Source of the DNA: Ruegeria sp. HKCCD8929
GTDB lineage: Bacteria; Pseudomonadota; Alphaproteobacteria; Rhodobacterales; Rhodobacteraceae
DNA length: 64,000 nucleotides
Assembly (NCBI RefSeq): GCF_013031405.1
Contig: NZ_WPZY01000012.1
Coordinates: 62,001-126,000, forward strand
Reading direction: 5' to 3'
The notes below the pieces were generated by a model that was given only the letters and a program-made list of their open reading frames with translations, had not been told where the DNA came from and ran no database searches. A program made the translations under genes and the position numbers. This document shows positions 1 to 64,000 of the stretch, in pieces. The first letter of the stretch is position 1; every line of letters starts with the position of its first letter.

Positions 1-246
1 TCGGCGTCCCGGTTGCAGAAAGAGGCCGACAATGCCCAGGGCGCCGGTGCTCGCCAGGCCAAGGGCGCCCGCGCCACGCCGCTTGGCGGGGCAGGGGCCG
101 CGCTGGCGGACCTGCCGGAATGGGCGCTGTGGTCGATTATCGGGGTTCTGGCGGTCTGCACCCTGATCATGGCGCTGAACGCAGCCCAGCACGCGCGCAG
201 GGCCGCTGCCTATCGTGAAAAGCTGAGGGAGTTGACCAATGTCTAG
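1..246 (+). CDS. C-terminal end of a phage lysis protein (partial)
   Basis: The reading frame is open from base 1, so the gene starts upstream. The visible 81 codons show a linker rich in Gly and Ala, one hydrophobic segment (ALWSIIGVLAVCTLIMAL) and a basic cytoplasmic tail. This resembles the C-terminus of the N-acetylmuramidase-type endolysins that carry a membrane anchor in Rhodobacterales prophages, from memory of that family. The catalytic part is not in the window. The stop overlaps the start of the next small membrane gene, which fits a lysis cassette. A TTG at 13 could serve as a start, but an internal position in a longer protein is more likely. Confidence 0.55.
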   Translation, partial: SASRLQKEADNAQGAGARQAKGARATPLGGAGAALADLPEWALWSIIGVLAVCTLIMALNAAQHARRAAAYREKLRELTNV

Positions 247-475
247 GCCGTGGTGGCATCCAAAGCCGTGGTGGCTTTCAAAAACTCTCTGGTTCAACGC
301 GTTAATGGCGATTGTGACGTTTGCCGTCGAGGTGTTGCCTTTATTGGATCAATTGGTGGCGTTGGGTCTAGCGCCTGAGATCGCAGCAAAGGCTAGGGTT
401 GGACTGACCGTAGTCACTCTGGTTGGTAACGCCATCCTTCGATCGGTCACCAGTAAGGCCCTTTCGCTAAAATGA
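239..475 (+). CDS. Small phage membrane protein, probable lysis function
   Basis: A 78-residue protein with a Trp/Pro-rich basic N-terminus and two hydrophobic stretches, about residues 17-40 and 55-68. It overlaps the preceding gene by 8 bases and the following gene by 4, so the three are translationally coupled. The size, two membrane segments and position beside a lysis protein suggest a holin or holin partner. No family signature is recognised; the role is inferred from context. Confidence 0.6.
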   Translation: MSRPWWHPKPWWLSKTLWFNALMAIVTFAVEVLPLLDQLVALGLAPEIAAKARVGLTVVTLVGNAILRSVTSKALSLK

Positions 476-888
476 CGGGCATTCTCGCATTCCTGATCAA
501 GCTCAGCTTTGGCGGCATGGTCGACAAGGCGTTCACACACATGGAGCGCCGGGCCGAACTGGCAAACGACACCGAACGATTGAAGACAACGGCCACGATC
601 GAGCTGGCGCGCGAGCTGGTGAATGAGGCCCAGATCATGGCGGAGTTCAACCGGGCAAAACTGGCCTTCCCGTGGTTCTGGGTGTTGGTCTTTGCGGTCG
701 GTGGGCCGCTGATCCTGTGGGAGACCGCCGTGGTGTTCGACAGCATCCCTTACCTGCGCGACGTGTTCGGCGATCAGCAGGTGTATGACTTGCCGACGCC
801 AGCCTTGCAGGAGGCATTCGCGCGCATGATCGAGTGGGTGTTCTACGTCGGCTCGGGCGTCGGTGTTTGGAAGACGCTGACGCGATGA
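472..888 (+). CDS. Putative phage holin-like membrane protein
   Basis: A 138-residue protein with a hydrophobic N-terminus, an amphipathic helical region rich in Glu, Arg and Ala (residues 24-60), a strong hydrophobic segment WFWVLVFAVGGPLILW near residue 68, and a C-terminal hydrophobic region. It is the last gene before the packaging region, where many Rhodobacterales prophages carry a 3-TM holin-type protein. The ATGA overlap with the previous gene places it in the lysis operon. Function is inferred from topology and position. Confidence 0.6.
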   Translation: MTGILAFLIKLSFGGMVDKAFTHMERRAELANDTERLKTTATIELARELVNEAQIMAEFNRAKLAFPWFWVLVFAVGGPLILWETAVVFDSIPYLRDVFGDQQVYDLPTPALQEAFARMIEWVFYVGSGVGVWKTLTR

Positions 889-904
889 GGTCCTAAGCGG
901 TTGA

Positions 905-960
905 AAAAGTGGGTCCTTCCCCCGGGGGTATCGTCTGTGGGTGGGAATAGGCGCAAAAAA
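905..960 (+). other. Possible cos region
   Basis: Between the lysis genes and the small-terminase start lies a short non-coding stretch with a G+C-rich segment containing GGTCCTTCCCCCGGGGGTA, followed by an A-run. In cos-type phages with a Nu1-like small terminase, the cohesive-end site is commonly just upstream of that gene, and the position fits. The overhang cannot be determined from sequence alone. Confidence 0.3.
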
Positions 961-1016
961 ACATGTGTGCGAGGGCGCGGGAAACGTGTCCTACTACTAT
1001 TACTTGAGGTGGCAGA

Positions 1017-1169
1017 GTGGCCAACAATGTCGGGCGCGGGCGGACGCTGAACAGGGCTGAGACCGCCGATTATCTCGGGATCGCGATGACTACCCTCGAC
1101 GATTGGGTTCGCCGGGGGTGTCCCGCTGTCCAGCGTGGCTCGCGCGGCAAGGCGAGACCGACACGGTGA
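1017..1169 (+). pseudogene. Small terminase (Nu1-like), truncated by deletion
   Basis: A GTG start at 1017, with a GAGGTGG ribosome-binding site, opens a frame whose first ~45 codons match the winged-helix N-terminus of Nu1-type small terminases: LNRAETADYLGIAMTTLDDW followed by VRRGCPAVQRGSRGKA. This domain normally binds the cos site. After the Gly-Lys-Ala the similarity ends and the frame runs out of register to a stop at 1167-1169. Meanwhile the sequence of a prohead protease C-terminus begins in another frame at about 1150. The gene was therefore cut by a deletion that also removed large terminase, portal and most of the protease. Confidence 0.75.
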
Positions 1170-2698
1170 CCGTCACCGAGTGGGAACCTTTCGAGATTTC
1201 CATGGTGAGCATCCCCGCTGATCCGAATGTGGGTGTGGGACGTTCGGCGGGGGAACCGCCAGAGGAAGACCCCCCGCTGCCCGGCAATACTCAGCGTCAG
1301 GCAAACCCCAACCAAACAGAAGGATCGGGACATATGGAACGAATTCTCCGCAATGCGGCTGGCGACCTGGTCCGCGCAAAAGTGGATGAACAGGGAAACA
1401 TCGTCGAAGTGCTCGAGGTACTGGAACGCGCCGCCGACACCCAGGCGCTGGTGCAACGCGGCACCCAGGCCGAGCAGCAGCGCACCGCGGACCTGCTTGA
1501 GCTGGGTGAACAGTATTCGGCGCAGGCGCTGGCCGCCGAGGCGATCCGCAACGGCACCAGTGTTTCCGACTTCACCACCGCGCTTTTGGAGCACGTCAGC
1601 AACTCCGACAGCGCCAACAGCCGGGGCAATCAGCCGCTCAGCGATGATGCCGGGGTCATCGGCATGAGCGAGAACGAAGCGGATCAGTTCAGCTTTGTGC
1701 GCGCCTTGCGTGCGCTGGCCAACCCCAATGACAGTGCCGCCCGCGAGGCTGCCGCGTTTGAGTTCGAGGCATCCCGCGCCGCCGAGCAATCGTCCGAGCG
1801 CGCCGCGCAAGGCATCATGGTTCCGGCCGATGTGCTGCGCCGGGCGCTCAACACCGCAACCACGGGGGTTGCGGCCGGGGACACTGGCGGCCATGCGATC
1901 GCCACCGATCTGATGGCGCAGTCCTTCATCGAGATGCTGCGCAACCGCTCGGTGCTGCTGGGCATGGCAACCCCGATGGGTGGTCTGGTCGGCAATGTGG
2001 ACATCCCGGGCCAGGCATCCGGCGCCACCGCCTTCTGGTTGGGGGAAGATGACGACGCGGGCGAAACCGGGGCCGAGCTGCGTATGCTGGGTCTCTCGCC
2101 CAAGACGCTCGGCGCCTATACCGAGGTCACCCGCAAGATGCTGCAGCAAAGCTCGATCGACGTCGAAGCCTGGCTGCGCCGCGAGCTGGCGATTGCCATT
2201 TCCATGAAGGCCGACAAGACCGGGTTCTACGGCACCGGCACCGGCAATGAGCCGCTGGGGATCAAGAATATCGCCGGGATCAACGCGACACCCTTCGCTG
2301 CCGTGCAGCCGACCTTTGCCGAACTGGTGGATCTGGAATCGCAGATCGCGGCCGACAATGCCGACGTCAACACCATGGCCTATATCGGCAACGCCGGTTT
2401 CCGGGGCCACTGCAAGACCACCGAGAAGTTCGCGGGCACCACGGGTGCCACGATCTGGGAGCAGGGCAATACCGTAAACGGGTACCGGACCGAGATCACC
2501 AACCAGGTGGCGACCGGCGACGTGTTCCACGGCAATTTTGCCGACATGGTTGCGGCCATGTGGGGCGGGCTGGATCTGACGGTTGACCCCTACACCCACT
2601 CGAAAAAGGGCCGGGTGCGCATCGTCGCCTTCCAGGACTTCGACTTTGCCTATCGCCATGTCGAGAGCTTCGCCTACGGCGCCAAGCCTGCGATCTAA
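1103..2698 (+). CDS. Major capsid protein with remnant of a fused prohead protease
   Basis: The frame from about 1150 encodes the last ~30 residues of a prohead protease (VTEWEPFEISMVSIPADPNV, then GVGRS), a Pro/Glu linker, then an HK97-fold major capsid protein to residue 531. Capsid hallmarks include a charged scaffold-like region (residues 78-220) and a capsid core with GTGTGNEPLGIKNIAGI. Protease-capsid fusions occur in related prophages; here the protease part has been deleted. The first ~15 codons after ATG 1103 are out-of-frame terminase sequence. A better internal start is ATG 1334, preceded by AGAAGGA, which would give a 454-residue capsid protein alone. Without its protease the capsid may not mature. 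Confidence 0.85.
   Translation: MGSPGVSRCPAWLARQGETDTVTVTEWEPFEISMVSIPADPNVGVGRSAGEPPEEDPPLPGNTQRQANPNQTEGSGHMERILRNAAGDLVRAKVDEQGNIVEVLEVLERAADTQALVQRGTQAEQQRTADLLELGEQYSAQALAAEAIRNGTSVSDFTTALLEHVSNSDSANSRGNQPLSDDAGVIGMSENEADQFSFVRALRALANPNDSAAREAAAFEFEASRAAEQSSERAAQGIMVPADVLRRALNTATTGVAAGDTGGHAIATDLMAQSFIEMLRNRSVLLGMATPMGGLVGNVDIPGQASGATAFWLGEDDDAGETGAELRMLGLSPKTLGAYTEVTRKMLQQSSIDVEAWLRRELAIAISMKADKTGFYGTGTGNEPLGIKNIAGINATPFAAVQPTFAELVDLESQIAADNADVNTMAYIGNAGFRGHCKTTEKFAGTTGATIWEQGNTVNGYRTEITNQVATGDVFHGNFADMVAAMWGGLDLTVDPYTHSKKGRVRIVAFQDFDFAYRHVESFAYGAKPAI
1250..1267 (+). repeat. 18-base prophage motif, copy 1
   Basis: GGGGAACCGCCAGAGGAA, matching consensus GGGRAACCGCCAGAGGAA. It lies inside the linker between protease remnant and capsid protein, about 100 bases past the deletion junction and 66 bases before the capsid start ATG at 1334. 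The other copies are at 6035, 11218 and 20335, on the same strand. Confidence 0.85.
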
Positions 2699-2766
2699 GC
2701 GATTGCCACAGTGACGGCGGCCCCCGGGCCGCCGCAATCCTTTACCTGAGAGACAGGAGGCCAGAC

Positions 2767-3066
2767 ATGGCTAACAAACAGATCGACATTGTGCTTACGG
2801 CGGCCATCGCCATCGGTGGCAAGATTCAACGCCCCGGCGCGGAACTGACGGTTGCTGAAGACTTCGCAAGGAGCCTGCTCGAGCGCGGCAAGGCGAAGCT
2901 GGCCACAGGCGAAGGGGATGGCGACGGTGATGACGAAGACAAGCCGCTTGATGCGCATACCGTGGCCGAGCTGCGCGAGATCGCCAAAGAGTACGAAATT
3001 GTCGGCGCGGACAAGATGAAAAAGCCCGCCCTGATCGAAGCCATCGAGGCGGCCGAGGCCGAGTAA
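2767..3066 (+). CDS. Phage head-region hypothetical with SAP/Rho-N-like end
   Basis: A 99-residue acidic protein directly after the capsid gene, with AGGAGG-type ribosome binding before its ATG. The first half resembles small proteins found between capsid and head-tail joining genes. An Asp/Gly-rich linker follows, then a C-terminal segment (VAELREIAKEYEIVGADKMK, KPALIEAIEAA) with the helix-turn-helix pattern of SAP or Rho-N-like domains. The exact role is unknown; a head completion role is inferred from position. Confidence 0.7.
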   Translation: MANKQIDIVLTAAIAIGGKIQRPGAELTVAEDFARSLLERGKAKLATGEGDGDGDDEDKPLDAHTVAELREIAKEYEIVGADKMKKPALIEAIEAAEAE

Positions 3067-3069
3067 GCG

Positions 3070-3405
3070 ATGCCGCATCCCGATTGGGAGGATCTCTCCG
3101 ACTTCTTCGACCCGGATGAGTTCGCAACAACGGCGATCCTCACCCGGGACGGGGCAGTGGTTGGAGAGGTCCTTGGCGTTTTTGATGACCCGAGCCAGGT
3201 CGCCAGCCTTGGCGACTATGAGCACGATCACCAATCGCCCCGCTTCACCTGTCCCGAGGTCGCGGTGGCGGGCGTCCAGGCGGGTGATGTGGCCGAGATT
3301 GAGGGCAAGACCTTCGATGTGATGAAGGGCCCGCAGCGCGACGGAACCGGGCTTGCATCCCTGATCCTCGCCGAACCCAACGTGATCTACAATGCTGGCC
3401 TTTGA
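3070..3405 (+). CDS. Head-tail joining protein
   Basis: A 111-residue protein starting 3 bases after the previous stop. Its position, size and beta-rich sequence (FTCPEVAVAGVQAGDVAEIE, then GKTFDVMKG and a hydrophobic LIL strand) match gpFII-like head-tail joining proteins, which form the ring linking the portal/connector to the tail. Its end overlaps the next gene by 14 bases. Assignment rests on pattern and gene order. Confidence 0.65.
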   Translation: MPHPDWEDLSDFFDPDEFATTAILTRDGAVVGEVLGVFDDPSQVASLGDYEHDHQSPRFTCPEVAVAGVQAGDVAEIEGKTFDVMKGPQRDGTGLASLILAEPNVIYNAGL

Positions 3406-3940
3406 CATTGACGACACCCGGATCGAAGAGATCGCGCGCGAATTTGCAGCCACCCCGAGGCAGGTCGATATGGCGGGCAACCGGGCGGCCAAGCGCACCG
3501 CCGGTACTCTGCGTAAGATCTCGTCCAAGGGCTTGCAAACCGAGCTGGGGTTGAAAAACGCCAAGGCCATCCGCCGCCGCATTCGCGAATACCGCGTGGG
3601 CCGAGGGCGCAAAAGCCTTAAACTCTGGTATGGCGCCAATGATCTGCCGATCTCGGCCTTCAAGGGGCGGCCGCAGCGGGTGGCGGGTGGCGTCAAGTTC
3701 GGCGACACCATGGTTCACGGGGCGTTTCTGGCCACCATCAGCGGTCGCCGGGGCGTGTTCCGCAGAACCGGGCCGAATGCCTATCCCGTAATCGAGGCGA
3801 CATTGCCGGTGGCAGATCGGATCATGATCTATCTCGAGGACGAGGTGTTCGTCGATATCGACACGATCTATTTCAAACACTTTCTGGCCGAGATCCGGGC
3901 CCGGACAATTTTGGGGGTAGGGGATGAGCGACGCAATTGA
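3392..3940 (+). CDS. Minor tail protein Z-like tail completion protein
   Basis: A 182-residue basic protein resembling lambda gpZ / HK97 gp10-like proteins, which act at the head-tail interface during tail completion. It carries the family's pattern of a Lys/Arg-rich helix after AAKRTAGTLRKISSKGLQ and an FLATISGRRGVFRRTG motif. It overlaps both neighbours by a few bases, consistent with a translationally coupled operon. Confidence 0.75.
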   Translation: MLAFDIDDTRIEEIAREFAATPRQVDMAGNRAAKRTAGTLRKISSKGLQTELGLKNAKAIRRRIREYRVGRGRKSLKLWYGANDLPISAFKGRPQRVAGGVKFGDTMVHGAFLATISGRRGVFRRTGPNAYPVIEATLPVADRIMIYLEDEVFVDIDTIYFKHFLAEIRARTILGVGDERRN

Positions 3941-4451
3941 TCTTGGCGCGGCGCTGGATACCGTTGTTGCGACAATCGCGGCAGAGTTCGACACGTTCAA
4001 AACGGTGGTGGCCGAGGATGAGAGCCGGAACGAACTGAAGGTTCCGGCCATCATCGTGCAGCTGTCGGAACTGGAACCGGCGCCTGACAATGACGCCCAT
4101 ACCGGGCAGTTTCCGTGCCTGGTGCGGCTCGAGGCGCGGGTGCTCCTCGGGCACCGCACCCCCAAGGTGCGGCGTGAGGTGGTCAAGGCGGCCGGGGCGC
4201 TGGCGGCATTCCTGCACAACAACCGGCTCGGCGTCACATGGGGCGCGGCGATGATTGTTGCGGTAGAGCCGGATGAGTTTGCGCCGCAGGCCGATCAGGT
4301 CGATATCTGGCGGGTGGAATGGGCGCATGAGGCGGATATCGGGCCGAGCTATTTTGTCAATGAGGGCACCACGCCCACGCAGGTGTTGACGTCCTGGGCG
4401 CCGGAGATCGGCCCTGACCATGTGGACGGTTACAAGCCGGAGGATCTGTAA
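3924..4451 (+). CDS. Tail terminator / completion protein
   Basis: A 175-residue protein between the Z-like gene and baseplate V, a slot usually held by the tail terminator or gp37-like protein. The pattern of an N-terminal helix, a central strand-rich part (FPCLVRLEARVLLG) and an acidic C-terminus is compatible with that fold, but no diagnostic motif is recognised. The stop codon overlaps the ATG of the next gene by one base. Confidence 0.55.
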   Translation: MSDAIDLGAALDTVVATIAAEFDTFKTVVAEDESRNELKVPAIIVQLSELEPAPDNDAHTGQFPCLVRLEARVLLGHRTPKVRREVVKAAGALAAFLHNNRLGVTWGAAMIVAVEPDEFAPQADQVDIWRVEWAHEADIGPSYFVNEGTTPTQVLTSWAPEIGPDHVDGYKPEDL

Positions 4452-4846
4452 TGTCCGACTTTGCTTTGTCTCAGGCGATGCAGATGCTCGAGCGGCTGAT
4501 CATGGTCTCGACGGTGGTTGAGGTCGATCGGGGCACTGCCCGGGCAAAAGTCGATTGGGGCAACGGGGCGCACAGCGACTGGCTGCCCATCGCTCAGCTC
4601 GGGTCGGAAGCGCTCAAGTTCTGGATTCCACCCGAACCGGGCACGCAGGTCATTGTTCTGTCCCCGGGCGGCGACACCACGCGCGGGATCATCCTGCCCG
4701 GGCCGTTCTCGAGCGCTCCGCCAGCGGGGAATTTCGAGGGCGAGATCACCGGCGAGGGCGATGTGATCGTAAGCGACATCAGCCACGTGACGCACGTGCA
4801 TGGGGGGATCTCGCCGGGGCCGAGCGATACGACGGGGCCGAAGTAG
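4451..4846 (+). CDS. Baseplate assembly protein V (tail spike)
   Basis: A 131-residue gpV-type protein that forms the central membrane-piercing spike of contractile tails. Visible features are the OB-fold N-terminal region (VDRGTARAKVDWGNGAHSDW, LP), the motif WIPPEPGTQVIVLSPGGDTT with G-rich turns, and a short C-terminal beta-helix. The last residues, VTHVHGGI, resemble the metal-binding HxH tip of P2 gpV spikes. It should be followed by W, but a foreign gene is inserted between them. Confidence 0.88.
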   Translation: MSDFALSQAMQMLERLIMVSTVVEVDRGTARAKVDWGNGAHSDWLPIAQLGSEALKFWIPPEPGTQVIVLSPGGDTTRGIILPGPFSSAPPAGNFEGEITGEGDVIVSDISHVTHVHGGISPGPSDTTGPK

Positions 4847-5113
4847 TCTGGTTGGCTGAGGCACGACACAGCAAATTGTAACGCGAGTAATCCAAAAGCC
4901 ACGTTCATAGGGCCTTTATTGCGGCCAATTGAAATGACGATCACAGTTTACGATTCAACCCTTGGTGGATAACGTGAAGCTCCATCCTCGCCTCAAACAC
5001 CTGATGACGTTTGCCTAACGTCAACGGGTGGCCAGTGTGGCTTGCCACTCGGCAAACGTTTGCGATTGCGGTCAGAGCGGGCGAGATTGCCCCTAAAAAA
5101 AGGAAGTTGAAAT
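4847..5113. other. Left flank of the fibre-like cargo gene
   Basis: 267 bases without a convincing gene, visibly more AT-rich than the flanking tail genes. It ends in AAAAAAAGGAAGTTG, a strong ribosome-binding site for the gene at 5114. A short inverted repeat, TGACGTT/AACGTCA, lies near 5005-5022. It probably holds the cargo gene's own promoter, but no clear -35/-10 pair is seen. Confidence 0.4.
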
Positions 5114-5914
5114 ATGTCTAATCCAACTGTGATTACTGCGGACATCATCGAGGCAAAGCAAATCAAAATCACCGGAGATCTGGATTCAAACAACAAACCG
5201 ATAGTTTCGAGTGAAGGTGTGATCAACATTTTCGACGGTGAACTCAAGTTTTGGCCGACGCTGGATAGCGACACGGATTACGATGCGGACATGTACGCCC
5301 AGGGAAATATGTATCTCGGGGCTTCTGCCAGGGTCCATCTTCGGCCAGGCCTGCCTGGGCCTGGTCCCGAAGAGGGTCGCGTGACCGTTGGAGCAAAATC
5401 TGGCGTGAATTACATCCAATCTGGAAAGGACTTCAGCTCCACGGTTACCAACGACTTGGCCATCGGCGGGCCATCTTCAACCAATGGTATGCCATCAATA
5501 ACGCCATGGCTGTATTTTCAGGCACCCAGCAATGGGGTTGGACAAGTCGATGTTGGTATCAATACCCGAAACCCAAAGGGGCACTTTCACATTCAAACAT
5601 CGGAAGTCAGCGGTTCAAGTGCGAACTCCGGGGCAAAAAACTTTGTCATTGAAGAAGACGGTGCACATGCCGGGATGACGATTATTACCGACAACAGCCA
5701 CTATGGCGAAGTGAATTTTGCGGACCCGCAAGACAACAACGTTGGCGGTATCTGGTACAGCCATTCTCAGGATTCATTGCACATCAGGGCCGGGAACGGC
5801 ATTCAGCTAACGGTTCACGGCGATGGGACAATATCCATGCCAAATCTGCCAACATCTGCTCCTTCTGGGGCTGGAAAAATCTGGAACGACAACGGTGTCC
5901 TAAAGATTGTCTGA
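5114..5914 (+). CDS. Inserted tail-fibre-like protein (cargo gene)
   Basis: A 266-residue protein, markedly lower in GC than its neighbours and rich in Asn, Ser, Gly and Thr. The second half has the layout of phage fibre shafts and tips: VDVGINTRNPKGHFHIQTS, a VIEEDGAHAGMTIIT strand, SGGI-type repeats, and the terminal LPTSAPSGAGKIWNDNGVLK common at the ends of tail fibres. It splits the V and W genes, has its own strong ribosome-binding site, and is followed by its own hairpin terminator. This is moron-like behaviour. It may alter adsorption specificity; no enzymatic domain or S74-type chaperone is seen. Confidence 0.75.
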   Translation: MSNPTVITADIIEAKQIKITGDLDSNNKPIVSSEGVINIFDGELKFWPTLDSDTDYDADMYAQGNMYLGASARVHLRPGLPGPGPEEGRVTVGAKSGVNYIQSGKDFSSTVTNDLAIGGPSSTNGMPSITPWLYFQAPSNGVGQVDVGINTRNPKGHFHIQTSEVSGSSANSGAKNFVIEEDGAHAGMTIITDNSHYGEVNFADPQDNNVGGIWYSHSQDSLHIRAGNGIQLTVHGDGTISMPNLPTSAPSGAGKIWNDNGVLKIV

Positions 5915-5920
5915 GTGTTT

Positions 5921-5949
5921 GGGGGCATCCTGGTATCGCGGATGCCCCC
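5921..5949 (+). terminator. Hairpin after the fibre-like cargo gene
   Basis: A perfect 10-base-pair stem, GGGGGCATCC/GGATGCCCCC, with a 9-base loop, six bases after the stop codon. The T-run is weak. It separates the inserted gene from the downstream tail operon. Confidence 0.7.
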
Positions 5950-6034
5950 GAATAAACACCGAAGGCATAGTTCAATGCGCATTACTTGACTGGATAGTAG
6001 CTGTGCCGATTGCCTGGGCGCCGGATTAGTCCAG

Positions 6035-6052
6035 GGGAAACCGCCAGAGGAA
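6035..6052 (+). repeat. 18-base prophage motif, copy 2
   Basis: GGGAAACCGCCAGAGGAA, 30 bases before the baseplate W start and just downstream of the inserted fibre-like gene and its terminator. It matches the consensus with A at the variable position. Confidence 0.85.
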
Positions 6053-6082
6053 TAGGCGCGGGCAGCCAAGCATGATGGCGCC

Positions 6083-6421
6083 ATGTACGGGATCAACGCC
6101 ACCTCTGGCCGGATGCTCGGCGGGATCGACCATCTGCGCCAATCCATCCGGGATATTCTGACAACGCCGATCGGGTCGCGGGTCATGCGGCGCGACTATG
6201 GCGCGCGCCTTTTCGACCTGATCGACGCGCCGTATTCCTCGGCCACCAAGCTCGCGATCATCGCCGCCACGGCCGAGGCGATCATGACATGGGAACCCCG
6301 CATCGAGGTCGAAAATGTCACCCTTCGCACCTTTGAGCCCGGGCATGTGATCATCGACCTGACGGGCCGGTATCTGCCGGATGGGCGCGAGGTCTCGATC
6401 GAGGGGATCGAAATCGCATGA
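6083..6421 (+). CDS. Baseplate assembly protein W (GPW/gp25 family)
   Basis: A 112-residue wedge protein of the contractile-tail baseplate. The family signature is clear: an N-terminal segment with LRQSIRDILTTPIGSRVMRR followed by DYGARLFDLIDAP. The C-terminus has the VIIDLTGRYLPDGREV strand. It overlaps the J gene by 4 bases (ATGA). Two other ATGs lie just upstream, but 6083 gives the expected length. Confidence 0.92.
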   Translation: MYGINATSGRMLGGIDHLRQSIRDILTTPIGSRVMRRDYGARLFDLIDAPYSSATKLAIIAATAEAIMTWEPRIEVENVTLRTFEPGHVIIDLTGRYLPDGREVSIEGIEIA

Positions 6422-7320
6422 GCGCCTTTACCGCCATCAATCTCGACAAGCTGCCCTCGCCGCAGATCATCGAGCGCAAGGCGTTTGAGCCCATCCTTGC
6501 GGAACTCAAAGCCTGGTTGATCGCCCGCGAGCCCGGTCTTGCCCCGGTGCTGGAGCTGGAAAGCGAGCCGATCACCAAGGTTCTCGAGGCATGGGCCTAC
6601 CGCGAAACACTCCTACGCGCCGAGGTGGACGATGCCGGGCGCGGCAATATGCTGGCCTTTGCAGGCGGCGCACAGCTTGACCATCTGGGCACCTTCTACG
6701 GTGTCGAGCGCGCCGTCATTCAGGCCGCAGATCTGGGTGCCGTGCCGCCGGTTCAGGCTGTTGTCGAAGATGACACACGGTTCCGCCAACGGGTGCAACT
6801 GGCCCTGGAAGGGTTCACCACGGCGGGCTCGCGCGGGTCTTACGTGTTCTGGGGGTTGTCGGCCTCGCCGCTGGTCAAGGATATCGCCATCGAATCTCCG
6901 GTGCCGGGCCAGGTTTTGACAACGGTTCTTTCCGCCACCGGCGACGGTGCACCCGACGCTGCCCTGCTGGATGCCGTCACGGCGCAGCTCAACGATGAAG
7001 ACGTACGCCCGCTGACGGATCAGGTTGTGGTGCAGGCGGCGACTATCATCCCCTATGCGGTAGAGACCACGCTGACGCTCTACGAAGGGCCGGACGGGGA
7101 GGTGGTGCGGCAAGCGGCGGAAGCGGCCGCACAGGCCTATGTCGAGGATCACCACCGCCTCGGGCATGACATCACTGTATCGGGGCTGCACGCGGCCCTG
7201 CATCAGGCCGGTGTGCAGAACGTGGCTCTGACCAGCCCGGCCGCTGACATCGTGGTTGCGACATCCGAGGCGGCCTACTGCAGCTCGGTCACCGTGACGA
7301 TCGGGGGTCGCTATGTCTGA
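6418..7320 (+). CDS. Baseplate assembly protein J
   Basis: A 300-residue gp47/J-family protein that builds the outer baseplate wedge. The N-terminal LPSPQIIERKAFEPILAELK pattern, the central LAFAGGAQLDHLGTFYGVER motif, and FTTAGSRGSYVFWGLSASP are typical of the family. It overlaps the W gene before it and the I gene after it, in the conserved order W-J-I. Confidence 0.93.
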   Translation: MSAFTAINLDKLPSPQIIERKAFEPILAELKAWLIAREPGLAPVLELESEPITKVLEAWAYRETLLRAEVDDAGRGNMLAFAGGAQLDHLGTFYGVERAVIQAADLGAVPPVQAVVEDDTRFRQRVQLALEGFTTAGSRGSYVFWGLSASPLVKDIAIESPVPGQVLTTVLSATGDGAPDAALLDAVTAQLNDEDVRPLTDQVVVQAATIIPYAVETTLTLYEGPDGEVVRQAAEAAAQAYVEDHHRLGHDITVSGLHAALHQAGVQNVALTSPAADIVVATSEAAYCSSVTVTIGGRYV

Positions 7321-7885
7321 ACTGCCCACACTCCTGCCGCCAAATGCACAGCCGGTCGAGTATGAGCTTGAGCAGTTCTCCGCACGGCATCAGGATTTTG
7401 CCGCACCGATCCGGGTGCTTTGGAGCCCGGAAGACTGCCCTGCGCACATGCTGCCGTGGCTGGCATGGGCATTCTCGGTCGATGATTGGGACCCCGACTG
7501 GCCCGAAGAAACCAAGCGCAGCGCGGTTGCCGCCTCGATCGCCATCCATCGCCGCAAGGGCACCAACGGCGCCGTGCGCAATGCACTGGCCGCCTTTGGC
7601 TATGGCGCGGCGGCCATTGTCGAGGGCTATGGCGCATTCACCTACAACGGCGATCTGACCCATGACGGCTCGGAAGACTATGGTGAGCCGGATCATTGGG
7701 CCGAGTATCGCGTTTATCTCGAACGCCCGATCACCATCGATCAGGCGGACCAGCTCCGGCGCATCCTTGAGAATGTCGCCCCCGAGCGCTGCCACCTGAA
7801 GGGGCTCTATTTCTCCGAAGCCGCCCACCGCTACAATGGCGCCATCACTTATGACGGCGCGTTCACCTATGGAGCTGTCACGTGA
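7313..7885 (+). CDS. Tail protein I
   Basis: A 190-residue P2 gpI-type protein that joins the baseplate to the tail fibre. It shows the LPWLAWAFSVDDWDPDW motif near residue 43 and KGTNGAVRNALAAFGYGA, both characteristic of the family. The C-terminal residues (AITYDGAFTYG) are strand repeats that probably contact the fibre. Coupled to J and to the fibre gene by short overlaps. Confidence 0.92.
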   Translation: MSELPTLLPPNAQPVEYELEQFSARHQDFAAPIRVLWSPEDCPAHMLPWLAWAFSVDDWDPDWPEETKRSAVAASIAIHRRKGTNGAVRNALAAFGYGAAAIVEGYGAFTYNGDLTHDGSEDYGEPDHWAEYRVYLERPITIDQADQLRRILENVAPERCHLKGLYFSEAAHRYNGAITYDGAFTYGAVT

Positions 7886-8838
7886 CAAACATCCCTGAAA
7901 CGGCCCTCTGGCCGGATGGCATCTACCAGATCGAAACCACCGATCCCGTTCTGGGCGGCCCGCCGGACCTGCCGGGCAAGACCGGTGTGCCGAACGTCCC
8001 GTCGCAGCAGCTCGCCAATCGCACACTGTTTCTGAACCTGCTGCTGTCGGGCGCACACCGGACCATTCAGGCCGTTGCCAATGATCCGCCGCCTGTGCCG
8101 ATTGTGGGCACCGTCTGGGTTGTTGGGGATACGCCCACCACCGCATGGGCGGGCCACGCAAACGAGATCGCGATCTGGGCCGGTGCGAGCTGGCTGTTTA
8201 CCGCGCCTGTGAATGGCATGACCGTCACCGACGCGGCCGGGGCCGACTGGCGCTGGGATCAGACCGCCGGGCAGTGGGTCACGTGGAAAGCGGCCGCCGC
8301 TAAGGCCGGGCCGGTTCTGCTGGCATCGGAGGCCGAGGCGCTGGCCGGAACGGTGCTTGATAAGGCTGTGACACCGGCAACGCTGGCCAAAGCGCTCGGG
8401 AAAGGCGGCGACGGTCTGCCCTTGCACCTCGATCTTTCCAACGCAGGCGAGACCGCGCAGAGCATTCCTCAAGATGTGCCGACCCGGTGCGAAAACATGG
8501 TGCTCACTGATGGCAATCTCGCTGCGATGTGGGATGGCGCACGCTTCACGGTCGATGCGAACACGCTGGGCATTTATGGCGTTTTTAACCGTCTGAACAC
8601 CTTTGGCGAAACCGGCGAAGGCGCGCAGACCTGGAAGAACGGAGCCAGAATCCAGGATTATCAGCTCTCGCCAAGCGCGGGCAGCGCGAACGTGGTGCCC
8701 TTTACGCATTTCGTGAAGATGCTGGTGCCCGGTGACTATCTGGAATTCTACCACAAGCATCAGTCGGACAGTGCCAAGGCAAACAACAACTCAAGCGCGC
8801 AGATCTATCGACTGCTGCCCTACACCCCTGTCGCATAA
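7882..8838 (+). CDS. Phage tail fibre protein
   Basis: A 318-residue protein directly after gpI, where the fibre gene is expected. The N-terminal attachment part contains VLGGPPDLPGKTGVPNVPSQ and ANRTLFLNLLL, a pattern common to the first domain of P2-like fibres. The middle is Ala/Gly-rich and the C-terminal ~120 residues are probably the receptor-binding tip, ending with IYRLLPYTP. It overlaps the gpI gene by 4 bases. Confidence 0.82.
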   Translation: MTNIPETALWPDGIYQIETTDPVLGGPPDLPGKTGVPNVPSQQLANRTLFLNLLLSGAHRTIQAVANDPPPVPIVGTVWVVGDTPTTAWAGHANEIAIWAGASWLFTAPVNGMTVTDAAGADWRWDQTAGQWVTWKAAAAKAGPVLLASEAEALAGTVLDKAVTPATLAKALGKGGDGLPLHLDLSNAGETAQSIPQDVPTRCENMVLTDGNLAAMWDGARFTVDANTLGIYGVFNRLNTFGETGEGAQTWKNGARIQDYQLSPSAGSANVVPFTHFVKMLVPGDYLEFYHKHQSDSAKANNNSSAQIYRLLPYTPVA

Positions 8839-8847
8839 GAGGTCCCC

Positions 8848-9462
8848 ATGACGATCAAGATCGAGGTATCGCTCGAGTTTCAGGCTACCGCCGCCCGCCT
8901 GCTACGCGAGGCAGGGTTCGCGCTGGACAGGATCGTGGGCAACGAGGTGTTTCTGACCGAGGGTGTCGCGGCCGAAGCCTACGCTGCCCTTGCAGACCTG
9001 CAAGCCGAGGCCGCCAGGGACGAACTGGCACAGGCCAAGGCGGACGCGCTGGGCGTGGCCCGACAGATCGCCGTTGATGTGCGCCAGCAGATCGCAGGGG
9101 CAGCAACGGTGCACCGGGCTTTGGCGTGGGCCGTCAAGATGCCCTACGCCATGGTCTGGGCCGCGCATGAGGCTGAGGGCGATCCCGATGGACCCTTTGC
9201 GCCCTTCGCCGCCGTGGCCGAGGCCGGGTTCCGGATCGAGGCGGATGTGACCGGCGAGACCGCCGTCGCGATCCGGGATCGGGCGATCGAGAAGAACCGC
9301 ATGTTCTTCCAGGCCACCCAGCTTGTCGAAGGCATGGAGCGGCTGGCCGAGGATCGCATCCCGGCCGCTGCGGATGCGGCCGGGTTGCAGGCCGCGATCG
9401 CCGAGCTACAGACGCTCGAGGCGGCCGCCATGGACCAACTCGCCACGATCACCACAAGCTGA
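8848..9462 (+). CDS. Hypothetical protein after tail fibre, possible fibre assembly factor
   Basis: A 204-residue, strongly helical, Ala/Glu-rich protein 9 bases downstream of the fibre gene. This slot often encodes a fibre assembly chaperone, but no chaperone motif is recognised. Residues 50-130 are predicted helices with coiled-coil-like spacing. It is the last gene before a cargo insertion. Confidence 0.6.
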   Translation: MTIKIEVSLEFQATAARLLREAGFALDRIVGNEVFLTEGVAAEAYAALADLQAEAARDELAQAKADALGVARQIAVDVRQQIAGAATVHRALAWAVKMPYAMVWAAHEAEGDPDGPFAPFAAVAEAGFRIEADVTGETAVAIRDRAIEKNRMFFQATQLVEGMERLAEDRIPAAADAAGLQAAIAELQTLEAAAMDQLATITTS

Positions 9463-9649
9463 CATGTGCCGCCCTGGATTTGAGGATCTGACGCCAATAG
9501 GGAAAAGGAGCCCATTGCTGCCGTTGCTCCAATTTCACGAGTTCGCAAACGAGGCATGATCGTTCGGCCCAATCCCGCGTTATCTCTAGACTTCACTGCC
9601 GAACAGAGCGGTATTCTCACTTCCACGGGAATCCGAAACGAGTGCGTTG

Positions 9650-10114
9650 CTATTCGAAATCGACTTTGACGCCTGCCATGCGAAAGATTTCGTTTGCGTA
9701 GAGGTAGTGCGACTTCCATTTTCTATCCCGCTCGGTGTCGCCCCCGAGGCTTGGCACCACTAGGCGTTTGATACCTGCTGCGACAATTGCTCGGGCGCAG
9801 TCCGCACAAGGATACAGTGAAGCATACATTGTTGTGCCGTGTAACGCCGCGCCCTTCGCAAGTGCCGAGCTAATGGCATTCCGCTCCGCGTGTTCCAGCA
9901 TGAAGTATTTCCAATCTGGATCGCCCTCGATAGCCCGCAGGCTATCGGATTGTGACAACCCTAAAGGATTGGGGGGGGCGTTTACACCCTCTGACAATAT
10001 CCGTCCATTGGCATCGACGATGACCGCGCCGACTTGACGGTGGGGATCGTGGCTGAACTCGTGGAGTTCGTTGCACCGTCGCAAAAAGTCGCTGTCAAGT
10101 TTCATCAGTTCCAT
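9650..10114 (-). CDS. dCMP/cytidine deaminase-family protein (cargo)
   Basis: A 154-residue zinc deaminase with both metal motifs intact: HAE at residues 75-77 (His ligand and catalytic Glu) and PCADC at 102-106 (two Cys ligands). Such enzymes convert dCMP to dUMP or act on related cytosine nucleotides. It is transcribed against the late genes and divergently from the dCTP-deaminase-like gene, 48 bases away. Base composition differs from the flanking tail genes. It may feed dUMP production for the phage or belong to a nucleotide-based defence pair; the sequence does not decide. A start at codon 4 is also possible. Confidence 0.85.
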   Translation of the reverse strand: MELMKLDSDFLRRCNELHEFSHDPHRQVGAVIVDANGRILSEGVNAPPNPLGLSQSDSLRAIEGDPDWKYFMLEHAERNAISSALAKGAALHGTTMYASLYPCADCARAIVAAGIKRLVVPSLGGDTERDRKWKSHYLYANEIFRMAGVKVDFE

Positions 10115-10162
10115 GGCATATCGTTCGGAATAAGGAAGTCGAAGTTACTTTGAGAGGACCAA

Positions 10163-10954
10163 ATGACGCTACTTGCGGGAAAAGAACTCGATAAAATGAA
10201 GTTCTTTCGAGAGGGTAACCCAAAAAAGCGCGCATCCAGCTTTGACCTCACGGTTGGCAGCATCTTCAACGATGAGGGACAAGAGATCGCCGGTCCATAC
10301 AACCTGCAACCTAATGAGATGGTTCAGGTGACTTCCGCTGAGGTCTTTGGCCTTCCCGCTGACATTACCGCGCACGTATCCTACAAAACCAGCATGACGC
10401 ACAAGGGTATTTGGGCCTTAACCGTTGGTGTCGTGGACCCGGGTTGGAATTGCCCAGTCTCCACTACCCTATTCAACTTCAGCAAGGTTCCCTTTGCGAT
10501 CAGCAAGGGCGACGTGTTTTTGCGGGTTTCGCTCTTCAAGCATTCGCCAGTGTCGGAGCTCCAAGAGGGGCCTACCATTGAAGACTATGAAAAGGGAGTT
10601 CAGAAGACCGCCATGACGACCTTTGGGCGTCAGTTCTTGAATGCCGACAAGGTGGCTGAGAAGGCGGGAGAAGTTGCGATGGAAAAGATGCGCAATTCTG
10701 CGCTCACTTGGGTGGGTCTGGCTGCGCTTATTTTTGCGCTTCTGCAACTCGCTGTATCTTGGGTCTCGCCCGCTGTATTCGACGGCAGGCAGGCGACCTC
10801 GCAGTTGAGGGAAGAAATAGTTGAACTAAAGGCGCAGGTCGCGTCCCTCGCTGACAAGGTTCAAATCACAGAGGCTGCTTCGTCGGCAGGTGAAACGGCG
10901 CCGTTAGACAACGCAACTGATCCCGACGATACCAAGTCTGAGCCCACCAAGTGA
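10163..10954 (+). CDS. dCTP-deaminase/dUTPase-fold protein with membrane anchor and coiled coil
   Basis: A 263-residue protein in three parts. Residues 1-130 match the trimeric dCTP deaminase/dUTPase fold, with VVDPGWNCPV and FNFSKVPFAISKGDVF. A helical stretch follows, then a membrane helix at about 181-203 and a coiled coil (REEIVELKAQVASLADKVQ) with an acidic tail. Aligned by eye to E. coli Dcd, the catalytic Glu138 position falls on Thr102 and the RSS motif reads YKTS, so deamination is doubtful. The dUTPase-type Asp in VVDPG remains. The domain may sense nucleotides at the membrane. Its divergent partner is a deaminase. Ribosome binding is by GAGAGG, 9 bases before ATG. Confidence 0.75.
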   Translation: MTLLAGKELDKMKFFREGNPKKRASSFDLTVGSIFNDEGQEIAGPYNLQPNEMVQVTSAEVFGLPADITAHVSYKTSMTHKGIWALTVGVVDPGWNCPVSTTLFNFSKVPFAISKGDVFLRVSLFKHSPVSELQEGPTIEDYEKGVQKTAMTTFGRQFLNADKVAEKAGEVAMEKMRNSALTWVGLAALIFALLQLAVSWVSPAVFDGRQATSQLREEIVELKAQVASLADKVQITEAASSAGETAPLDNATDPDDTKSEPTK

Positions 10955-11293
10955 AATGGCGGCATCCGCCGATGTAGGCTTGCGTTGGATCACAAATGCT
11001 CTGGTAGCCCGTAAACTCCCTCGGTGGAGCTGAGCAGCCCTACATGAGTGGTCCAGATTGAAAATTAGTGTATGATTGGCCTTTGGTCCATCGGTACGAT
11101 TACTTCAGGCGCTGGTGGGCGGCAGCCCAGTGCACGGTGGTGTCGTTTGGTGTTGCAAGCTTCGCATTTGCAGCAGGCTTTTTTGTATTCAGCGAACGGC
11201 AGCTGGTGACCCCCACGGGGGAACCGCCAGAGGAAAGGCGGGGCGCGAGGTGCAACTTTCTGACCAGGAACAACATCCGAGCACGAGGTCAGA
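10955..11293. other. Right flank of the deaminase cargo block
   Basis: 339 bases with no convincing gene. A small GGCGG-CAT-CCGCC hairpin lies just after the preceding stop and could be a weak terminator. The 18-base motif is at 11218-11235. A frame across 11068-11532 overlaps the sheath gene out of frame and is not credible. Confidence 0.5.
11218..11235 (+). repeat. 18-base prophage motif, copy 3
   Basis: GGGGAACCGCCAGAGGAA, 58 bases before the tail sheath start and downstream of the deaminase cargo pair. Identical to copy 1 over all 18 bases. Confidence 0.85.
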
Positions 11294-12481
11294 ATGCCCG
11301 CATCCTTCCTTCATGGCGTCGAGGTCATCGAGATCGACGCAGGCCCCCGTCCGATTCAGACGGTCAAATCCTCGGTCATCGGCATCGTGGGCACTGCGCC
11401 CGATGCGGATGCCGCCAGATTCCCGCTGAACACCCCGGTTCTGGTCGCAGGCTCGCGCCTCGAGGCGGCGGGGCTGGATACCGTCGGCAACAGCGCCGGC
11501 TCGCTGCCGGGCGCGATGGACGGCATCTTTGACCAGATCGGCGCTGTGGTGGTGGTTGTCCGGGTCGATGAGGGCGTAGACGAAACCGCCACGCTGGCCA
11601 ATGTGGTTGGCGGCGTGAACGCAGGCACCGGCAATTTCGAGGGTGTGCACGCGCTGCTCGGCGCCGAGAGCGTGGTCGGGTTCTCGCCGCGCATCCTGAT
11701 CGCACCGGGGTATACCCATCAGCGCCCCGGCGATCTGGCAAACCCGGTTGTGGCTGAGCTGCAGGGCATCGCCGAGCGGCTGCGCGCCGTGGTGATCGCC
11801 GACGGGCCCAACACCACCGACGACGCGGCCCAGACGGCCGCCGGCGATTTTGGTTCGGACCGCATCTACCTGCACGATCCCTGGTTCAAGGTGCAGGTGG
11901 GCGCGAACATCGTCGACCAGCCCCCCTCAGCCCGCATTGCGGGGATCATAGCCAGGACCGACAACGAGATCGGGTTCTGGGCGTCGCCTTCGAACAAGCT
12001 GGTGAACGGCATCATCGGCACCGCGCGCCCGGTCGATTTCAAGCTGGGCGATGCCAATGCGCGCGCTAACCTGCTCAATGAGAACAAGGTCGCGACCACG
12101 ATCCGGCAGAACGGCTACCGGCTCTGGGGCAACCGCTCGCTGACCGCCGACACCAAGTGGCATTTCCTTTGCGTGCGCCGCACGGCGGATATCATCAACG
12201 ACTCGCTCTTGCGCGCGCATCTCTGGGCCGTCGATCGCAGTATTACCAAGACCTATGTCGAGGACGTCACCGAAGGCGTGAACGCCTATCTGCGCGACCT
12301 GGTGGCGCTGGGCGCGATCCTCGGCGGCAAGTGCTGGGCCGATCCCGATCTGAATTCGGCGGCCAACATCCAGCTCGGCAAGATATTCTTCAACTTCGAT
12401 TTCACACCGGTCTATCCGGCCGAGCACATCACCTTCCGTTCGCATCTGGTGAACGACTACATTCAGGAGGTTTTTAACTGA
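11294..12481 (+). CDS. Contractile tail sheath protein
   Basis: A 395-residue sheath protein (P2 FI family). Its start MPASFLHGVEVIEIDAGPRP with TVKSSVIGIVGTAPDA is the family hallmark, as are FSPRILIAPGYTHQ and the C-terminal NFDFTPVYPAEHITF segment that weaves neighbouring subunits together. Full length, no disruption seen. The stop overlaps the tube gene start. Confidence 0.95.
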   Translation: MPASFLHGVEVIEIDAGPRPIQTVKSSVIGIVGTAPDADAARFPLNTPVLVAGSRLEAAGLDTVGNSAGSLPGAMDGIFDQIGAVVVVVRVDEGVDETATLANVVGGVNAGTGNFEGVHALLGAESVVGFSPRILIAPGYTHQRPGDLANPVVAELQGIAERLRAVVIADGPNTTDDAAQTAAGDFGSDRIYLHDPWFKVQVGANIVDQPPSARIAGIIARTDNEIGFWASPSNKLVNGIIGTARPVDFKLGDANARANLLNENKVATTIRQNGYRLWGNRSLTADTKWHFLCVRRTADIINDSLLRAHLWAVDRSITKTYVEDVTEGVNAYLRDLVALGAILGGKCWADPDLNSAANIQLGKIFFNFDFTPVYPAEHITFRSHLVNDYIQEVFN

Positions 12482-12987
12482 TGGCCGCCAATGACATCCT
12501 CAAATATCTGAACCTCTTCGTCGACGGTCGCGGCTATGCCGGAAAGATCGAAGAGTACAACCCGCCGGATCTGACGGTATCGACCGAAGAGTTCCGCGCG
12601 GGTGGCATGGACGCGCCGATCGACATCGACATGGGGCTCGAAAAGCTGACCTGTTCGTTTGTCCTGCCGTCTTATGACGCGGACGTTCTGGCGCTCTTTG
12701 GCGTCAAGAGCGGGGCAGCGGTGCAACTCACCGCCCGGGGCTCGCTGGAAAGCCGGGACGGCACCACCAAAGCCGTGCAGCACAAGATGCAGGGCAAGAT
12801 CATCTCGCTGGCGCGCGGCACATGGGGCTCGGGCAACAAGCCCTCGCTCACCGTAACCGTGAGCCTGACCTATTACAGCGAGATCGTGGGTCAGCGCACG
12901 ATCAACGAGATCGACGTCATCAACATGGTGCGGATCATCGACGGCGTGGATCAACTCGCCGAACACCGCGCCAATATCGGCCTGTAA
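12481..12987 (+). CDS. Major tail tube protein
   Basis: A 168-residue P2 FII-type tube protein that stacks into the rigid inner tube. Family features include an N-terminal NLFVDGRGYAGKIEEYNPPD segment and YSEIVGQRTINEIDVINM followed by VRIIDGVDQLAEHR near the end. It starts at the sheath stop and is intact. Confidence 0.94.
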   Translation: MAANDILKYLNLFVDGRGYAGKIEEYNPPDLTVSTEEFRAGGMDAPIDIDMGLEKLTCSFVLPSYDADVLALFGVKSGAAVQLTARGSLESRDGTTKAVQHKMQGKIISLARGTWGSGNKPSLTVTVSLTYYSEIVGQRTINEIDVINMVRIIDGVDQLAEHRANIGL

Positions 12988-13011
12988 CGCCCGGTCAAGA
13001 CAGAGGGACCC

Positions 13012-13293
13012 ATGGACACCAAGACCCACCACACCGAGCAGCCCGACGGCTCGATGCTGATCGACTTCACCGATCGCCCGCTGAACCTGGACGGAACCGA
13101 CGTCAGGAAACTGACCATGCGCGAGCCCACCGTCGAGGATCAGATCGCGGCCAGGCAACACGGCGACGATAGCGCCGAGGCCGAGATCGCCATGTTCGCC
13201 AACCTGGTCGAACTGGCACCGGATCAGGTGCGCAAGCTGACAATGCGCCAATATGTGCGGCTTCAGGAGGCATACGCGGCTTTTTTGTCCTGA
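13012..13293 (+). CDS. Tail assembly chaperone E
   Basis: A 93-residue gpE-type protein encoded between tube and tape measure. The C-terminal part (LTMRQYVRLQEAYAAFL) is typical. The zero-frame product ends at 13293; a slip at 13281-13287 yields the longer E+E' protein, as in P2. These proteins coat the tape measure during tube assembly and are not part of the finished tail. Confidence 0.88.
   Translation: MDTKTHHTEQPDGSMLIDFTDRPLNLDGTDVRKLTMREPTVEDQIAARQHGDDSAEAEIAMFANLVELAPDQVRKLTMRQYVRLQEAYAAFLS
13281..13287 (+). promoter_or_regulatory. -1 frameshift heptamer T TTT TTG
   Basis: The last codons of gene E read GCT TTT TTG, giving the slippery heptamer T TTT TTG in the correct register, two codons before the E stop. 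A -1 slip opens a frame for 45 more codons, ending exactly at the tape measure start. The same heptamer directs the E/E' slip in P2. Confidence 0.88.
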
Positions 13294-13421
13294 GCCGCGA
13301 GCAGGTGCGGGTGGGCGTGCTGCGGCTCGCCCATTTCACCGGCTGGGGTGCCGCCGAGATCATGGCGATGCCGACAAGCCGGTTTGTCTGGTGGGTAGAG
13401 GGGCTGCCGAAAGATGAGTAA
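13287..13421 (+). CDS. E' extension of tail assembly chaperone (reached by -1 frameshift)
   Basis: Entered by slippage rather than by its own start. The codons give VLSREQVRVGVLRLAHFTGW, GAAEIMAMPTSRFVWWVEGL and PKDE, which match the short GpE' family (helical, with a conserved Trp/Glu-rich end). The stop TAA at 13419-13421 overlaps the tape measure ATG at 13414. No ribosome-binding site lies inside gene E, supporting the fusion E+E' as the product. Confidence 0.85.
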   Translation, partial: VLSREQVRVGVLRLAHFTGWGAAEIMAMPTSRFVWWVEGLPKDE

Positions 13422-15447
13422 AAACCAGCGCCTCAACGCATCGATTACCATCGGCTCGGTTCTCGAGCAGTCGGTGAAGAAAAACATCGGCTTTCTGCGC
13501 TCCGGGCTGAACAAGGTCGGCGAGTCCATCAAGGACGTGGAGCGCCGCCAGAAAGAGCTGTCCAAACAGCGCCGGGTTCTCGAGCGGCAAGGCCAATCGG
13601 TCGAACATCTCGACCGGGAATATGCCCAACTCGAGCGCCGGTTGCGGGACCTGCGCCGCGCGCAGGAGCGCTGGAACCGGGCGGCTGCCGCATCCCGTCG
13701 GGTGGGGTCCACATGGCGCGACATGCGCACCGAGGTCGGCCGCACCAGCCGCGCCGTGGTCCTCGGCGCCACATTGGCCGGTGGGGCGGTGTTCGGGCTT
13801 GCGGCGTCAACGGCCAAGCTCGGCGACAATGTTGCAAAGACCGCGGACAAGCTGGGCATCGGCACCACCCAATTGCAGGAGCTGCGCTATGCGGCCGAGC
13901 GCTCGGGCGTTGCCACGGCCTCTTTCGACACCGCGCTCGAGAAGATGCAGAAGAACCTCGGCGAGGCGGCCGGGGGCACCGGTACCGCCAAGGACGCGCT
14001 GAAAGACCTCGGCCTTGCCGCCGAGGATCTGATCGCGCTCTCACCCGATGAGGCGCTTGGCATCATTGCCGATCGCATGAGCCAGGTCGAAACGGCGGCC
14101 GAGCGGGCCGCGCTGGCCAATGATATCTTTGGCCGCTCGGGCGTGGGCATGATCAACATGCTGCGCGGCGGTTCCAAGGGCCTGTTACAGCTTCGCGCGG
14201 ATGCCCGCCGCACCGGCTATGTGCTGTCCGAACAGGCCGCCCGGGACGCCGAGGTGTTCCAGGACACGTTGCTCGACACCCAGCTTGTCATGAAAGGCCT
14301 CAAGAACACGGTGGGCGCCGAGTTGATGCCGGTCGTGACCCGGGCCATGCGGCAAATCGGCGACACGCTGGTCGAGAACCGGGAAGACGTGAAGCGCTGG
14401 GCGGATGGTTTTGCCGATTTTGTCGATCGGGCCTTGCCGGTGGTGGGCGAGATCGTCACCGGCATGGGCAAGGTTGGCGGGGTGATCGGCGGCGTGGTGT
14501 CGACCATGGCCGATCTGGTCGGCGGCTGGGAGAATTTTGGCATCGTCATCGGCACCGTGCTGGCCGGAAAGACCATCGCAACAGTGGTCAAGTTCGGCTC
14601 AGCAGTGTTCAGCCTTGGCCGCGCCATGTGGGCGCTGGTGGGCGCCGGGCCTCTGGTGGCCGGGGCGATCCGCGCGATCGGTGCGGCGATGATCGCAAAC
14701 CCGATCGGCGCCACCATCGCGGCAATCGCCGGGGGCGCGGCGCTGATCTACACCAATTGGGAGAAGATCGAGCCGCATCTGAAACCGGTCATCGAGTGGC
14801 TGGGCGACAAGCTCCTGTGGCTCTGGGACACTGCCGCAAGGCCAGTGATCGACGGTCTGAAGGACGGCGTTGCCGGGATCGGTGAGGCGTGGGGCGGGCT
14901 GCAATCATCCCTGGGCGCGGTGCTCGACTGGATCGGCGAAAAGTTCGAGTGGGTGCTCGGCAAGATCCAACCGGTGACCGACGGGTTGAAATGGGTCAAG
15001 GAGACCGGCGGGGCGGTTCTGGGCAGTCTGGGCATCGGCGATACGCAAGTGTCCAGCTCGGCGGCCAATGTCAGCCAGGCCCCGGCAGGGGTGGGACCGA
15101 ACCGCCGCTTTGCGCTGGGCGGGGCCTTCACGCGTGGTCCGATCATGGTTGGGGAGAGAGGCCCTGAGCTGCGGTTTGAGAACCGGGCTGGCTTCATCGC
15201 CAACACCCGCGCCTTGCAGCACATGTCCGACAGGGCCGCACAGGTGAATGCGCTGTTCTCCAAATCCGCGACACCGGCACGGGGTGGCGGCGGATCGGGC
15301 AGCGTGGTTCAGCACATCACCTACACGATCAACGCGGCCGGTGCGTCGGCGCAGGAGATCATGCGGCTGGTGGATGAGAAAGCCCGCAAGGCAGCTGGAA
15401 ACGGGCTCTATGACCGCGCGTCCGCGATCGGGCCTTATGGGAGGTAG
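13414..15447 (+). CDS. Tail tape measure protein
   Basis: A 677-residue protein that sets tail length. A long coiled coil spans residues 25-105 (ESIKDVERRQKELSKQRRVL, then repeated Glu/Arg/Leu heptads). Next comes the conserved TP901/P2-type core with LGIGTTQLQELRYAAERSGV, hydrophobic membrane-active segments around 350-450 (GPLVAGAIRAIGAAMIANPI), and a Gly-rich tail. The length is on the short side for P2-like phages and predicts a correspondingly short tail. Intact. Confidence 0.93.
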   Translation: MSKNQRLNASITIGSVLEQSVKKNIGFLRSGLNKVGESIKDVERRQKELSKQRRVLERQGQSVEHLDREYAQLERRLRDLRRAQERWNRAAAASRRVGSTWRDMRTEVGRTSRAVVLGATLAGGAVFGLAASTAKLGDNVAKTADKLGIGTTQLQELRYAAERSGVATASFDTALEKMQKNLGEAAGGTGTAKDALKDLGLAAEDLIALSPDEALGIIADRMSQVETAAERAALANDIFGRSGVGMINMLRGGSKGLLQLRADARRTGYVLSEQAARDAEVFQDTLLDTQLVMKGLKNTVGAELMPVVTRAMRQIGDTLVENREDVKRWADGFADFVDRALPVVGEIVTGMGKVGGVIGGVVSTMADLVGGWENFGIVIGTVLAGKTIATVVKFGSAVFSLGRAMWALVGAGPLVAGAIRAIGAAMIANPIGATIAAIAGGAALIYTNWEKIEPHLKPVIEWLGDKLLWLWDTAARPVIDGLKDGVAGIGEAWGGLQSSLGAVLDWIGEKFEWVLGKIQPVTDGLKWVKETGGAVLGSLGIGDTQVSSSAANVSQAPAGVGPNRRFALGGAFTRGPIMVGERGPELRFENRAGFIANTRALQHMSDRAAQVNALFSKSATPARGGGGSGSVVQHITYTINAAGASAQEIMRLVDEKARKAAGNGLYDRASAIGPYGR

Positions 15448-15450
15448 GCC

Positions 15451-15861
15451 ATGGCCGACGTGATGCTGCAGCTCGGGGTTTTCCAGTTCTCGATCGACAC
15501 CGCCACCTATCAGCGCCTGAACCGGTCCACCGAATACCGCTGGGCCCGGCAGCCACGCATCGGTGGCAATGACGCGATGCAGTTTACCGGCTACGGGCCC
15601 GAGACGATCGAGATCGAGGGGGTGATCTATCCGCATTTCCGGGGCGGCCTGAAACAGATCGACAAGCTGCGCACCCAAGGCAGCATTGGCATTCCCCTGC
15701 CGCTGATCTCTGGCATCGGCAAGGTGTTGGGCCTGTGGGTGATCGAGGCAGTGACAGAGGGGCAGGAGGTGTTTGCGGCTCAAGGCATCCCGCACCGGCA
15801 AGACTTCAGCATGAGGATGGCGCGTTATGACGGTGGTCTCAGATCATTTCTACGTCTCTAA
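15451..15861 (+). CDS. Tail protein U (P2 gpU-like)
   Basis: A 136-residue protein of the gpU family that caps the tail. Diagnostic parts are the N-terminal LQLGVFQFSIDTATYQRL, WARQPRIGGNDAMQFTG and GPETIEIEGVIYPHFRGG. It starts 3 bases after the tape measure gene, in the standard order T-U-X-D. Confidence 0.92.
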   Translation: MADVMLQLGVFQFSIDTATYQRLNRSTEYRWARQPRIGGNDAMQFTGYGPETIEIEGVIYPHFRGGLKQIDKLRTQGSIGIPLPLISGIGKVLGLWVIEAVTEGQEVFAAQGIPHRQDFSMRMARYDGGLRSFLRL

Positions 15862-16051
15862 AGAGGGCGACGTGCTCGATCAGATCGTGACCGCCTGGTA
15901 CGGCGACACGGGCGGGCAAAAACTCGAGGCGGTGCTTGCCGCCAATCCCGGGCTGGCCGCATTGGGCGCGGTGCTTGGGGCAGGGGTGCGCATTGCCCTG
16001 CCGGATCTGGCATCCGACACCCAGACGGAGACCGAGCAGCTATGGGGCTGA
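15827..16051 (+). CDS. Tail protein X (LysM-like)
   Basis: A 74-residue gpX-family protein with a LysM-like fold: an EGDVLDQIVTAWYGDTGG core followed by VLAANPGLAALG. It overlaps U by 35 bases and D by 10. In P2-like tails X is needed for tail assembly and may contact peptidoglycan or the D hub. Confidence 0.9.
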   Translation: MTVVSDHFYVSKEGDVLDQIVTAWYGDTGGQKLEAVLAANPGLAALGAVLGAGVRIALPDLASDTQTETEQLWG

Positions 16052-17049
16052 CAGACTTCCGGCCGCTTCTGCGCGTGGTGGTGAACGGCGCGCCGCTGTC
16101 GGCGCTGGTGTTCAGCCAGGTCTCGTCCGTGCGCGTCACCGATGTCGCGGGCTTTGTATCGGACACGGCCGAGGTGACCTTTGCCAATGTCTCGCCCGTG
16201 TCCCGCTTTGCCATGCCGGAACCGGGCGCCGAGATCGAAATTGCGCTTGGCAATCTGGGTGCCTTCAAGTCGATGGGCCTCTATATCGCCGATGAGGTCG
16301 AGGAATCGAGCCCGCCGCGCGCGATCACCGTGACCGGCCGCGCCAAGGCGCAAGGCGAGACGTCGAGTGGCTTCGCCCCGATCCAGCAGCAGAAAACCCG
16401 AACCTGGCCCGCCGGAATGACGCTGAAGGCGCTCGCCGATACCATCGTGGCCGAGAACAACCTGAAATCGGGTGTCACCGAGGCGGCGGCCGCGATCGTG
16501 CTTGGCCATATCGACCAGATCGACGAAAGCGACCTGTCGGTTCTGACCCGCGTCGCCCTGCTGCACGATCTGGTGGCAAAGCCGGCCGGTGGTCTGTTGT
16601 TTCTCGGAAGGCGAGGGGACGCGCGCAAGGCGTCGGGGGGATCAACACCCACCGTCGCGCTGTCCGAGGGCGACGTGTCGCACTGGACCATGCGGCGCGG
16701 GCTGGGTGAAGTCGCAGGCACCGTCATCGCCACCTATCGCGATCTGAACCTGAAACAGGACATCGAGGTCAAGATCGGCGACAAGGACCCGGTGCGTCGC
16801 TTGCGCCAGCGCTTCAGGTCTGAGGCCGAAGCCCGGACAATTGCCGAATCGGAGGCCCGTCGCGCCAGCCGGGCAAAGGAAACGCTCGAGATCGAGCTGC
16901 CGGGAAATCCGAGCATCGTCGCTGAGGGCAAGGTTGCGCTGACCGGGTTCAGCTCGGCAGCAAACGGGGAGTGGCTGGTGGTGTCTGTCACGCATTCGGT
17001 GTCAGAGGAGGGGTATGTGACGTCGGTGCGCGCCGAGCGGGTGGAGTAG
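16042..17049 (+). CDS. Late control protein D (baseplate hub)
   Basis: A 335-residue gpD-type hub protein on which the spike sits. Features are the N-terminal FRPLLRVVVNGAPLSALVFS barrel, the LKALADTIVAENNL segment and GRRGDARKASGG linker. The C-terminal half has EIELPGNPSIVAEGKVALTG and WLVVSVTHSVSEEGYVTSV. It closes the late operon; a cargo block starts directly after it. Confidence 0.93.
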   Translation: MGLTDFRPLLRVVVNGAPLSALVFSQVSSVRVTDVAGFVSDTAEVTFANVSPVSRFAMPEPGAEIEIALGNLGAFKSMGLYIADEVEESSPPRAITVTGRAKAQGETSSGFAPIQQQKTRTWPAGMTLKALADTIVAENNLKSGVTEAAAAIVLGHIDQIDESDLSVLTRVALLHDLVAKPAGGLLFLGRRGDARKASGGSTPTVALSEGDVSHWTMRRGLGEVAGTVIATYRDLNLKQDIEVKIGDKDPVRRLRQRFRSEAEARTIAESEARRASRAKETLEIELPGNPSIVAEGKVALTGFSSAANGEWLVVSVTHSVSEEGYVTSVRAERVE

Positions 17050-17238
17050 GCTCAATCGAGGCAAAAAACACAGCGTTTAGTGCTGGTCATTCGCGAACTC
17101 CGTTGCGAGATCACGGCGGTAGTCGCCCAAGTGATTCCAGCTAGTTCCCGAGGCATGTCGCAAGCAGCCAAAATTCAGCGCTGCCTCATGCCAGGATGGC
17201 ATGGCTTTTTATTCCGATGTGGGCCCGGCATTCGAAAT

Positions 17239-18465
17239 TCAGACTGTACGCACGTCCGCCATAAATGCTTCCACCGTCAGTACGTGGTTTCGGATATTCT
17301 TAGAGTATTTGCTAATTTGACCTTCTGGCACAACAAGGCGGATACCGGCATCCGTTATCAGCTTAAACTGCGCCTCTGACACACCTTCTTGCAATGTCAG
17401 CAAATGACGCGTCGGCAGATCGGCGCATTCCTCGGTGACTTGCCGCCACCGGTCACGTAACGTCGTTTTCACTGCCAGCATGCGTACCCGCTGACGCGGG
17501 TACGCACTATCCAGATAGGCAGTCTCGTTTGGGAATAGAAAATCGGGATTGTTCCCAGCCTTTGGTTGGTAGGTGAAGTCCCGGTTTTCCTGAAACGCCT
17601 CTTCGATCAGGATTTCCCGCATATGCAATTCAAGCGACTTGCCAGAACGGGCTTTGCGACGTTGCAGGACAGTCTGCGCAGCGGCAAGGAAGTCGGAAAT
17701 AGTGGTGAACCCCGCTTGGGCACGAGGAAGCTCCACAGCTTCTTCCAGCGATTGAAAAAGCTCGAACTCGCAATCCCGACGGCGCAGCAAGCGCTTGTCC
17801 ACCGCCAGTTCATTGTCGGGCCGCAATTCGATGACTTTTTGAATTATCTCAGCGCCACTAGGAAACTTTGTAAGCCACTCCGGTGGTAGCTCTTGCCGTG
17901 CCAATCGACAATCTGCCCGGACTGCGGATTGCAGAAGCGCCAGAAAACCGCCATCGGGCGGCCATGTTGTCCAGCGACCTGGCTCGACGGGGCCGGTCTC
18001 GCGCTCGACCACGTCTTCTTCAACTTCATTCCGGCAAATCCAAACGTTGCAGGTTTCGGCGTCGCCGTTTTCGCCGAATCTGAACGCAAATACTGCGAGT
18101 GCCCCGGTACTCTCTGGATCAAGTATTGCTGAAGAGGCACCGCCGAAATTCGTAAGTCGCGTCTCGTCGCGAGGGCGCTTGGGTTTAGGAACCTTCCAGT
18201 ATTTGTTGTTGTACCACGTTGCCGTAACTCGTCTGACATCCGGGTGGGAATCGACACTAAGCTCAATTTCGGCCTTTGCATTGGCGTGCGTGTGTTTCTC
18301 GAGCGAAGGAAAAAGCCGAAAGAACACTCTCTTGGGAACATATGGTCCGGCCTGATGAGATCCATTAGCCAGTGTGTCGTTGCCGGAAAGACGCTTCACA
18401 TACCAAAAACAGCCCTCTGAGTGTTCGTCCAACCAGTCCGCCAAATCCATATTACTGCCCCTCAA
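17239..18465 (-). CDS. EcoRII-family type II restriction endonuclease
   Basis: A 408-residue endonuclease. The N-terminal ~170 residues resemble the EcoRII B3-like DNA-binding domain (WYVKRLSGNDTLANGSHQAG). The C-terminal domain has the EcoRII catalytic core: LELHMREILIEEAF, NPDFLFPNETAYLDS, and MLAVKTTLRDRWRQVTEECA with HLLTLQEGVSEAQF. The PD...(E)xK-type residues appear intact. EcoRII-group enzymes cut at CCNGG/CCWGG-type sites. The gene overlaps the vsr gene by 4 bases and is last in a methyltransferase-Vsr-endonuclease operon, so methylation is expressed first. Base composition is lower in GC than the phage genes. Confidence 0.88.
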   Translation of the reverse strand: MRGSNMDLADWLDEHSEGCFWYVKRLSGNDTLANGSHQAGPYVPKRVFFRLFPSLEKHTHANAKAEIELSVDSHPDVRRVTATWYNNKYWKVPKPKRPRDETRLTNFGGASSAILDPESTGALAVFAFRFGENGDAETCNVWICRNEVEEDVVERETGPVEPGRWTTWPPDGGFLALLQSAVRADCRLARQELPPEWLTKFPSGAEIIQKVIELRPDNELAVDKRLLRRRDCEFELFQSLEEAVELPRAQAGFTTISDFLAAAQTVLQRRKARSGKSLELHMREILIEEAFQENRDFTYQPKAGNNPDFLFPNETAYLDSAYPRQRVRMLAVKTTLRDRWRQVTEECADLPTRHLLTLQEGVSEAQFKLITDAGIRLVVPEGQISKYSKNIRNHVLTVEAFMADVRTV

Positions 18466-18920
18466 TCAAACTCGCCGGCAATCTCGCCCGTTTCTGCGCC
18501 GGACGCGAGCCACTCTTCGATTCTGTCTAAAGCCGTGGGTAGATCAAGACGCCCTTTACCCACAAGCGCACATTCCCACACGACAAATTGCCGCCAGTCC
18601 GACGCCAGAAGTGCAGCGGTTACTTCTTTATCGCGCTCAGCATTGCGAGCCAGCTTCGCTCGCCAGAATTCCGCATTGTCACCGCCGGGTTGCTTGAACC
18701 GCGGGCAATCGTGCTTGTGCCAAAAACAGCCGTGAACGAATACCGCTGCCCGGTATTTTCTCATCGCCAGATCGGGTTTCCCTGGAAGGGACGTATTTAG
18801 TCGGAACCGATAGCCCGCGCGATGCAGAACTGAACGCAACAGCCTTTCAGGCTTCGTGTCCCTCCCTCTGATAGCCGCCATATTGCGGCTGCGTGTTTCC
18901 CGGTCATGAACGTCTGTCAA
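18462..18920 (-). CDS. vsr: Very short patch repair endonuclease Vsr
   Basis: A 152-residue Vsr-family nickase that cuts beside T:G mismatches produced when 5-methylcytosine deaminates. Key motifs are an N-terminal RSRNMAAIRGRDTKPE, the catalytic Asp in PGKPDLAMRKYRAAVFVHGC and the zinc-site HGCFWHKHDC. Full length. It overlaps the methyltransferase and endonuclease genes by 4 bases each, typical of an R-M system that repairs its own mutagenic by-products. Confidence 0.93.
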   Translation of the reverse strand: MTDVHDRETRSRNMAAIRGRDTKPERLLRSVLHRAGYRFRLNTSLPGKPDLAMRKYRAAVFVHGCFWHKHDCPRFKQPGGDNAEFWRAKLARNAERDKEVTAALLASDWRQFVVWECALVGKGRLDLPTALDRIEEWLASGAETGEIAGEFD

Positions 18921-20179
18921 GCGTCCCCAAGCGCCTCCCGCGCAGACTCGGTCACGCTTGCAACCTCTGCGATGTGAGGCAGCATCAACTGCGCCACATC
19001 TGTCGCTACGGGAGCGACAACGGCGTTGCCAAACTGCTTGTAGGCCTGCGTATCCGAAACTTTGATCTTAAACTTGCTTTCACCCGGCTTGTCGAATCCC
19101 ATCAATCGTGCGCACTCACGTGGCGTGAGGCGACGGGGTGAGCCGCTGGGGCGGCGGATCAAGATTTCAGAGCCATCCTTGTAGTACCGTGCAGAGAGGG
19201 TTCTGGCCACGTCTTCAGGGCTGTTCAGTCCAAATCCGAAACCGTTGCCAGCCGCCCGGTGCTTTTCAGCATACCGTTGTAGGTAGTTCCACAAGTGTTG
19301 GGTCAAAACATACTTGTCCGACACTTTCGCCTTCGGGCCGGTCGTGAAATGCCCTTCGGCTTTTTCTGTTCCGTCTTCCGGATGCAGAATGGTGGACAGT
19401 TTGGGCCCGCTCAATGGGTCACGATCCTTTAAGGATTGCAGGCTGAAGCCCTTGATGCCACGTTCGCGCGGGAATCCTACAATGAAAATGCGCTGGCGGT
19501 GCTGCGGCACCCACGACTTGGCGTCAAGGATCATTGGGAAGATGTCGTATTTTAGTTCCTCTTCCAGTGTATGTCGGATCACACGAAAGGTGCGTCCCTT
19601 GTCGTGGTTCGCGAGATTACGAACATTTTCCAACAGGATGGCTCTCGGGCGGTGGTGTTCGACGATACGCGCCACATCAAAGAACAGATTACCTTGATCT
19701 TCACATGCAAACCCGTGAGGGCGCTTCAAGGCATTTTTTTTTGACACACCAGCGATGGAAAACGGCTGACAAGGGAATCCCGCCAACAAGACTTCGTGCT
19801 GTGGAATGTCAGTTTCGCTGACTTCGGTAATGTCGCCCGCAATTTCGTCGTCGGTTTCACCGTAGTTTTGCGAATAGGTTATGCGGGCGTACTTGTCCCA
19901 CTCTGAGGTGAAGACGCATTCACCACCAACGCCGGTTTCCATGTCGAATGCGCGGCGCAAACCGCCGATTCCGGCAAATAGGTCAATGAACCGGAAAGAA
20001 GGTTCGCCAGCAGGTTTTTTCGGTGCAAGTTGGGCAGCAAGTAGTTTCTCAATTTCGGCAGGCTTTGGACCACCCTTGCCTTCTTCCCAGTTGTAGACGG
20101 TTCGGTTTGGACGACCAAGAAGCCCCGCGACTTCAGGGACACTCAGGCCTGTTTGTTCGCGAATCTCGGTGAAGTTCAT
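18917..20179 (-). CDS. DNA (cytosine-5) methyltransferase with N-terminal HTH
   Basis: A 420-residue C5-cytosine methyltransferase. All main motifs are present: I (DLFAGIGGLRRAFD), IV with catalytic Cys (GFPCQPFSIAG), VI (ENVRNL), VIII (QHRQRIFIVGF) and X (QFGNAVVAPVA). The first ~55 residues form a helix-turn-helix (VPEVAGLLGRPNRTVYNWEE), as in M.EcoRII/M.SsoII relatives whose N-terminus represses their own operon. Paired with an EcoRII-like nuclease and Vsr, the target is probably CCWGG-like (inferred). First gene of the operon. Confidence 0.93.
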   Translation of the reverse strand: MNFTEIREQTGLSVPEVAGLLGRPNRTVYNWEEGKGGPKPAEIEKLLAAQLAPKKPAGEPSFRFIDLFAGIGGLRRAFDMETGVGGECVFTSEWDKYARITYSQNYGETDDEIAGDITEVSETDIPQHEVLLAGFPCQPFSIAGVSKKNALKRPHGFACEDQGNLFFDVARIVEHHRPRAILLENVRNLANHDKGRTFRVIRHTLEEELKYDIFPMILDAKSWVPQHRQRIFIVGFPRERGIKGFSLQSLKDRDPLSGPKLSTILHPEDGTEKAEGHFTTGPKAKVSDKYVLTQHLWNYLQRYAEKHRAAGNGFGFGLNSPEDVARTLSARYYKDGSEILIRRPSGSPRRLTPRECARLMGFDKPGESKFKIKVSDTQAYKQFGNAVVAPVATDVAQLMLPHIAEVASVTESAREALGDA

Positions 20180-20334
20180 GCCCCTGCTCCTTGTTATGCT
20201 CTGGGAATCTCAGTGCCATATTGGCAGGAGAACATCAAGTGAACGTAACCGATGACGAGGCATTATCTGGCGTTTTGCTGGCGGCGAGGCACAAGATGGC
20301 GATAGGGTACTGAGTTCCAACTCTTTCGCAAGAC

Positions 20335-20352
20335 GGGAAACCGCCAGAGGAA
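20335..20352 (+). repeat. 18-base prophage motif, copy 4
   Basis: GGGAAACCGCCAGAGGAA, downstream (in prophage order) of the R-M cargo and about 80 bases before the next small phage gene. Identical to copy 2 over 18 bases. Confidence 0.85.
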
Positions 20353-20433
20353 ACAGGCCGTAAATTGGTGCACCGTGGTTGAGAAAAACAGGGTTGGTCA
20401 TGTCTTGTTGGCCACTGAATTCAGAGGATGGGC

Positions 20434-20694
20434 ATGACGCTAGTTGAGTGGTTCAAGCTGCTGTGGCCAGTTGGAGTCACACTGGTGGTTTTTGGCGTGC
20501 GCCTCGAGGTGGGCCAGGTGCTCAACAAGCACCGATGGAAGACCGTCGAGAAAGAGATCGAGCGCAACAGCGCCGAAACTGAGAAGGACGTCAACGCCCT
20601 TCACGCCCGTATTTCCCGGCATGAGGCCCAGACCAACAGCACCCTTTCGGAGATCCGGAACGACATTAAGACGCTGCTGGCGAGGGGCATATAG
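20434..20694 (+). CDS. Small membrane-anchored coiled-coil phage protein
   Basis: An 86-residue protein with one N-terminal membrane helix (LLWPVGVTLVVFGVRL) and a charged coiled coil (EKEIERNSAETEKDVNALHA). This topology resembles inner-membrane spanins or Mu gp25-like small proteins; the role is not certain. ATG 20434 has AGAGG eight bases upstream, whereas ATG 20428 has the same site only two bases away, so 20434 is preferred. It is the last gene of the late strand before the integrase. Confidence 0.65.
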   Translation: MTLVEWFKLLWPVGVTLVVFGVRLEVGQVLNKHRWKTVEKEIERNSAETEKDVNALHARISRHEAQTNSTLSEIRNDIKTLLARGI

Positions 20695-20716
20695 GCGAGT
20701 TAACCGCGGCTAAAAT

Positions 20717-21922
20717 TCAGCTTCGCCCCCGCAACGGGATTACTTTAGCCTCTGAGCCCGTGACGAATTCCGCCCATTTCTGCATGAGGATGTGCCGCTT
20801 ATCCAGCAGATCTGAGCGGGCATATGATCGCTCGACTTTGTTGCCGATCACATGCGCAAGCGCAGTTTCCGCGACATCGTAGCTGGCGGCGTCGGTGTCC
20901 TGCACCCATGAGCGAAACGAAGTGCGGAACCCATGCGGGCGGCCTTTCTCTCCCAATTTTCCAAGTATTTTTATCTGAGCCTGAACCGTGATGCAGCCCT
21001 TTCTTGGACTCGGAAAGAGGTGGTCGGAAACCGCATCGGCCTTACACTCTTCAAGCAACCGTAGGGCCTCGTCTGATAGGGGAACACGGAAGTCGGAAAC
21101 CTTGCCGCGCTGTCCCTTCATTCGATCTGCCGGGATAGTCCACACATCCCCGTCAAATTCATCGAAGCGGGCGCCGCGCACACCGTCACCTCGTGCGGCT
21201 GTAAGGATCGCCCAACGAAGCGACCGATGAACCGGTGTGGGTTTGTGCAACCTGGCGTATAGATCCGGGATATCCTGCCATGGTGTGGCAACGATAGGTG
21301 TGACAACTTGATCATAGTGCCCGAGCATGTGTCGGGCGGCATCAACCGTGAAAGGGTCGACCTCGTATCCCATCAGCTTCGCTTGATGGAATATCTTTCT
21401 TGTCCGATACAGCGCCTTATCGGCTGTCTCGTGTTTGGTTTTCCAGATAGGTGCTATGGCATCGCGGATGTCTGTCTGATGAATTTCGGAAAGACGTTTG
21501 CGCCCGATTTTCGGTATCACATGCACTTTGACCGGTGAGAGCCATCGTCCTCTTGTGCCATCACCTCGGAGACCGCCCCGGATGGCTTCAAATACCGCTA
21601 CGGCCATGTCTTCGAACAAGGGATCATCCTTGGCCAGTTGTGTCAGTTCATCGGCGCGCACACGCTCGCGCTCGCTGATCGGATCTTTGCCGCCTTGCAG
21701 AATGTGCTGCCAATAACCCCGCTGTTTGCGGGCCTCTGCCAGTGATACCTCGGGGTAGCTGCCCAGACCCATTTCCCGCCGCCGCTTTGCGAATGAGTAG
21801 CGGTATATCCACTTTCCGCCGGCACCTTTTTTGGTCAATCGGAGCCCGCCGCCGTCTTCGAGCTTCCCGTCTGGCGCATTCTTTATCGCCACCGCCGTTA
21901 GTTTGTTGATGCCGCCTGCCAT
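20717..21922 (-). CDS. Tyrosine-type phage integrase (DUF4102 family)
   Basis: A 401-residue integrase with an N-terminal arm-binding domain (KLEDGGGLRLTKKGAGGKWI), a central SAM-like core, and a catalytic domain. The catalytic box includes ILTAARGDGVRGARFDEF (first Arg), HGFRTSFRSWVQD (HxxR) and the nucleophile Tyr in NKVERSYARSDLLDKR. This P4-type family inserts elements into chromosomal sites, often tRNA genes. It faces inward from the right end of the prophage and is apparently intact, so excision might still be possible. Confidence 0.94.
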   Translation of the reverse strand: MAGGINKLTAVAIKNAPDGKLEDGGGLRLTKKGAGGKWIYRYSFAKRRREMGLGSYPEVSLAEARKQRGYWQHILQGGKDPISERERVRADELTQLAKDDPLFEDMAVAVFEAIRGGLRGDGTRGRWLSPVKVHVIPKIGRKRLSEIHQTDIRDAIAPIWKTKHETADKALYRTRKIFHQAKLMGYEVDPFTVDAARHMLGHYDQVVTPIVATPWQDIPDLYARLHKPTPVHRSLRWAILTAARGDGVRGARFDEFDGDVWTIPADRMKGQRGKVSDFRVPLSDEALRLLEECKADAVSDHLFPSPRKGCITVQAQIKILGKLGEKGRPHGFRTSFRSWVQDTDAASYDVAETALAHVIGNKVERSYARSDLLDKRHILMQKWAEFVTGSEAKVIPLRGRS

Positions 21923-22536
21923 TCCTAGCCCCCCAGATGGCCCCCCAGAAAGTGGGGGGCTGTGTTGCGCCCGCTTGAGGCGGATTGAGACACTTATCGC
22001 TTTATATCGCTGTATTTAAAGGGCTAATTGGACGGGATGCAACGGCCTGAAACGCCGGTAACGTGCACTTCACCCGCACCATTCGATCCTTGATGCTCAG
22101 AGTGCCGTTTGTCTTGCGTAGTTTGCGGTCGCAGACCTGCGTGACGGGCCGGTCGTCCGGGGTGCAGTTTCCCCGGTCAAGCGGCATTCAGTTCAATGCG
22201 CAGCCTCACAACTTCACCGGGATTTTCGGTGTATCGGTTTTCGCCTAAGCGGAGAGTCGCTGGTGTTCGCGCGGATTGGCGAAACATTGCCGATTGGGGG
22301 CGCAAAATTGCATAACGAGTATTTGCTCTGCGCACAGTTCGGCAGGCAGAATTCGTTTGGGCCTTGCAGATGGCTTCTGCGAAAGCAATCCAAATGCCTA
22401 ATAAAAAAGCATATTCGACATTAAGACTCAGAAATCCCTGTGGCTGAATTGCAATGATTGCCCAACATGGCGGGGTGACCTCTGGAACCGCGCCGGCTCA
22501 CGCACAAGTGAGCATTACCGGAAACCTGAACTGTTC
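21923..22536. other. Prophage-chromosome junction region
   Basis: 614 bases between integrase and porin. Beyond the arm-like repeats there is no tRNA or tmRNA that I can fold by eye. Short frames in both directions around 22002-22248 have no recognisable match and are not called. From about 22260 the DNA becomes AT-rich and probably carries the porin promoter and leader. The right attachment site should lie between 21962 and about 22260. Confidence 0.5.
21928..21961 (-). promoter_or_regulatory. Putative integrase arm-type repeats
   Basis: Read on the minus strand just upstream of the integrase start, the sequence holds two direct repeats, TGGGGGGCC and TGGGGGGCT, 3 bases apart, and an inverted AGCCCCCCA. 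The same bases can form a 7-base-pair hairpin (CCCCCCA/TGGGGGG). Runs of this kind are common before P4-type integrase genes and may be arm binding sites. Confidence 0.45.
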
Positions 22537-23667
22537 ATGGTGAAGCAAATGACTTCCAATCTGAAAATTACCACTGCTGTTGCGCTTCTCGCCGCCAGCA
22601 CCGCAAGCCCGGCGGCGGCAGAGTTGAAATATGAGAATAACTCGGGGGGCTATGTCCTGATTTACGGGCAGCTCAACCCGGCCATCATCTCGGTCGATGA
22701 CGGGGAACAGACCGAGACCAATCTGCTGGACAACGACCTGTCCCGCAGCCGCGTCGGCCTGCGCCTGATGCAGCCTTTCGGCGCCAATGAGTTCGGGTTC
22801 CGTTTCGAGACGGGGCTGGGGTTGCCGAACTCGACCGAAGTTGACCAGAACGGATCCTTCTACAGCGGCTGGAGCAGGGAAGATCTGCGCCATGTCGATT
22901 TCTGGCTGGAAGGCGACTGGGGCCGGTTTTCGGCGGGTCAGGGCAGCATGGCGTCCGATGGCGCAGCCGAGGCCGACCTGTCCTATGTCGGAACGGCGCT
23001 CTATTCCTTCCTGGCAGACTCGAACAACAGCTTCATCTTCCGCGATCCGGCTGGTGTGCTGAGCGGTCCGACCGTGGGGGGGATCACCGACAGCTTTGAC
23101 GGCTCGCGCCGCGCGCGTGTCCGCTATGACACGCCGGAATTCAGCGGGTTCACTGCCAGCGTCGCCTGGGGGCAGAACGTGCTGACTTCGGGCGATGACC
23201 GCGACTATTACGACGCCGCGCTGCGTTACGCCAATGAGTTCGGCGGTGCCGACTTCTCGGCGGCTGTCGGCTATCAGGTACGCGATGATGACGGCACCAA
23301 GCGCTCGGATGTTGTAGGGTCGGCCTCGGTCCTGCTGCAGAGCGGGCTCAGCTTCACCGTGGCGGGCGGCTCTCGCGACGATGATGCGGCGGGTGCCAGC
23401 GACCCCAGCTACTACTATGCAAAGGTGGGGTATGAGGGCGACTGGTTCTCGTTCGGCAAGACGGGTGTGGGCGTGCATTACTATGACGGTTCGGACTTCA
23501 ACCTGGATGGTTCGTCCACCACGGGCTGGGGCGTCGGCGCGGTGCAGAAGGTCGAGAGCATCAATACCGATGTCTACTTGACCTACCAGGAATACGAGTA
23601 CGAGGATTCCGTCGCCAACTATCAGGATCTGAGCACCTGGGTGCTGGGCGCCAAGTGGCAGTTCTGA
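22537..23667 (+). CDS. Outer-membrane porin
   Basis: A 376-residue Gram-negative porin of the type common in Rhodobacteraceae. It has a signal peptide ([18 protein letters not shown]) cleaved before [10 protein letters not shown], then alternating beta strands with periplasmic turns, and ends in Phe (GAKWQF), the usual C-terminal signal for outer-membrane insertion. Start could also be ATG 22549. It is monocistronic, closed by a strong terminator. It is the first clearly chromosomal gene after the prophage. Confidence 0.92.
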
Positions 23668-23700
23668 TCAGCTGCCGCGCCTGAATATCGCGATCTTTAG

Positions 23701-23731
23701 CGCGCTCCGGCCGATGCCGGGGCGCGTTTTT
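23701..23731 (+). terminator. Rho-independent terminator of the porin gene
   Basis: Stem CGCGCTCCGGC/GCCGGGGCGCG (11 base pairs with one G-T), 4-base loop CGAT, then five T. Confidence 0.88.
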
Positions 23732-23863
23732 CCTTGCCCGGAGTTCAAATGCTGTTGCAGGCCGCGCAATGCCCCTTGCACCGGCGGGTCAGGGCAAATA
23801 GAAGGCGTCAAATTTGCTTTGGCGCGCCGCCCGGCGCGCCCCGAATCCTATGGGGAACACGAG

Positions 23864-25195
23864 ATGCAGGTCACCGAGACGCTGAACGAAGGTCTGAAAC
23901 GCGGCTACAACATCGTCGTCACTGCTGCCGAGCTGGACGATAAGGTCAACGAGAAGCTGACCGAGGCGCAGCCGGACATCGAAATGAAGGGGTTCCGCAA
24001 AGGCAAAGTACCGATGGCCTTGCTGAAAAAGCAGTTCGGCCAGCGCCTGCTTGGCGAAGCGATGCAGGAGAGCATCGACGGTGCCATGAACAAGCATTTC
24101 GAGGACAGCGGTGAGCGTCCGGCGCTGCAGCCCGAGGTCAAGATGACCAACGAGGACTGGAAAGAAGGCGACGACGTGCATGTCGAGATGGCCTATGAGG
24201 CGCTGCCCGAAATCCCCGAGGTCGATCTGAAGTCGATTGAGCTGGAAAAGCTGGTGGTCAAGGCAGACGATGCTGCCGTGGACGAGGCGCTTGGCAATCT
24301 GGCCGAAACCGCGCAGGACTTCAAAGCGCGCCGCAAGGGCTCGAAAGCGAAAGACGGCGATCAGGTGGTGATGGATTTCGTCGGCAAGGTCGACGGTGAG
24401 GCATTTGACGGTGGCTCGGCCGAGGATTACCCGCTGGTTCTGGGCTCGAACAGCTTCATCCCCGGCTTCGAAGAGCAACTGGTCGGCGTCAAGGTCGAGG
24501 AAGAGAAAGAAGTCACCGTGACCTTCCCCGAGGAATATCAGGCCGAGAATCTGGCGGGCAAAGAGGCCGTGTTCACCTGCACCATCAAAGAGGTGAAGGA
24601 ACCGGTTGCCGCCGAGATCAATGACGAGTTGGCTCAGAAATTCGGGGCCGAGGATCTGGCCGCGCTCAAGACCCAGATCTCGGAGCGTCTGGAAGCCGAA
24701 TATGCCGGTGCTGCCCGTGCGGTGATGAAGCGCGGCCTGCTGGACGTGCTGGACGAGAAGGTCTCGTTCGACCTGCCACCGTCGCTGGTGGACGCCGAGG
24801 CCAAGCAGATCGCGCATCAGCTGTGGCACGAGGAAAACCCGGATGTGGAAGGCCACGACCACGATCCGATCGAGCCCACTGACGAGCACACCAAGCTGGC
24901 CGAGCGCCGCGTGCGTCTGGGCTTGTTGCTGGCCGAGCTGGGCCAGAAGGCCGAGGTTGAGGTCACCGATGCCGAGATGACCCAGTCGATCATGCAACAG
25001 GCCCGCCAGTATCCGGGTCAGGAGCGTCAGTTCTTCGAGTTCATCCAGAAGAACGCGCAGATGCAGCAGCAGCTGCGGGCGCCGCTCTTCGAAGACAAGG
25101 TCGTGGATTACGTGTTCGAACTGGCTCAGGTTAGCGACAAGGAAGTCGGCAAGGAAGACCTGCAAAAGGCCGTTGACGCGCTGGAAGAGGAATAA
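23864..25195 (+). CDS. tig: Trigger factor
   Basis: A 443-residue ribosome-associated chaperone and prolyl isomerase. Its ribosome-binding loop contains [17 protein letters not shown], the FKBP-type domain spans about 150-240 ([30 protein letters not shown]), and the C-terminal chaperone domain includes PDVEGHDHD and [12 protein letters not shown]. The frame is open 50 codons further upstream, but [10 protein letters not shown] is the normal family start and is preceded by GGGGAAC. A bidirectional terminator follows. Confidence 0.96.
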
Positions 25196-25244
25196 TCCTC
25201 TTCCCCCTTCATTCTTTTCCGTCCGTAGAAACGGGCAATAAAAA

Positions 25245-25280
25245 AGCGGAGCCGTCTGTAATGCGACGGCTCCGCTATTT
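25245..25280 (+). terminator. Bidirectional terminator between tig and luxI
   Basis: A perfect 12-base-pair stem, AGCGGAGCCGTC/GACGGCTCCGCT, with an 8-base loop, A-run on the left and T-rich sequence on the right. It serves the convergent tig (+) and luxI (-) genes. Confidence 0.9.
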
Positions 25281-25307
25281 TGCTTTTGTCCTCACGAGGT
25301 GAGGGGG

Positions 25308-26180
25308 TCAGGCCTCATGAGCAAAAGCACGGGGGGTCTGGAGTAGTGTTTGTCTCTGTTCGGGCGTGAACGTGTCGGACAGGGCCTCGATCAGGTCCAG
25401 GACTGCCTGAACCTCATTCTCAGTCTGTGCCGCGCGCATCTGCTCGACAAAGTACGTTTCAAGTGTGCTGAGGGGTTTGTGGTCCCGGTTTGCCGGGCTC
25501 ATTTGGGTTACGTCCACCTGTGCGGGGGCGTTTCTGCTCTCAAATAATTCCAATGCTTCGTTCTCGTCCAAGAATACGTCGTGGGTGATGCCTGCAAATT
25601 CACGGACCCGGTTGATGCGTTCCTCGCTGCAATCCAGCAGCGCGGCCAAGGCGTTCACCTTGCCCATGGGCACCTCGTTGCCCACGTAATCGTAGGGCGC
25701 GTTGTTCGAGCGCTTCAGCACCCGATTCATCACTGGGTCGATGACCGTAATGATGTCTTTGATACCGGCGCTGCGTGCGAATTCGAGCGAGCCGATCATG
25801 AGTTCGCAAGTGGCGTAGGATACCGAGTTGCGGTCCTTGCCGCGGTTCAGCCGTTGAGTGTCGACGCAGAACCGGGTGGATTCCCAGACGCTGACGCTGC
25901 GGATCGGTGGTTCTCCACACAGGATATCCGAGAAGACGTCTGACAACATGTGAGGGCCGGTGGTCTGCAAGGCGCGAACCGCTGCGACGACATTCCCCCC
26001 ATCGTCCAGGCTCACGACATATACAGGATCCAGGTGGTCGAACGCGTCGATTTCCTTGCCATCTTCGATCTGAACTTCCCAGCCGAGGCGATCCCCAAAC
26101 ACCCTGGCACGAAGCTCAAACATCTCATCTAAGACACCGCGGAACACATGCTTGTTTAAAGCATCGATAACGATGATCAT
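25308..26180 (-). CDS. luxI: Acyl-homoserine lactone synthase (LuxI family), with C-terminal extension
   Basis: A 290-residue LuxI-type synthase that joins an acyl chain to S-adenosylmethionine to make an acyl-homoserine lactone signal. Conserved residues by eye: Arg24, Phe28, Trp34, Asp45, Asp48, Arg69, Glu100 and Arg103. Family members are usually near 200-230 residues; here about 70 extra residues (roughly 215-290) follow the catalytic domain, rich in Glu/Gln and predicted helical (RDHKPLSTLETYFVEQMRAA). It lies downstream of a luxR gene on the same strand, the classical quorum-sensing arrangement. Confidence 0.92.
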   Translation of the reverse strand: MIIVIDALNKHVFRGVLDEMFELRARVFGDRLGWEVQIEDGKEIDAFDHLDPVYVVSLDDGGNVVAAVRALQTTGPHMLSDVFSDILCGEPPIRSVSVWESTRFCVDTQRLNRGKDRNSVSYATCELMIGSLEFARSAGIKDIITVIDPVMNRVLKRSNNAPYDYVGNEVPMGKVNALAALLDCSEERINRVREFAGITHDVFLDENEALELFESRNAPAQVDVTQMSPANRDHKPLSTLETYFVEQMRAAQTENEVQAVLDLIEALSDTFTPEQRQTLLQTPRAFAHEA

Positions 26181-26228
26181 TTATATTTCCCCCTTCGAGT
26201 GGTTTGTAGTGAGCCAATCGTTACCCAA

Positions 26229-26241
26229 CTCGACGGTCGAG
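26229..26241. promoter_or_regulatory. Palindrome upstream of luxI, possible LuxR operator
   Basis: CTCGAC-G-GTCGAG, a perfect 6-base inverted repeat about 50 bases upstream of the luxI start, in the luxR-luxI gap. It may be a lux-box-like site, but its half-sites differ from the palindrome before luxR. Confidence 0.3.
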
Positions 26242-26291
26242 ACTATTGGGGATTTCCCGTAATTCTGTGATTTTCTGAAGGGAACGTAGGG

Positions 26292-26993
26292 TCAGCCCGG
26301 GAAGATAAGGCCGATTCCAATGGCTCTGCCGACCGCCTGGGGCGTTGTCAGAGCGTTTAGCTTCTCGCGGCTGGAACGCAAGTGCACTTCGACCGTGCGG
26401 TGCGAAATCGACAGAATATCGCCGATATCCTGCTGCGACTTACCTGCTGCAACCCATTGCAATATTTCAACCTCGCGGCTGGACAGGGTCGGGTGGTACA
26501 GGATCTGGTTCAGCGAGTCCGAGGTAATGACCGAGTCGTGGATGTGAACGGCCATGGACTGAAGATCGCCGATCACATGGCTGACGAGCTTCTTCCACTC
26601 TTCCCTCGAGCAATCGCGGGTGGCGCTGAGCAGGCCGACATCCCCGTACGGTCCGCGGACCGGGATGGTGATGCCCTGATCGCCAATGCCAAAGTCGTTG
26701 GCGTCGCGGAACACTTTCTGAAAATCGGGACTGCGCTCAAGCCGGCTCCAATCAACCGGAGCGATCGAACGCTGACTCATGTGAAGCGTCGGGTCGATCA
26801 TCTGGAAACCTTGTTCCTGATAATGGTTCTTCCACCCATCATCATAGGTCACATGTCCATGAATGGACCCGGCCGCCGGGTTCAGCCCGGCATAAGCCGC
26901 ATGGTCCATTTCGAACTTGTCGCACACCTGCTTGAGAAACTCAGTATACTGAGTTTCTGGCTGGGGAAGGGTGCTAAGATCAATGATTTCCAT
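26292..26993 (-). CDS. luxR: LuxR-family quorum-sensing regulator
   Basis: A 233-residue regulator with an N-terminal autoinducer-binding domain (residues about 15-160) and a C-terminal HTH. The binding pocket carries the usual Trp, Tyr, Asp-Pro and Trp positions in WKNHYQEQGFQMIDPTLHMS and PVDWSRL. The HTH reads LSSREVEILQWVAAGKSQQD followed by IGDILSISHRTVEVHLRSS. It is 111 bases upstream of luxI, same strand, and very likely its cognate regulator. Confidence 0.93.
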   Translation of the reverse strand: MEIIDLSTLPQPETQYTEFLKQVCDKFEMDHAAYAGLNPAAGSIHGHVTYDDGWKNHYQEQGFQMIDPTLHMSQRSIAPVDWSRLERSPDFQKVFRDANDFGIGDQGITIPVRGPYGDVGLLSATRDCSREEWKKLVSHVIGDLQSMAVHIHDSVITSDSLNQILYHPTLSSREVEILQWVAAGKSQQDIGDILSISHRTVEVHLRSSREKLNALTTPQAVGRAIGIGLIFPG

Positions 26994-27425
26994 TTTGACT
27001 TTTTACCGACAACTTTGGCCACCAGCATGACATAATTGCGGCAACATGTTGCCAAAGCCACGTCGCGCGTGACATTTCCCTCACGTCAGGAAGAACAGCA
27101 CACTTTTTCACCTGAGGCAAGTTAATGCTATGTCAGGTAAAAATGGCGACGGTTAGGGTTTCGTTTGCGTCACCGATTGTTTCATTGCCGAAGTGGCAGG
27201 CGAAAAAAAGCCCCGAGAATAGTATAAAGCCGCGCCCAAAAGCCCGGCCAGAGGGCTGTCAGAAGGTGCATTTTTCGGCCCCGTGCCAGAGAATTGTGGC
27301 GACAGACCGCTCGGGAAAACCGCATGATCAGCTGCGATTATAGCCGATTCCATTGGCCCGATTGAGGCCTCTTTTGTGGCGAGATTTCTATCATTTCTGA
27401 CGGATGAAAATCCGGATGGCACGCC
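26994..27425. other. Intergenic region upstream of luxR
   Basis: 432 AT-richer bases between luxR and the transglycosylase gene. It holds the palindrome at 27040-27053 and presumably the luxR promoter. No gene with supporting features is seen; short frames here lack ribosome-binding sites. Confidence 0.5.
27040..27053. promoter_or_regulatory. 14-base palindrome upstream of luxR
   Basis: GGCAACATGTTGCC, a perfect palindrome 46 bases upstream of the luxR start. A longer inverted repeat, CTTTGGC...GCCAAAG (27013-27057), overlaps it. Position and symmetry suggest an operator, perhaps for autoregulation by LuxR; identity is inferred. Confidence 0.4.
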
Positions 27426-27911
27426 TTACGGTTTGACCAGCCCGGTCTCTACAAGCATCCCGCGCGCCTTGGCTTCGGGGTAGTAACCTTTGGCATACAG
27501 AAAGATCGCGCGGCTTTGGTCGCCGTCAGCCAGCAGCCAGGCGCCCCGCAGGTATTTGCCCGCAAACTCAAGATTGGTGTCGGCATCCAGCAGGCCCTCG
27601 GCATTGCCCTTGTAGCCCATCGAGCGGGCAGTGGCGGGCAATATCTGCAACAGGCCATAGTAGGGACGGTTGACCGCCCAGGGCCGGTGCGTGCTTTCGC
27701 GGATGGCCAGCTTGTGGACCAGTTCGCGGGGTAGCTCGTAATGGTCCGCCCATTTGTTGATGGATGCCCGAAGCTCCGGTGTTTCATTGGGATAAAGGGG
27801 CGGGTCGAACGGTTCACCCCGGCTGCTCAGACGCTCGCTTTTGGCGCTGCAGGCAGACAGCATTGTGGCGCAGAACAGGCCGATTGCGGTTCGACGGGTC
27901 ACGTGAGTCAT
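27426..27911 (-). CDS. Lytic transglycosylase-family lipoprotein
   Basis: A 161-residue SLT-type protein. The start MTHVTRRTAIGLFCATMLSA ends in a lipobox (LSAC), so it is predicted to be an outer- or inner-membrane lipoprotein. The SLT core includes the catalytic Glu in LVHKLAIRESTHRPWAVN, then YYGLLQILPATARSMGYKG and a C-terminal LRGAWLLADGDQSRAIFLYA. The open frame extends 41 codons upstream, but GGAGGTGCCCC before the ATG at 27911 fixes this start. It cleaves peptidoglycan glycan strands in the periplasm. Confidence 0.88.
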   Translation of the reverse strand: MTHVTRRTAIGLFCATMLSACSAKSERLSSRGEPFDPPLYPNETPELRASINKWADHYELPRELVHKLAIRESTHRPWAVNRPYYGLLQILPATARSMGYKGNAEGLLDADTNLEFAGKYLRGAWLLADGDQSRAIFLYAKGYYPEAKARGMLVETGLVKP

Positions 27912-28035
27912 GGGGCACCTCCAACTGAACGGGCATCCTAACCGCAGGTTGCCGGAGTGAAAACCGGGCATGCGAAGCAATTTGCCGGAATTTGCCGACA
28001 ACGCGACGGAGTGTCCGTGCCGTGGCACACGCAAA

Positions 28036-28067
28036 CAAAAAAAGCCGCGCAGAATATCTGCGCGGCT
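28036..28067 (-). terminator. Terminator of the rpsF-rpsR-rplI operon
   Basis: A perfect 11-base-pair stem, AGCCGCGCAGA/TCTGCGCGGCT, with a 3-base loop; on the minus strand it is followed by seven T. Confidence 0.92.
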
Positions 28068-28091
28068 TCTTGATCTTTGCGGGGCGCGAAA

Positions 28092-28733
28092 TCAGGCCTT
28101 GGTTTCGTCGTCCTCGGCAGGCGCCTCTTCGGCGGGTGCCTCTTCAGCGCCTGCGGCCAGCTCTTCATCTTCCGCGGCAGCGGTACCGATGTCGTCGAAC
28201 AATTCGGCGATCTCGAACTCGGCGGCAGCCTCTTCCTCGGCGGCCAGTTCCTGGATCGACTTGCCCGACGCCTGCAGTTCGGCTTCTTCTTCCGAGCGTG
28301 CAACGTTCAGTTTGATCTCGACCTCGACCTCGGGGTGCAGCTTGACGGCGACCGAGTGCAGACCCAGCTCCTTGATCGGCGCGATCAGGGCGATCTGTTT
28401 CTTGTCGACGGTGAACCCAGCCTCGGTTGCGGCAGCGGCGGCGTCACGCGGGGTGACCGAGCCGTAGAGCGATCCGGCATCCGATGCCGAGCGAATCACG
28501 ATGAACTGTTCGCCATCGAGTTTCCCGGCCAGCGCTTCGGCTTCTGTCTTGGTTTCCAGGTTGCGCGCCTCAAGCTGCGCTTTCTGGGCCTCGAACGATG
28601 CCACATTTGCATCCGATGCGGTCAGCGCCTTGCCCTGGGGCAGCAGGAAGTTGCGGGCGTAGCCGGGCTTGACGTCGACGACGTCGCCCATCTGACCCAG
28701 TTTCGCAACGCGTTCCAGAAGGATAACTTGCAT
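28092..28733 (-). CDS. rplI: 50S ribosomal protein L9
   Basis: A 213-residue L9. The N-terminal domain ([20 protein letters not shown], then [15 protein letters not shown]) and C-terminal domain ([20 protein letters not shown]) are typical. An acidic Ala/Glu-rich tail of about 60 residues follows, a lineage feature of Rhodobacterales L9 that makes it longer than the ~150-residue standard. Last gene of the operon. Confidence 0.97.
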
Positions 28734-28746
28734 GATCAGTTCCTCC

Positions 28747-28974
28747 TTACTTCACGGCGTAGGGCAGCAGGGCGAGGAAGCGGGCGCGTTTGATGGCGCG
28801 GGCCAGTTCACGCTGCTTCTTCGCCGACACGGCGGTGATGCGCGAGGGGACGATCTTGCCACGCTCAGAGATGTAGCGTTGCAACAAACGGGTGTCCTTG
28901 TAATCGATCTTGGGCGCGTTCTCACCCGAGAACGGGCAGACCTTGCGGCGGCGGAAAAACGGTTTTGCAGCCAT
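28747..28974 (-). CDS. rpsR: 30S ribosomal protein S18
   Basis: A 75-residue S18 with the family core [20 protein letters not shown] and [20 protein letters not shown]. It sits between rpsF and rplI in the conserved order. Full length. Confidence 0.97.
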
Positions 28975-29002
28975 GGTTTAATGTCCTTTCGTCAGGCGTT
29001 GA

Positions 29003-29356
29003 TCAACGGCGGTCGCGGCGCGAGTCACGCTCGTCACGCTTCTGCATCTGGATCGAGGGGCCCTCGGCGTGGCCATCGACCTTGATGGTCAGAACGCGCA
29101 TGACGTCGTCGTGCAGGCGCATCAGGCGTTCCATTTCCTGAACGGCGCCGGCGGGGGCGTCGGTTTTCAGGAAGGCATAGTGGCCCTTGCGGTTCTTGTT
29201 GATCTTGTAGGCCATCGTCTTGACGCCCCAGTACTCGCTGTCGACGACTTGGCCGCCGTTGTCCGCGAGGACGGTGCCGAAATGTTCGACGAGGCTTTCC
29301 GCCTGCGCGTTGGACAGGTCCTGACGCGCGATCATGACATGCTCATAGAACGGCAT
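29003..29356 (-). CDS. rpsF: 30S ribosomal protein S6
   Basis: A 117-residue S6 with MPFYEHVMIARQDLSNAQAE at the start and the WGVKTMAYKINKNRKGHYAF core. S6 and S18 bind together on the 30S platform. The C-terminal Arg/Asp-rich tail (KRDERDSRRDRR) is short and basic. First gene of the ribosomal operon. Confidence 0.97.
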   Translation of the reverse strand: MPFYEHVMIARQDLSNAQAESLVEHFGTVLADNGGQVVDSEYWGVKTMAYKINKNRKGHYAFLKTDAPAGAVQEMERLMRLHDDVMRVLTIKVDGHAEGPSIQMQKRDERDSRRDRR

Positions 29357-29630
29357 GTGTTCTCCTGTTTATGTCGAGGCGCATTTCAAAGGCGGGGCCA
29401 TTTTCCTTTCGCGACCCTGCCACGAGAGACTGCGCGGTTCATGAAACTTTGCGAAAGGATGGCCCCGTATACACGTCTGGTCGCCACGGGCAAGCCCTGA
29501 TCGCCTGCCATCAAGGTGCCGTCCAATTTCCCCGACCCCGCCCAATTGCTGACGCTTTTCGGCTCAAGGTTGTGCATATCCCGGCAGAAGCCTGGACCAA
29601 AGAAAAACCTCGCATCAAGGGCGTAGAACG

Positions 29631-30149
29631 ATGACCGCGATTGATACCAACCTCACACAGCAGCCGGAGCAGGCACCGGCGTATGATGACTCCGTACCTG
29701 TGATGATCACTTTCGCCACGAACTGGCGGGCGCGGGTTTTCATGTTCAGGGTCCTTGGTGCCGTATTGGTGCTGAGTGGCTTTGCCATGTGGCTGCTGCC
29801 CAGCGCGCTGGACGCCGCCGAAGTCGGTGTCTTCAAACTGGGTGCGTCGGCCCTGTTTGTCTTCGTCGGCATGGTGCTGTTGACCATGAAGCGGGTCACA
29901 AATCGCCCCGATGCCTATTTCGATCCGGTCCGCCGCGAGTTGCGGGTTCTGCAAAAGAACGAAAACGGCCGTCCCGAGACGGTCATGCGCCGCAGCTACG
30001 ACACGCTGGGCAGCGCGCGGTTCTCGGACCGGCAGGTCGAGCTGTTCAACATCGATGGCAGCCTGCTGATGCGGTTGCCGGTTGAATCGAAAGAAGTTCT
30101 CCACGCGCTGAAAACCCAGTTGACCGGGGCGGTTGCCATTTCGGCCTGA
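29631..30149 (+). CDS. Hypothetical membrane protein
   Basis: A 172-residue protein with two membrane helices, about 38-58 (FRVLGAVLVLSGFAMWLLP) and 68-86 (LGASALFVFVGMVLLTM), and a soluble C-terminal half rich in beta strands (FDPVRRELRVLQKNENGRPE), resembling a PH-like domain. No function is known to me. Stand-alone gene, divergent from the rpsF operon. Confidence 0.75.
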   Translation: MTAIDTNLTQQPEQAPAYDDSVPVMITFATNWRARVFMFRVLGAVLVLSGFAMWLLPSALDAAEVGVFKLGASALFVFVGMVLLTMKRVTNRPDAYFDPVRRELRVLQKNENGRPETVMRRSYDTLGSARFSDRQVELFNIDGSLLMRLPVESKEVLHALKTQLTGAVAISA

Positions 30150-30285
30150 ACATCGGCGGTGTTCATCCAAGAACAGACCCTGTGAAGGAATGAGGGTTGC
30201 CTGCCGCCCCAAGGCGACACATCTTCAGACACTACGCGGCCGATAATCGGCCGCGTATCTGTAGATTCTTAGTGGAGCCCCTCTG

Positions 30286-30861
30286 ATGAAGACCACCCTG
30301 CTTGCTGCTGCCCTGGCCACCGCCGCATCCGCCGCACTGGCCGCCCCCGAAAAATATGTCCTTGATTCAAGCCACAGTCAGGTTGTGTTCACCTACAACC
30401 ATCTGGGCTTTTCCACTACAACCGGCATGTTCTCGGGCTTCGCGGGCGAGATCATGTTCGATCAGGAAGACCCCGCTGCTTCCAGCGTCAGCGTCTCGAT
30501 GCCCGTGACGTCCATGTTGACCGGCTGGGAAAAGCGCGAAGAGCATTTCATGTCCGAGGACTTCTTTGGCGCCAGCGACGGCGATCTGGTGACCTTTACC
30601 TCGACCGGCATCGAAGTGACCGGCGAGAACACCGCCAAGATCACCGGCGATCTGTCGATGAACGGCGTGACCAAGGCGGTGGTGCTGGATGCCAAACTCA
30701 ATCAGGCCGGTGAGCACCCGATGGCGGGCAAGCCATGGGCCGGGTTCGATGCAACCACCACGCTGTTGCGGTCGGATTTCAACGTGGGCAAGTTCGCGCC
30801 GTTCGTCGGTGATGAGGTCGAGTTGAAGATCTCGGTCGAGGCGATGAAAGCCGAAGAATAA
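30286..30861 (+). CDS. YceI-family periplasmic protein
   Basis: A 191-residue YceI-family protein with a signal peptide (LAAALATAASAALAAPEKY). The lipocalin-like barrel includes YVLDSSHSQVVFTYNHLGFS, the FDQEDPAASSVSVSMPV strand and LRSDFNVGKFAPFVGDEVEL. Members bind polyprenoid or amphiphilic ligands. A second YceI domain is encoded by the convergent gene at 31008. Confidence 0.93.
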   Translation: MKTTLLAAALATAASAALAAPEKYVLDSSHSQVVFTYNHLGFSTTTGMFSGFAGEIMFDQEDPAASSVSVSMPVTSMLTGWEKREEHFMSEDFFGASDGDLVTFTSTGIEVTGENTAKITGDLSMNGVTKAVVLDAKLNQAGEHPMAGKPWAGFDATTTLLRSDFNVGKFAPFVGDEVELKISVEAMKAEE

Positions 30862-31007
30862 GCCGGAGCCTTCAGACAGTTTGGACCGCCGGTTCCATTC
30901 GGGACCGGCGGTTTCGTTTGTGCCCTTGGGAAAGAAGCGCGCCGGGGGCACGCTGCCTCCGGCGGGGATATTTTTGAACAGAAGAAGGAGCGGGGCGCCG
31001 CGATCCG

Positions 31008-32234
31008 TTATTGGCTGCGGGTGGCGGTCAGGTTCATTGCGACCTTAACGGCGAATGCGAGCGAGCCTTCATCGGGCATCTTTGAGCCGATGCCGAAGTC
31101 GAGCCGTTGGAGTTCAAGTTCGCCCGTCACGTTTGCGGTGTCGCCCTCCATGTCGAGGGTGAAGGGAAGTGCGATATCCACCGTCTTGTCGCGGATGGTG
31201 AGCGGACCGCGGGCCTCGTACCCGGTGTCGGTCTTAACCAGTTCCGCATTGAAACTGGCGGTCGGGAAGGTCTCGGCATGGAAGAAATCGGCACCCAGGG
31301 CCTGCGCGGTAACCGATCCCAGCGAGAGCGAGCCGACCGATATGGTGACTTCGGCAGTGCCAGCAGGGCCGGGCTCGGCGGGGTCGTCGAACGTGATCGC
31401 GGCAGTCCAGTCCGCGAATTCACCGGTGACCGGGCTGCCCAATTGCATGACCGTGATGGCGAGCGATCCCTCTTGCACCTGCCAGTCCGACTGCACCTCT
31501 GCCAGTTCGGCCCCAGCGGGCGCTGAGGCGCCATGGGTGTCGAACGCACCCACCCAGGCGCCTGCGGTCAGGGCCACACCCCACAGCACCAGAGCGGCAA
31601 CGATGGGCAGCCGGGCGTGATCCTGCGTTGGCGGTTCGGGGGCTTCGGTGCTGCCGGGCAACATCCGGCGCAGGGTGAAATCCCCATCGATCACGTGGTG
31701 CTTGACCGCACCGGCGATATGCAGCCCTACGGCGATCACCAACACCCACTGCAATACCCAGTGCAGCCCGGCGGTCACCGCAGCAATAGCGGGGCCTTTT
31801 GGCACGAACGGCAGGTCCTGGCCCAACGGCCACCAGATCGGCGCGAAACCTTCGGTCGCTGCATGGTGTATCCAGCCAGTCAGGGGCACCAGCACCAGCG
31901 AGCCATACAGCAGCCAGTGCACGGTTTCCGCGGCGAACGCCTCGGGCTTGTTCTCGGCGTTCAAAAGGCCCGGCTTGGTTTGGGTCAGGGTCCACAGGAT
32001 ACGGGCGAGCGCCACGAAGAAGATGGTCACGCCAATGGTCTTGTGCAGCGAGAACAAAAAGGCGGCGCGGGCGACCTCGGCCTCCGTCGGAGTATGGGAG
32101 GGATCGTTGACCGTGTGGGCCAGATCGCTGGCGATCCAACCCAGCGGAATCACCGTCAGGATGAGCAGGGCGGTGAGCCAGTGAAAGGTCTTGGTCACGC
32201 CGCCATAGCTGCGGGCGGTGTTCGAAAGGGCCAT
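31008..32234 (-). CDS. Cytochrome b561 - YceI fusion protein
   Basis: A 408-residue membrane protein. Residues 1-185 are a four-helix cytochrome b561 domain with haem-ligand His residues (VTKTFHWLTALLILTVIPLG; FLFSLHKTIGVTIFF; TVHWLLYGSLVLVPLTGWIH; IAAVTAGLHWVLQWVLVIAV). A linker and one further membrane segment lead to a periplasmic YceI domain (about 235-405; WQVQEGSLAITVMQLGSPVT, FNAELVKTDTGYEARGPLTI). The fusion suggests electron transfer to, or quinone/isoprenoid binding by, the YceI barrel. Confidence 0.9.
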   Translation of the reverse strand: MALSNTARSYGGVTKTFHWLTALLILTVIPLGWIASDLAHTVNDPSHTPTEAEVARAAFLFSLHKTIGVTIFFVALARILWTLTQTKPGLLNAENKPEAFAAETVHWLLYGSLVLVPLTGWIHHAATEGFAPIWWPLGQDLPFVPKGPAIAAVTAGLHWVLQWVLVIAVGLHIAGAVKHHVIDGDFTLRRMLPGSTEAPEPPTQDHARLPIVAALVLWGVALTAGAWVGAFDTHGASAPAGAELAEVQSDWQVQEGSLAITVMQLGSPVTGEFADWTAAITFDDPAEPGPAGTAEVTISVGSLSLGSVTAQALGADFFHAETFPTASFNAELVKTDTGYEARGPLTIRDKTVDIALPFTLDMEGDTANVTGELELQRLDFGIGSKMPDEGSLAFAVKVAMNLTATRSQ

Positions 32235-32396
32235 CGGGGCAAGCTCCTGTAATTCGGTTGCTCCAAACCTATCCGGCTTGTGGCGTGGAACAAGGGCGTC
32301 TGACGCACAGAATACGTGTCGGGATGCAGAGCTTGTGCCGCAGGCGCTGGCAGTTTACACCCCGCGTCAACTTTTGGATCACGCGAAGAGGCCGAC

Positions 32397-33335
32397 ATGA
32401 CAACCGCATTCGTTTTTCCCGGGCAGGGTGCCCAGACCATCGGCATGGGCAAGGCGCTGGCCGAGGCTTATCCGGCGGCGCAGTCCGTGTTCGACGAGGT
32501 GGATGAGGCGCTGGGGGAAAAGCTGAGTGCGCTGATCTGGGATGGCGAGATCGAGGAACTGACGCTGACGCAGAACGCGCAACCGGCGCTGATGGCGACC
32601 TCGATGGCGGCGATGCGGGCGCTGGAGGCTGAGGGTGTTTCGGTTTCGAAAGCGGCGTTTGTGGCCGGGCACTCGCTGGGCGAGTATTCGGCGCTGGCCG
32701 CCGCCGGGGCGCTGTCGGTGGCTGACACCGCGCGCCTGTTGCGGACCCGCGGTCTGGCGATGCAGAGTGCGGTGCCGGTGGGTGAGGGCGCGATGGCGGC
32801 CATTCTGGGATTGGATCTGGATGCGGTTCGGGTCGTGGCCGAAGAGGCCGCGCAGGGTGAGGTCTGTCAGGCCGCCAATGACAATGATCCCACCCAGGTG
32901 GTGGTCTCGGGCGCCAAGGCAGCGGTTGAACGTGCGGCCGAGATTGCTAAGCAAAAGGGCGCCAAGCGCGCGGTGATGCTGCCGGTCAGCGCGCCGTTTC
33001 ATTGCGCCCTGATGCAGCCCGCTGCCGATGCCATGGCCGAGGCGCTGGCCGGGGTGCAGATCAACACACCCGCCGTGCCGCTGGTCGCCAATGTCCGCGC
33101 CGAGGCGGTGACCGATCCGGACCTGATCCGGCAATTACTGGTGGAACAGGTCACCGGCTCGGTCCGCTGGCGCGAAAGCGTGCAGTACATGGCCGCCAAA
33201 GGCGTGACCGAGGCCTGGGAGATTGGCGCGGGCAAGGCGCTGTCGGGCATGATCCGCAAGATTGACCGAGACATCGGCTCCGAGGCGGTGGGCACGCCGG
33301 AGGACATACAGAAAATCACGCAGGAAGGCGCGTAA
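32397..33335 (+). CDS. fabD: Malonyl-CoA:ACP transacylase
   Basis: A 312-residue FabD that loads malonyl groups onto acyl carrier protein. It has the FPGQGAQTIGMGKAL start, active-site Ser in GHSLGEYSALAAAG, and the catalytic His in PVSAPFHCALMQPA. The open frame extends 27 codons upstream; MTTAFVFPGQG is the normal start. It heads the fab cluster with fabG, acpP and fabF downstream. Confidence 0.96.
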   Translation: MTTAFVFPGQGAQTIGMGKALAEAYPAAQSVFDEVDEALGEKLSALIWDGEIEELTLTQNAQPALMATSMAAMRALEAEGVSVSKAAFVAGHSLGEYSALAAAGALSVADTARLLRTRGLAMQSAVPVGEGAMAAILGLDLDAVRVVAEEAAQGEVCQAANDNDPTQVVVSGAKAAVERAAEIAKQKGAKRAVMLPVSAPFHCALMQPAADAMAEALAGVQINTPAVPLVANVRAEAVTDPDLIRQLLVEQVTGSVRWRESVQYMAAKGVTEAWEIGAGKALSGMIRKIDRDIGSEAVGTPEDIQKITQEGA

Positions 33336-33394
33336 GCCTTCATGACAACACGAGGTCCGGGGCAATAACTCCGGGCGCAGAAAAGGGAACAGAG

Positions 33395-34132
33395 ATGTTT
33401 GATTTGACCGGAAAGAACGCGCTTATTACCGGCGCCTCTGGCGGGATCGGCGGCGATATCGCCCGGGCGCTGCATGACGCCGGTGCGTCCGTCGGCCTGT
33501 CGGGCACGCGGGTCGAGCCGTTGCAGGCGCTGGCGGACGAGCTGGGTGAGCGCGCTCATGTATTACCCTGCAATCTCGGTGATAAGGAGGCGGTCGAGGC
33601 GCTGCCAAAACAGGCGGCCGAGGCCATGGGCTCGGTCGATATCCTGGTCAACAATGCGGGGATCACGCGGGACAACCTGTTCATGCGGATGTCGGACGAC
33701 GAATGGCAGAGCGTGATCGACGTCAACATGACCGCGACCATGAAGCTGTGCAAAGGCGTCATTCGCGGGATGATGAAGGCCCGCTGGGGCCGGATCATCA
33801 ACATCTCGTCCGTCGTGGGCGCCATCGGCAACCCCGGGCAGGCGAACTATGCGGCCTCCAAAGCCGGGATGGTGGGCTTTTCCAAGGCGTTGGCGCATGA
33901 GGTGGCGACGCGGGGAATCACCGTGAACGCCGTGGCGCCGGGCTTTATCACCACTGCGATGACCGAAAAGCTGACCGAAGAGCAGAAGGCTGGCCTGCTG
34001 AGCCAGGTCCCGGCGGGCCGGATGGGCGAGCCGGACGAGATCGCTGCTGCGGTGGTGTATCTTGCAAGCCCCGAGGCGGCCTATGTGACCGGCTCTACCT
34101 TGCATGTGAATGGCGGTATGGCCATGTTGTAG
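33395..34132 (+). CDS. fabG: 3-oxoacyl-ACP reductase
   Basis: A 245-residue short-chain dehydrogenase. It carries the TGASGGIGGDIA NADPH motif, NNAGITRDNL, catalytic Ser (INISSVVGAIG) and YxxxK (YAASKAGMVGF), and ends with TGSTLHVNGGMAML. It reduces the 3-oxo intermediate of fatty acid elongation. It follows fabD by about 60 bases. Confidence 0.97.
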   Translation: MFDLTGKNALITGASGGIGGDIARALHDAGASVGLSGTRVEPLQALADELGERAHVLPCNLGDKEAVEALPKQAAEAMGSVDILVNNAGITRDNLFMRMSDDEWQSVIDVNMTATMKLCKGVIRGMMKARWGRIINISSVVGAIGNPGQANYAASKAGMVGFSKALAHEVATRGITVNAVAPGFITTAMTEKLTEEQKAGLLSQVPAGRMGEPDEIAAAVVYLASPEAAYVTGSTLHVNGGMAML

Positions 34133-34160
34133 GCGCAATCGGGGGCAAATGGGAAAGCGT

Positions 34161-34188
34161 TTGCCTCTCGCGTCGACTGTGTTATAGG
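34161..34188 (+). promoter_or_regulatory. Probable acpP promoter
   Basis: TTGCCT and TATAGG separated by 16 bases in the gap before acpP, giving a leader of about 145 bases. Moderate match to a sigma-70-type promoter. Confidence 0.4.
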
Positions 34189-34339
34189 CGGCGCATGTTT
34201 GCGGAAACCGATCCGGGGGATCGGTTTTCACCTTCCCGGTCAGCCGGGACCCAAACCGCCCGGATCGGGCAAACCAAAGCCACCCCGAGCGGGCAAGGGC
34301 AGAACCGGGCAGAGCGCCCTGAAGGAATGAGGAATTGAT

Positions 34340-34573
34340 ATGAGCGACGTCGCAGATCGCGTGAAAAAGATCGTGGTTGAGCACCTGGGTGTCGAAGAGG
34401 ACAAAGTGACCGAGAACGCGTCCTTCATCGACGATCTGGGCGCTGACAGCCTGGACACCGTGGAACTGGTGATGGCTTTTGAGGAAGAGTTCGGCATCGA
34501 AATCCCGGATGACGCAGCCGAAACCATCCAAACCTTCGGCGACGCCGTGAAATTCATCACCGAAGCTTCCTGA
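34340..34573 (+). CDS. acpP: Acyl carrier protein
   Basis: A 77-residue acidic protein. The phosphopantetheine attachment Ser is in [20 protein letters not shown]. Start [20 protein letters not shown] is canonical, with AAGGAATGAGG upstream. Central carrier of fatty acid synthesis. Confidence 0.98.
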
Positions 34574-34592
34574 GTTTCGAGTGTGACCTTTT

Positions 34593-34626
34593 GGCGGCGC
34601 TTCCGGCCTTCGGAGGCGCCGTTTTT
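34593..34626 (+). terminator. Terminator of acpP
   Basis: GC-rich hairpin with arms CGGCGCTTCCGG and CGGAGGCGCCG, followed by TTTTTC. Confidence 0.82.
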
Positions 34627-34710
34627 CTTTGCCCGCCTGAATAATTCTTGCACGGATACGGCTGTCTCTGCACTCTGGTTCTGAGGCAGAAGACAAAAAA
34701 CGGGCAGGGC

Positions 34711-35250
34711 ATGATCAGAACCATCCCGATGATCAATACCGCGCGGCTGACGCTTTGTGCGATGCGGCCCGAGGATTTCACGCGCTATGCCGAGATCTGG
34801 AGCAACCCTTGCGTGGTCCGGCATATCGGCAAGGAGCCACGCTCGCGAAGTGAGGCGTGGGATGCGTTCTTGCGCAATGCGGGCCATTGGCAGATGACCG
34901 GGTTCGGGCAATGGGCGGTGCTGCAGCAATCCGACCGCCAGATGATCGGGCAGGCGGGTTTCTTTTACACCCACAGGGCCTTGGGCGAGGATTTCGACCA
35001 GTTCCCCGAAGCCGGTTGGGTGCTGGCGCCCGAGGTGCAAGGGCAGGGGCTTGGCTATGAGGCGGCGCAGGCGGCCCATGACTGGTTCGACCGGATCATG
35101 CCGGGGCCCCTGGTGGCGCTGGTTGACGGCGAAAACACCGCGTCCCAGCGGCTGGCCGGTAAGCTGGGATACCATCTGCTGCGCGAGGCCGAATATGGCG
35201 GCAGCCCCGTGCATTTGTTTCGCCGTGACCGTCCGCCCGATCGGCGGTGA
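34711..35250 (+). CDS. GNAT-family acetyltransferase (RimJ-like)
   Basis: A 179-residue GNAT protein of the RimJ/RimL type. Features are INTARLTLCAMRPEDFTRYA, GQAGFFY, the acetyl-CoA loop in LAPEVQGQGLGYEAAQAAHD, and ENTASQRLAGKLGYHLLRE. The substrate is unknown. A start at MIRTIPM is preferred over the longer open frame. Confidence 0.88.
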   Translation: MIRTIPMINTARLTLCAMRPEDFTRYAEIWSNPCVVRHIGKEPRSRSEAWDAFLRNAGHWQMTGFGQWAVLQQSDRQMIGQAGFFYTHRALGEDFDQFPEAGWVLAPEVQGQGLGYEAAQAAHDWFDRIMPGPLVALVDGENTASQRLAGKLGYHLLREAEYGGSPVHLFRRDRPPDRR

Positions 35251-35372
35251 AACGCCTCAGGGATTTGCGCGCCGCAAATGGCGCAAACGATGCCGAAACT
35301 GGGTGATGAGCCCGATTCCCTCCGCGCTATGGTATGCTCGAATCCCGTGGCTTTGAGCGGAGGAACAGGCCC

Positions 35373-36116
35373 ATGATGATTTACCCAACGATGGAGCTGC
35401 AGCAGGGGCGATGCGTGACCCTGGACAAGGGCCGGCTGGACGCAGCGATGTTGTGGCATGTGGATCCGGTTGAAACCGCGCGCAGCTGGGCTGCGGCGGG
35501 TGCCGAATGGATGCACCTGACCGATTTCGATGCGATCGAGGGCCGCGACACAAATGCCGGACTGGTCGAAGAGATCATTCGCGCCGCCGAGATCCCGGTA
35601 CAGCTGGGCGGCGGTATGCGCAGCCGCGAAACGATCGAACACTGGATCGACAAGGGCGTGGGCCGCGTCGTGATCGGCACTCTGGCGGCGCTCGATCCTG
35701 AACTGGTCAAGGAACTGGCCAAGCGGCACCCGGATCAGATCGTATTGTCCGTCGATGTCTGGAAAGGCCGGGTGATGACCGAGGGCTGGCGCAACTCCAG
35801 CGCGTTCACGCCGGAGGCCTTCCTGGACGCCTATGGCGATGCGCCTTTTGCGGCCGTCATCGTCACCGATATCGACAGCGACATGGAGGATGTCGAGGCG
35901 CAGCTGGGCCTGATCTCGGGTCTGGCCGCCAAGGCACGCACGCCGGTCATTGCCAGCGGTGTTGTGCGGTCGGTCGATGACATCTCGCGGCTTGCCTATA
36001 TCCACAACATCTCGGGAGCGCTGGCAGGCCGGTCGCTGTTCCGCAAGACGCTGGATCTGGGCGAGGCGTTGGAGGTGGCCAAAGGCGCGCACGAGCCGGT
36101 GGCGCAGTTCCAATAG
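35373..36116 (+). CDS. HisA-family TIM-barrel isomerase paralogue
   Basis: A 247-residue protein of the HisA/HisF fold. It retains phosphate-binding turns (VQLGGGMRSRETIEHW and ALAGRSLF), Asp in VLSVDVWKGRV, and Thr in VTDIDSDMED. The first catalytic Asp of HisA (PAIDL) is Glu here (PTMELQQG), so it may not catalyse the histidine-pathway isomerisation normally. It sits between fatty acid genes rather than in a his operon. True hisA is probably elsewhere. An alternative is a dedicated isomerase of another small metabolite. Confidence 0.8.
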   Translation: MMIYPTMELQQGRCVTLDKGRLDAAMLWHVDPVETARSWAAAGAEWMHLTDFDAIEGRDTNAGLVEEIIRAAEIPVQLGGGMRSRETIEHWIDKGVGRVVIGTLAALDPELVKELAKRHPDQIVLSVDVWKGRVMTEGWRNSSAFTPEAFLDAYGDAPFAAVIVTDIDSDMEDVEAQLGLISGLAAKARTPVIASGVVRSVDDISRLAYIHNISGALAGRSLFRKTLDLGEALEVAKGAHEPVAQFQ

Positions 36117-36357
36117 GCCAGGTCGCATCGCCGTCGCGCGGGCAGGCGCGGGCGGCGCGCACGGCGACAAGGACGGCGCCGACATTTCCGACTTTGCTGT
36201 GGGCCGGGGCAGGGATGCTCCGGCCCACAGCCTTTGAACCGACGGGCCGTCCGGTGGCTGAAAAGCGCTGAGGGCAAAACCGCCCAAGCTCTTGCCCCCG
36301 GCCCCCCGGGCGGGGTATGAGCGGTTCTCGAACACCAAGCAGGCAAGAGGCACTTTC

Positions 36358-37623
36358 ATGCGCAGAGTCGTTGTAACCGGGCTGGGATTGGTCACACCTT
36401 TGGCCAGCGGGGTCGAAGAGAGCTGGTCTCGGCTGCTGGCCGGGGAGTCGGGCGCGGGTCCGATCACCCTGTTCGATGCCGAGGCAAGCGGGGTCGCCAC
36501 GACCTATGCCTGCGAAGTTCCCCGCGGGGACGGGTCGGACGGCACCTTCAATCCCGACGACTGGATGCCGCCGAAAGAGCAGCGCAAGATCGAGGATTTC
36601 ATCCTGTATTCGATTGCGGCCGCCGAAATGGCCTGCAAGGACGCCGACTGGATGCCGGAGGATGAGGATGCGCGCCTGCGCACCGGCGTGATGATCGGAT
36701 CGGGCATCGGCGGACTGGGCTCGATTGCCGAGACCGCCAACCTGATCAGGGATCGCGGCCCGCGCCGTGTGTCGCCGTTCTTCATCCCCGGCGCGTTGAT
36801 CAACCTGGCCTCGGGTCAGGTGTCGATCAGGTTTGGCTTCAAAGGTCCGAACCACTCGGTGGTGACGGCGTGCTCGACCGGCGCGCACGCGATTGGCGAT
36901 GCCAGCCGTTTGATCCGGCTGGGCGATGCGGATGTCATGGTTGCAGGTGGCGGCGAGGGCTGCATCTGCGAGATCGGCATCGCCGGTTTCAACTCCTGCA
37001 AGGCGCTGTCGACCAAATATGCCGACAATCCCAAGGGCGCCAGCCGCCCCTATGACGTCGACCGCGACGGGTTTGTCATGGGCGAGGGCGCGGGCATCGT
37101 GGTGCTGGAGGAATATGAACACGCCAAGGCGCGCGGCGCCAAGATCTATGCCGAGGTGCTGGGCTATGGCATGTCGGGCGACGCCTATCACATCACTGCA
37201 CCGTCCGAGGATGGCGACGGGGCCGAACGCTCGATGAAAGCGGCGCTGCGCAGTGCGGGGCTGGAGCCGAAGGATGTGGATTACATCAACGCCCACGGCA
37301 CGTCGACCATGGCCGATACCATCGAGCTGGGCGCGGTCGAGCGGCTGCTGGGCGATCACGCGGGCAACGCGACCATGTCCTCGACCAAATCGGCCACGGG
37401 GCACCTGCTGGGCGCGGCTGGCGCGATTGAGGCGATCTTCTCGATCCTCGCGATCCGCGATCAGGTGGCGCCGCCGACGATCAACCTGGACAATCCGGCG
37501 GTTGAGACACCGATTGATCTGGCCCCCAATGCCAAGCGCGAGCGCGAGATCAATGTGGCCCTGTCGAACTCGTTCGGTTTTGGCGGCACCAATGCGAGCG
37601 TGATTTTCGGAAAGGCCGGTTAA
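36358..37623 (+). CDS. fabF: 3-oxoacyl-ACP synthase II
   Basis: A 421-residue KAS II with catalytic Cys (VVTACSTGAHAIGDA), His (INAHGTSTMADT) and His (SATGHLLGAAGA). MRRVVVTGLGLVTPLASGVE is the family start; the frame is open 22 codons upstream without support. It elongates acyl-ACP. mltG begins directly after its stop codon. Confidence 0.97.
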   Translation: MRRVVVTGLGLVTPLASGVEESWSRLLAGESGAGPITLFDAEASGVATTYACEVPRGDGSDGTFNPDDWMPPKEQRKIEDFILYSIAAAEMACKDADWMPEDEDARLRTGVMIGSGIGGLGSIAETANLIRDRGPRRVSPFFIPGALINLASGQVSIRFGFKGPNHSVVTACSTGAHAIGDASRLIRLGDADVMVAGGGEGCICEIGIAGFNSCKALSTKYADNPKGASRPYDVDRDGFVMGEGAGIVVLEEYEHAKARGAKIYAEVLGYGMSGDAYHITAPSEDGDGAERSMKAALRSAGLEPKDVDYINAHGTSTMADTIELGAVERLLGDHAGNATMSSTKSATGHLLGAAGAIEAIFSILAIRDQVAPPTINLDNPAVETPIDLAPNAKREREINVALSNSFGFGGTNASVIFGKAG

Positions 37624-38784
37624 ATGTGGCGCGCGCTTGCTTCGAACATGCTGACCGTTCTGGCGGTCGGCCTGTTCCTGATGGCCGGTGTGATCCTGTG
37701 GGGGCAGGCGCAGTACACAGCCCAAGGACCGCTGGACAGCGCCATCTGCCTGCGGGTGGAAAGTGGCTCGAACATGAGCCGGGTCAGCCGTGATCTGGAA
37801 GAACAGGGCGCGGTGACCAGCGCGACGATCTTCCGGTTGGGCGCGAATTATGCCAACAAATCCAGTCAGTTGAAAGCGGGCAGCTTTCTTGTGCGCGAAA
37901 GCGCGACGATGGAGGAGATCGTCGATCAGGTGACCCGTGGCGGTGCCAGCACCTGCGGCACCGAGATCGTTTATCGCATCGGCGTGACCCGCAGTACGAC
38001 GCTAGTGCGCGAGCTTGATCCGGCCTCGCTGGAATTTGTTGAGATCGCATCGTTCAACCCGGCCGAAGATGAGGTGCCTGCTGCCTATACCGAGAAGCGG
38101 GGCGAGCGGGATACCCGGTACCGGATCGCGATGGCCGAGGGGGTGACCTCGTGGCAGGTGGTTGAGGCGCTGAAGGGCATGGATGTGCTGGACGGCGAGG
38201 TGGCTGAGCTGCCCGCCGAGGGCGTGCTGGCGCCGGACAGCTATGAGGTCACGCCGGGCACGACACGTGCGGATTTGCTGCAAGATATGCAGGAAAAACA
38301 ACAGCTTCGGGTGAACGCGGTTTGGGAGAGCCGCCAGGAGGGACTACCCCTGGCGAGCCCGGAGGAGATGCTGATCCTGGCCTCGATCATCGAGAAGGAG
38401 ACCGGGTTGCCGGAGGAGCGCGGGCAGGTGGCCAGCGTGTTCATCAACCGGCTGGACCGGGGCATGAAGCTGCAGACGGACCCGACCGTGATCTACGGTG
38501 TTACCAAGGGGCAGGGCGTGCTGGGACGTGGGCTGCGTCAGAGTGAACTTCGCCGGGCAACGCCTTGGAATACCTATCTGATTGACGGGTTACCGCCGAC
38601 GCCGATTGCCAATCCCGGGCTGGCGAGTCTTGAGGCGGCAGTGGCGCCGGAACAGACGGATTTCGTGTTCTTCGTCGCCGACGGAACAGGCGGTCATGCC
38701 TTTGCCGAGACGCTGGAAGAGCACAACCGCAACGTCGCCAAATGGCGCGAGATCGAGGCGCAGCGTCAGAGCGAGGGGAACTGA
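37624..38784 (+). CDS. mltG: Endolytic murein transglycosylase MltG
   Basis: A 386-residue YceG/MltG protein with one N-terminal membrane helix (MLTVLAVGLFLMAGVILW), a LysM-like region, and the catalytic YceG domain. The catalytic Glu is in LASIIEKETGLPEERGQVAS, followed by LQTDPTVIYG and TPWNTYLIDGLPPTPIANPG. It releases nascent peptidoglycan strands. It is coupled to fabF. Confidence 0.95.
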   Translation: MWRALASNMLTVLAVGLFLMAGVILWGQAQYTAQGPLDSAICLRVESGSNMSRVSRDLEEQGAVTSATIFRLGANYANKSSQLKAGSFLVRESATMEEIVDQVTRGGASTCGTEIVYRIGVTRSTTLVRELDPASLEFVEIASFNPAEDEVPAAYTEKRGERDTRYRIAMAEGVTSWQVVEALKGMDVLDGEVAELPAEGVLAPDSYEVTPGTTRADLLQDMQEKQQLRVNAVWESRQEGLPLASPEEMLILASIIEKETGLPEERGQVASVFINRLDRGMKLQTDPTVIYGVTKGQGVLGRGLRQSELRRATPWNTYLIDGLPPTPIANPGLASLEAAVAPEQTDFVFFVADGTGGHAFAETLEEHNRNVAKWREIEAQRQSEGN

Positions 38785-38927
38785 CCCCGCCTGCCGGGAT
38801 CTTCCGGTTTGTACTGGGTTTTGAGGGCGGGTTGTCCGGTTTGTACAACGGGGCACCATGGCGGAGCGTGGGTTGATCGCGGCCATTGCAGTGCCAGAGG
38901 TTCAGCTCCTGACGAAGTGAGACTGCT

Positions 38928-40940
38928 CTAATCCGGCGTTTTGCCTTCGGGCGAAGCGGCGGGGATTTGAAATGACTCTGCGGGCAGGTCTGCTGCGCGC
39001 CGTGCGTGGGCTTGAGTGTAAGCGCCCTCAAGGTACCGCGTGTGGGCCGTCGTGTCGAAAAGCGGGCAGGTCAGCCGGTTGGAAGCGAGCCGGTCACGGA
39101 TTGCCCGCAGCTTGTCGGGATCAGTGGCCAGCGCCAAGGCGAGGCTTTCGTAATCCGCGTCGCTGGTGGTGATCATCTCCGGTAGGCCCGCCGCTGTCAG
39201 TACGCTGGCGGCGACGCGGGCGGAGAACTGGTCTCCGATCCGGGTCAGAACCGGCAACCCGGCCCAAAGCGCATCGACCGCAGTTGTGTGTGCATTATAG
39301 GCAAAGGTGTCGAGGAACAGATCCGCCAGACGGTGTCGGGCCAGATGTTGCGGGTTGGGCATCCTGTCGGCGAACACCAGCCGCGTGTCGTCCACCCCGT
39401 GCGCCCGGGTGGTGTGACGCAGGTTGCGCTCGGCCCGTTCGCTTGTCCTGAGCAGCCACAATACGCTGCCGGGTGTTCGGGAGAGCAGCCGCATCCAGAT
39501 TGCGAAGACGCGGGGGCAGATCTTGTAGCTGTTGTTGAAGCAGCAGAAGACGAAGGCGTTTTCCGGCAAGCTGTGCTCGGCCCGGGTTTGGGGGTCATCC
39601 GAGATCGGACGGTTGCGGTCGCTGGGAAAATAGCTGTGGGGCAGGGATATGACCGCCTCGGAAAAGCTGTCCTGCCGGTCGGGCGGCAAGACCGTGCCAT
39701 CGGCGATCACGTAGTCGATATAGCGGGCTCCGGTGGTGCCCGGATAGCCGAGCCAAGCGATCTGTGTTGGGGCCAGCCGGCGGGAAAACAGCGCGGCCCG
39801 GTTGTGTCGGGTATAGCCCATCAGGTCGATGGCAATATCAAGCCCGTCCTCGCGCGCCAGTGCGGCGGCCTGCGCATCGGACAGGCCGCTGATGTCGTGG
39901 AACCGGTCGAAATGAGCGCTGACCTTGTCCCGCATCGCGTCGGTGCAGCCTGTGAGCGCATAGGCAAAAAGCGTGAAGCGGGATTTGTCATGGGCGGCCA
40001 GCGTGCCGGTCAGCAGATGCGCGGCGGCGTGATCGCGGAAATCCGCGGACACATAGCCGATGCGCAGTTTCCTGTCCTCGCTTCCGCCACGGGCGGGCAG
40101 GGCCGGGGCGGGGTGGCCGATGCTCTGCTGCACATGAGCCATGGATCGCTGTTTTTGCCGGGCGGGGTGATCCTCGAGCGCCAATGTGCTGAACGGGGGC
40201 GCGGCTTGGCCTGTGGTTCCCAGCGTTTCAAGCCGCGCATTCAGCCGCTCCATTTCGGTCCAGTCGCACAGGCCCGCCAGGTGATGCAGGGCTTGGACAA
40301 GGAACCGGTCGTTGTCGGGCGCCAGGGCATGGGCGCGCAGGAAATAATCGCGGGCCAGTTCGGGCTGCCCGGCATCCTGCAGGGTGAGGGCCAGGCCAAA
40401 ACAGGTTTCGGCAGAGTGAGGCGCCTGATTGAGCGCCTGCCGCAGGCACGCGATCGCAGCCTCATGGTCGCCCATGCGGCGCAGCGCGTTGCCCTTGTTG
40501 ACGAGGGCGTCGCAATACCCCGGCTGCCGGTTAAGCGCGGCGTCGAAACACTCGAGCGCCTTGGACCATTGGTGTTGCTCCTGCCGGAGATTGCCCAGAT
40601 TGTTCCACGCCTTGACGTGATCCGGGTTCCGCTTGAGCACCGAGTGATATTGCGCTTCGGCGGCGTCGGAGTGGTTCATCGCCTGCAGCGTCACGGCGAG
40701 GTTGTAGCGCGCGGTGACGTCATCGGGACACAGCGTGAGCGCCTGTTCGTAGCACTTTGCCGCGACTTGCAGCTCACCCAGTATCTTGGAGACGTTCCCC
40801 AGCGCGGTGCGGACCCGGGCGGTGTCCTGGGCGGGAAGGTCCTGGGATAGGACTTCGCGATAAAGATCGGCGGCCTCGCGGAAGTGACCGATACGCAGCC
40901 GCGCCTGGGCCCGGCGCATCAGAAGGTTGACGCTTGGCAT
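38928..40940 (-). CDS. TPR protein with O-GlcNAc-transferase-like domain
   Basis: A 670-residue protein. Residues 1-260 are about seven tetratricopeptide repeats (for example AKCYEQALTLCPDDVTARYN). The C-terminal half is a GT41-type glycosyltransferase: LRIGYVSADFRDHAAAHLL, IDLMGYTRHNRAALFSRRLA, PTQIAWLGYPGTTGARYIDY and a second lobe with FVFCCFNNSYKICPRVF and WAGLPVLTRIGDQFSARVAA. Likely transfers sugar to a protein target; the target is unknown. The start at 40940 has GGGAGAGAC upstream; the frame continues open into the GTA upstream region but without support. Confidence 0.88.
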   Translation of the reverse strand: MPSVNLLMRRAQARLRIGHFREAADLYREVLSQDLPAQDTARVRTALGNVSKILGELQVAAKCYEQALTLCPDDVTARYNLAVTLQAMNHSDAAEAQYHSVLKRNPDHVKAWNNLGNLRQEQHQWSKALECFDAALNRQPGYCDALVNKGNALRRMGDHEAAIACLRQALNQAPHSAETCFGLALTLQDAGQPELARDYFLRAHALAPDNDRFLVQALHHLAGLCDWTEMERLNARLETLGTTGQAAPPFSTLALEDHPARQKQRSMAHVQQSIGHPAPALPARGGSEDRKLRIGYVSADFRDHAAAHLLTGTLAAHDKSRFTLFAYALTGCTDAMRDKVSAHFDRFHDISGLSDAQAAALAREDGLDIAIDLMGYTRHNRAALFSRRLAPTQIAWLGYPGTTGARYIDYVIADGTVLPPDRQDSFSEAVISLPHSYFPSDRNRPISDDPQTRAEHSLPENAFVFCCFNNSYKICPRVFAIWMRLLSRTPGSVLWLLRTSERAERNLRHTTRAHGVDDTRLVFADRMPNPQHLARHRLADLFLDTFAYNAHTTAVDALWAGLPVLTRIGDQFSARVAASVLTAAGLPEMITTSDADYESLALALATDPDKLRAIRDRLASNRLTCPLFDTTAHTRYLEGAYTQAHARRAADLPAESFQIPAASPEGKTPD

Positions 40941-41118
40941 GTCTCTCCCGCTATTTGGCTGCGGCCAATCGGCCCCCTGTTGGTGTCGGTATAACACTTT
41001 AGCGCGCGCGCAGTCTGCGGGTGTTTTGGTCCGGGCAGCGGTGGCTGGCCGTTTGGCGTGGATTAGGGATTTGTTAGGTATTTCAGCGCGTTGGGTGTTG
41101 CGCCTGTTGCGCGGAGGC

Positions 41119-41147
41119 TTGACATTGCGGACGGTTTCGCGTATAAG
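41119..41147 (+). promoter_or_regulatory. Strong sigma-70-type promoter before the GTA genes
   Basis: TTGACA (41119-41124), 17-base spacer, TATAAG (41142-41147). Start of transcription would be near 41154, which coincides with an ATG at 41155. Confidence 0.7.
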
Positions 41148-41154
41148 TTGTGTC

Positions 41155-41295
41155 ATGCTAGAAGAAGTGGGCGGCGGCCCCGGGGCGACCCGGTGGCCGT
41201 TTTTCATTTCTCTCGTGCGGAAATCACTCACGCATGAGGTCACGCACACACATGACTTTGATTACCCCGGAAGAGCGGATTTCGCGGACGGCTGA
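41155..41295 (+). CDS. Possible leaderless small ORF at the GTA promoter
   Basis: A 46-codon frame starting at the predicted transcription start: MLEEVGGGPGATRWPFFISL and so on, running past the terS start. There is no ribosome-binding site, so translation would be leaderless. The same bases form a GC-rich hairpin with a T-run, so the region could instead be an attenuator. Weak evidence for coding. Confidence 0.25.
   Translation: MLEEVGGGPGATRWPFFISLVRKSLTHEVTHTHDFDYPGRADFADG
41172..41204 (+). terminator. Attenuator-like hairpin between GTA promoter and terS
   Basis: Arms around CGGCGGCCCCGGG and CCCGGTGGCCG (imperfect), then five T. It lies 25 bases after the -10 element and before the terminase genes, so it could limit read-through. 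Confidence 0.4.
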
Positions 41296-41596
41296 CTTGT
41301 TGCAGTCGCTCGAGACGTCCATTCGCGGTCTGCGGCAAGCGGCGGAAGACCTGCGCAAGCAGATCGAGACCGGGGAGGATGCAGATCTTGCTGGTTCAGC
41401 CAAGCAACTCGGTCAGGTCGAGGGACTGATCCGAAGTTGCCAGAAAGTGGAGACAAGCTTTGTCGAACATCATCACAGACAGGCCGGAATTGCCCAGGGG
41501 GGCTATGCGCTCGACCTTGAGCAGGCCCGATTTGAGATCGGGTGCAGGCTGGCTCGCCTCCGCCGATGCTGCGGTGCGGGAAAGGTTCCTGAGTGA
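41252..41596 (+). CDS. GTA small terminase (orfg1-like)
   Basis: A 114-residue helical protein matching gene 1 of Rhodobacterales gene transfer agents in position and pattern: an N-terminal coiled coil (ERISRTADLLQSLETSIRGL), then EGLIRSCQKVETSFVEHHHR, QAGIAQGGYALDLEQARFEI and a Cys pair near the end. It partners the large terminase in packaging random host DNA. It overlaps the next gene by about 90-130 bases depending on that start. Apparently intact. Confidence 0.78.
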   Translation: MTLITPEERISRTADLLQSLETSIRGLRQAAEDLRKQIETGEDADLAGSAKQLGQVEGLIRSCQKVETSFVEHHHRQAGIAQGGYALDLEQARFEIGCRLARLRRCCGAGKVPE

Positions 41597-42875
41597 GATC
41601 GGGGAGGGAGGGCTGTGTGCCCTCCCTTTCCTGTTCGAGTTCTGGGCGTTGCCGCATCAGTTGCCGCCCGAGGGCGACTGGCGGTCCTGGGTGATCATGG
41701 GCGGTCGCGGGGCTGGCAAGACGCGGGCCGGGGCCGAGTGGGTTCGGTCGGTGGTCGAGGGGTCGAAGCCTTTGGATGGCGGCGAGGCGAAGCGTGTGGC
41801 GCTGGTGGGGGAGACCTTTGATCAGGTGCGGGACGTGATGATCTTTGGCGATAGCGGGATCTTGCAGTGTTCGCCGCCGGATCGCCGTCCGGTGTGGAAG
41901 GCGTCGGAGCGGAAATTGGTCTGGCCGAACGGGGCCGAGGCGCAGGTGTTTTCAGCGCATGATCCGGAGGGGCTGAGGGGGCCGCAGTTCGATGCGGCTT
42001 GGGCGGATGAGCTGGCCAAGTGGAAGAAGGCGGGCGAGACCTGGGACATGTTGCAGTTTGCGCTGCGGTTGGGCGAGCGGCCGCGGGTCTGTGTGACCAC
42101 GACGCCGCGGAATGTGAAGGTTTTGAAGGCGTTGCTGGCGTCGCCGTCCACGGTGGTGACCCATGCGCCGACCGAGGCGAACCGGGCCAATCTGGCGGTG
42201 TCGTTTCTGGAAGAGGTGCGGGCGCGCTATGCGGGCACGCGGCTGGGGCGGCAGGAACTGGATGGGGTTTTGCTGTCCGATGCCGAGGGCGCGCTGTGGA
42301 CCGGGTCGATGCTGGAGGCGGCGCGGGTTGGGCACGTGCCGGAGCTGGACCGGGTCGTGGTGGCGCTGGACCCGGCGGTGAGTGCCGGGGCGCAGTCGGA
42401 TGCCTGCGGGATCGTCGTGGTGGGCGCGAGGTTGCAGGGGCCGCCGGAAGACTGGCGGGCTTATGTGCTGGCGGATCGGACGGTGCAGGGGAAGGGCCCC
42501 TCGGGCTGGGCGCAGGCAGCGGTCGATGCGATGGACGAATTTGGCGCCGAGCGGCTGGTGGCCGAGGTCAATCAAGGCGGGCAACTGGTCGAGGAGGTGG
42601 TGCGGCAGGTGGCGCCGGTGGTGCCGTTCCGGGCGGTGCGGGCCTCGCGGGGCAAGGTGGCGCGGGCGGAGCCTGTGGCGGCGCTTTATGAGCAGGGGCG
42701 GGTGTCTCATGTGGCCGGGCTGGACGCGCTGGAGGAGCAGATGTGCCAGATGACGGCGCGGGGGTTCGAGGGGCCGGGCTCGCCGGACCGGGTGGACGCG
42801 CTGGTCTGGGCCCTGCACGAGCTGATGGTGGGGCCTGCGGCGCAGCATAGAAGGCCGAGGGTACGGGTGTTGTGA
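41460..42875 (+). CDS. GTA large terminase (orfg2-like)
   Basis: A 471-residue packaging ATPase-nuclease. Walker A is in VIMGGRGAGKTRAGAEWVRS, Walker B in FDAAWADELAKWKKAG, and the nuclease domain begins with VVALDPAVSAGAQSDACGIV. ALPFLFEFWALPHQLPPEGD before Walker A is typical of the GTA type. TTG 41460 or ATG 41505 could be the start. No portal gene follows; the next ~660 bases are non-coding, so the GTA cluster ends here. Confidence 0.9.
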   Translation: MSNIITDRPELPRGAMRSTLSRPDLRSGAGWLASADAAVRERFLSEIGEGGLCALPFLFEFWALPHQLPPEGDWRSWVIMGGRGAGKTRAGAEWVRSVVEGSKPLDGGEAKRVALVGETFDQVRDVMIFGDSGILQCSPPDRRPVWKASERKLVWPNGAEAQVFSAHDPEGLRGPQFDAAWADELAKWKKAGETWDMLQFALRLGERPRVCVTTTPRNVKVLKALLASPSTVVTHAPTEANRANLAVSFLEEVRARYAGTRLGRQELDGVLLSDAEGALWTGSMLEAARVGHVPELDRVVVALDPAVSAGAQSDACGIVVVGARLQGPPEDWRAYVLADRTVQGKGPSGWAQAAVDAMDEFGAERLVAEVNQGGQLVEEVVRQVAPVVPFRAVRASRGKVARAEPVAALYEQGRVSHVAGLDALEEQMCQMTARGFEGPGSPDRVDALVWALHELMVGPAAQHRRPRVRVL

Positions 42876-43535
42876 TGGCGGGATACCGGGTTTTGAGTCG
42901 GTGAAAGTGGCTCGAGGACTGGTGCTGAAAGTGTGACCCGGGCCAGCTGCGCGTGCCGTCAGGCTATTACTGTGGTACAACAGCAGTCCCATCGGCACAG
43001 CCGTAGAATGGCAAGGTGGGTGCATGGGCACCGCCTGATTGCAATTGGTCATGAGGCCGGTGCTGTTCTTAGTCTGTAAGGGGGGGCGACCTTCCGAACG
43101 GGAATGATGAGATGCGGCGGGTCTTTTTAGACGCATTACAGGCTCTTTCAGCCCCGCGTATTTGCGTGGTGGCGCGTCTTGGCAATGCTGTCCTCGGGCC
43201 TGAAGGTCCTCCGGAAAGAAGCGCCTCATTTTTTCCGCTGAGTGCTGTCGTCCAGCCTTCCTGCAGACGGCCTTGACGGTCCATCCGCAGCTCCTTCCTA
43301 CGTTCCGGCTTTGGGTTTCGTGTTCGTCTCTCGACGGCGCACATGAGCCGCAAAACCTGCGTTACGCAAATCCCCAGATTCGACTCACAGGTGCGCATCC
43401 CGGACGCGTCTTGGGTGTTGCAAAGCTATGTGCGGCGTCGCGCTCATTGATACATTGGGCGCAGCGGGCACATCGGGTTCAATCACGATATCTGAACTAT
43501 CCGCTCCGTCAGTATGCCTCGCCCTGAGCGCAGCC
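42876..43535. other. Scar after the GTA terminase
   Basis: 660 bases with no credible gene where the GTA portal gene would be expected. Frames are short, broken by stops, and lack ribosome-binding sites. The base composition is lower in GC than the terminase gene. It looks like decayed sequence left by deletion of the remaining GTA genes. The GST gene beyond it is intact and points the other way. Confidence 0.6.
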
Positions 43536-44234
43536 CTACCGCCGGAACAAGACGTTCTGCGCCTGCTTGTCCCGGTGATCCCCGCGCAGTTCGGCGTAAA
43601 GGGCGCGGCCTGCCTGCACCCCAGGACGGGCGCCCATGACCTCGAGCCAGCGGGCGAAGTGGGGTTTGTCCGCGAGCGTCTGTTGCTGACCCTCCCACAG
43701 GCTGGCCCAGCCCCAGATCGACATGTCGGCGATGGAGTAGAAGTCTCCGGCTACGTATTCGGTTTCGGCCAGCCGCCGGTCCAGCACACCGTAGAGGCGG
43801 GCGACCTCGGCGCGATAGCGGTCCTTGGCGTAGGGCAGGTCCTGCGGCGGATCGAGTTGCGGAGCGTATTTCAGGAAGTGATGCGCCTGACCCGCCATCG
43901 GGCCGACGCCGCCCATTTGCCACATCAGCCATTGCTCGACGGCGCTCCGGTCGCGTTCGGTTTGGCCATAGAACCGCCCGGTCTTGCGCGCCAGATACAT
44001 TAGGATCGCGCCGCTTTCGAACAGTGAAATCGGCTCACCGCCCGGCCCGTCGGGGTCGATGATCGCAGGCATGCGGTTGTTGGGCGCGATCTTGAGGAAC
44101 GCGGGGTCGAACTGGTCGCCCTTGCCGATGTCGATCAGGTTTGTGTGATAGGGCAGCTCCATCTCTTCCAGCGCGATGGAGATCTTCCAGCCGTTGGGTG
44201 TGGGCCAGTAATACAGCTCGATCGGGTCCGCCAT
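43536..44234 (-). CDS. Glutathione S-transferase family protein
   Basis: A 232-residue GST of the YfcG/YghU (Nu) type. The thioredoxin-like half has YYWPTPNGWKISIALEEMEL and NNRMPAIIDPDGPGGEPISL with FESGAILMYLA; the helical half has MWQMGGVGPMAGQAHHFLKY and VAGDFYSIADMSIWGWASLW. Such proteins are often disulfide-bond reductases. Stand-alone. Confidence 0.92.
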   Translation of the reverse strand: MADPIELYYWPTPNGWKISIALEEMELPYHTNLIDIGKGDQFDPAFLKIAPNNRMPAIIDPDGPGGEPISLFESGAILMYLARKTGRFYGQTERDRSAVEQWLMWQMGGVGPMAGQAHHFLKYAPQLDPPQDLPYAKDRYRAEVARLYGVLDRRLAETEYVAGDFYSIADMSIWGWASLWEGQQQTLADKPHFARWLEVMGARPGVQAGRALYAELRGDHRDKQAQNVLFRR

Positions 44235-44258
44235 GCATCCTCCTTAACCTGAGGGGAT

Positions 44259-45193
44259 CATGAGGCTTTCTGGGCAAACGGCAAGAGCAGTTGCGGCCGT
44301 GGCAGGGCAAAAAGTCGTGACCAGCGCCGGGCCGGCCGTTCGGGCAGGCCGCAGCTCAGGGTGGGCAGGCTCAGCCGGTCGTGGTTTCTCAGCAGCGCGT
44401 TATAGACCCTCAGAACGCCGGGGCGGGTGTAGCTGGACCAATGGCAAATGCGCCGCCGGGGCGCCGCTATGGGGATGGCCAGGCGGGCCAGGTGAGCCAG
44501 AGTGTCGGGGCAATCCAGTTGCAGCGTGACGGCGTTTGGTGCGTCAAGGCCCAGGCCGATGCTGCGGTCGCCGCGTTTCGGCGGCGCGATCAGCCATTCG
44601 TAAAGGGCGTCGAACAGATCGTTTTCACGGCTCGTGACATTTATGAACTCGGCCTGACGGCCAGCAGAGGTTGCCAGGGCCGCAAGCGCCCGGTTGCGAT
44701 AGGCGGCGCCGGTCATGGAAATGATCCGCCTGAGCGCGCCCGCTGGAACATGATGCAGGGCTTCTAGCGCCAGTTCGGTGCCCATCGAATGGCCGATGAA
44801 ATGGATCGGCCGCGCCGGGTTGAGGCGGTGAAGCTCGGCGATGATCCCGGCCAGCACCCGGCCCGCCATCATCGCCCGCCGCCGCGCCGCCCAGAGCGGC
44901 CCGCCGGCATCCCAGCCAAAGGCGATCGCCAGCCCCTCATCGGCGCAGCCGGAGCCGAAGCCGAGCTGTTTGGGCCAGCTTGGGCCGGAGCACGGGCCCG
45001 GCGCGGGGTGCAGCGACAGGATGTTGCGGTGCGGACAGGCCTGCGCGTCATCGGGCCGGTATTTGTACCCGTGGGTCATGACGATCACCGGGCCTTCCAG
45101 CGTGCGGGTCTGGCGCAGGGCGCCGTGCACGGGCCGGGGGCTGCGGTGCAACGCGGCCCTGTCGCCTGTCACGTTGATCCTGATCACCGGCAT
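44259..45193 (-). CDS. Alpha/beta hydrolase, lipase-like
   Basis: An ~311-residue alpha/beta hydrolase. The oxyanion-side strand is VIVMTHGYKYRPDD and the nucleophile elbow is IHFIGHSMGTELALEALHHV (Ser in GHSMG). A plausible acid/His lie in the C-terminal half. Substrate unknown. The start at MPVIRINVTGDRA is preferred; the frame is open five codons further upstream. Confidence 0.82.
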
Positions 45194-45336
45194 GGCTCTG
45201 CCTCGCACAAGGTGTTGCGGTGGTGCTGTCTCACAACGCTATGACGGTCGGGTACAGGGACCGTTACTGAACGGTGACGACGCGCGTTGCGGGCTTGACG
45301 CGCCGGGGCGCTGGGCGTATGGGCAGGGCAGAGACC

Positions 45337-45395
45337 ACGTGGCGATTTGTTACCGGATTGCGGGCCACGCTAAACAACACCGCTAAAAGGTCAGG
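45337..45395 (+). ncRNA. SAM-II riboswitch
   Basis: Upstream of metZ. P1 is CGTGGC (45338-45343) paired with GCCACG (45364-45369). The pseudoknot pairs TTGTT (45347-45351) with AACAA (45373-45377). The signature GATTTGTTACCGGATTGCGG and the downstream CGCTAAAAGG match known SAM-II RNAs, which bind S-adenosylmethionine and switch off methionine genes in alphaproteobacteria. Confidence 0.88.
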
Positions 45396-45398
45396 ATG

Positions 45399-45450
45399 AA
45401 AGACCCCTTTCGCTTGGCCGCGTCTGGGGTTTTTTCTTTGCCCTCTGGTT
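45399..45450 (+). terminator. Possible expression-platform terminator
   Basis: AAAGACCCC can pair with GGGGTTTTTT about 18 bases later, a U-run stem typical of a transcriptional terminator, placed between riboswitch and metZ start. It could be the off switch; sequestration of the AAAAGG site is the alternative. Confidence 0.5.
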
Positions 45451-45470
45451 TCGGGGTCGAAAGGGATGAG

Positions 45471-46661
45471 ATGAGCGAGAGCTGGAACAAACGCACCCAA
45501 GCCGTGCATGGCGGTATCCGCCGCAGTCAGTACAACGAGGTGAGCGAGGCTATTTTCCTCACCCAGGGCTTCGTTTACGAAAACGCCGAACAGGCCGAGG
45601 CGCGGTTCATCGAAAGCGGCCCGGATGAGTTCATCTATGCCCGTTACGGCAACCCCACCGTGTCGATGTTCGAACAGCGGATTGCGGCGCTGGAGGGGGG
45701 CGAGGACGCCTTTGCCACCGCGTCCGGCATGGCGGCGGTCAATGGTGCGCTGACCTCGATGCTGCAGGCGGGCGATCATGTGGTGTCGGCGAAGGCGCTC
45801 TTTGGGTCCTGTCTTTATATTCTGGAAAACATCCTCAGCCGCTACGGGGTCGAGGTGACGTTTGTGGACGGCACCGATCTGGAGGCCTGGAAGGCGGCGA
45901 TCCGTCCCGACACCAAGGCGGTATTCTTCGAATCCATGTCGAACCCGACCTTGGAGGTGATCGACATCGCCGCCGTCTCGGAACTGGCCCATGCGGTGGG
46001 GGCTGTGGTGGTGGTGGACAATGTGTTCTCGACCCCGGTATTCTCGAAAGCCATCGAGCAGGGGGCGGATGTGGTGGTCTATTCCGCCACCAAGCATATC
46101 GACGGGCAGGGCCGCGCGCTGGGCGGCGTGATCATCGGCACCCGCGAGTTCATCCGGGGCACGGTCGAGCCCTATCTCAAGCATACCGGCGGAGCGCTGA
46201 GCCCGTTCAATGCGTGGATCATGCTCAAGGGGCTTGAGACCATCGCGCTGCGGGTAAACGCGCAGGCCGACACCGCGCGGAAGGTGGCCGAGGCGCTGGA
46301 GGGGCATCCAGCGCTGGAGCGCATCCTGTTCCCCGGCCTCAGGACCCACGCGCAGAACGCGCTGGTACAGAGCCAGTTGGGCGGCAAGGGCGGCACCGTG
46401 CTGTCGCTGGATATCAAGGGCGGGAAGGCGGCGGCCTTTGCCTTTCTCAATGCCATGACCATCCCGGTGATCTCGAACAACCTCGGGGACGCGAAATCCA
46501 TCGCGACCCACCCGGCGACGACGACGCATCAGCGCCTGAGCGAAGAGCAGCGTGATGAACTGGGGATCACCCCGGGTCTGATCCGCCTGTCCATCGGTCT
46601 GGAGGATGTGGAGGACCTGCTGGCCGATATCAAACAGGCGCTGGACGCCTCGCAAGGGTGA
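45471..46661 (+). CDS. metZ: O-succinylhomoserine sulfhydrylase
   Basis: A 396-residue PLP enzyme of methionine synthesis. The PLP Lys is in VVVYSATKHIDGQGRALGG. Other family segments are FIYARYGNPTVSMFEQRIAA and ATASGMAAVNGALTSML. It converts O-succinylhomoserine and sulfide to homocysteine. A GGGATGAG site precedes the ATG at 45471; an upstream in-frame ATG at 45396 would add 25 unrelated residues and lies within the switch region. Confidence 0.93.
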   Translation: MSESWNKRTQAVHGGIRRSQYNEVSEAIFLTQGFVYENAEQAEARFIESGPDEFIYARYGNPTVSMFEQRIAALEGGEDAFATASGMAAVNGALTSMLQAGDHVVSAKALFGSCLYILENILSRYGVEVTFVDGTDLEAWKAAIRPDTKAVFFESMSNPTLEVIDIAAVSELAHAVGAVVVVDNVFSTPVFSKAIEQGADVVVYSATKHIDGQGRALGGVIIGTREFIRGTVEPYLKHTGGALSPFNAWIMLKGLETIALRVNAQADTARKVAEALEGHPALERILFPGLRTHAQNALVQSQLGGKGGTVLSLDIKGGKAAAFAFLNAMTIPVISNNLGDAKSIATHPATTTHQRLSEEQRDELGITPGLIRLSIGLEDVEDLLADIKQALDASQG

Positions 46662-46671
46662 AACCCGCGCG

Positions 46672-46802
46672 CCCAAGGCGTTTCGAAACGCCTTGGGTCC
46701 GGCCCTGCCGTTTTGCGTTTCGGCGGGGTCTCGTTCCCACATCCGGCTTCGCGGTGGAAGCCGCTTGCAAGCGGCTTGAACAAGGCGTTTCGAAACGCCT
46801 TG
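46672..46802. repeat. Three perfect palindromes between convergent genes
   Basis: A 26-base palindrome centred on TTTCGAAA (46672-46697), a 20-base palindrome with AAGCCGCTTG (46758-46777), and a second copy of the first over 22 bases (46781-46802; CAAGGCGTTTCGAAACGCCT then TG). They lie between metZ and the DddP-like gene and could act as bidirectional terminators or as REP-like mobile elements. Confidence 0.85.
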
Positions 46803-46806
46803 CCGC

Positions 46807-48057
46807 TCACATCTCCCACGGGAAACTGTCCAGCCGTTCTGCGCCGGTTTCGGTGATGAGCACTTGCGTTTCCAGCTTGACGCTCTCGGAACCCTCTTCG
46901 GCGATCAGGCTTTCGACGCAGACCACCTGACCGGTCTCGAAATGCCCACTGTGACTGGCTTCGAAATCCGGATGCAGCAGCACCACCGGCCATTCGTCTG
47001 CCATGCCGACCCCATGCGCTGCCAGCGAATAGCGGTGGGGCTGGTAAGCGGCTGGAATCCGCCAGCTTTTGGCGTTGAATTCGGCAAAGCTCAGACCCGG
47101 CTCCAGCAGCGCCAGATTGTGGTCGATCTGCGCCCGCGCCGCTGCATATAGCCGCTTCTGCCGGTCCGTCATCGGTACGTCGCCGCAGATCCAGGAGCGG
47201 CTGAGATCGGCGCAATAGCCGTAGGGGCCGATCATGTCGGTGTCGAACGAGATCATTTCGCCCAGCCGGCATTCCCGGTTCGAGCATTCGCGGTACCACG
47301 GGTTGGTGTTCGGCCCGCAGGTCAGCAGCTTGGTCTCGAGCCACTCGCCGCCCGAGCGGGCGTTTTCGAAATGCAGATGCGCCCACAGCTCGCGCTCGGT
47401 CACGCCGGGCACCGAGTGCTGGTAGATCCGTGCCATCCCGGCCTCGCAGACGCGGATGGTCCAGCGCATCAGCGCGACCTCGTCGGCGGATTTGACCGAG
47501 CGGGCGATCTCGGTGACCTGGCCGCCCTCGATAATCTCGACCCCGCGCGCGGACAGCGCCGCGACGCCTTCGGGTTCCAGCCGGTCTACCGCCAGCCGCA
47601 TGTTGCCGCCGCCATGGGCGCGTAACTCGGTGACGATCTCGTCGGCCCATAGCGCCAGCCGCTCGCCGGACCGGTCTCCGGCGCACATGAACATCCATCC
47701 GATGGAGTTGCGCAGCTCGTCGATCCCCGGCAGCCCGTCATTGAGGTGCTCGCAGCCCTTGAATTCGAACATGATCCCCGGGCCGCCATTCAGGATCAGC
47801 GCGTAGCGGATCGGGTTGTGGCTGGTCCAGACCCCCATGTTCGAGCTGTCGAAGGCGTAACGGATGTTGACCGGATCGTAGAGCAGCAGCCCGGCCACAT
47901 TATGGGCGTCCATCAGAGCGCGGAAACGGGACAGGCGGTAGGCGCGGGCGCGGTCCAGAACCTCGGCCGGCAAGGGGCTTTTCAGCGGGCGGTCGGCGCC
48001 CTCGGCGTTCAGATAGGCGAGTTTGCGGTCATCCTTGAACGGGGTTGCCTCGTTCAT
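46807..48057 (-). CDS. M24-family metalloenzyme, DddP-like (possible DMSP lyase)
   Basis: A 416-residue creatinase/aminopeptidase-fold protein. It keeps the metal ligands known from DddP: DTD and a later Asp in SFDTDMIGPYGYCADLSRSW, His in SLAAHGVGMADEWPV, and two Glu residues (CVESLIAEEG, VKLETQVLITE). The Tyr and Asp implicated in DMSP lysis are also present (RYSLAAHGVGMADEW). It is shorter than DddP at the N-terminus and diverges elsewhere, so it may be a paralogue with another substrate. It overlaps the 2OG oxygenase gene by 4 bases. Confidence 0.7.
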   Translation of the reverse strand: MNEATPFKDDRKLAYLNAEGADRPLKSPLPAEVLDRARAYRLSRFRALMDAHNVAGLLLYDPVNIRYAFDSSNMGVWTSHNPIRYALILNGGPGIMFEFKGCEHLNDGLPGIDELRNSIGWMFMCAGDRSGERLALWADEIVTELRAHGGGNMRLAVDRLEPEGVAALSARGVEIIEGGQVTEIARSVKSADEVALMRWTIRVCEAGMARIYQHSVPGVTERELWAHLHFENARSGGEWLETKLLTCGPNTNPWYRECSNRECRLGEMISFDTDMIGPYGYCADLSRSWICGDVPMTDRQKRLYAAARAQIDHNLALLEPGLSFAEFNAKSWRIPAAYQPHRYSLAAHGVGMADEWPVVLLHPDFEASHSGHFETGQVVCVESLIAEEGSESVKLETQVLITETGAERLDSFPWEM

Positions 48058-48839
48058 GACGCGCGCCCGTAAAAGCCTAGCCGCTCAGCGTCCGAAAACG
48101 TCACGCCGGGGCGTTCATAGTAGGAGAAGACCGCAATCACCCGCTCCCGCGCGCCTTTGACCGGGGTCACGCGGTGGGCGGTGTTCTTGCCCTTGAACAC
48201 GTTGAGCGTGCCGGGGCTGAGGGTGATGACCTTGCTCTCGGGGTCTTCGCCGCGCAGCAGCCGGGCGACACCGTCATAGTTCGGGTCGCCGTCGCTGCGC
48301 AGATCGGTGCGGTATTCGAAGCCGCCGCCCTGATCGGGGGCCTGCAGCAGCAAGGTGGTGGTAAATTCCGAGCGGTCGAAATGCCAGTTCAACGCCTGCC
48401 CCTCGCGGTAGGACATCACGTTCACACAGGCCAGCGGGTCCTCCATCACGTGCAGTTCGGGCTTGTCCATGGTGGCGGCGAGGAAGGTGGCGAACTGGGG
48501 CCATTCATAGAGCCGCAGCAGCGCAGACCCCGCGATCTGATCGGCGCAGAGCGTCCGGTTCGAGGTCTGGAACTGCCGCAGGGCCGGGTGATCCGGGGGC
48601 AGGCCCTCGACCGGTTTGAAATAGATATTGTGCATCCGCTCGTGCAGGAAGGCGTCCGCGCCGAAACGGGGTGCCATCTCGGCCACCGCCTGTGCCGCGA
48701 TCCCGGGCCGCATCAGCCCGTCGAGGTTGAACATCCCCTCGGCCGCCAGATCGGCGCGGCAGCGGTCGACCAGCGCCTGCCAGTCGGGACTGTGCGGGCG
48801 GTGCAGGGGAAACCGGTCGAGATCGAGGATGTCGTGCAT
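48054..48839 (-). CDS. 2-oxoglutarate/Fe(II) oxygenase family protein
   Basis: A 261-residue oxygenase. The iron-binding HxD is in GQALNWHFDRSEFTTTLLLQ and the distal His is in NVFKGKNTAHRVTPVKGARE with the 2OG-binding Arg nearby. It resembles amino-acid hydroxylases and halogenases of this fold; substrate unknown. It is first in a two-gene operon with the DddP-like gene and divergent from a LysR gene. A start at 48899 would extend it by 20 residues; 48839 gives the more usual N-terminus. Confidence 0.8.
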   Translation of the reverse strand: MHDILDLDRFPLHRPHSPDWQALVDRCRADLAAEGMFNLDGLMRPGIAAQAVAEMAPRFGADAFLHERMHNIYFKPVEGLPPDHPALRQFQTSNRTLCADQIAGSALLRLYEWPQFATFLAATMDKPELHVMEDPLACVNVMSYREGQALNWHFDRSEFTTTLLLQAPDQGGGFEYRTDLRSDGDPNYDGVARLLRGEDPESKVITLSPGTLNVFKGKNTAHRVTPVKGARERVIAVFSYYERPGVTFSDAERLGFYGRAS

Positions 48840-48938
48840 GGGCAGGGCCTTTCCTGGGACAGGATCAATCTGCCCCGGTCTTGCCATCTTAGACACCATA
48901 AAATATCTTGGTCAGCATAAGGAAATCTTGAGGCCAAC

Positions 48939-49811
48939 GTGAAACTCCCCCCGCTCAACGCCCTGCGCGCCTTTGAATGTGCCGCCCGCACCGGCAGTTT
49001 TGCCGCCGCCGGGGGTGAGTTGGGCGTCACCTCGGCGGCGGTCAGCCTGCAGGTGCGAAACCTCGAGGACTGGCTGGGTCGGCAGCTTTTCACCCGCCGT
49101 GCCAACCGGATCTGGCTGACCGATGCGGGGCGGGATTATTACATGAATGCGGCGTCGGCCCTGACGGATATCGCCAGCTTTACTCAGGCACTGACCGAGA
49201 GCGACCCGCGCCGCCCGCTGGTGATCAGCGCCACGCCCGCTCTGGGAGAGCTGTGGCTGCCGGACCGGTTGGCACGCTTTGCGGAACTGCGCCCCGACGT
49301 GCCGCTGGAACTGCGGTTCCAGGCCGAGGACCCGGATCTGGAACAGCACGGCATTGACGCGCGGCTGAGCTATGGGGGCGAATTGCCGGAATACCGGACC
49401 ACCGCGCTGTTTACCGATCACCTGCTGCCAGTGGGCCGGCGGGGCAGCGATCCGATGCGGGCCCGCCGGATCGCGGTGAACTGGGGGCAGAATATCTCAT
49501 CGGTGCCGGGCTGGGCGCAGTGGTTCGCCGCGCAAGGCGTGCCCCCGCCCGAGACCGGGCCCGAGGTCACCGCGCCCTCGGTTCCGGCGGCGCTGTCTCT
49601 GGCCGCTGCCGGGCTGGGCGTGGCGCTGCTGCCCGCGCGGGTCCTCTCGGGCGCGCTTGCCTCGGGGCGGGTTGCGGCCTGTTCCGATCTGTCCCTGCCG
49701 ATGCCGCGGCCCTATGTGATGATCACCGCCCACTACAAGGCGCGCTCGCGCCGGTTGCGCGATCTGGCCGGGGTTCTGACTGCCGCTACAGACGCCTCCG
49801 CCGCAACGTAA
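48939..49811 (+). CDS. LysR-family transcriptional regulator (GcvA-like)
   Basis: A 290-residue LTTR starting with GTG. The HTH is LRAFECAARTGSFAAAGGEL followed by GVTSAAVSLQVRNLEDWLG. The effector domain has the usual Rossmann-like halves. It is divergent from the oxygenase/DddP-like operon with a short shared promoter region, so it probably controls that operon. Confidence 0.92.
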   Translation: MKLPPLNALRAFECAARTGSFAAAGGELGVTSAAVSLQVRNLEDWLGRQLFTRRANRIWLTDAGRDYYMNAASALTDIASFTQALTESDPRRPLVISATPALGELWLPDRLARFAELRPDVPLELRFQAEDPDLEQHGIDARLSYGGELPEYRTTALFTDHLLPVGRRGSDPMRARRIAVNWGQNISSVPGWAQWFAAQGVPPPETGPEVTAPSVPAALSLAAAGLGVALLPARVLSGALASGRVAACSDLSLPMPRPYVMITAHYKARSRRLRDLAGVLTAATDASAAT

Positions 49812-49957
49812 CCGGCTGTTTCGGCGCATTCGGCCTGGAAAAGACGTTTTTTCACACCATTTTGCGATCCGGGCTGATATTTGCTGCGTAGTGGGACTAG
49901 AATGGAATTTGTCCTGCTGCGGCCTATATACGGTCGACCAACCGAGGAAATGCGCCG

Positions 49958-51061
49958 ATGAATTTTCACCCTCGTGATGTGAACGAGATCCCGGACCGCG
50001 ACGAAGCGGCCGCCGCGCTGGACGTGCTGCGGGCATGGGCCAAGACCGCCACCGAGGCTGAGATCAGCCAGCTTGACCCGGCCGTTGCGCGGCTGGTGCC
50101 CGGGCTGGTGCCGGTGAACTATCCGTCGCTGTCGCGCGAATATTCCGAGGATTTCGTGTCCGACGAGGCGTATCGCGCCTCGCTGCCCGATCTGCAGAAC
50201 GGCCCGTCCAGCCTGATCCGGGGGGCAAAGCAGCAGATCCAACATGTGGGGATTTCGAATTTCCGGTTGCCGATCCGGTTTCACCGCAAGCGGGGCGAGG
50301 ATCTGACGCTGGAGACCTCGGTGACCGGCACCGTGAGCCTGGAGGCCGGCAAGAAGGGCATCAACATGTCCCGGATCATGCGGTCGTTTTACAAGCACGC
50401 CGAGCGCACCTTCAGCTTTGAGGTGATCGAGGCGGCGCTGAGCGATTACATGGCCGATCTGGACAGTATCGACGCCCGTATCCAGATGCGGTTTTCCTAT
50501 CCCGACCGGGTCGAGAGCCTGCGGTCGGGCCTGTCGGGCTATCAGTATTACGATATCGCGCTGGAACTGGTCGAACAGGGTGGCGTGCGGAAAAAGATCA
50601 TCCATCTGGACTATGTCTATTCCTCGACCTGCCCCTGCTCGCTGGAGCTGAGCGAGCATGCGCGCTCGACGCGCGGGCAACTGGCCACGCCGCATTCGCA
50701 GCGCTCGGTGGCGCGGATTTCGGCGGTGGTGGACCCGGATGCCGATTGTCTGTGGTTCGAGGATCTGATCGCGCTCTGCCGCCGGGCGGTGCCGACCGAG
50801 ACACAGGTGATGGTCAAGCGCGAGGATGAACAGGCCTTTGCCGAACTGAATGCCGCCAACCCGATCTTTGTCGAGGATGCGGCGCGGCTGTTCTGTGCCG
50901 AGTTGCAGGCCGATCACCATATCGGTGATTTCCGCGTGATCGCGAGCCATCAGGAGAGCCTGCACAGCCATGACGCGGTCTCGATCCTGACCGAGGGGCC
51001 GACCTTTGAGGCGCAAAGCCTCGATCCCAAACTGTTCAACACGCTGTTTCACGTCGGCTGA
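49958..51061 (+). CDS. folE2: GTP cyclohydrolase FolE2
   Basis: A 367-residue type IB GTP cyclohydrolase, the first enzyme of folate synthesis. FolE2 motifs include HVGISNFRLPIRFHRKRGED, the metal-binding Cys region YVYSSTCPCSLELSEHARST, and the C-terminal ELQADHHIGDFRVIASHQES. FolE2 is often used when zinc is limiting; no clear zinc-regulator site is seen here. Monocistronic. Confidence 0.95.
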   Translation: MNFHPRDVNEIPDRDEAAAALDVLRAWAKTATEAEISQLDPAVARLVPGLVPVNYPSLSREYSEDFVSDEAYRASLPDLQNGPSSLIRGAKQQIQHVGISNFRLPIRFHRKRGEDLTLETSVTGTVSLEAGKKGINMSRIMRSFYKHAERTFSFEVIEAALSDYMADLDSIDARIQMRFSYPDRVESLRSGLSGYQYYDIALELVEQGGVRKKIIHLDYVYSSTCPCSLELSEHARSTRGQLATPHSQRSVARISAVVDPDADCLWFEDLIALCRRAVPTETQVMVKREDEQAFAELNAANPIFVEDAARLFCAELQADHHIGDFRVIASHQESLHSHDAVSILTEGPTFEAQSLDPKLFNTLFHVG

Positions 51062-51381
51062 GACCAGGGGACATGTTTTACGGCTGCTCGAATGATGAGC
51101 AGCCGTTTGCGTTTGTGCCTGCATCTTGGAAGGAATCCGCCGATGCATGAGCGAATTGCCGCACTGCGGCATAATTTTCTGCGGCTGCGTGGGGAATAGT
51201 CCTATATTGAGACTGAATGTCGAAGCGGTGCCGGCAACGCAGATGAAACCGGCGCCAGACCTTGAGGGATCGCGATGCGCAGGCTGCGTTATTGCACGGA
51301 CAGAAGGACCGGTCGTTTTGGGCCGCTTCCGCCTTTTCGGTTCGCTTCGGCACTTGGGCTTTCCATAGGAGTGAAACACGG
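51062..51381. other. Gap between folE2 and the H1-like gene
   Basis: 320 bases. The terminator is at its start; the rest has no recognisable gene or site. A frame open from 51262 is an upstream extension of the next gene. Confidence 0.5.
51080..51106 (+). terminator. Terminator of folE2
   Basis: Perfect 10-base-pair stem ACGGCTGCTC/GAGCAGCCGT with a 7-base loop, followed by a T-rich tract. Confidence 0.82.
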
Positions 51382-52152
51382 ATGACCCCCATAACCCACC
51401 CGCTTGAACTGCAGGCTACCGCGATGCGGATGGCCGGGTATGCGCTGACCAATCAGATCCGGATCATGCAGATCATGACCCAGTCCGCGCTGAACGCGCC
51501 GATGATTCAGGTGCAGGCGCTGCATGCGGCGGCCTCGGTGCCGTCCAAGACGGTGACATCCTTCAAATCCGAGCGCACGGCAGCGCCGAAAGCCGCTCCT
51601 GCGGCGGCCAAACCGGCCAAGCCGAAGGTTGCCAAGCCTGCTGCAAAACCGAAAGCGAGCAAGCCTGCTGTAAAGGCCTCGCCTGCGCCAAAAGCCAAGC
51701 CCGCCGCAAAGGCCAAGCCTGCTGCCAAGGCCAAGCCTGCAGCACCTGCCAAAGCCGCGCCCAAACCTGTTGCCGCACCGAAAGCGGTGGCACCCAAACC
51801 GACGCCCAAGGCGGCGGCACCTGCCAAGCCCGCCGCAGCGGCCAAACCGGCTGCAAAACCTGCTCCGGCTCGCAAACCGGTGACCCGCCCGGCGCCGAAA
51901 CCGGCAGCCGCCAAGACCGCCAAACCCGCAGCCAGCGCGCCTGTCAAACCTGCCGCCGCCAAGCCGGTGAAAGCAGCGCCTCAGGCCAAGGCGGAACCGG
52001 TCAAACCTGCCGCGCCCACGACGCCGCCGCAGCCCGCCCCGAAAGCGGCAGCATCAACCGCGACCGAGGCCCAGAATGCCACCCGCCGCCGCGCCCGTGT
52101 GCCCTCGGCGCCGCCGCCGATGCCGGAACGGAAGCCCGAAACCGACGCCTGA
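51382..52152 (+). CDS. Histone H1-like Lys/Ala/Pro-rich protein
   Basis: A 256-residue protein. The first ~60 residues are a helical, phasin-like segment (LQATAMRMAGYALTNQIRIM); the rest is a long low-complexity tail of AKPAAK and PKAA-type repeats (over 170 residues), similar to bacterial H1-like nucleoid proteins or polyhydroxyalkanoate granule-associated proteins. The strong positive charge suggests DNA or granule binding. The repeats may vary by slippage. Confidence 0.7.
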   Translation: MTPITHPLELQATAMRMAGYALTNQIRIMQIMTQSALNAPMIQVQALHAAASVPSKTVTSFKSERTAAPKAAPAAAKPAKPKVAKPAAKPKASKPAVKASPAPKAKPAAKAKPAAKAKPAAPAKAAPKPVAAPKAVAPKPTPKAAAPAKPAAAAKPAAKPAPARKPVTRPAPKPAAAKTAKPAASAPVKPAAAKPVKAAPQAKAEPVKPAAPTTPPQPAPKAAASTATEAQNATRRRARVPSAPPPMPERKPETDA

Positions 52153-52204
52153 GACGTCGCCTTCGGCTTGACAGTGCAGGTCCAGCGCGCCAACCCTGCG
52201 CCTC

Positions 52205-53653
52205 ATGTTGGACCTGCGCCCCGTCGGATATGTGATCGGTCTGCTGGTCGCCATTCTTGGCGCGGCCATGTTTCTGCCGATGCTTGCGGACCTGGCCGAG
52301 GGCCGGGGCGAATGGCATGTGTTTCTGGAAAGCGCGGTCATCACCATCCTGACGGGCGGCATCCTGGCGCTGAGCTGTGCAAATGGCGTGCGCGCAGGCC
52401 TGACCATCCAGCAGACCTTTCTGCTGACCAGCGGCGTGTGGCTGGCGCTGCCCTTCTTCGGGGCGCTGCCCTTCGTGTTCGGCGAGACCGAGCTGCGCTT
52501 CGTCGATGCGTTTTTCGAGGCGATGTCGGGCCTGACCACCACCGGCTCGACCGTGATCGGCGGGCTCGACGAACTGCCGCGCGGGCTGCTGCTGTGGCGC
52601 GGGCTGCTGCAATGGCTGGGCGGCATCGGCATCATCGTCGTCGCCATGGTATTCCTGCCCGAGCTGCGGGTAGGCGGGATGCAGATCTTCCGCTCGGAAG
52701 GGTTTGATACCTTTGGTAAAATCCTGCCCCGCGCCACCGAAATCTCGTCGCGGATTTCCGGGGTCTACATCACCCTGACCATGATCTGTGCGCTGTGCTA
52801 CGCAGCCTCGGGCATGAGCGCCTTTGACGCCTCGGTCCATGCCATGACCACGGTGGCCACCGGCGGGTTCGCCAACTACGACGCCTCGTTCGGTGCCTTT
52901 TCGGGGGCTGCGGAATATGTGGCGGTTCTGTTCATGCTGCTGGCCGCCCTTCCTTTCGTGCGTTTCGTGCAACTGACCGCGGGCACCGCGCGGCCGCTGA
53001 TGGAGGACACCCAGATCCGCGCCTTTCTGGCCACCGCGCTGGCGCTGGTCACCGTTCTGACCTTATGGAACTGGAGCCAGTCGCCGGAAGTGGGCGAGCC
53101 CGCCTTTCGCAAGACGCTGTTCAACACCGTCTCGCTGCTGACCGGCACCGGTTACGCCAGTCAGGACTACATGCAATGGGGCAGCTTTCCGATCACCATG
53201 CTGTTCATCGTCGGGCTGATCGGCGGCTGCGCGGGCTCGACCGCGTGTTCGATCAAGATCTTCCGCTATCAGTTGCTCTTTGCCTCGATCCGGGCGCAGT
53301 TGCAGCGCATCCGCTCGCCCAACGGCATCTTTACCCCGCGCTATGCGGGCCGCCCGGTGGGGTCGGACGTGCTGAGCTCGGTGATGAGCTTTTTCGTCTT
53401 CTTCATCGTGACCATGGGGCTCGTGTCCTGGGGGCTGGCGCTGACCGGGCTGGATTTCATCACCTCGGTCTCGGGCGCGGCGGCGGCGCTGGCCAATATC
53501 GGCCCCGGTCTGGGCGATCAGATCGGCCCAGCGGGCAATTTCGCGGGCCTCAACGACTCGGCCAAATGGATGCTGAGCGCGGCGATGCTGATCGGGCGGC
53601 TGGAACTGCTGGCCGTCTACGCAATCTTCACCATTCAGTTCTGGAGAGCCTGA
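52205..53653 (+). CDS. trkH: Trk-type potassium transporter subunit TrkH
   Basis: A 482-residue membrane protein with the four-repeat TrkH layout. Selectivity-filter turns are visible, for example AMSGLTTTGSTVIGGLDELP, TTVATGGFANYDASFG, LTGTGYASQDYMQWG and ALANIGPGLGDQIGPAGNFA. It takes up potassium with TrkA, which is not in the window. Its stop overlaps the next start. Confidence 0.93.
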   Translation: MLDLRPVGYVIGLLVAILGAAMFLPMLADLAEGRGEWHVFLESAVITILTGGILALSCANGVRAGLTIQQTFLLTSGVWLALPFFGALPFVFGETELRFVDAFFEAMSGLTTTGSTVIGGLDELPRGLLLWRGLLQWLGGIGIIVVAMVFLPELRVGGMQIFRSEGFDTFGKILPRATEISSRISGVYITLTMICALCYAASGMSAFDASVHAMTTVATGGFANYDASFGAFSGAAEYVAVLFMLLAALPFVRFVQLTAGTARPLMEDTQIRAFLATALALVTVLTLWNWSQSPEVGEPAFRKTLFNTVSLLTGTGYASQDYMQWGSFPITMLFIVGLIGGCAGSTACSIKIFRYQLLFASIRAQLQRIRSPNGIFTPRYAGRPVGSDVLSSVMSFFVFFIVTMGLVSWGLALTGLDFITSVSGAAAALANIGPGLGDQIGPAGNFAGLNDSAKWMLSAAMLIGRLELLAVYAIFTIQFWRA

Positions 53654-55227
53654 TGAAACGACCGCTCGGCGCGCAAATCTCGCATATGCTCAGGGATCGG
53701 GGGGTCGAGGTCATCTTCGGCATTCCGGGCGTGCACAATCAGGAAATGTATCGCGGCATCGAAGAGGCCGGGATCACCCATGTGCTGGCCCGGCACGAGC
53801 AGGGGGCGGGGTTCATGGCCGACGGCTATGCGCGCGCCACCGGTCAGCCCGGCGTGGCCTATGTGATCACCGGGCCGGGCCTGTGCAACATCATGACGCC
53901 GATGGGGCAGGGCTATTCCGATTCGGTGCCGATGCTGGTGATCTCCTCCTGCCTGGACGAGGTGGCGGCGGCCCGGGGGCAGTTGCATCAGATGAAGGAT
54001 CAGGAAGCGGCGGCTGCCGCCGTGTGCGACTGGTCCCACACCGCCGGTTCGGCGCAGGCGGCCTATGGGCTGATCGAGCGTGCCTTTGACGAGTTCGAGC
54101 TTAACCGTCCGCGCCCCAAGCACATTCAGGTGCCGATCGCGCAGCTTGAGGCCGAGGCCGATCCGGCCCCGCCGCCTAACCAGCCGGCGCTGCGGACCAA
54201 GGCGCTCGATCCCGATATCGCGCCGGTGCTGTCGCTGCTGAATACGGCCAAGCGGCCCTTGTTCATCCTCGGCGGCGGGGCGCGGTCCAACCTCTGGCGG
54301 CAGATCCTGTCGCAGGTGGGCGGCGCCTGTTTCACCACCTATGCCGGGCGCGGTCTGGTCGGGACCGGCTATGCGCTGGATTTCGGCGCCACTCTCGCCC
54401 GCCCCGGCAGTGCCGAGATCGTCGCCTCGGCCGATCTGGTGGTGGCCGTGGGCACCGAACTGGCCGAGGTGGACATGTGGCGCGCCGATCTGGGGCATAA
54501 TGCGCCCCTGGTGCGGGTCGATCTGGACGCCGAAGTGCTGGGCGATGCGCATCGCGCGCTGGTCAAGCTGCAGGCCGATGGCGAGAGCTTTGCCCGCACG
54601 TTGTGGGCGGCGACCGAAGGGGCCGACCCCGCCACCGGCTGGAGCCATGAGGAGGTCGCCGAGGCCCGCACCCGCTGGCGCGCAGAGGTCGATGCCCTAC
54701 GTCCCGGCATCCTGCCCATCCTGGACGCCCTGCGCGCCGCAATACCGCCCGAAACCATGATCTATTCCGACATGACCCAGTTCGCCTATGTGGCCAAGGA
54801 GGTGTGGGAGATGTCGTCTCCCTATCACTGGCACCACCCCACCGGCTTCGGCACGCTGGGATACGCACTGCCCGCCGGGATCGGCGGTGCGGTGGCCCGG
54901 CGCGGCAAGCCGACGGCGGTGATCGCGGGGGATTACGGGTTCCACTACACGATGCAGGAGCTGGGCGTGGCGGTCGAACTGGGCCTGCCGCTGCCGATCA
55001 TCCTGTGGGACAACGGCAAGCTCAAGGAGATCGAGGACAGCATGGTGCGCGCGCAGATCGCGCCCAACGCGGTGATCGCGCGCAACCCGGATTTCTGCAA
55101 GCTGGCCGAGGCGTTCGGCGCGGCCGCGGCGGTTCCGTCCACGCTGGAGGAGCTTCAGCACACGGTGCGCGGCGCTTTTGACGCGTCCGGGCCGACGCTG
55201 ATCCATGTGACGCCGGAGATTTTGTAG
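53653..55227 (+). CDS. ThDP-dependent 2-oxoacid decarboxylase (AruI/acetolactate synthase-like)
   Basis: A 524-residue thiamine diphosphate enzyme. The catalytic Glu is in LARHEQGAGFMADGYARATG, and the ThDP/Mg site is AGDYGFHYTMQELGVAVELG with Asn in ILWDNGKLKEI. Among ALS-like enzymes it resembles 5-guanidino-2-oxopentanoate decarboxylases (AruI) of arginine breakdown; the substrate is inferred. It shares one base with trkH, so they may be co-transcribed. Confidence 0.72.
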   Translation: MKRPLGAQISHMLRDRGVEVIFGIPGVHNQEMYRGIEEAGITHVLARHEQGAGFMADGYARATGQPGVAYVITGPGLCNIMTPMGQGYSDSVPMLVISSCLDEVAAARGQLHQMKDQEAAAAAVCDWSHTAGSAQAAYGLIERAFDEFELNRPRPKHIQVPIAQLEAEADPAPPPNQPALRTKALDPDIAPVLSLLNTAKRPLFILGGGARSNLWRQILSQVGGACFTTYAGRGLVGTGYALDFGATLARPGSAEIVASADLVVAVGTELAEVDMWRADLGHNAPLVRVDLDAEVLGDAHRALVKLQADGESFARTLWAATEGADPATGWSHEEVAEARTRWRAEVDALRPGILPILDALRAAIPPETMIYSDMTQFAYVAKEVWEMSSPYHWHHPTGFGTLGYALPAGIGGAVARRGKPTAVIAGDYGFHYTMQELGVAVELGLPLPIILWDNGKLKEIEDSMVRAQIAPNAVIARNPDFCKLAEAFGAAAAVPSTLEELQHTVRGAFDASGPTLIHVTPEIL

Positions 55228-55300
55228 CCAGCAGCGTAGGGCGGGGGCGTTTGGACGTCGCCCTGAGCCAGACGGCATCGCAAAGAGCTGAGGACAACGC

Positions 55301-56041
55301 TTGGAATTCTGGATCGTAGCAGGGTTGGCGGCCTATCTGATGGGCTTGTCCAAGGGCGGTGTGCCGATGATTGCGCTGCTCTCGGTGCCGCTCATGTCGC
55401 TGTTCATGGACCCGGCCATGGCGGCGGGTCTGTTGCTGCCGATCTACATCGTCGCCGACTGCTACGCCGTCTATCTGTTTCGCAAGGCGTTCTCGGCCCG
55501 GAACCTGAAGATCCTGCTGCCCGGCGCGGTCGGCGGCATCCTGATCGGGTTCGTCGCGGTGGCTTATGTGCCCGGCGACGCGGTCAAGCTGCTGGTTGCG
55601 GGGATCGGCCTCTCCTACCTCGTGACCGCGCTGCGCAACCGGTTTGCCAGGGGCGAGGTGCCCGCAAAGCCCGCCGATGTTCCGCGCGGGCTGTTCTGGG
55701 GCACGCTGGCCGGGCTGACCAGCTACATCTCCCACGCCGGCGGGCCGCCCTTTCAGGCCTATGTTCTGCCGCAGCGGTTGGAGAAGATGGTCTATCTCGG
55801 CACCACGACCATCTTCTTCACCACCGTCAACCTGCTGAAAGTGCCGCCTTTCATCCTGGCCGGGCAGATCACCTGGGACAGCGCCGCGCAGGCGGCGTGG
55901 CTGGCGCCATTGGCGCTGGCAGGGGCATGGAGCGGGGCGGCGATCTCGCGCATCCTGCCCGAACGGGTGTTCTTCCTGCTGGTCGAGGTCGCGCTGGCGG
56001 TGGTGTCCTTCAAGCTGCTCTACGAGGTCGTGGCCGCCTGA
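55301..56041 (+). CDS. TauE/SafE-family permease
   Basis: A 246-residue membrane protein with about eight helices and the family's duplicated motif (YLMGLSKGGVPMIALLSVPL and WGTLAGLTSYISHAGGPPFQ). Members export sulfite, sulfoacetate or related anions. Starts with TTG. Monocistronic or loosely linked to the upstream gene. Confidence 0.88.
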   Translation: MEFWIVAGLAAYLMGLSKGGVPMIALLSVPLMSLFMDPAMAAGLLLPIYIVADCYAVYLFRKAFSARNLKILLPGAVGGILIGFVAVAYVPGDAVKLLVAGIGLSYLVTALRNRFARGEVPAKPADVPRGLFWGTLAGLTSYISHAGGPPFQAYVLPQRLEKMVYLGTTTIFFTTVNLLKVPPFILAGQITWDSAAQAAWLAPLALAGAWSGAAISRILPERVFFLLVEVALAVVSFKLLYEVVAA

Positions 56042-56522
56042 CCGGTCCCCGGCTACCGCGTCCGTGCGGGCAAGGCCCGTGCGGCGCCCGGCCCAACGGG
56101 AGGAGAGGCCGCGAAAGCGGCCTTGACGACGGGCGGGAGCGCCTTGTGTCAACGGGAAAGGCGGCGCCTCAGACTGCTGATAAACCTCGAGAATCGGAGG
56201 GGTAGGGAAATTGTTCCGCGCGCGGGTTGAGCGGGTGTGACAAGGGCCGCGCCCGACCCTGGGAGGGCGCTTGCAAAACGCAAGAGTAGTGCGGACCGCT
56301 CAAAACATGAGACTTTGTCAGAGATTTACGCGACATCGCAAATGCGCCCTCCCGGGGGGAGGGTCGGGCGCGGCCCGGGCTGATACCCGTGCCAAACGGA
56401 TTTGAAATGGTGTTTTGGAACAGTTTCCCGCATTTTGAGACCGGTTTGCAGGAGCCGGGGGTTTGTCAACGTTCTGAGGCGGCGCAAACAACGCCGCCTT
56501 TGTCATCTCAATGAGGCGGGCC
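56042..56522. other. Gap with inverted repeats, between TauE and protease-like gene
   Basis: 481 bases with no gene. It contains a long inverted repeat, listed separately, and a T-rich stretch near 56390-56420. Confidence 0.6.
56244..56375. repeat. GC-rich inverted repeat, REP-like
   Basis: GGGCCGCGCCCGACCCTGGG then AGGGCGC (56244-56270), and its reverse complement with small changes at 56344-56375 (GCGCCCTCCC, GGGTCGGGCGCGGCCC). A related copy is at 63497-63540, so it is a dispersed element. Confidence 0.78.
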
Positions 56523-58262
56523 TCAATCCCAGCAGCTGACCAGAACCGTCATGCCCTGCGCCCTGCGGTTCAGCTCGTCGGGCGAGACCGGCTCACCCCC
56601 CGGGCTTTCCTGCGCGCTCAGCCCCGCCGAGCTCAGCAGATCGGTCAGCGCCGCCGCATCCGCGGCAAAGCTCACATCGCCCGGCAGGTCTTGCCCGGTT
56701 TTCGGCGTGGCCAGCAGCATGCCCAGAACCGAGCCGCCCGCGTCAAAGACCGGACCGCCCGCATCGCCCTCCTGTGCGGCCAGCGCCAGACGCGCCAGTT
56801 CGGCCTCGCCGCCCAGCCCGCGCACATCCGCCAGCGTGCCATAGGTCAGCGTCGGGGCGCCCAGCACGCCCTCGTAGGAATAGCCCGACAGCGTGACCTC
56901 GGATTGCAGCCGGGGCTCGGTGGTGGTCAGCTGCGCCACCGCCATCGGCGACAGGGCGTCCGTGGGCCGCAGCAGTGCCACGCCCAGATCCGCATCCGTG
57001 CTGATCACCTGCGCCTCATGCTCGCGGTCCAACGTGATCCGGGTGCAGCCCTCGACCGCCTCGGCCACGGTGGCAACCGCGCCCTCACCATCGACATAAA
57101 AGCCCGAGCGCGACAGGCGCGGCTTGCGGATGGCAAGGCCCGAGACCAGATCGACCCGCTGTTCGGCATTGGCGCCGGCGCCCGCGTCCAGCACGCCCTC
57201 GATGCGCGAGAAGCTGGCCTTCATCGCCGCCAGAACCCGGGTGCGGCGCGCCTCGTCGCCCTTGGGCCAGACCAGGGTAAAGCCCTTGATTTCACCGTCT
57301 TTCAGCGCCGCTTCGGTGTACGAGACGATGCCGTTGCCGCGCCCCTCCAGCGTAAAGCTGTTCTTGGCCCGGTTGCGCGGGCCGTCAAGCGGCACGATCT
57401 CCAGCGTCTGCATCACGTCGTAGAGCCCGCGCAGGGTCGCCGCCGAGCCCTCCTGCGAGATCAGAAGCACCTGCGCGCCGATATCCGAGCTGCTCTCGAA
57501 ATGGGCAAACGGCGCCTCGTAGCGGTCGAACCGGGTCACGGCCAGCGGCAGGTCGATCTCGATCCCGGTCTCGGTGTCGCTACGGCGTTGCATGCCCGCG
57601 CTGATCAGCGGCGCGTTGTACTCGTCCATCAGCACCTTGCGCTGTTGGGTGGTCAGAATGCCGGTGGCCTCGAACCCGTTGAACTGCTGCCAGTCGGCCA
57701 TCGACCGGCGGGTGCCCCGGCCAAAGGCTCCGTCGATCGCCGAATTGTAGAACCCTGCGGCCTGCAGGGCGGTCTGCAACCCCTTGCGCTCATCCGCGGT
57801 CAGAAGGCGCTCGCTCTGACGGGCCTCGGCCGGGGTTTCATCCGATGGCTGGGCCGGCGTCTGCACGGTGGCCTGTGGCTGCTCGGGCGCGGGCTGCACC
57901 GGCGGCGCGACCACGCCGCGGTTCAGGATGTTCGCGCCGATGGGCCAGAATTGCTGACCCAGCGAGTTCGAACGGGCAAGGAAACTGTCCTGCGGGATCT
58001 GCCGCTCGGCCCGGTAGACACGCAGCACCTGCTCTGCATCCGGGCGCGCGTAAGGCCCAAGCACGATGGCGTACCAGCCCTGGCCCAGCCGGAACCCGTT
58101 CACATCCGCCAGCGCGTTGGAATAGATCTGCGCCCGTGCCTGCGCCTCGCGCAGCGAGGGGTGCGCCTCGATCTGCACCCACATCGCCTCGCCCTGCTGT
58201 GCAAAGGCGGCGCGCAGGCCGAAGAAAAGAAAAAAAGCAATGGTTGAGAAAACCCGTGTCAT
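56523..58262 (-). CDS. SPOR/peptidoglycan-binding protein with degenerate trypsin-like domain
   Basis: A 579-residue exported protein with a signal peptide (VFSTIAFFLFFGLRAAFAQQ), a SPOR-like domain (about 22-100), a peptidoglycan-binding domain (about 165-225; LQTALQAAGFYNSAIDGAFG), a central unknown domain, and a C-terminal chymotrypsin-fold domain. In the last, the Ser of GDSGGP is Ala (QEGDAGGPVFD, residue 501) and the usual catalytic His position reads ATVAEAVEG, so it appears inactive. It may be a scaffold at the cell wall. The start MTRVFS is preferred over a longer frame without support. Confidence 0.82.
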   Translation of the reverse strand: MTRVFSTIAFFLFFGLRAAFAQQGEAMWVQIEAHPSLREAQARAQIYSNALADVNGFRLGQGWYAIVLGPYARPDAEQVLRVYRAERQIPQDSFLARSNSLGQQFWPIGANILNRGVVAPPVQPAPEQPQATVQTPAQPSDETPAEARQSERLLTADERKGLQTALQAAGFYNSAIDGAFGRGTRRSMADWQQFNGFEATGILTTQQRKVLMDEYNAPLISAGMQRRSDTETGIEIDLPLAVTRFDRYEAPFAHFESSSDIGAQVLLISQEGSAATLRGLYDVMQTLEIVPLDGPRNRAKNSFTLEGRGNGIVSYTEAALKDGEIKGFTLVWPKGDEARRTRVLAAMKASFSRIEGVLDAGAGANAEQRVDLVSGLAIRKPRLSRSGFYVDGEGAVATVAEAVEGCTRITLDREHEAQVISTDADLGVALLRPTDALSPMAVAQLTTTEPRLQSEVTLSGYSYEGVLGAPTLTYGTLADVRGLGGEAELARLALAAQEGDAGGPVFDAGGSVLGMLLATPKTGQDLPGDVSFAADAAALTDLLSSAGLSAQESPGGEPVSPDELNRRAQGMTVLVSCWD

Positions 58263-58469
58263 CAGAAGTCCCGTGTTCCGGAAAGCCGTATCCTGGCTGC
58301 ACCATAAGCAGCATTTTGCGCCAAATGCCATGCCCGCGGCGAGGGGAAAAACGGGTGTGGCCGTATCGCGACAGGCGGGGCGGTATTGGCCCGTTGACGC
58401 CCCCCGGCCCCTTGCATAGGAAAGGCGCAAACCATCGGAACCGCGCGATGAGCGCCCAGAGGGAACGTG

Positions 58470-59408
58470 ATGACCGATCAGACCAGCGCGCCGCGCTCAT
58501 TTCAGGAGATCATCCTGCGGCTGCAGACCTATTGGGCCTCCAAGGGCTGCGCCGTTCTGCAACCCTATGACATGGAAGTGGGGGCAGGGACGTTCCACCC
58601 GGCCACCACCCTGCGCGCGCTGGGCTCGAAACCCTGGGCGGCGGCCTATGTGCAGCCCTCGCGCCGCCCCACTGACGGGCGCTATGGCGAGAACCCCAAC
58701 CGGTTGCAGCATTACTACCAGTATCAGGTGCTGATCAAACCCAGCCCGCCGGACCTGCAGGAGCTGTATCTGGGCTCGCTCGAGGCCATCGGCATCGACA
58801 TGGACCTGCACGACATCCGCTTTGTCGAGGATGACTGGGAGAGCCCCACCCTGGGCGCCTGGGGTTTGGGCTGGGAGGTCTGGTGCGACGGTATGGAAGT
58901 CAGCCAGTTCACCTATTTCCAGCAGGTCGGCGGCCATGACTGCGCGCCGGTCTCGGGTGAGCTGACCTATGGACTGGAGCGGCTGGCCATGTATGTGCTG
59001 GGCATCGACCACGTGATGGACATGCCGTTCAACGATCCTCAATCCCCCAGCCCGCTGACCTATGGCGACATCTTCAAGCAGACCGAAGAGGAATATGCCC
59101 GCTGGAACTTCGACGTGGCCAACACCGAGGTCCTGCTGCGCCATTTCGAAGAGGCCGAGGCCGAGTGCGCCGCGATCCTCGCGCAGGAGCATGACGACCC
59201 CAAGACCGGCAAGCGCATCGTCATGGCGCATCCCGCCTATGACCAGTGCATCAAGGCCAGCCATATCTTCAACCTGCTGGATGCGCGCGGCGTGATTTCG
59301 GTGACCGAGCGGCAGGCCTATATCGGCCGGGTCCGGGCGCTGGCCAAGCAATGCGCCGATGCCTTCGTGCAGACCGGGGCCGGGGGCTATCAGGCCGCCG
59401 CGCAATGA
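58470..59408 (+). CDS. glyQ: Glycine-tRNA ligase alpha subunit
   Basis: A 312-residue GlyQ. Family segments are [60 protein letters not shown] and [20 protein letters not shown]. It charges tRNA-Gly with GlyS, encoded 1.75 kb downstream. ATG 58470 or GTG 58467 could start. Confidence 0.97.
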
Positions 59409-59929
59409 CCGGCAGGCTCCTCGTCATCGTCCTGCTCGCCTGCGCCACGGCTGCGGGCGTCGCCATGTATTACCTGCAGATCTACGGGTTCTACTACGAG
59501 GTGACGGCGCAGCCCGGGCGCGATGTGCAATTGCTGCCCAAAGACGCCGATGCGCCGGAACCGATTGAATACTCTGCGTTTCAGGCGATCGACGCCGACA
59601 GCTCTCCGATCCGCTACCGGGCCTGTTTCGAGACCGGGCTGAGCCTCGATGCGCTCTCCGCCACATACATGGCCGCCGACGATCCCGAGCCGCTGATCGC
59701 GCCGGGCTGGTTCGACTGCTACGATGGCGTGGCCCTGGGCGAGGCATTGAAGGCCGGGACCGCCCGCGCCTATCTGGGCACCAAGAACATCCACTATGGC
59801 GTGGACCGCATCGTGGCCGTGACCGAGGACGGGCGGGGCTATGTCTGGCACGTGCTGAACAATTGCGGGCACAAGGCCTATGACGGCACCGTGGTGGGCG
59901 AGGAATGCCCGCCCAGACCGCAGAACTGA
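59405..59929 (+). CDS. DUF6446-like membrane-anchored protein
   Basis: A 174-residue protein with one N-terminal membrane helix ([20 protein letters not shown]) and a soluble domain with [18 protein letters not shown] and conserved Cys residues ([17 protein letters not shown]). It overlaps glyQ by 4 bases and is followed by a gltS-like gene. This gene between glyQ and glyS is common in Rhodobacterales; function unknown. Confidence 0.8.
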
Positions 59930-59939
59930 CCGGCTGCGC

Positions 59940-61151
59940 ATGGGCCAGACCTATCTGATCCCCGATTTCCTGACCGCCACGCTGGGCTTTGCCGTCTATC
60001 TGCTGGGGGCCGAGATCAATACGCGGGTCGCGGCCCTGCGCCGCTTCAACATCCCCGAGCCTGTCACCGGCGGTTTGCTGGCCTCGCTGGTGGTGCTGGC
60101 GCTCTACCTGTTCTTCGGGGTGGAACTGTCCTTCGAACTGACCTCGCGCGATTTCCTGCTGGTCCTGTTCTTTGCCGGTATCGGCCTGAACGCGCGGCTG
60201 TCAGACCTGATCGCGGGCGGCAAACCGCTGCTGCTGTTGCTGGTTCTGACACTGGCGACCATCGTGATGCAGAACGTGATCGGCGCGGCAGGGGCGGTTC
60301 TGTTCGGCTATCCGGCGCAGGCCGGGGTGCTGTTTGGCTCGGCGGCGCTGATCGGCGGGCACGGCACCGCAATCGCCTGGGCGCCCGAAGTGGCCGAGGC
60401 CACCGGGCTTGAGGGCGCGACCGAGCTGGGAGTGGCCGTGGCCACCCTGGGCCTCGTGCTGGCCGCCCTCGTCGGCGGCCCGATTGCCCGCCTGCTGGTC
60501 GAAGGCCGCGACCTGAGCCCCAGCCGACCGGATGAGGAACACACGGTCGGCGTGCCCGGCGACGTCAAGGCCGCGACCACCCGGATCGACCATCTGACGG
60601 TGATGCGGGTGCTGCTCTATCTCAACCTCGCGATCATCTCGGGCTACGTGCTGAGCGAGGCGATCACCGCCGCCGGGCTGAAACTGCCGCTTTTCGTGCC
60701 GTGCCTGATCATGGGCATCGTGATCTCGAACCTGCGCGCCGCAATTGCGCCCTCGGCCCCTCCGGTCGCACGCACGCCGTCGCTGGCGCTGATCTCGGAA
60801 TTTGCGCTGGGCGCGTTTCTGGCCATGTCGCTGATGAGCCTGCAGCTCTGGACCATTGCTGAACTGGGGATCGTCATTGCCGCAATCATGGCGGCGCAGA
60901 CGCTGTTTGCGGTGGCATTCGTGATCTGGGTGCTGTTCCCGGTCATGGGCGGCAATTACCGCGCTGCCGTGCTGGCCGCCGGTTTCGGCGGCTTTGCCCT
61001 GGGCGCCACCCCCACCGCCATCGCCAATATGACCGCCGTGACCAAGCGATATGGCCCGTCGCCTATTGCCTTTATCGTGCTCCCCCTTGTATCCGCCTTC
61101 TTCGTGGACATCGCCAATGCCATCGTCATCCAGACGATCGTCACTTTCTAA
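59940..61151 (+). CDS. gltS: Sodium/glutamate symporter family protein
   Basis: A 403-residue carrier of the GltS type with ten or more helices. Two inverted halves carry GIGLNARLSDLIAGGKPLLL with GSAALIGGHGTAIAWAPE and, in the second half, GFGGFALGATPTAIANMTAV. Glutamate transport is the family role; substrate is inferred. The start at 59940 is preferred over an open frame from 59880 that overlaps the previous gene. Confidence 0.88.
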   Translation: MGQTYLIPDFLTATLGFAVYLLGAEINTRVAALRRFNIPEPVTGGLLASLVVLALYLFFGVELSFELTSRDFLLVLFFAGIGLNARLSDLIAGGKPLLLLLVLTLATIVMQNVIGAAGAVLFGYPAQAGVLFGSAALIGGHGTAIAWAPEVAEATGLEGATELGVAVATLGLVLAALVGGPIARLLVEGRDLSPSRPDEEHTVGVPGDVKAATTRIDHLTVMRVLLYLNLAIISGYVLSEAITAAGLKLPLFVPCLIMGIVISNLRAAIAPSAPPVARTPSLALISEFALGAFLAMSLMSLQLWTIAELGIVIAAIMAAQTLFAVAFVIWVLFPVMGGNYRAAVLAAGFGGFALGATPTAIANMTAVTKRYGPSPIAFIVLPLVSAFFVDIANAIVIQTIVTF

Positions 61152-61160
61152 GGACCGACC

Positions 61161-63380
61161 ATGCCCGACCTGCTGATCGAACTGTTTTCCGAGGAAATCC
61201 CCGCGCGCATGCAGACCCGTGCAGGCGAGGATCTGAAAAAGCGGATCACCGACGGCCTGGTCGAGGGGGGTCTGACCTATGCGGGTGCTGCCGCGCTCAC
61301 CACGCCGCGCCGCCTGACGCTGGCGGTCGAGGGGCTGCTGGCCGAAAGCCCCACCATCCGCGAGGAACGCAAGGGGCCCAAGGTGGGTGCGCCCGACAAG
61401 GCGGTCGAGGGGTTTCTGCGCGGCGCCGGCATCACCCGCGACCAGCTTGAGGAACGCGATACCCCCAAGGGCGCGGTCTATTTCGCCACCATCGAAAAGC
61501 CGGGCCGCCCGGCTGCGGAAATCGTGGCCGAGGTGCTTGAGGCGACGATCCGCAATTTCCCCTGGCCCAAGTCGATGCGCTGGGGCGGCGGGGCCTTGCG
61601 CTGGGTGCGCCCGCTGCATTCGATCCTCTGCATTCTGAGCGATGAGACCGGCACGCAGGTGGTGCCGCTTGAGGTCGAGGGTATCGCCTCAGGCGATAGC
61701 ACCGAGGGTCATCGCTTCATGGCGCCGGGCCGGTTTTCCGTTGCGTCCTTTGAGGATTACGCGGCAAAGCTCAAGCGCGCCTTCGTGGTCCTGTCGCCTG
61801 CCGAGCGGGCCGAGCATATCTGGAACGACGCCCAGAACCTCGCCTTTGCCGCCGGGCTGGACGTGGTCGAGGACAAGGGGCTGCTGGCCGAAGTGGCGGG
61901 GCTGGTGGAATGGCCCGTGGTGCTGATGGGCGAGATCGACGCGGAATTCCTCGATCTTCCTCCGGAAGTGCTGCAGACCTCGATGAAAGAGCATCAGAAA
62001 TTCTTCTCGGTCCGCAATCCCAAGACAGGCCGGATCGAACGCTTCATCACCGTGGCCAACCGCGAGACGGCGGATAATGGCGCGACCATTCTGGCGGGCA
62101 ATCAGAAAGTGCTGTCGGCGCGGCTGGCCGATGCCAAGTTCTTTTGGGAGAACGACCTGCGCGTTGCCACATCGGACATGAGCCAATGGACAGACGCGCT
62201 GGAAAACGTGACCTTCCACAACAAGCTCGGCAGCCAGGGCGACCGCATCCGACGCATCGCTGCGCTGGCGCGCGAGCTGGCCCCGGTGACCGGTGCGGAT
62301 GCCGATCAGGCCGAGAAGGCGGCGAAACTGGCCAAGGCCGATCTGAACTCGGAAATGGTCTATGAATTCCCCGAACTTCAGGGGCTCATGGGTCGATATT
62401 ACATCGAAGCCGCGGGCGAGGACGTTGCAGTGGCCGCCGTTGCGCAAGAGCATTACTCGCCGCTGGGTCCGTCCGACGAGGTGCCCACAGCGTCGCTCTC
62501 GGTCGCCGTGGCGCTGGCCGACAAGCTGGACACGCTGACCGGGTTCTGGGCGATCGATGAAAAGCCCACGGGCTCGAAAGACCCGTTTGCCCTGCGCCGG
62601 GCGGCGCTGGGGGTGATCCGGTTGGTGTTGGAGAACGGCCTGCGCCTGCGGCTGGACCGGTTCTTTGACAGCCAGTTGGTGCGCGCGGAAAGCGCGATCC
62701 ATGACGCGCTGCCCAGCGAAAACGTTGAGGATCTTCTGCAGGAGATCGCCAGGCACGGCGTGTTCGGTGCGGCCTTCCGGGCCGTCAGGGAAAAGACCGG
62801 CGATCTGCAAGCCGCCGAATTCCTGTCGCTGGAGGAACGGGTGCCGGACGTTTCGGACGACCTCCTCTCCTTCTTCCACGACCGCCTCAAGGTCTTCCTC
62901 CGCGACGAGGGCATCCGTCACGACATCATCGACGCCTGTATCGCGATGGAGGGCAATGACGACCTCAACCTGTTGGTCAAACGCGCCCGGGCGCTGAACG
63001 CGGTTATTGCGACCGGGGATGGCGAAAACCTCGTGCAGGGCTTCAAGCGCGCCAACAACATCCTCACGCAGGCCGAGGAAAAGGACGGAGTGGAATACTC
63101 GTTCGGGGCGGATGCGAAATTCGCCGAGACCGAGAGCGAGAAGACCCTCTTTGCCGCGCTGGATGCGGCGCAGGACAGGATCGCGCCCGCGCTCGAGGCC
63201 GAGGATTTCCCCGCCGCCATGTCCGCAATGGCGGGCCTGCGCGCGCCGATCGATGCCTTTTTCGAAGAGGTGCAGGTCAACACCGACAACGACATCGTCC
63301 GCCGCAACCGCCTGAACCTGCTGAGCCAGATCCGCACGGTGTGTTCCAGCGTTGCGGATTTGACTCGCATCGAAGGATAG
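61161..63380 (+). CDS. glyS: Glycine-tRNA ligase beta subunit
   Basis: A 739-residue GlyS. The start MPDLLIELFSEEIPARMQTR is canonical. Other family parts are WPKSMRWGGGALRWVRPLHS, PPEVLQTSMKEHQKFFSVRN, LADAKFFWENDL and the anticodon-binding end NRLNLLSQIRTVCSSVADLT. Intact. Confidence 0.97.
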   Translation: MPDLLIELFSEEIPARMQTRAGEDLKKRITDGLVEGGLTYAGAAALTTPRRLTLAVEGLLAESPTIREERKGPKVGAPDKAVEGFLRGAGITRDQLEERDTPKGAVYFATIEKPGRPAAEIVAEVLEATIRNFPWPKSMRWGGGALRWVRPLHSILCILSDETGTQVVPLEVEGIASGDSTEGHRFMAPGRFSVASFEDYAAKLKRAFVVLSPAERAEHIWNDAQNLAFAAGLDVVEDKGLLAEVAGLVEWPVVLMGEIDAEFLDLPPEVLQTSMKEHQKFFSVRNPKTGRIERFITVANRETADNGATILAGNQKVLSARLADAKFFWENDLRVATSDMSQWTDALENVTFHNKLGSQGDRIRRIAALARELAPVTGADADQAEKAAKLAKADLNSEMVYEFPELQGLMGRYYIEAAGEDVAVAAVAQEHYSPLGPSDEVPTASLSVAVALADKLDTLTGFWAIDEKPTGSKDPFALRRAALGVIRLVLENGLRLRLDRFFDSQLVRAESAIHDALPSENVEDLLQEIARHGVFGAAFRAVREKTGDLQAAEFLSLEERVPDVSDDLLSFFHDRLKVFLRDEGIRHDIIDACIAMEGNDDLNLLVKRARALNAVIATGDGENLVQGFKRANNILTQAEEKDGVEYSFGADAKFAETESEKTLFAALDAAQDRIAPALEAEDFPAAMSAMAGLRAPIDAFFEEVQVNTDNDIVRRNRLNLLSQIRTVCSSVADLTRIEG

Positions 63381-63496
63381 ACGGAGAGGTTGCACCCTTT
63401 CGCCCGGCGGCAACGCCGGGCAGCGCCCGCCGGGGCTCCGCCCGTTCGTCGCTGGCATCCTTCCACTGGAAGGCTGCCCGGTTCGCTCCTCACCCC

Positions 63497-63540
63497 TCCC
63501 CACGGGAGGGCGCTTTCAGCACCCACCCAGGGTCGGGCGC
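63497..63540. repeat. Second copy of the REP-like GC-rich repeat
   Basis: GGGAGGGCGC and GGGTCGGGCGC motifs separated by about 20 bases, related to the arms at 56244-56375. It sits between glyS and the next gene. Confidence 0.6.
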
Positions 63541-63617
63541 TGCCCTCAGCACGCAGTTCTGCCTCTTGCACCACCCGCACAGGCCCTTATGCTGCGGCGA
63601 AACCAAAAGGTGCCGCA

Positions 63618-64000
63618 GTGCAGAATAATCCGGATACGACCCTCATCACCGCCGACGCGCCGGTGGCCGCGAACACCCATGGCGGGCGGGCGAAATGCCT
63701 GCAGCGTCTGGTCCGGCTCGACCTTCCGGTGCCGCGCACCGTGGCGCTGTCCTTTGACGCGGTGCATGAGATTGTCGAGGGCCGGATGCCCGATCTGGCG
63801 GCCATTCTGGGGCAGTTCGATCCGACCTCGCTGTTGTGTGTGCGGCCCAGTTCCGAGGACCCAGACTGGGGTGGGCCGGGGGCGGTGCTCAATATCGGCA
63901 TGAACGACGCGCGCTATGTGGACCTGTCGGACGCGATGGGGGTCGAGGCGGCGGCGGCGCTCTATCTGCGCTTTGTCCAGAGCTATGCGATTCACGTGGC
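63618..64000 (+). CDS. ppdK: Pyruvate phosphate dikinase, N-terminal part (cut by window end)
   Basis: An open frame from GTG 63618 to the end of the window, 127 codons. The sequence PVAANTHGGRAKCLQRLVRL, LLCVRPSSEDPDWGGPGAVL, NIGMNDARYV resembles the nucleotide-binding N-terminus of PpdK (VRSSAP...TVLNLGLND). It makes phosphoenolpyruvate from pyruvate, ATP and phosphate. The rest is outside the window, so completeness cannot be judged. Confidence 0.72.
   Translation, partial: MQNNPDTTLITADAPVAANTHGGRAKCLQRLVRLDLPVPRTVALSFDAVHEIVEGRMPDLAAILGQFDPTSLLCVRPSSEDPDWGGPGAVLNIGMNDARYVDLSDAMGVEAAAALYLRFVQSYAIHV

What the first reader, a model, noticed from the sequence alone, without database searches (positions are those of the whole stretch)
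9650..10954. Divergent deaminase / membrane-anchored dCTP-deaminase-fold pair as a candidate new defence or nucleotide-sensing system
A zinc deaminase with intact catalytic motifs is paired head to head with a protein that has a dCTP-deaminase/dUTPase fold, an apparently missing catalytic Glu (Thr102), a membrane helix and a coiled coil. dCTP-deaminase-type nucleotide depletion is a known anti-phage strategy; a membrane-tethered, probably non-catalytic sensor paired with a dCMP deaminase is not an arrangement I recognise. It occupies a cargo slot of a prophage, where defence genes are common.
Basis: partly seen in the sequence, partly recalled or inferred. Interest (0 to 1): 0.8.

Follow-up and report, generated by a model that had tools for sequence, protein, structure and literature searches.

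The report
Deaminase with membrane-tethered dead dCTP-deaminase
A prophage carries two back-to-back genes, an enzyme that should turn cytosine nucleotides into uracil nucleotides and a membrane protein built on a dead dCTP-deaminase fold; the same pair recurs in distant bacteria, often near defence genes, which suggests an unstudied anti-virus alarm that reads nucleotides.

The parts
9650..10114 (-). zinc-dependent CMP/dCMP-type deaminase, 154 aa
   Evidence: PF00383 E 9e-21; phrog_174 dCMP deaminase 1e-30; closest solved chain 7fh4 E 1.6e-18
9884..9892 (-). His-Ala-Glu zinc/catalytic motif (residues 75-77)
   Evidence: read from sequence; invariant in 18 of 18
9797..9811 (-). Pro-Cys-x-x-Cys zinc motif (residues 102-106)
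   Evidence: read from sequence; P, C, C invariant in 18 of 18
10115..10162 (.). 48-bp divergent intergenic region between the two start codons
   Evidence: gap 46-50 bp in 8 of 8 close loci, window included, taking the aligned deaminase start; no strong conserved operator seen; no sigma-70-like site found
10163..10954 (+). DCD-fold membrane protein, 263 aa
   Evidence: PF22769 E 1.4e-9; AF2 model and Foldseek
10163..10612 (+). DCD/dUTPase-fold domain (residues about 1-150)
10436..10438 (+). Asp92, equivalent of E. coli Dcd D128 (motif VDPGW)
   Evidence: alignment; D in 20 of 20
10466..10468 (+). Thr102 at the place of Dcd Glu138
   Evidence: alignment; T 11, A 6, L 3, E 0 of 20
10700..10756 (+). 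membrane helix (residues 180-198)
   Evidence: hydropathy 2.21; helix 161-200 in the model
10787..10891 (+). C-terminal long helix, possible coiled coil (residues 209-243)
   Evidence: model; not conserved in all lineages
17239..18465 (-). EcoRII-type restriction endonuclease, second defence cargo of the same prophage (context)
   Evidence: PF09019 5e-49 and PF09217 2e-41
18917..20179 (-). C5 cytosine DNA methylase of that R-M system (context)
   Evidence: PF00145 1.4e-73
20717..21922 (-). phage integrase near the end of the prophage (context)
   Evidence: PF13356, PF22022

Best explanation
A two-gene anti-phage module. The deaminase converts a cytosine deoxynucleotide (perhaps dCMP, which should rise when a phage degrades host DNA; dCDP or dCTP are possible) to a uracil deoxynucleotide. 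Kinases of phage or host raise it to dUTP if needed. The DCD-like protein should be unable to deaminate because its catalytic Glu is gone, but it keeps a deoxynucleotide pocket; it binds the product, or senses the changed dU/dC balance, probably as a trimer at the inner membrane. The bound state changes the packing of its membrane helices and harms or arrests the cell before phage release. SHOWN here: conserved pair, intact deaminase motifs, lost Glu, kept pocket residues, membrane helix, co-variation, partial defence and mobile context. INFERRED: substrate, ligand, trimer, membrane effect and anti-phage outcome.
Confidence: 0.45

Rival explanations
1. The deaminase is the effector. It depletes dC nucleotides during infection as AvcD and the anti-phage dCTP deaminases do, and the DCD-TM protein is its leash: it binds dCTP/dUTP or the deaminase itself and holds it off until infection.
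For: The deaminase domain resembles PADLOC dCTPase (4e-21) and NCBIfam anti-phage dCTP deaminase NF041025 (1e-18). Deaminase-driven dC depletion is a published defence (PMC10511110, abstract). Tight head-to-head pairing fits a toxin with a controller.
Against: The match to NF041025 is 67.5 bits against a cut-off of 400, best stretch residues 75-119 only. Elsewhere DCD-TM proteins stand beside thymidylate synthases or a PurA-like enzyme, which are poor toxins, so the constant part looks more like the output than the leash. A membrane anchor is not needed for an antitoxin.
Confidence: 0.25
2. A phage or host nucleotide-supply module: the deaminase feeds dUMP to thymidylate synthesis and the DCD-TM protein is a membrane-bound regulator or dUTPase of pool balance, with no defence role.
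For: dCMP deaminases are a known phage protein family in the nucleotide-metabolism category, and family deaminases occur without a DCD-TM neighbour in 11 of 11 other loci examined. 9 of 21 pair neighbourhoods show no defence or relaxase gene.
Confidence: 0.15
3. The module senses or handles modified pyrimidine nucleotides that phages make (for example 5-hydroxymethyl-dCMP turned to hydroxymethyl-dUMP by the deaminase), rather than plain dU.
For: Several DCD-TM neighbourhoods hold HMUDK_hel, MazG_C, thymidylate synthase or uracil-DNA glycosylase genes, which may deal with modified or uracil-type pyrimidines.
Against: No such gene lies beside the window pair; with the L055 thymidylate synthase as query, only L055 itself matched among the loci searched. 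Ligand specificity cannot be read from sequence.
Confidence: 0.1

Closest known systems
Kongming (KomA/KomB/KomC)
   Same: Logic: KomA plus kinases make a non-canonical deoxynucleotide (dITP) that a sensor protein, KomB, reads (PMC12948488, passage).
   Different: There the message is dITP and the effector KomC depletes NAD; here the deaminase is of the cytosine type, and pocket and membrane part are one protein. That KomA is an adenosine-type deaminase and KomB has a HAM1 fold is recalled, not from a call.
AvcID and the anti-phage dCTP deaminases (NF041025, PADLOC dCTPase)
   Same: Related zinc deaminase domain acting on dC nucleotides (PMC10511110 abstract).
   Different: Match confined to the deaminase domain and far below the curated cut-off; no Rfam RNA found near the pair; the partner is a membrane protein.
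dCTP deaminase Dcd and bifunctional DCD-DUT
   Same: Same fold; residues at R110, S111, D128 and N141 (E. coli numbering) kept or conservatively replaced.
   Different: Glu138 absent, Arg115 kept in only 2 of 20, membrane helix added, below the TIGR02274 cut-off.
Predicted nucleotide-modifying defence domains (DefensePredictor Fig. 6F; Burroughs et al. 2015)
   Same: The paper lists aGPT-Pplase, MazG, MazG-C and a dUTPase among predicted, unvalidated defence domains (PMC13092281 section 8).
   Different: The text read does not describe the deaminase/DCD-TM pair or the loss of the Glu; its figure and tables were not seen. Burroughs 2015 (PMC4678834) is not held, so it may contain part of this.

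Membership tests
dCTP deaminase (Dcd, TIGR02274) | score above the curated cut-off of 92.8 bits | tested here: not met
   44.9 bits
dCTP deaminase (Dcd, TIGR02274) | catalytic Glu (E. coli E138; its role is recalled) | tested here: not met
   Thr102 in the window; 0 of 20 aligned have E
dCTP deaminase-like fold (PF22769) | fold and profile match | tested here: met
   38.7 bits against cut-off 27; Foldseek to Dcd and DCD-DUT
trimeric dUTPase | C-terminal glycine-rich motif 5 after the fold (recalled) | tested here: not met
   by eye: after residue 150 helix and membrane segment, no GFGSTG-like stretch; the motif is visible in the dUTPase-like ORF of L046
trimeric dUTPase | active-site Asp of motif 3 (recalled) | tested here: met
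   D92 invariant in 20 of 20
CMP/dCMP zinc deaminase (PF00383) | profile match with HxE and PCxxC | tested here: met
   74.1 bits against cut-off 25; motifs invariant in 18 of 18
anti-phage dCTP deaminase (NF041025) | match above 400 bits | tested here: not met
   67.5 bits, best stretch residues 75-119
AvcID type III toxin-antitoxin | RNA antitoxin next to the deaminase | tested here: inconclusive
   no Rfam match in 9400-11400 at E up to 0.1; whether Rfam holds AvcI was not checked
Kongming | KomA, KomB and NAD-depleting KomC together | tested here: not met
   cytosine-type deaminase, DCD fold instead of KomB, and no further clear gene between pair and sheath; works-like only
P2-like prophage defence hotspot cargo | insertion between the tail-fibre end of the operon and the tail sheath gene, absent from relatives | tested here: met
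   8 of 9 related sheath loci have 155 bp or less there, 1 unresolved; 0 of 9 hold the pair in the 1.5 kb upstream; hotspots described in PMC9519451 (passages)

The most novel reading that the evidence does not exclude
Membrane-tethered, catalytically dead DCD proteins are a general class of immune receptor for non-standard deoxynucleotides. Interchangeable partner enzymes write the message: dCMP-type deaminase for dU, thymidylate synthases and HMUDK/MazG enzymes for modified pyrimidines, a PurZ-like adenylosuccinate synthetase plus deoxynucleoside kinase for modified purines. One receptor-effector fold reads it at the membrane.
Probability: 0.25. Interest if true: 0.92.

Novelty: new variant of a known kind. 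Interest (0 to 1): 0.7.

Why it matters
If right, deaminated deoxynucleotides would join cyclic nucleotides, TIR products and dITP as immune messages, and a housekeeping fold (DCD/dUTPase) would be a receptor in its own right. It would give one explanation for several operons of unknown use that mix nucleotide enzymes with a DCD-like membrane protein. It is directly testable: two genes, about 1.3 kb, known folds, clear point mutants. Phages with dU-DNA include Roseophage DSS3_VP1 (PMC12697855, passages), whose host is a marine alphaproteobacterium (recalled), so a natural trigger may exist in the same host group.

Tried and rejected
Chance pairing: rejected by 21 of 22 loci and the co-variation. 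Normal Dcd: rejected by the lost Glu and the score. Ordinary tail-operon gene: weakened, because six window tail proteins have no match at 1e-8 near the other pair loci and 0 of the 12 phage-collection records with any match cover 80% of the query. Searches that led nowhere: viral contigs gave one identical prophage contig, two weak DCD relatives that I did not examine further (L096, L097), nothing, or a contig identical to L056; with the L056 gene as query, E. coli genomes and phages gave none. An operator in the intergenic region was looked for and not found. The VIA structure library was not available. Burroughs 2015 could not be read. The second structure job was not used, and no complex predictor is offered. 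Literature: ten searches found no paper on this pair; most subscription papers and bioRxiv preprints are not held.

Rows dropped and limits of the counts: of 180 neighbour ORFs from a home-made gene caller, 149 were given to Pfam and PADLOC; 31 that I judged short or spurious were left out, 17 of them from L010, L051 and L055. Only the top 25 families per call were visible. The tblastn context search used 13 query proteins only, and some loci are shorter than 6 kb on a side. The genome scan used one 10-residue pattern: 72 stretches matched it, 18 were confirmed. In one search, 11 of 15 non-self loci were checked for a DCD-TM neighbour; 4 partial ones were not, and some loci are short. Of plasmid records matching the L057 and L058 proteins I opened 7 of 37 and 1 of 3. 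L029 is the contig of L003/L011, L038 that of L004/L012; L042 lies in L051 and L047 in L055; each was counted once. Loci are not independent by descent, so the methylase probability is indicative; one of its two rates uses an assumed mean genome size, the other only genomes with a hit.

Full report
WHAT IS THERE. The deaminase matches Pfam PF00383 at 9e-21 and PHROG dCMP deaminase at 1e-30 and has HAE and PCxxC. The partner matches Pfam DCD at 1.4e-9, above its cut-off, but scores 44.9 bits against 92.8 for the dCTP deaminase equivalog. Its AlphaFold2 model (pLDDT 84.7) finds archaeal dUTPases, bifunctional DCD-DUT enzymes and E. coli Dcd at the top of the PDB by Foldseek, E 2e-9 to 1.5e-7.

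THE ACTIVE SITE. In the alignment to solved E. coli Dcd Thr102 stands at residue 138: the letter opposite is E in 2j4h and A in 1xs4, the E138A mutant. By counting from there, His80 stands at Arg115, Val90 at Arg126, Lys75 at Arg110, Thr76 at Ser111 and Asp92 at Asp128. That Glu138 is catalytic is recalled. Across 20 aligned sequences, window included, the Glu position holds T 11, A 6, L 3 and never E; the Arg110 position is K or R in 20, Ser111 is T or S in 20, Asp128 and Asn141 are unchanged in 20, and Arg115 is kept in 2. So residues expected to hold a deoxynucleotide are kept and the one that deaminates is lost; inactivity itself was not measured. All 20 have a hydrophobic stretch after residue 140; 19 reach a mean hydropathy of 1.67 or more, and the exception is the truncated L027 at 1.53.

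THE PAIR RECURS. A scan of the species-genome collection with one 10-residue pattern from the DCD-TM alignment confirmed 18 loci, all in Alphaproteobacteria (Aminobacter, Mesorhizobium, Nitratireductor, Bradyrhizobium, Leisingera, Cochlodiniinecator, Roseovarius and others), 26-55% identical to the window protein over the best segment. In 16 of 18 a deaminase of the same family lies divergently next to it; in the other two the DCD gene starts 85-94 bases from the contig edge, so nothing can be said. The pair was also found on a Sinorhizobium meliloti megaplasmid (L010), in G495 and G947 and in G1069. With the window this is 21 loci with the deaminase. L056, close in score (1.6e-35), is the one subfamily locus with DNA on both sides and no deaminase; it has a HAD phosphatase gene. 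The start-to-start gap is 46-50 bp in 8 of 8 close loci. Distances within the two families correlate over 20 pairs, Mantel r 0.83, 0 of 20000 permutations reaching it; joint descent alone could also give this, and L039 is placed differently in the two trees.

RARE AND PATCHY. Matches at E up to 1e-8 occur in 6 of 385 genomes of the class sample (2 pair loci, 3 wider DCD-TM, 1 dUTPase-like ORF without membrane helix, L046) and in 5 of 398 of the phylum sample (2 pair loci, L056, L057, L058), the own genome counted in both; at 1e-15 in 2 of 292 of the order sample, and in none of the 16 other listed genomes of the same genus. Coupling is one-way: in 96 genomes of the class, 16 have a family deaminase, and 11 of 11 non-self loci checked have no DCD-TM neighbour.

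A WIDER CLASS. Sixteen further DCD-TM proteins (L013, L017, L052-L054, L056-L058, L087-L094) plus L095 all lack the Glu and keep the Asp, 17 of 17; their C-terminal hydropathy peaks are 1.45-2.89, three of them (L052, L089, L091) below 1.6 and so weak. Six soluble Dcd controls all keep the Glu, with peaks of 0.68-1.32. With L051 and L055 and the 20 aligned, 39 of 39 lack the Glu. Neighbours include ThyX (L054), a thymidylate synthase (L055, L088), an adenylosuccinate synthetase (L058, L091) with a deoxynucleoside kinase in L058, HMUDK_hel (L057, L089), MazG_C and uracil-DNA glycosylase (L090) and a HAD phosphatase (L056) by Pfam, and by record annotation MazG, NTP pyrophosphohydrolase or uracil-DNA glycosylase genes in L087, L093 and L094. 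L013, L017, L052, L053 and L092 showed no clear nucleotide-enzyme neighbour. The plasmid examples were chosen from the top of the lists, 7 of 37 and 1 of 3 records.

MECHANISM. The constant part is a Glu-less DCD pocket on a membrane helix; the variable part is often an enzyme that makes or alters deoxynucleotides. The economical reading is that the enzyme writes and the DCD protein reads and acts at the membrane. For the window pair the message would be a dU nucleotide. Kongming is the closest working precedent in logic (PMC12948488, passage), and a signalling role for dUTP bound by dUTPases has been argued (PMC12524310, abstract and passages). Phage enzymes of the dCMP deaminase family differ in substrate, one taking dCTP, dCDP and dCMP in falling order (PMC12697855, passages), so the substrate here is open. 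The main rival is a deaminase effector held by the DCD protein; deaminase-based defence is known from AvcID (PMC10511110, abstract and outline). Everything after the sequence features is inference.

NOVELTY. Ten full-text searches found no description of the pair. DefensePredictor (PMC13092281, passages and section 8) lists a dUTPase, MazG, MazG-C and aGPT-Pplase among predicted, unvalidated defence domains and says several were also predicted in Burroughs et al. 2015, which could not be read. The class may therefore be partly anticipated; the specific pair, the systematic loss of the Glu and the interchangeable partners do not appear in what could be searched. I rate it a new variant of a known kind.

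Noticed in passing
window 17239-20179 (-): EcoRII-type restriction endonuclease and C5 methylase (the methylase with an N-terminal HTH) next to the prophage integrase at 20717-21922: a second defence cargo of the same prophage.
   Followed up: partly
L058 5133-7853 and L091 2940-5002: Adenylosuccinate synthetase-like gene followed by a Glu-less DCD-TM gene (plus a deoxynucleoside kinase in L058). Both enzymes read GGQFGSEGKGK, with Ser where, from memory, PurA has its catalytic Asp; this recalls PurZ, so a 2-aminoadenine-type nucleotide is possible.
   Followed up: partly
L054 5637-7321: ThyX gene overlapping a DCD-TM gene by 4 bases, same orientation.
   Followed up: partly
L087-L090, L093, L094: Plasmid islands in which DCD-TM occurs with various of thymidylate synthase, HMUDK_hel, MazG_C, uracil-DNA glycosylase and an HTH/ImmA-IrrE/C1-peptidase set.
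   Followed up: partly
L055 5506-7780: Three-gene form: divergent deaminase, DCD-TM, and a thymidylate-synthase-like gene that overlaps the DCD-TM gene by one base.
   Followed up: partly
L056 6153-7634: DCD-TM and a convergent, overlapping HAD phosphatase gene (weak UMPH-1 match) between portal and replication nickase genes of a P2-like prophage.
   Followed up: partly
L013 1203-1919 and L057 6270-6860: Two partners of DCD-TM genes are related to each other (25% identity, E 1e-13) but match no Pfam family.
   Followed up: partly
window 25308-26993 (-): By eye, a LuxI-like synthase and a LuxR-like regulator pair beyond the prophage; no family search was run on them.
   Followed up: no
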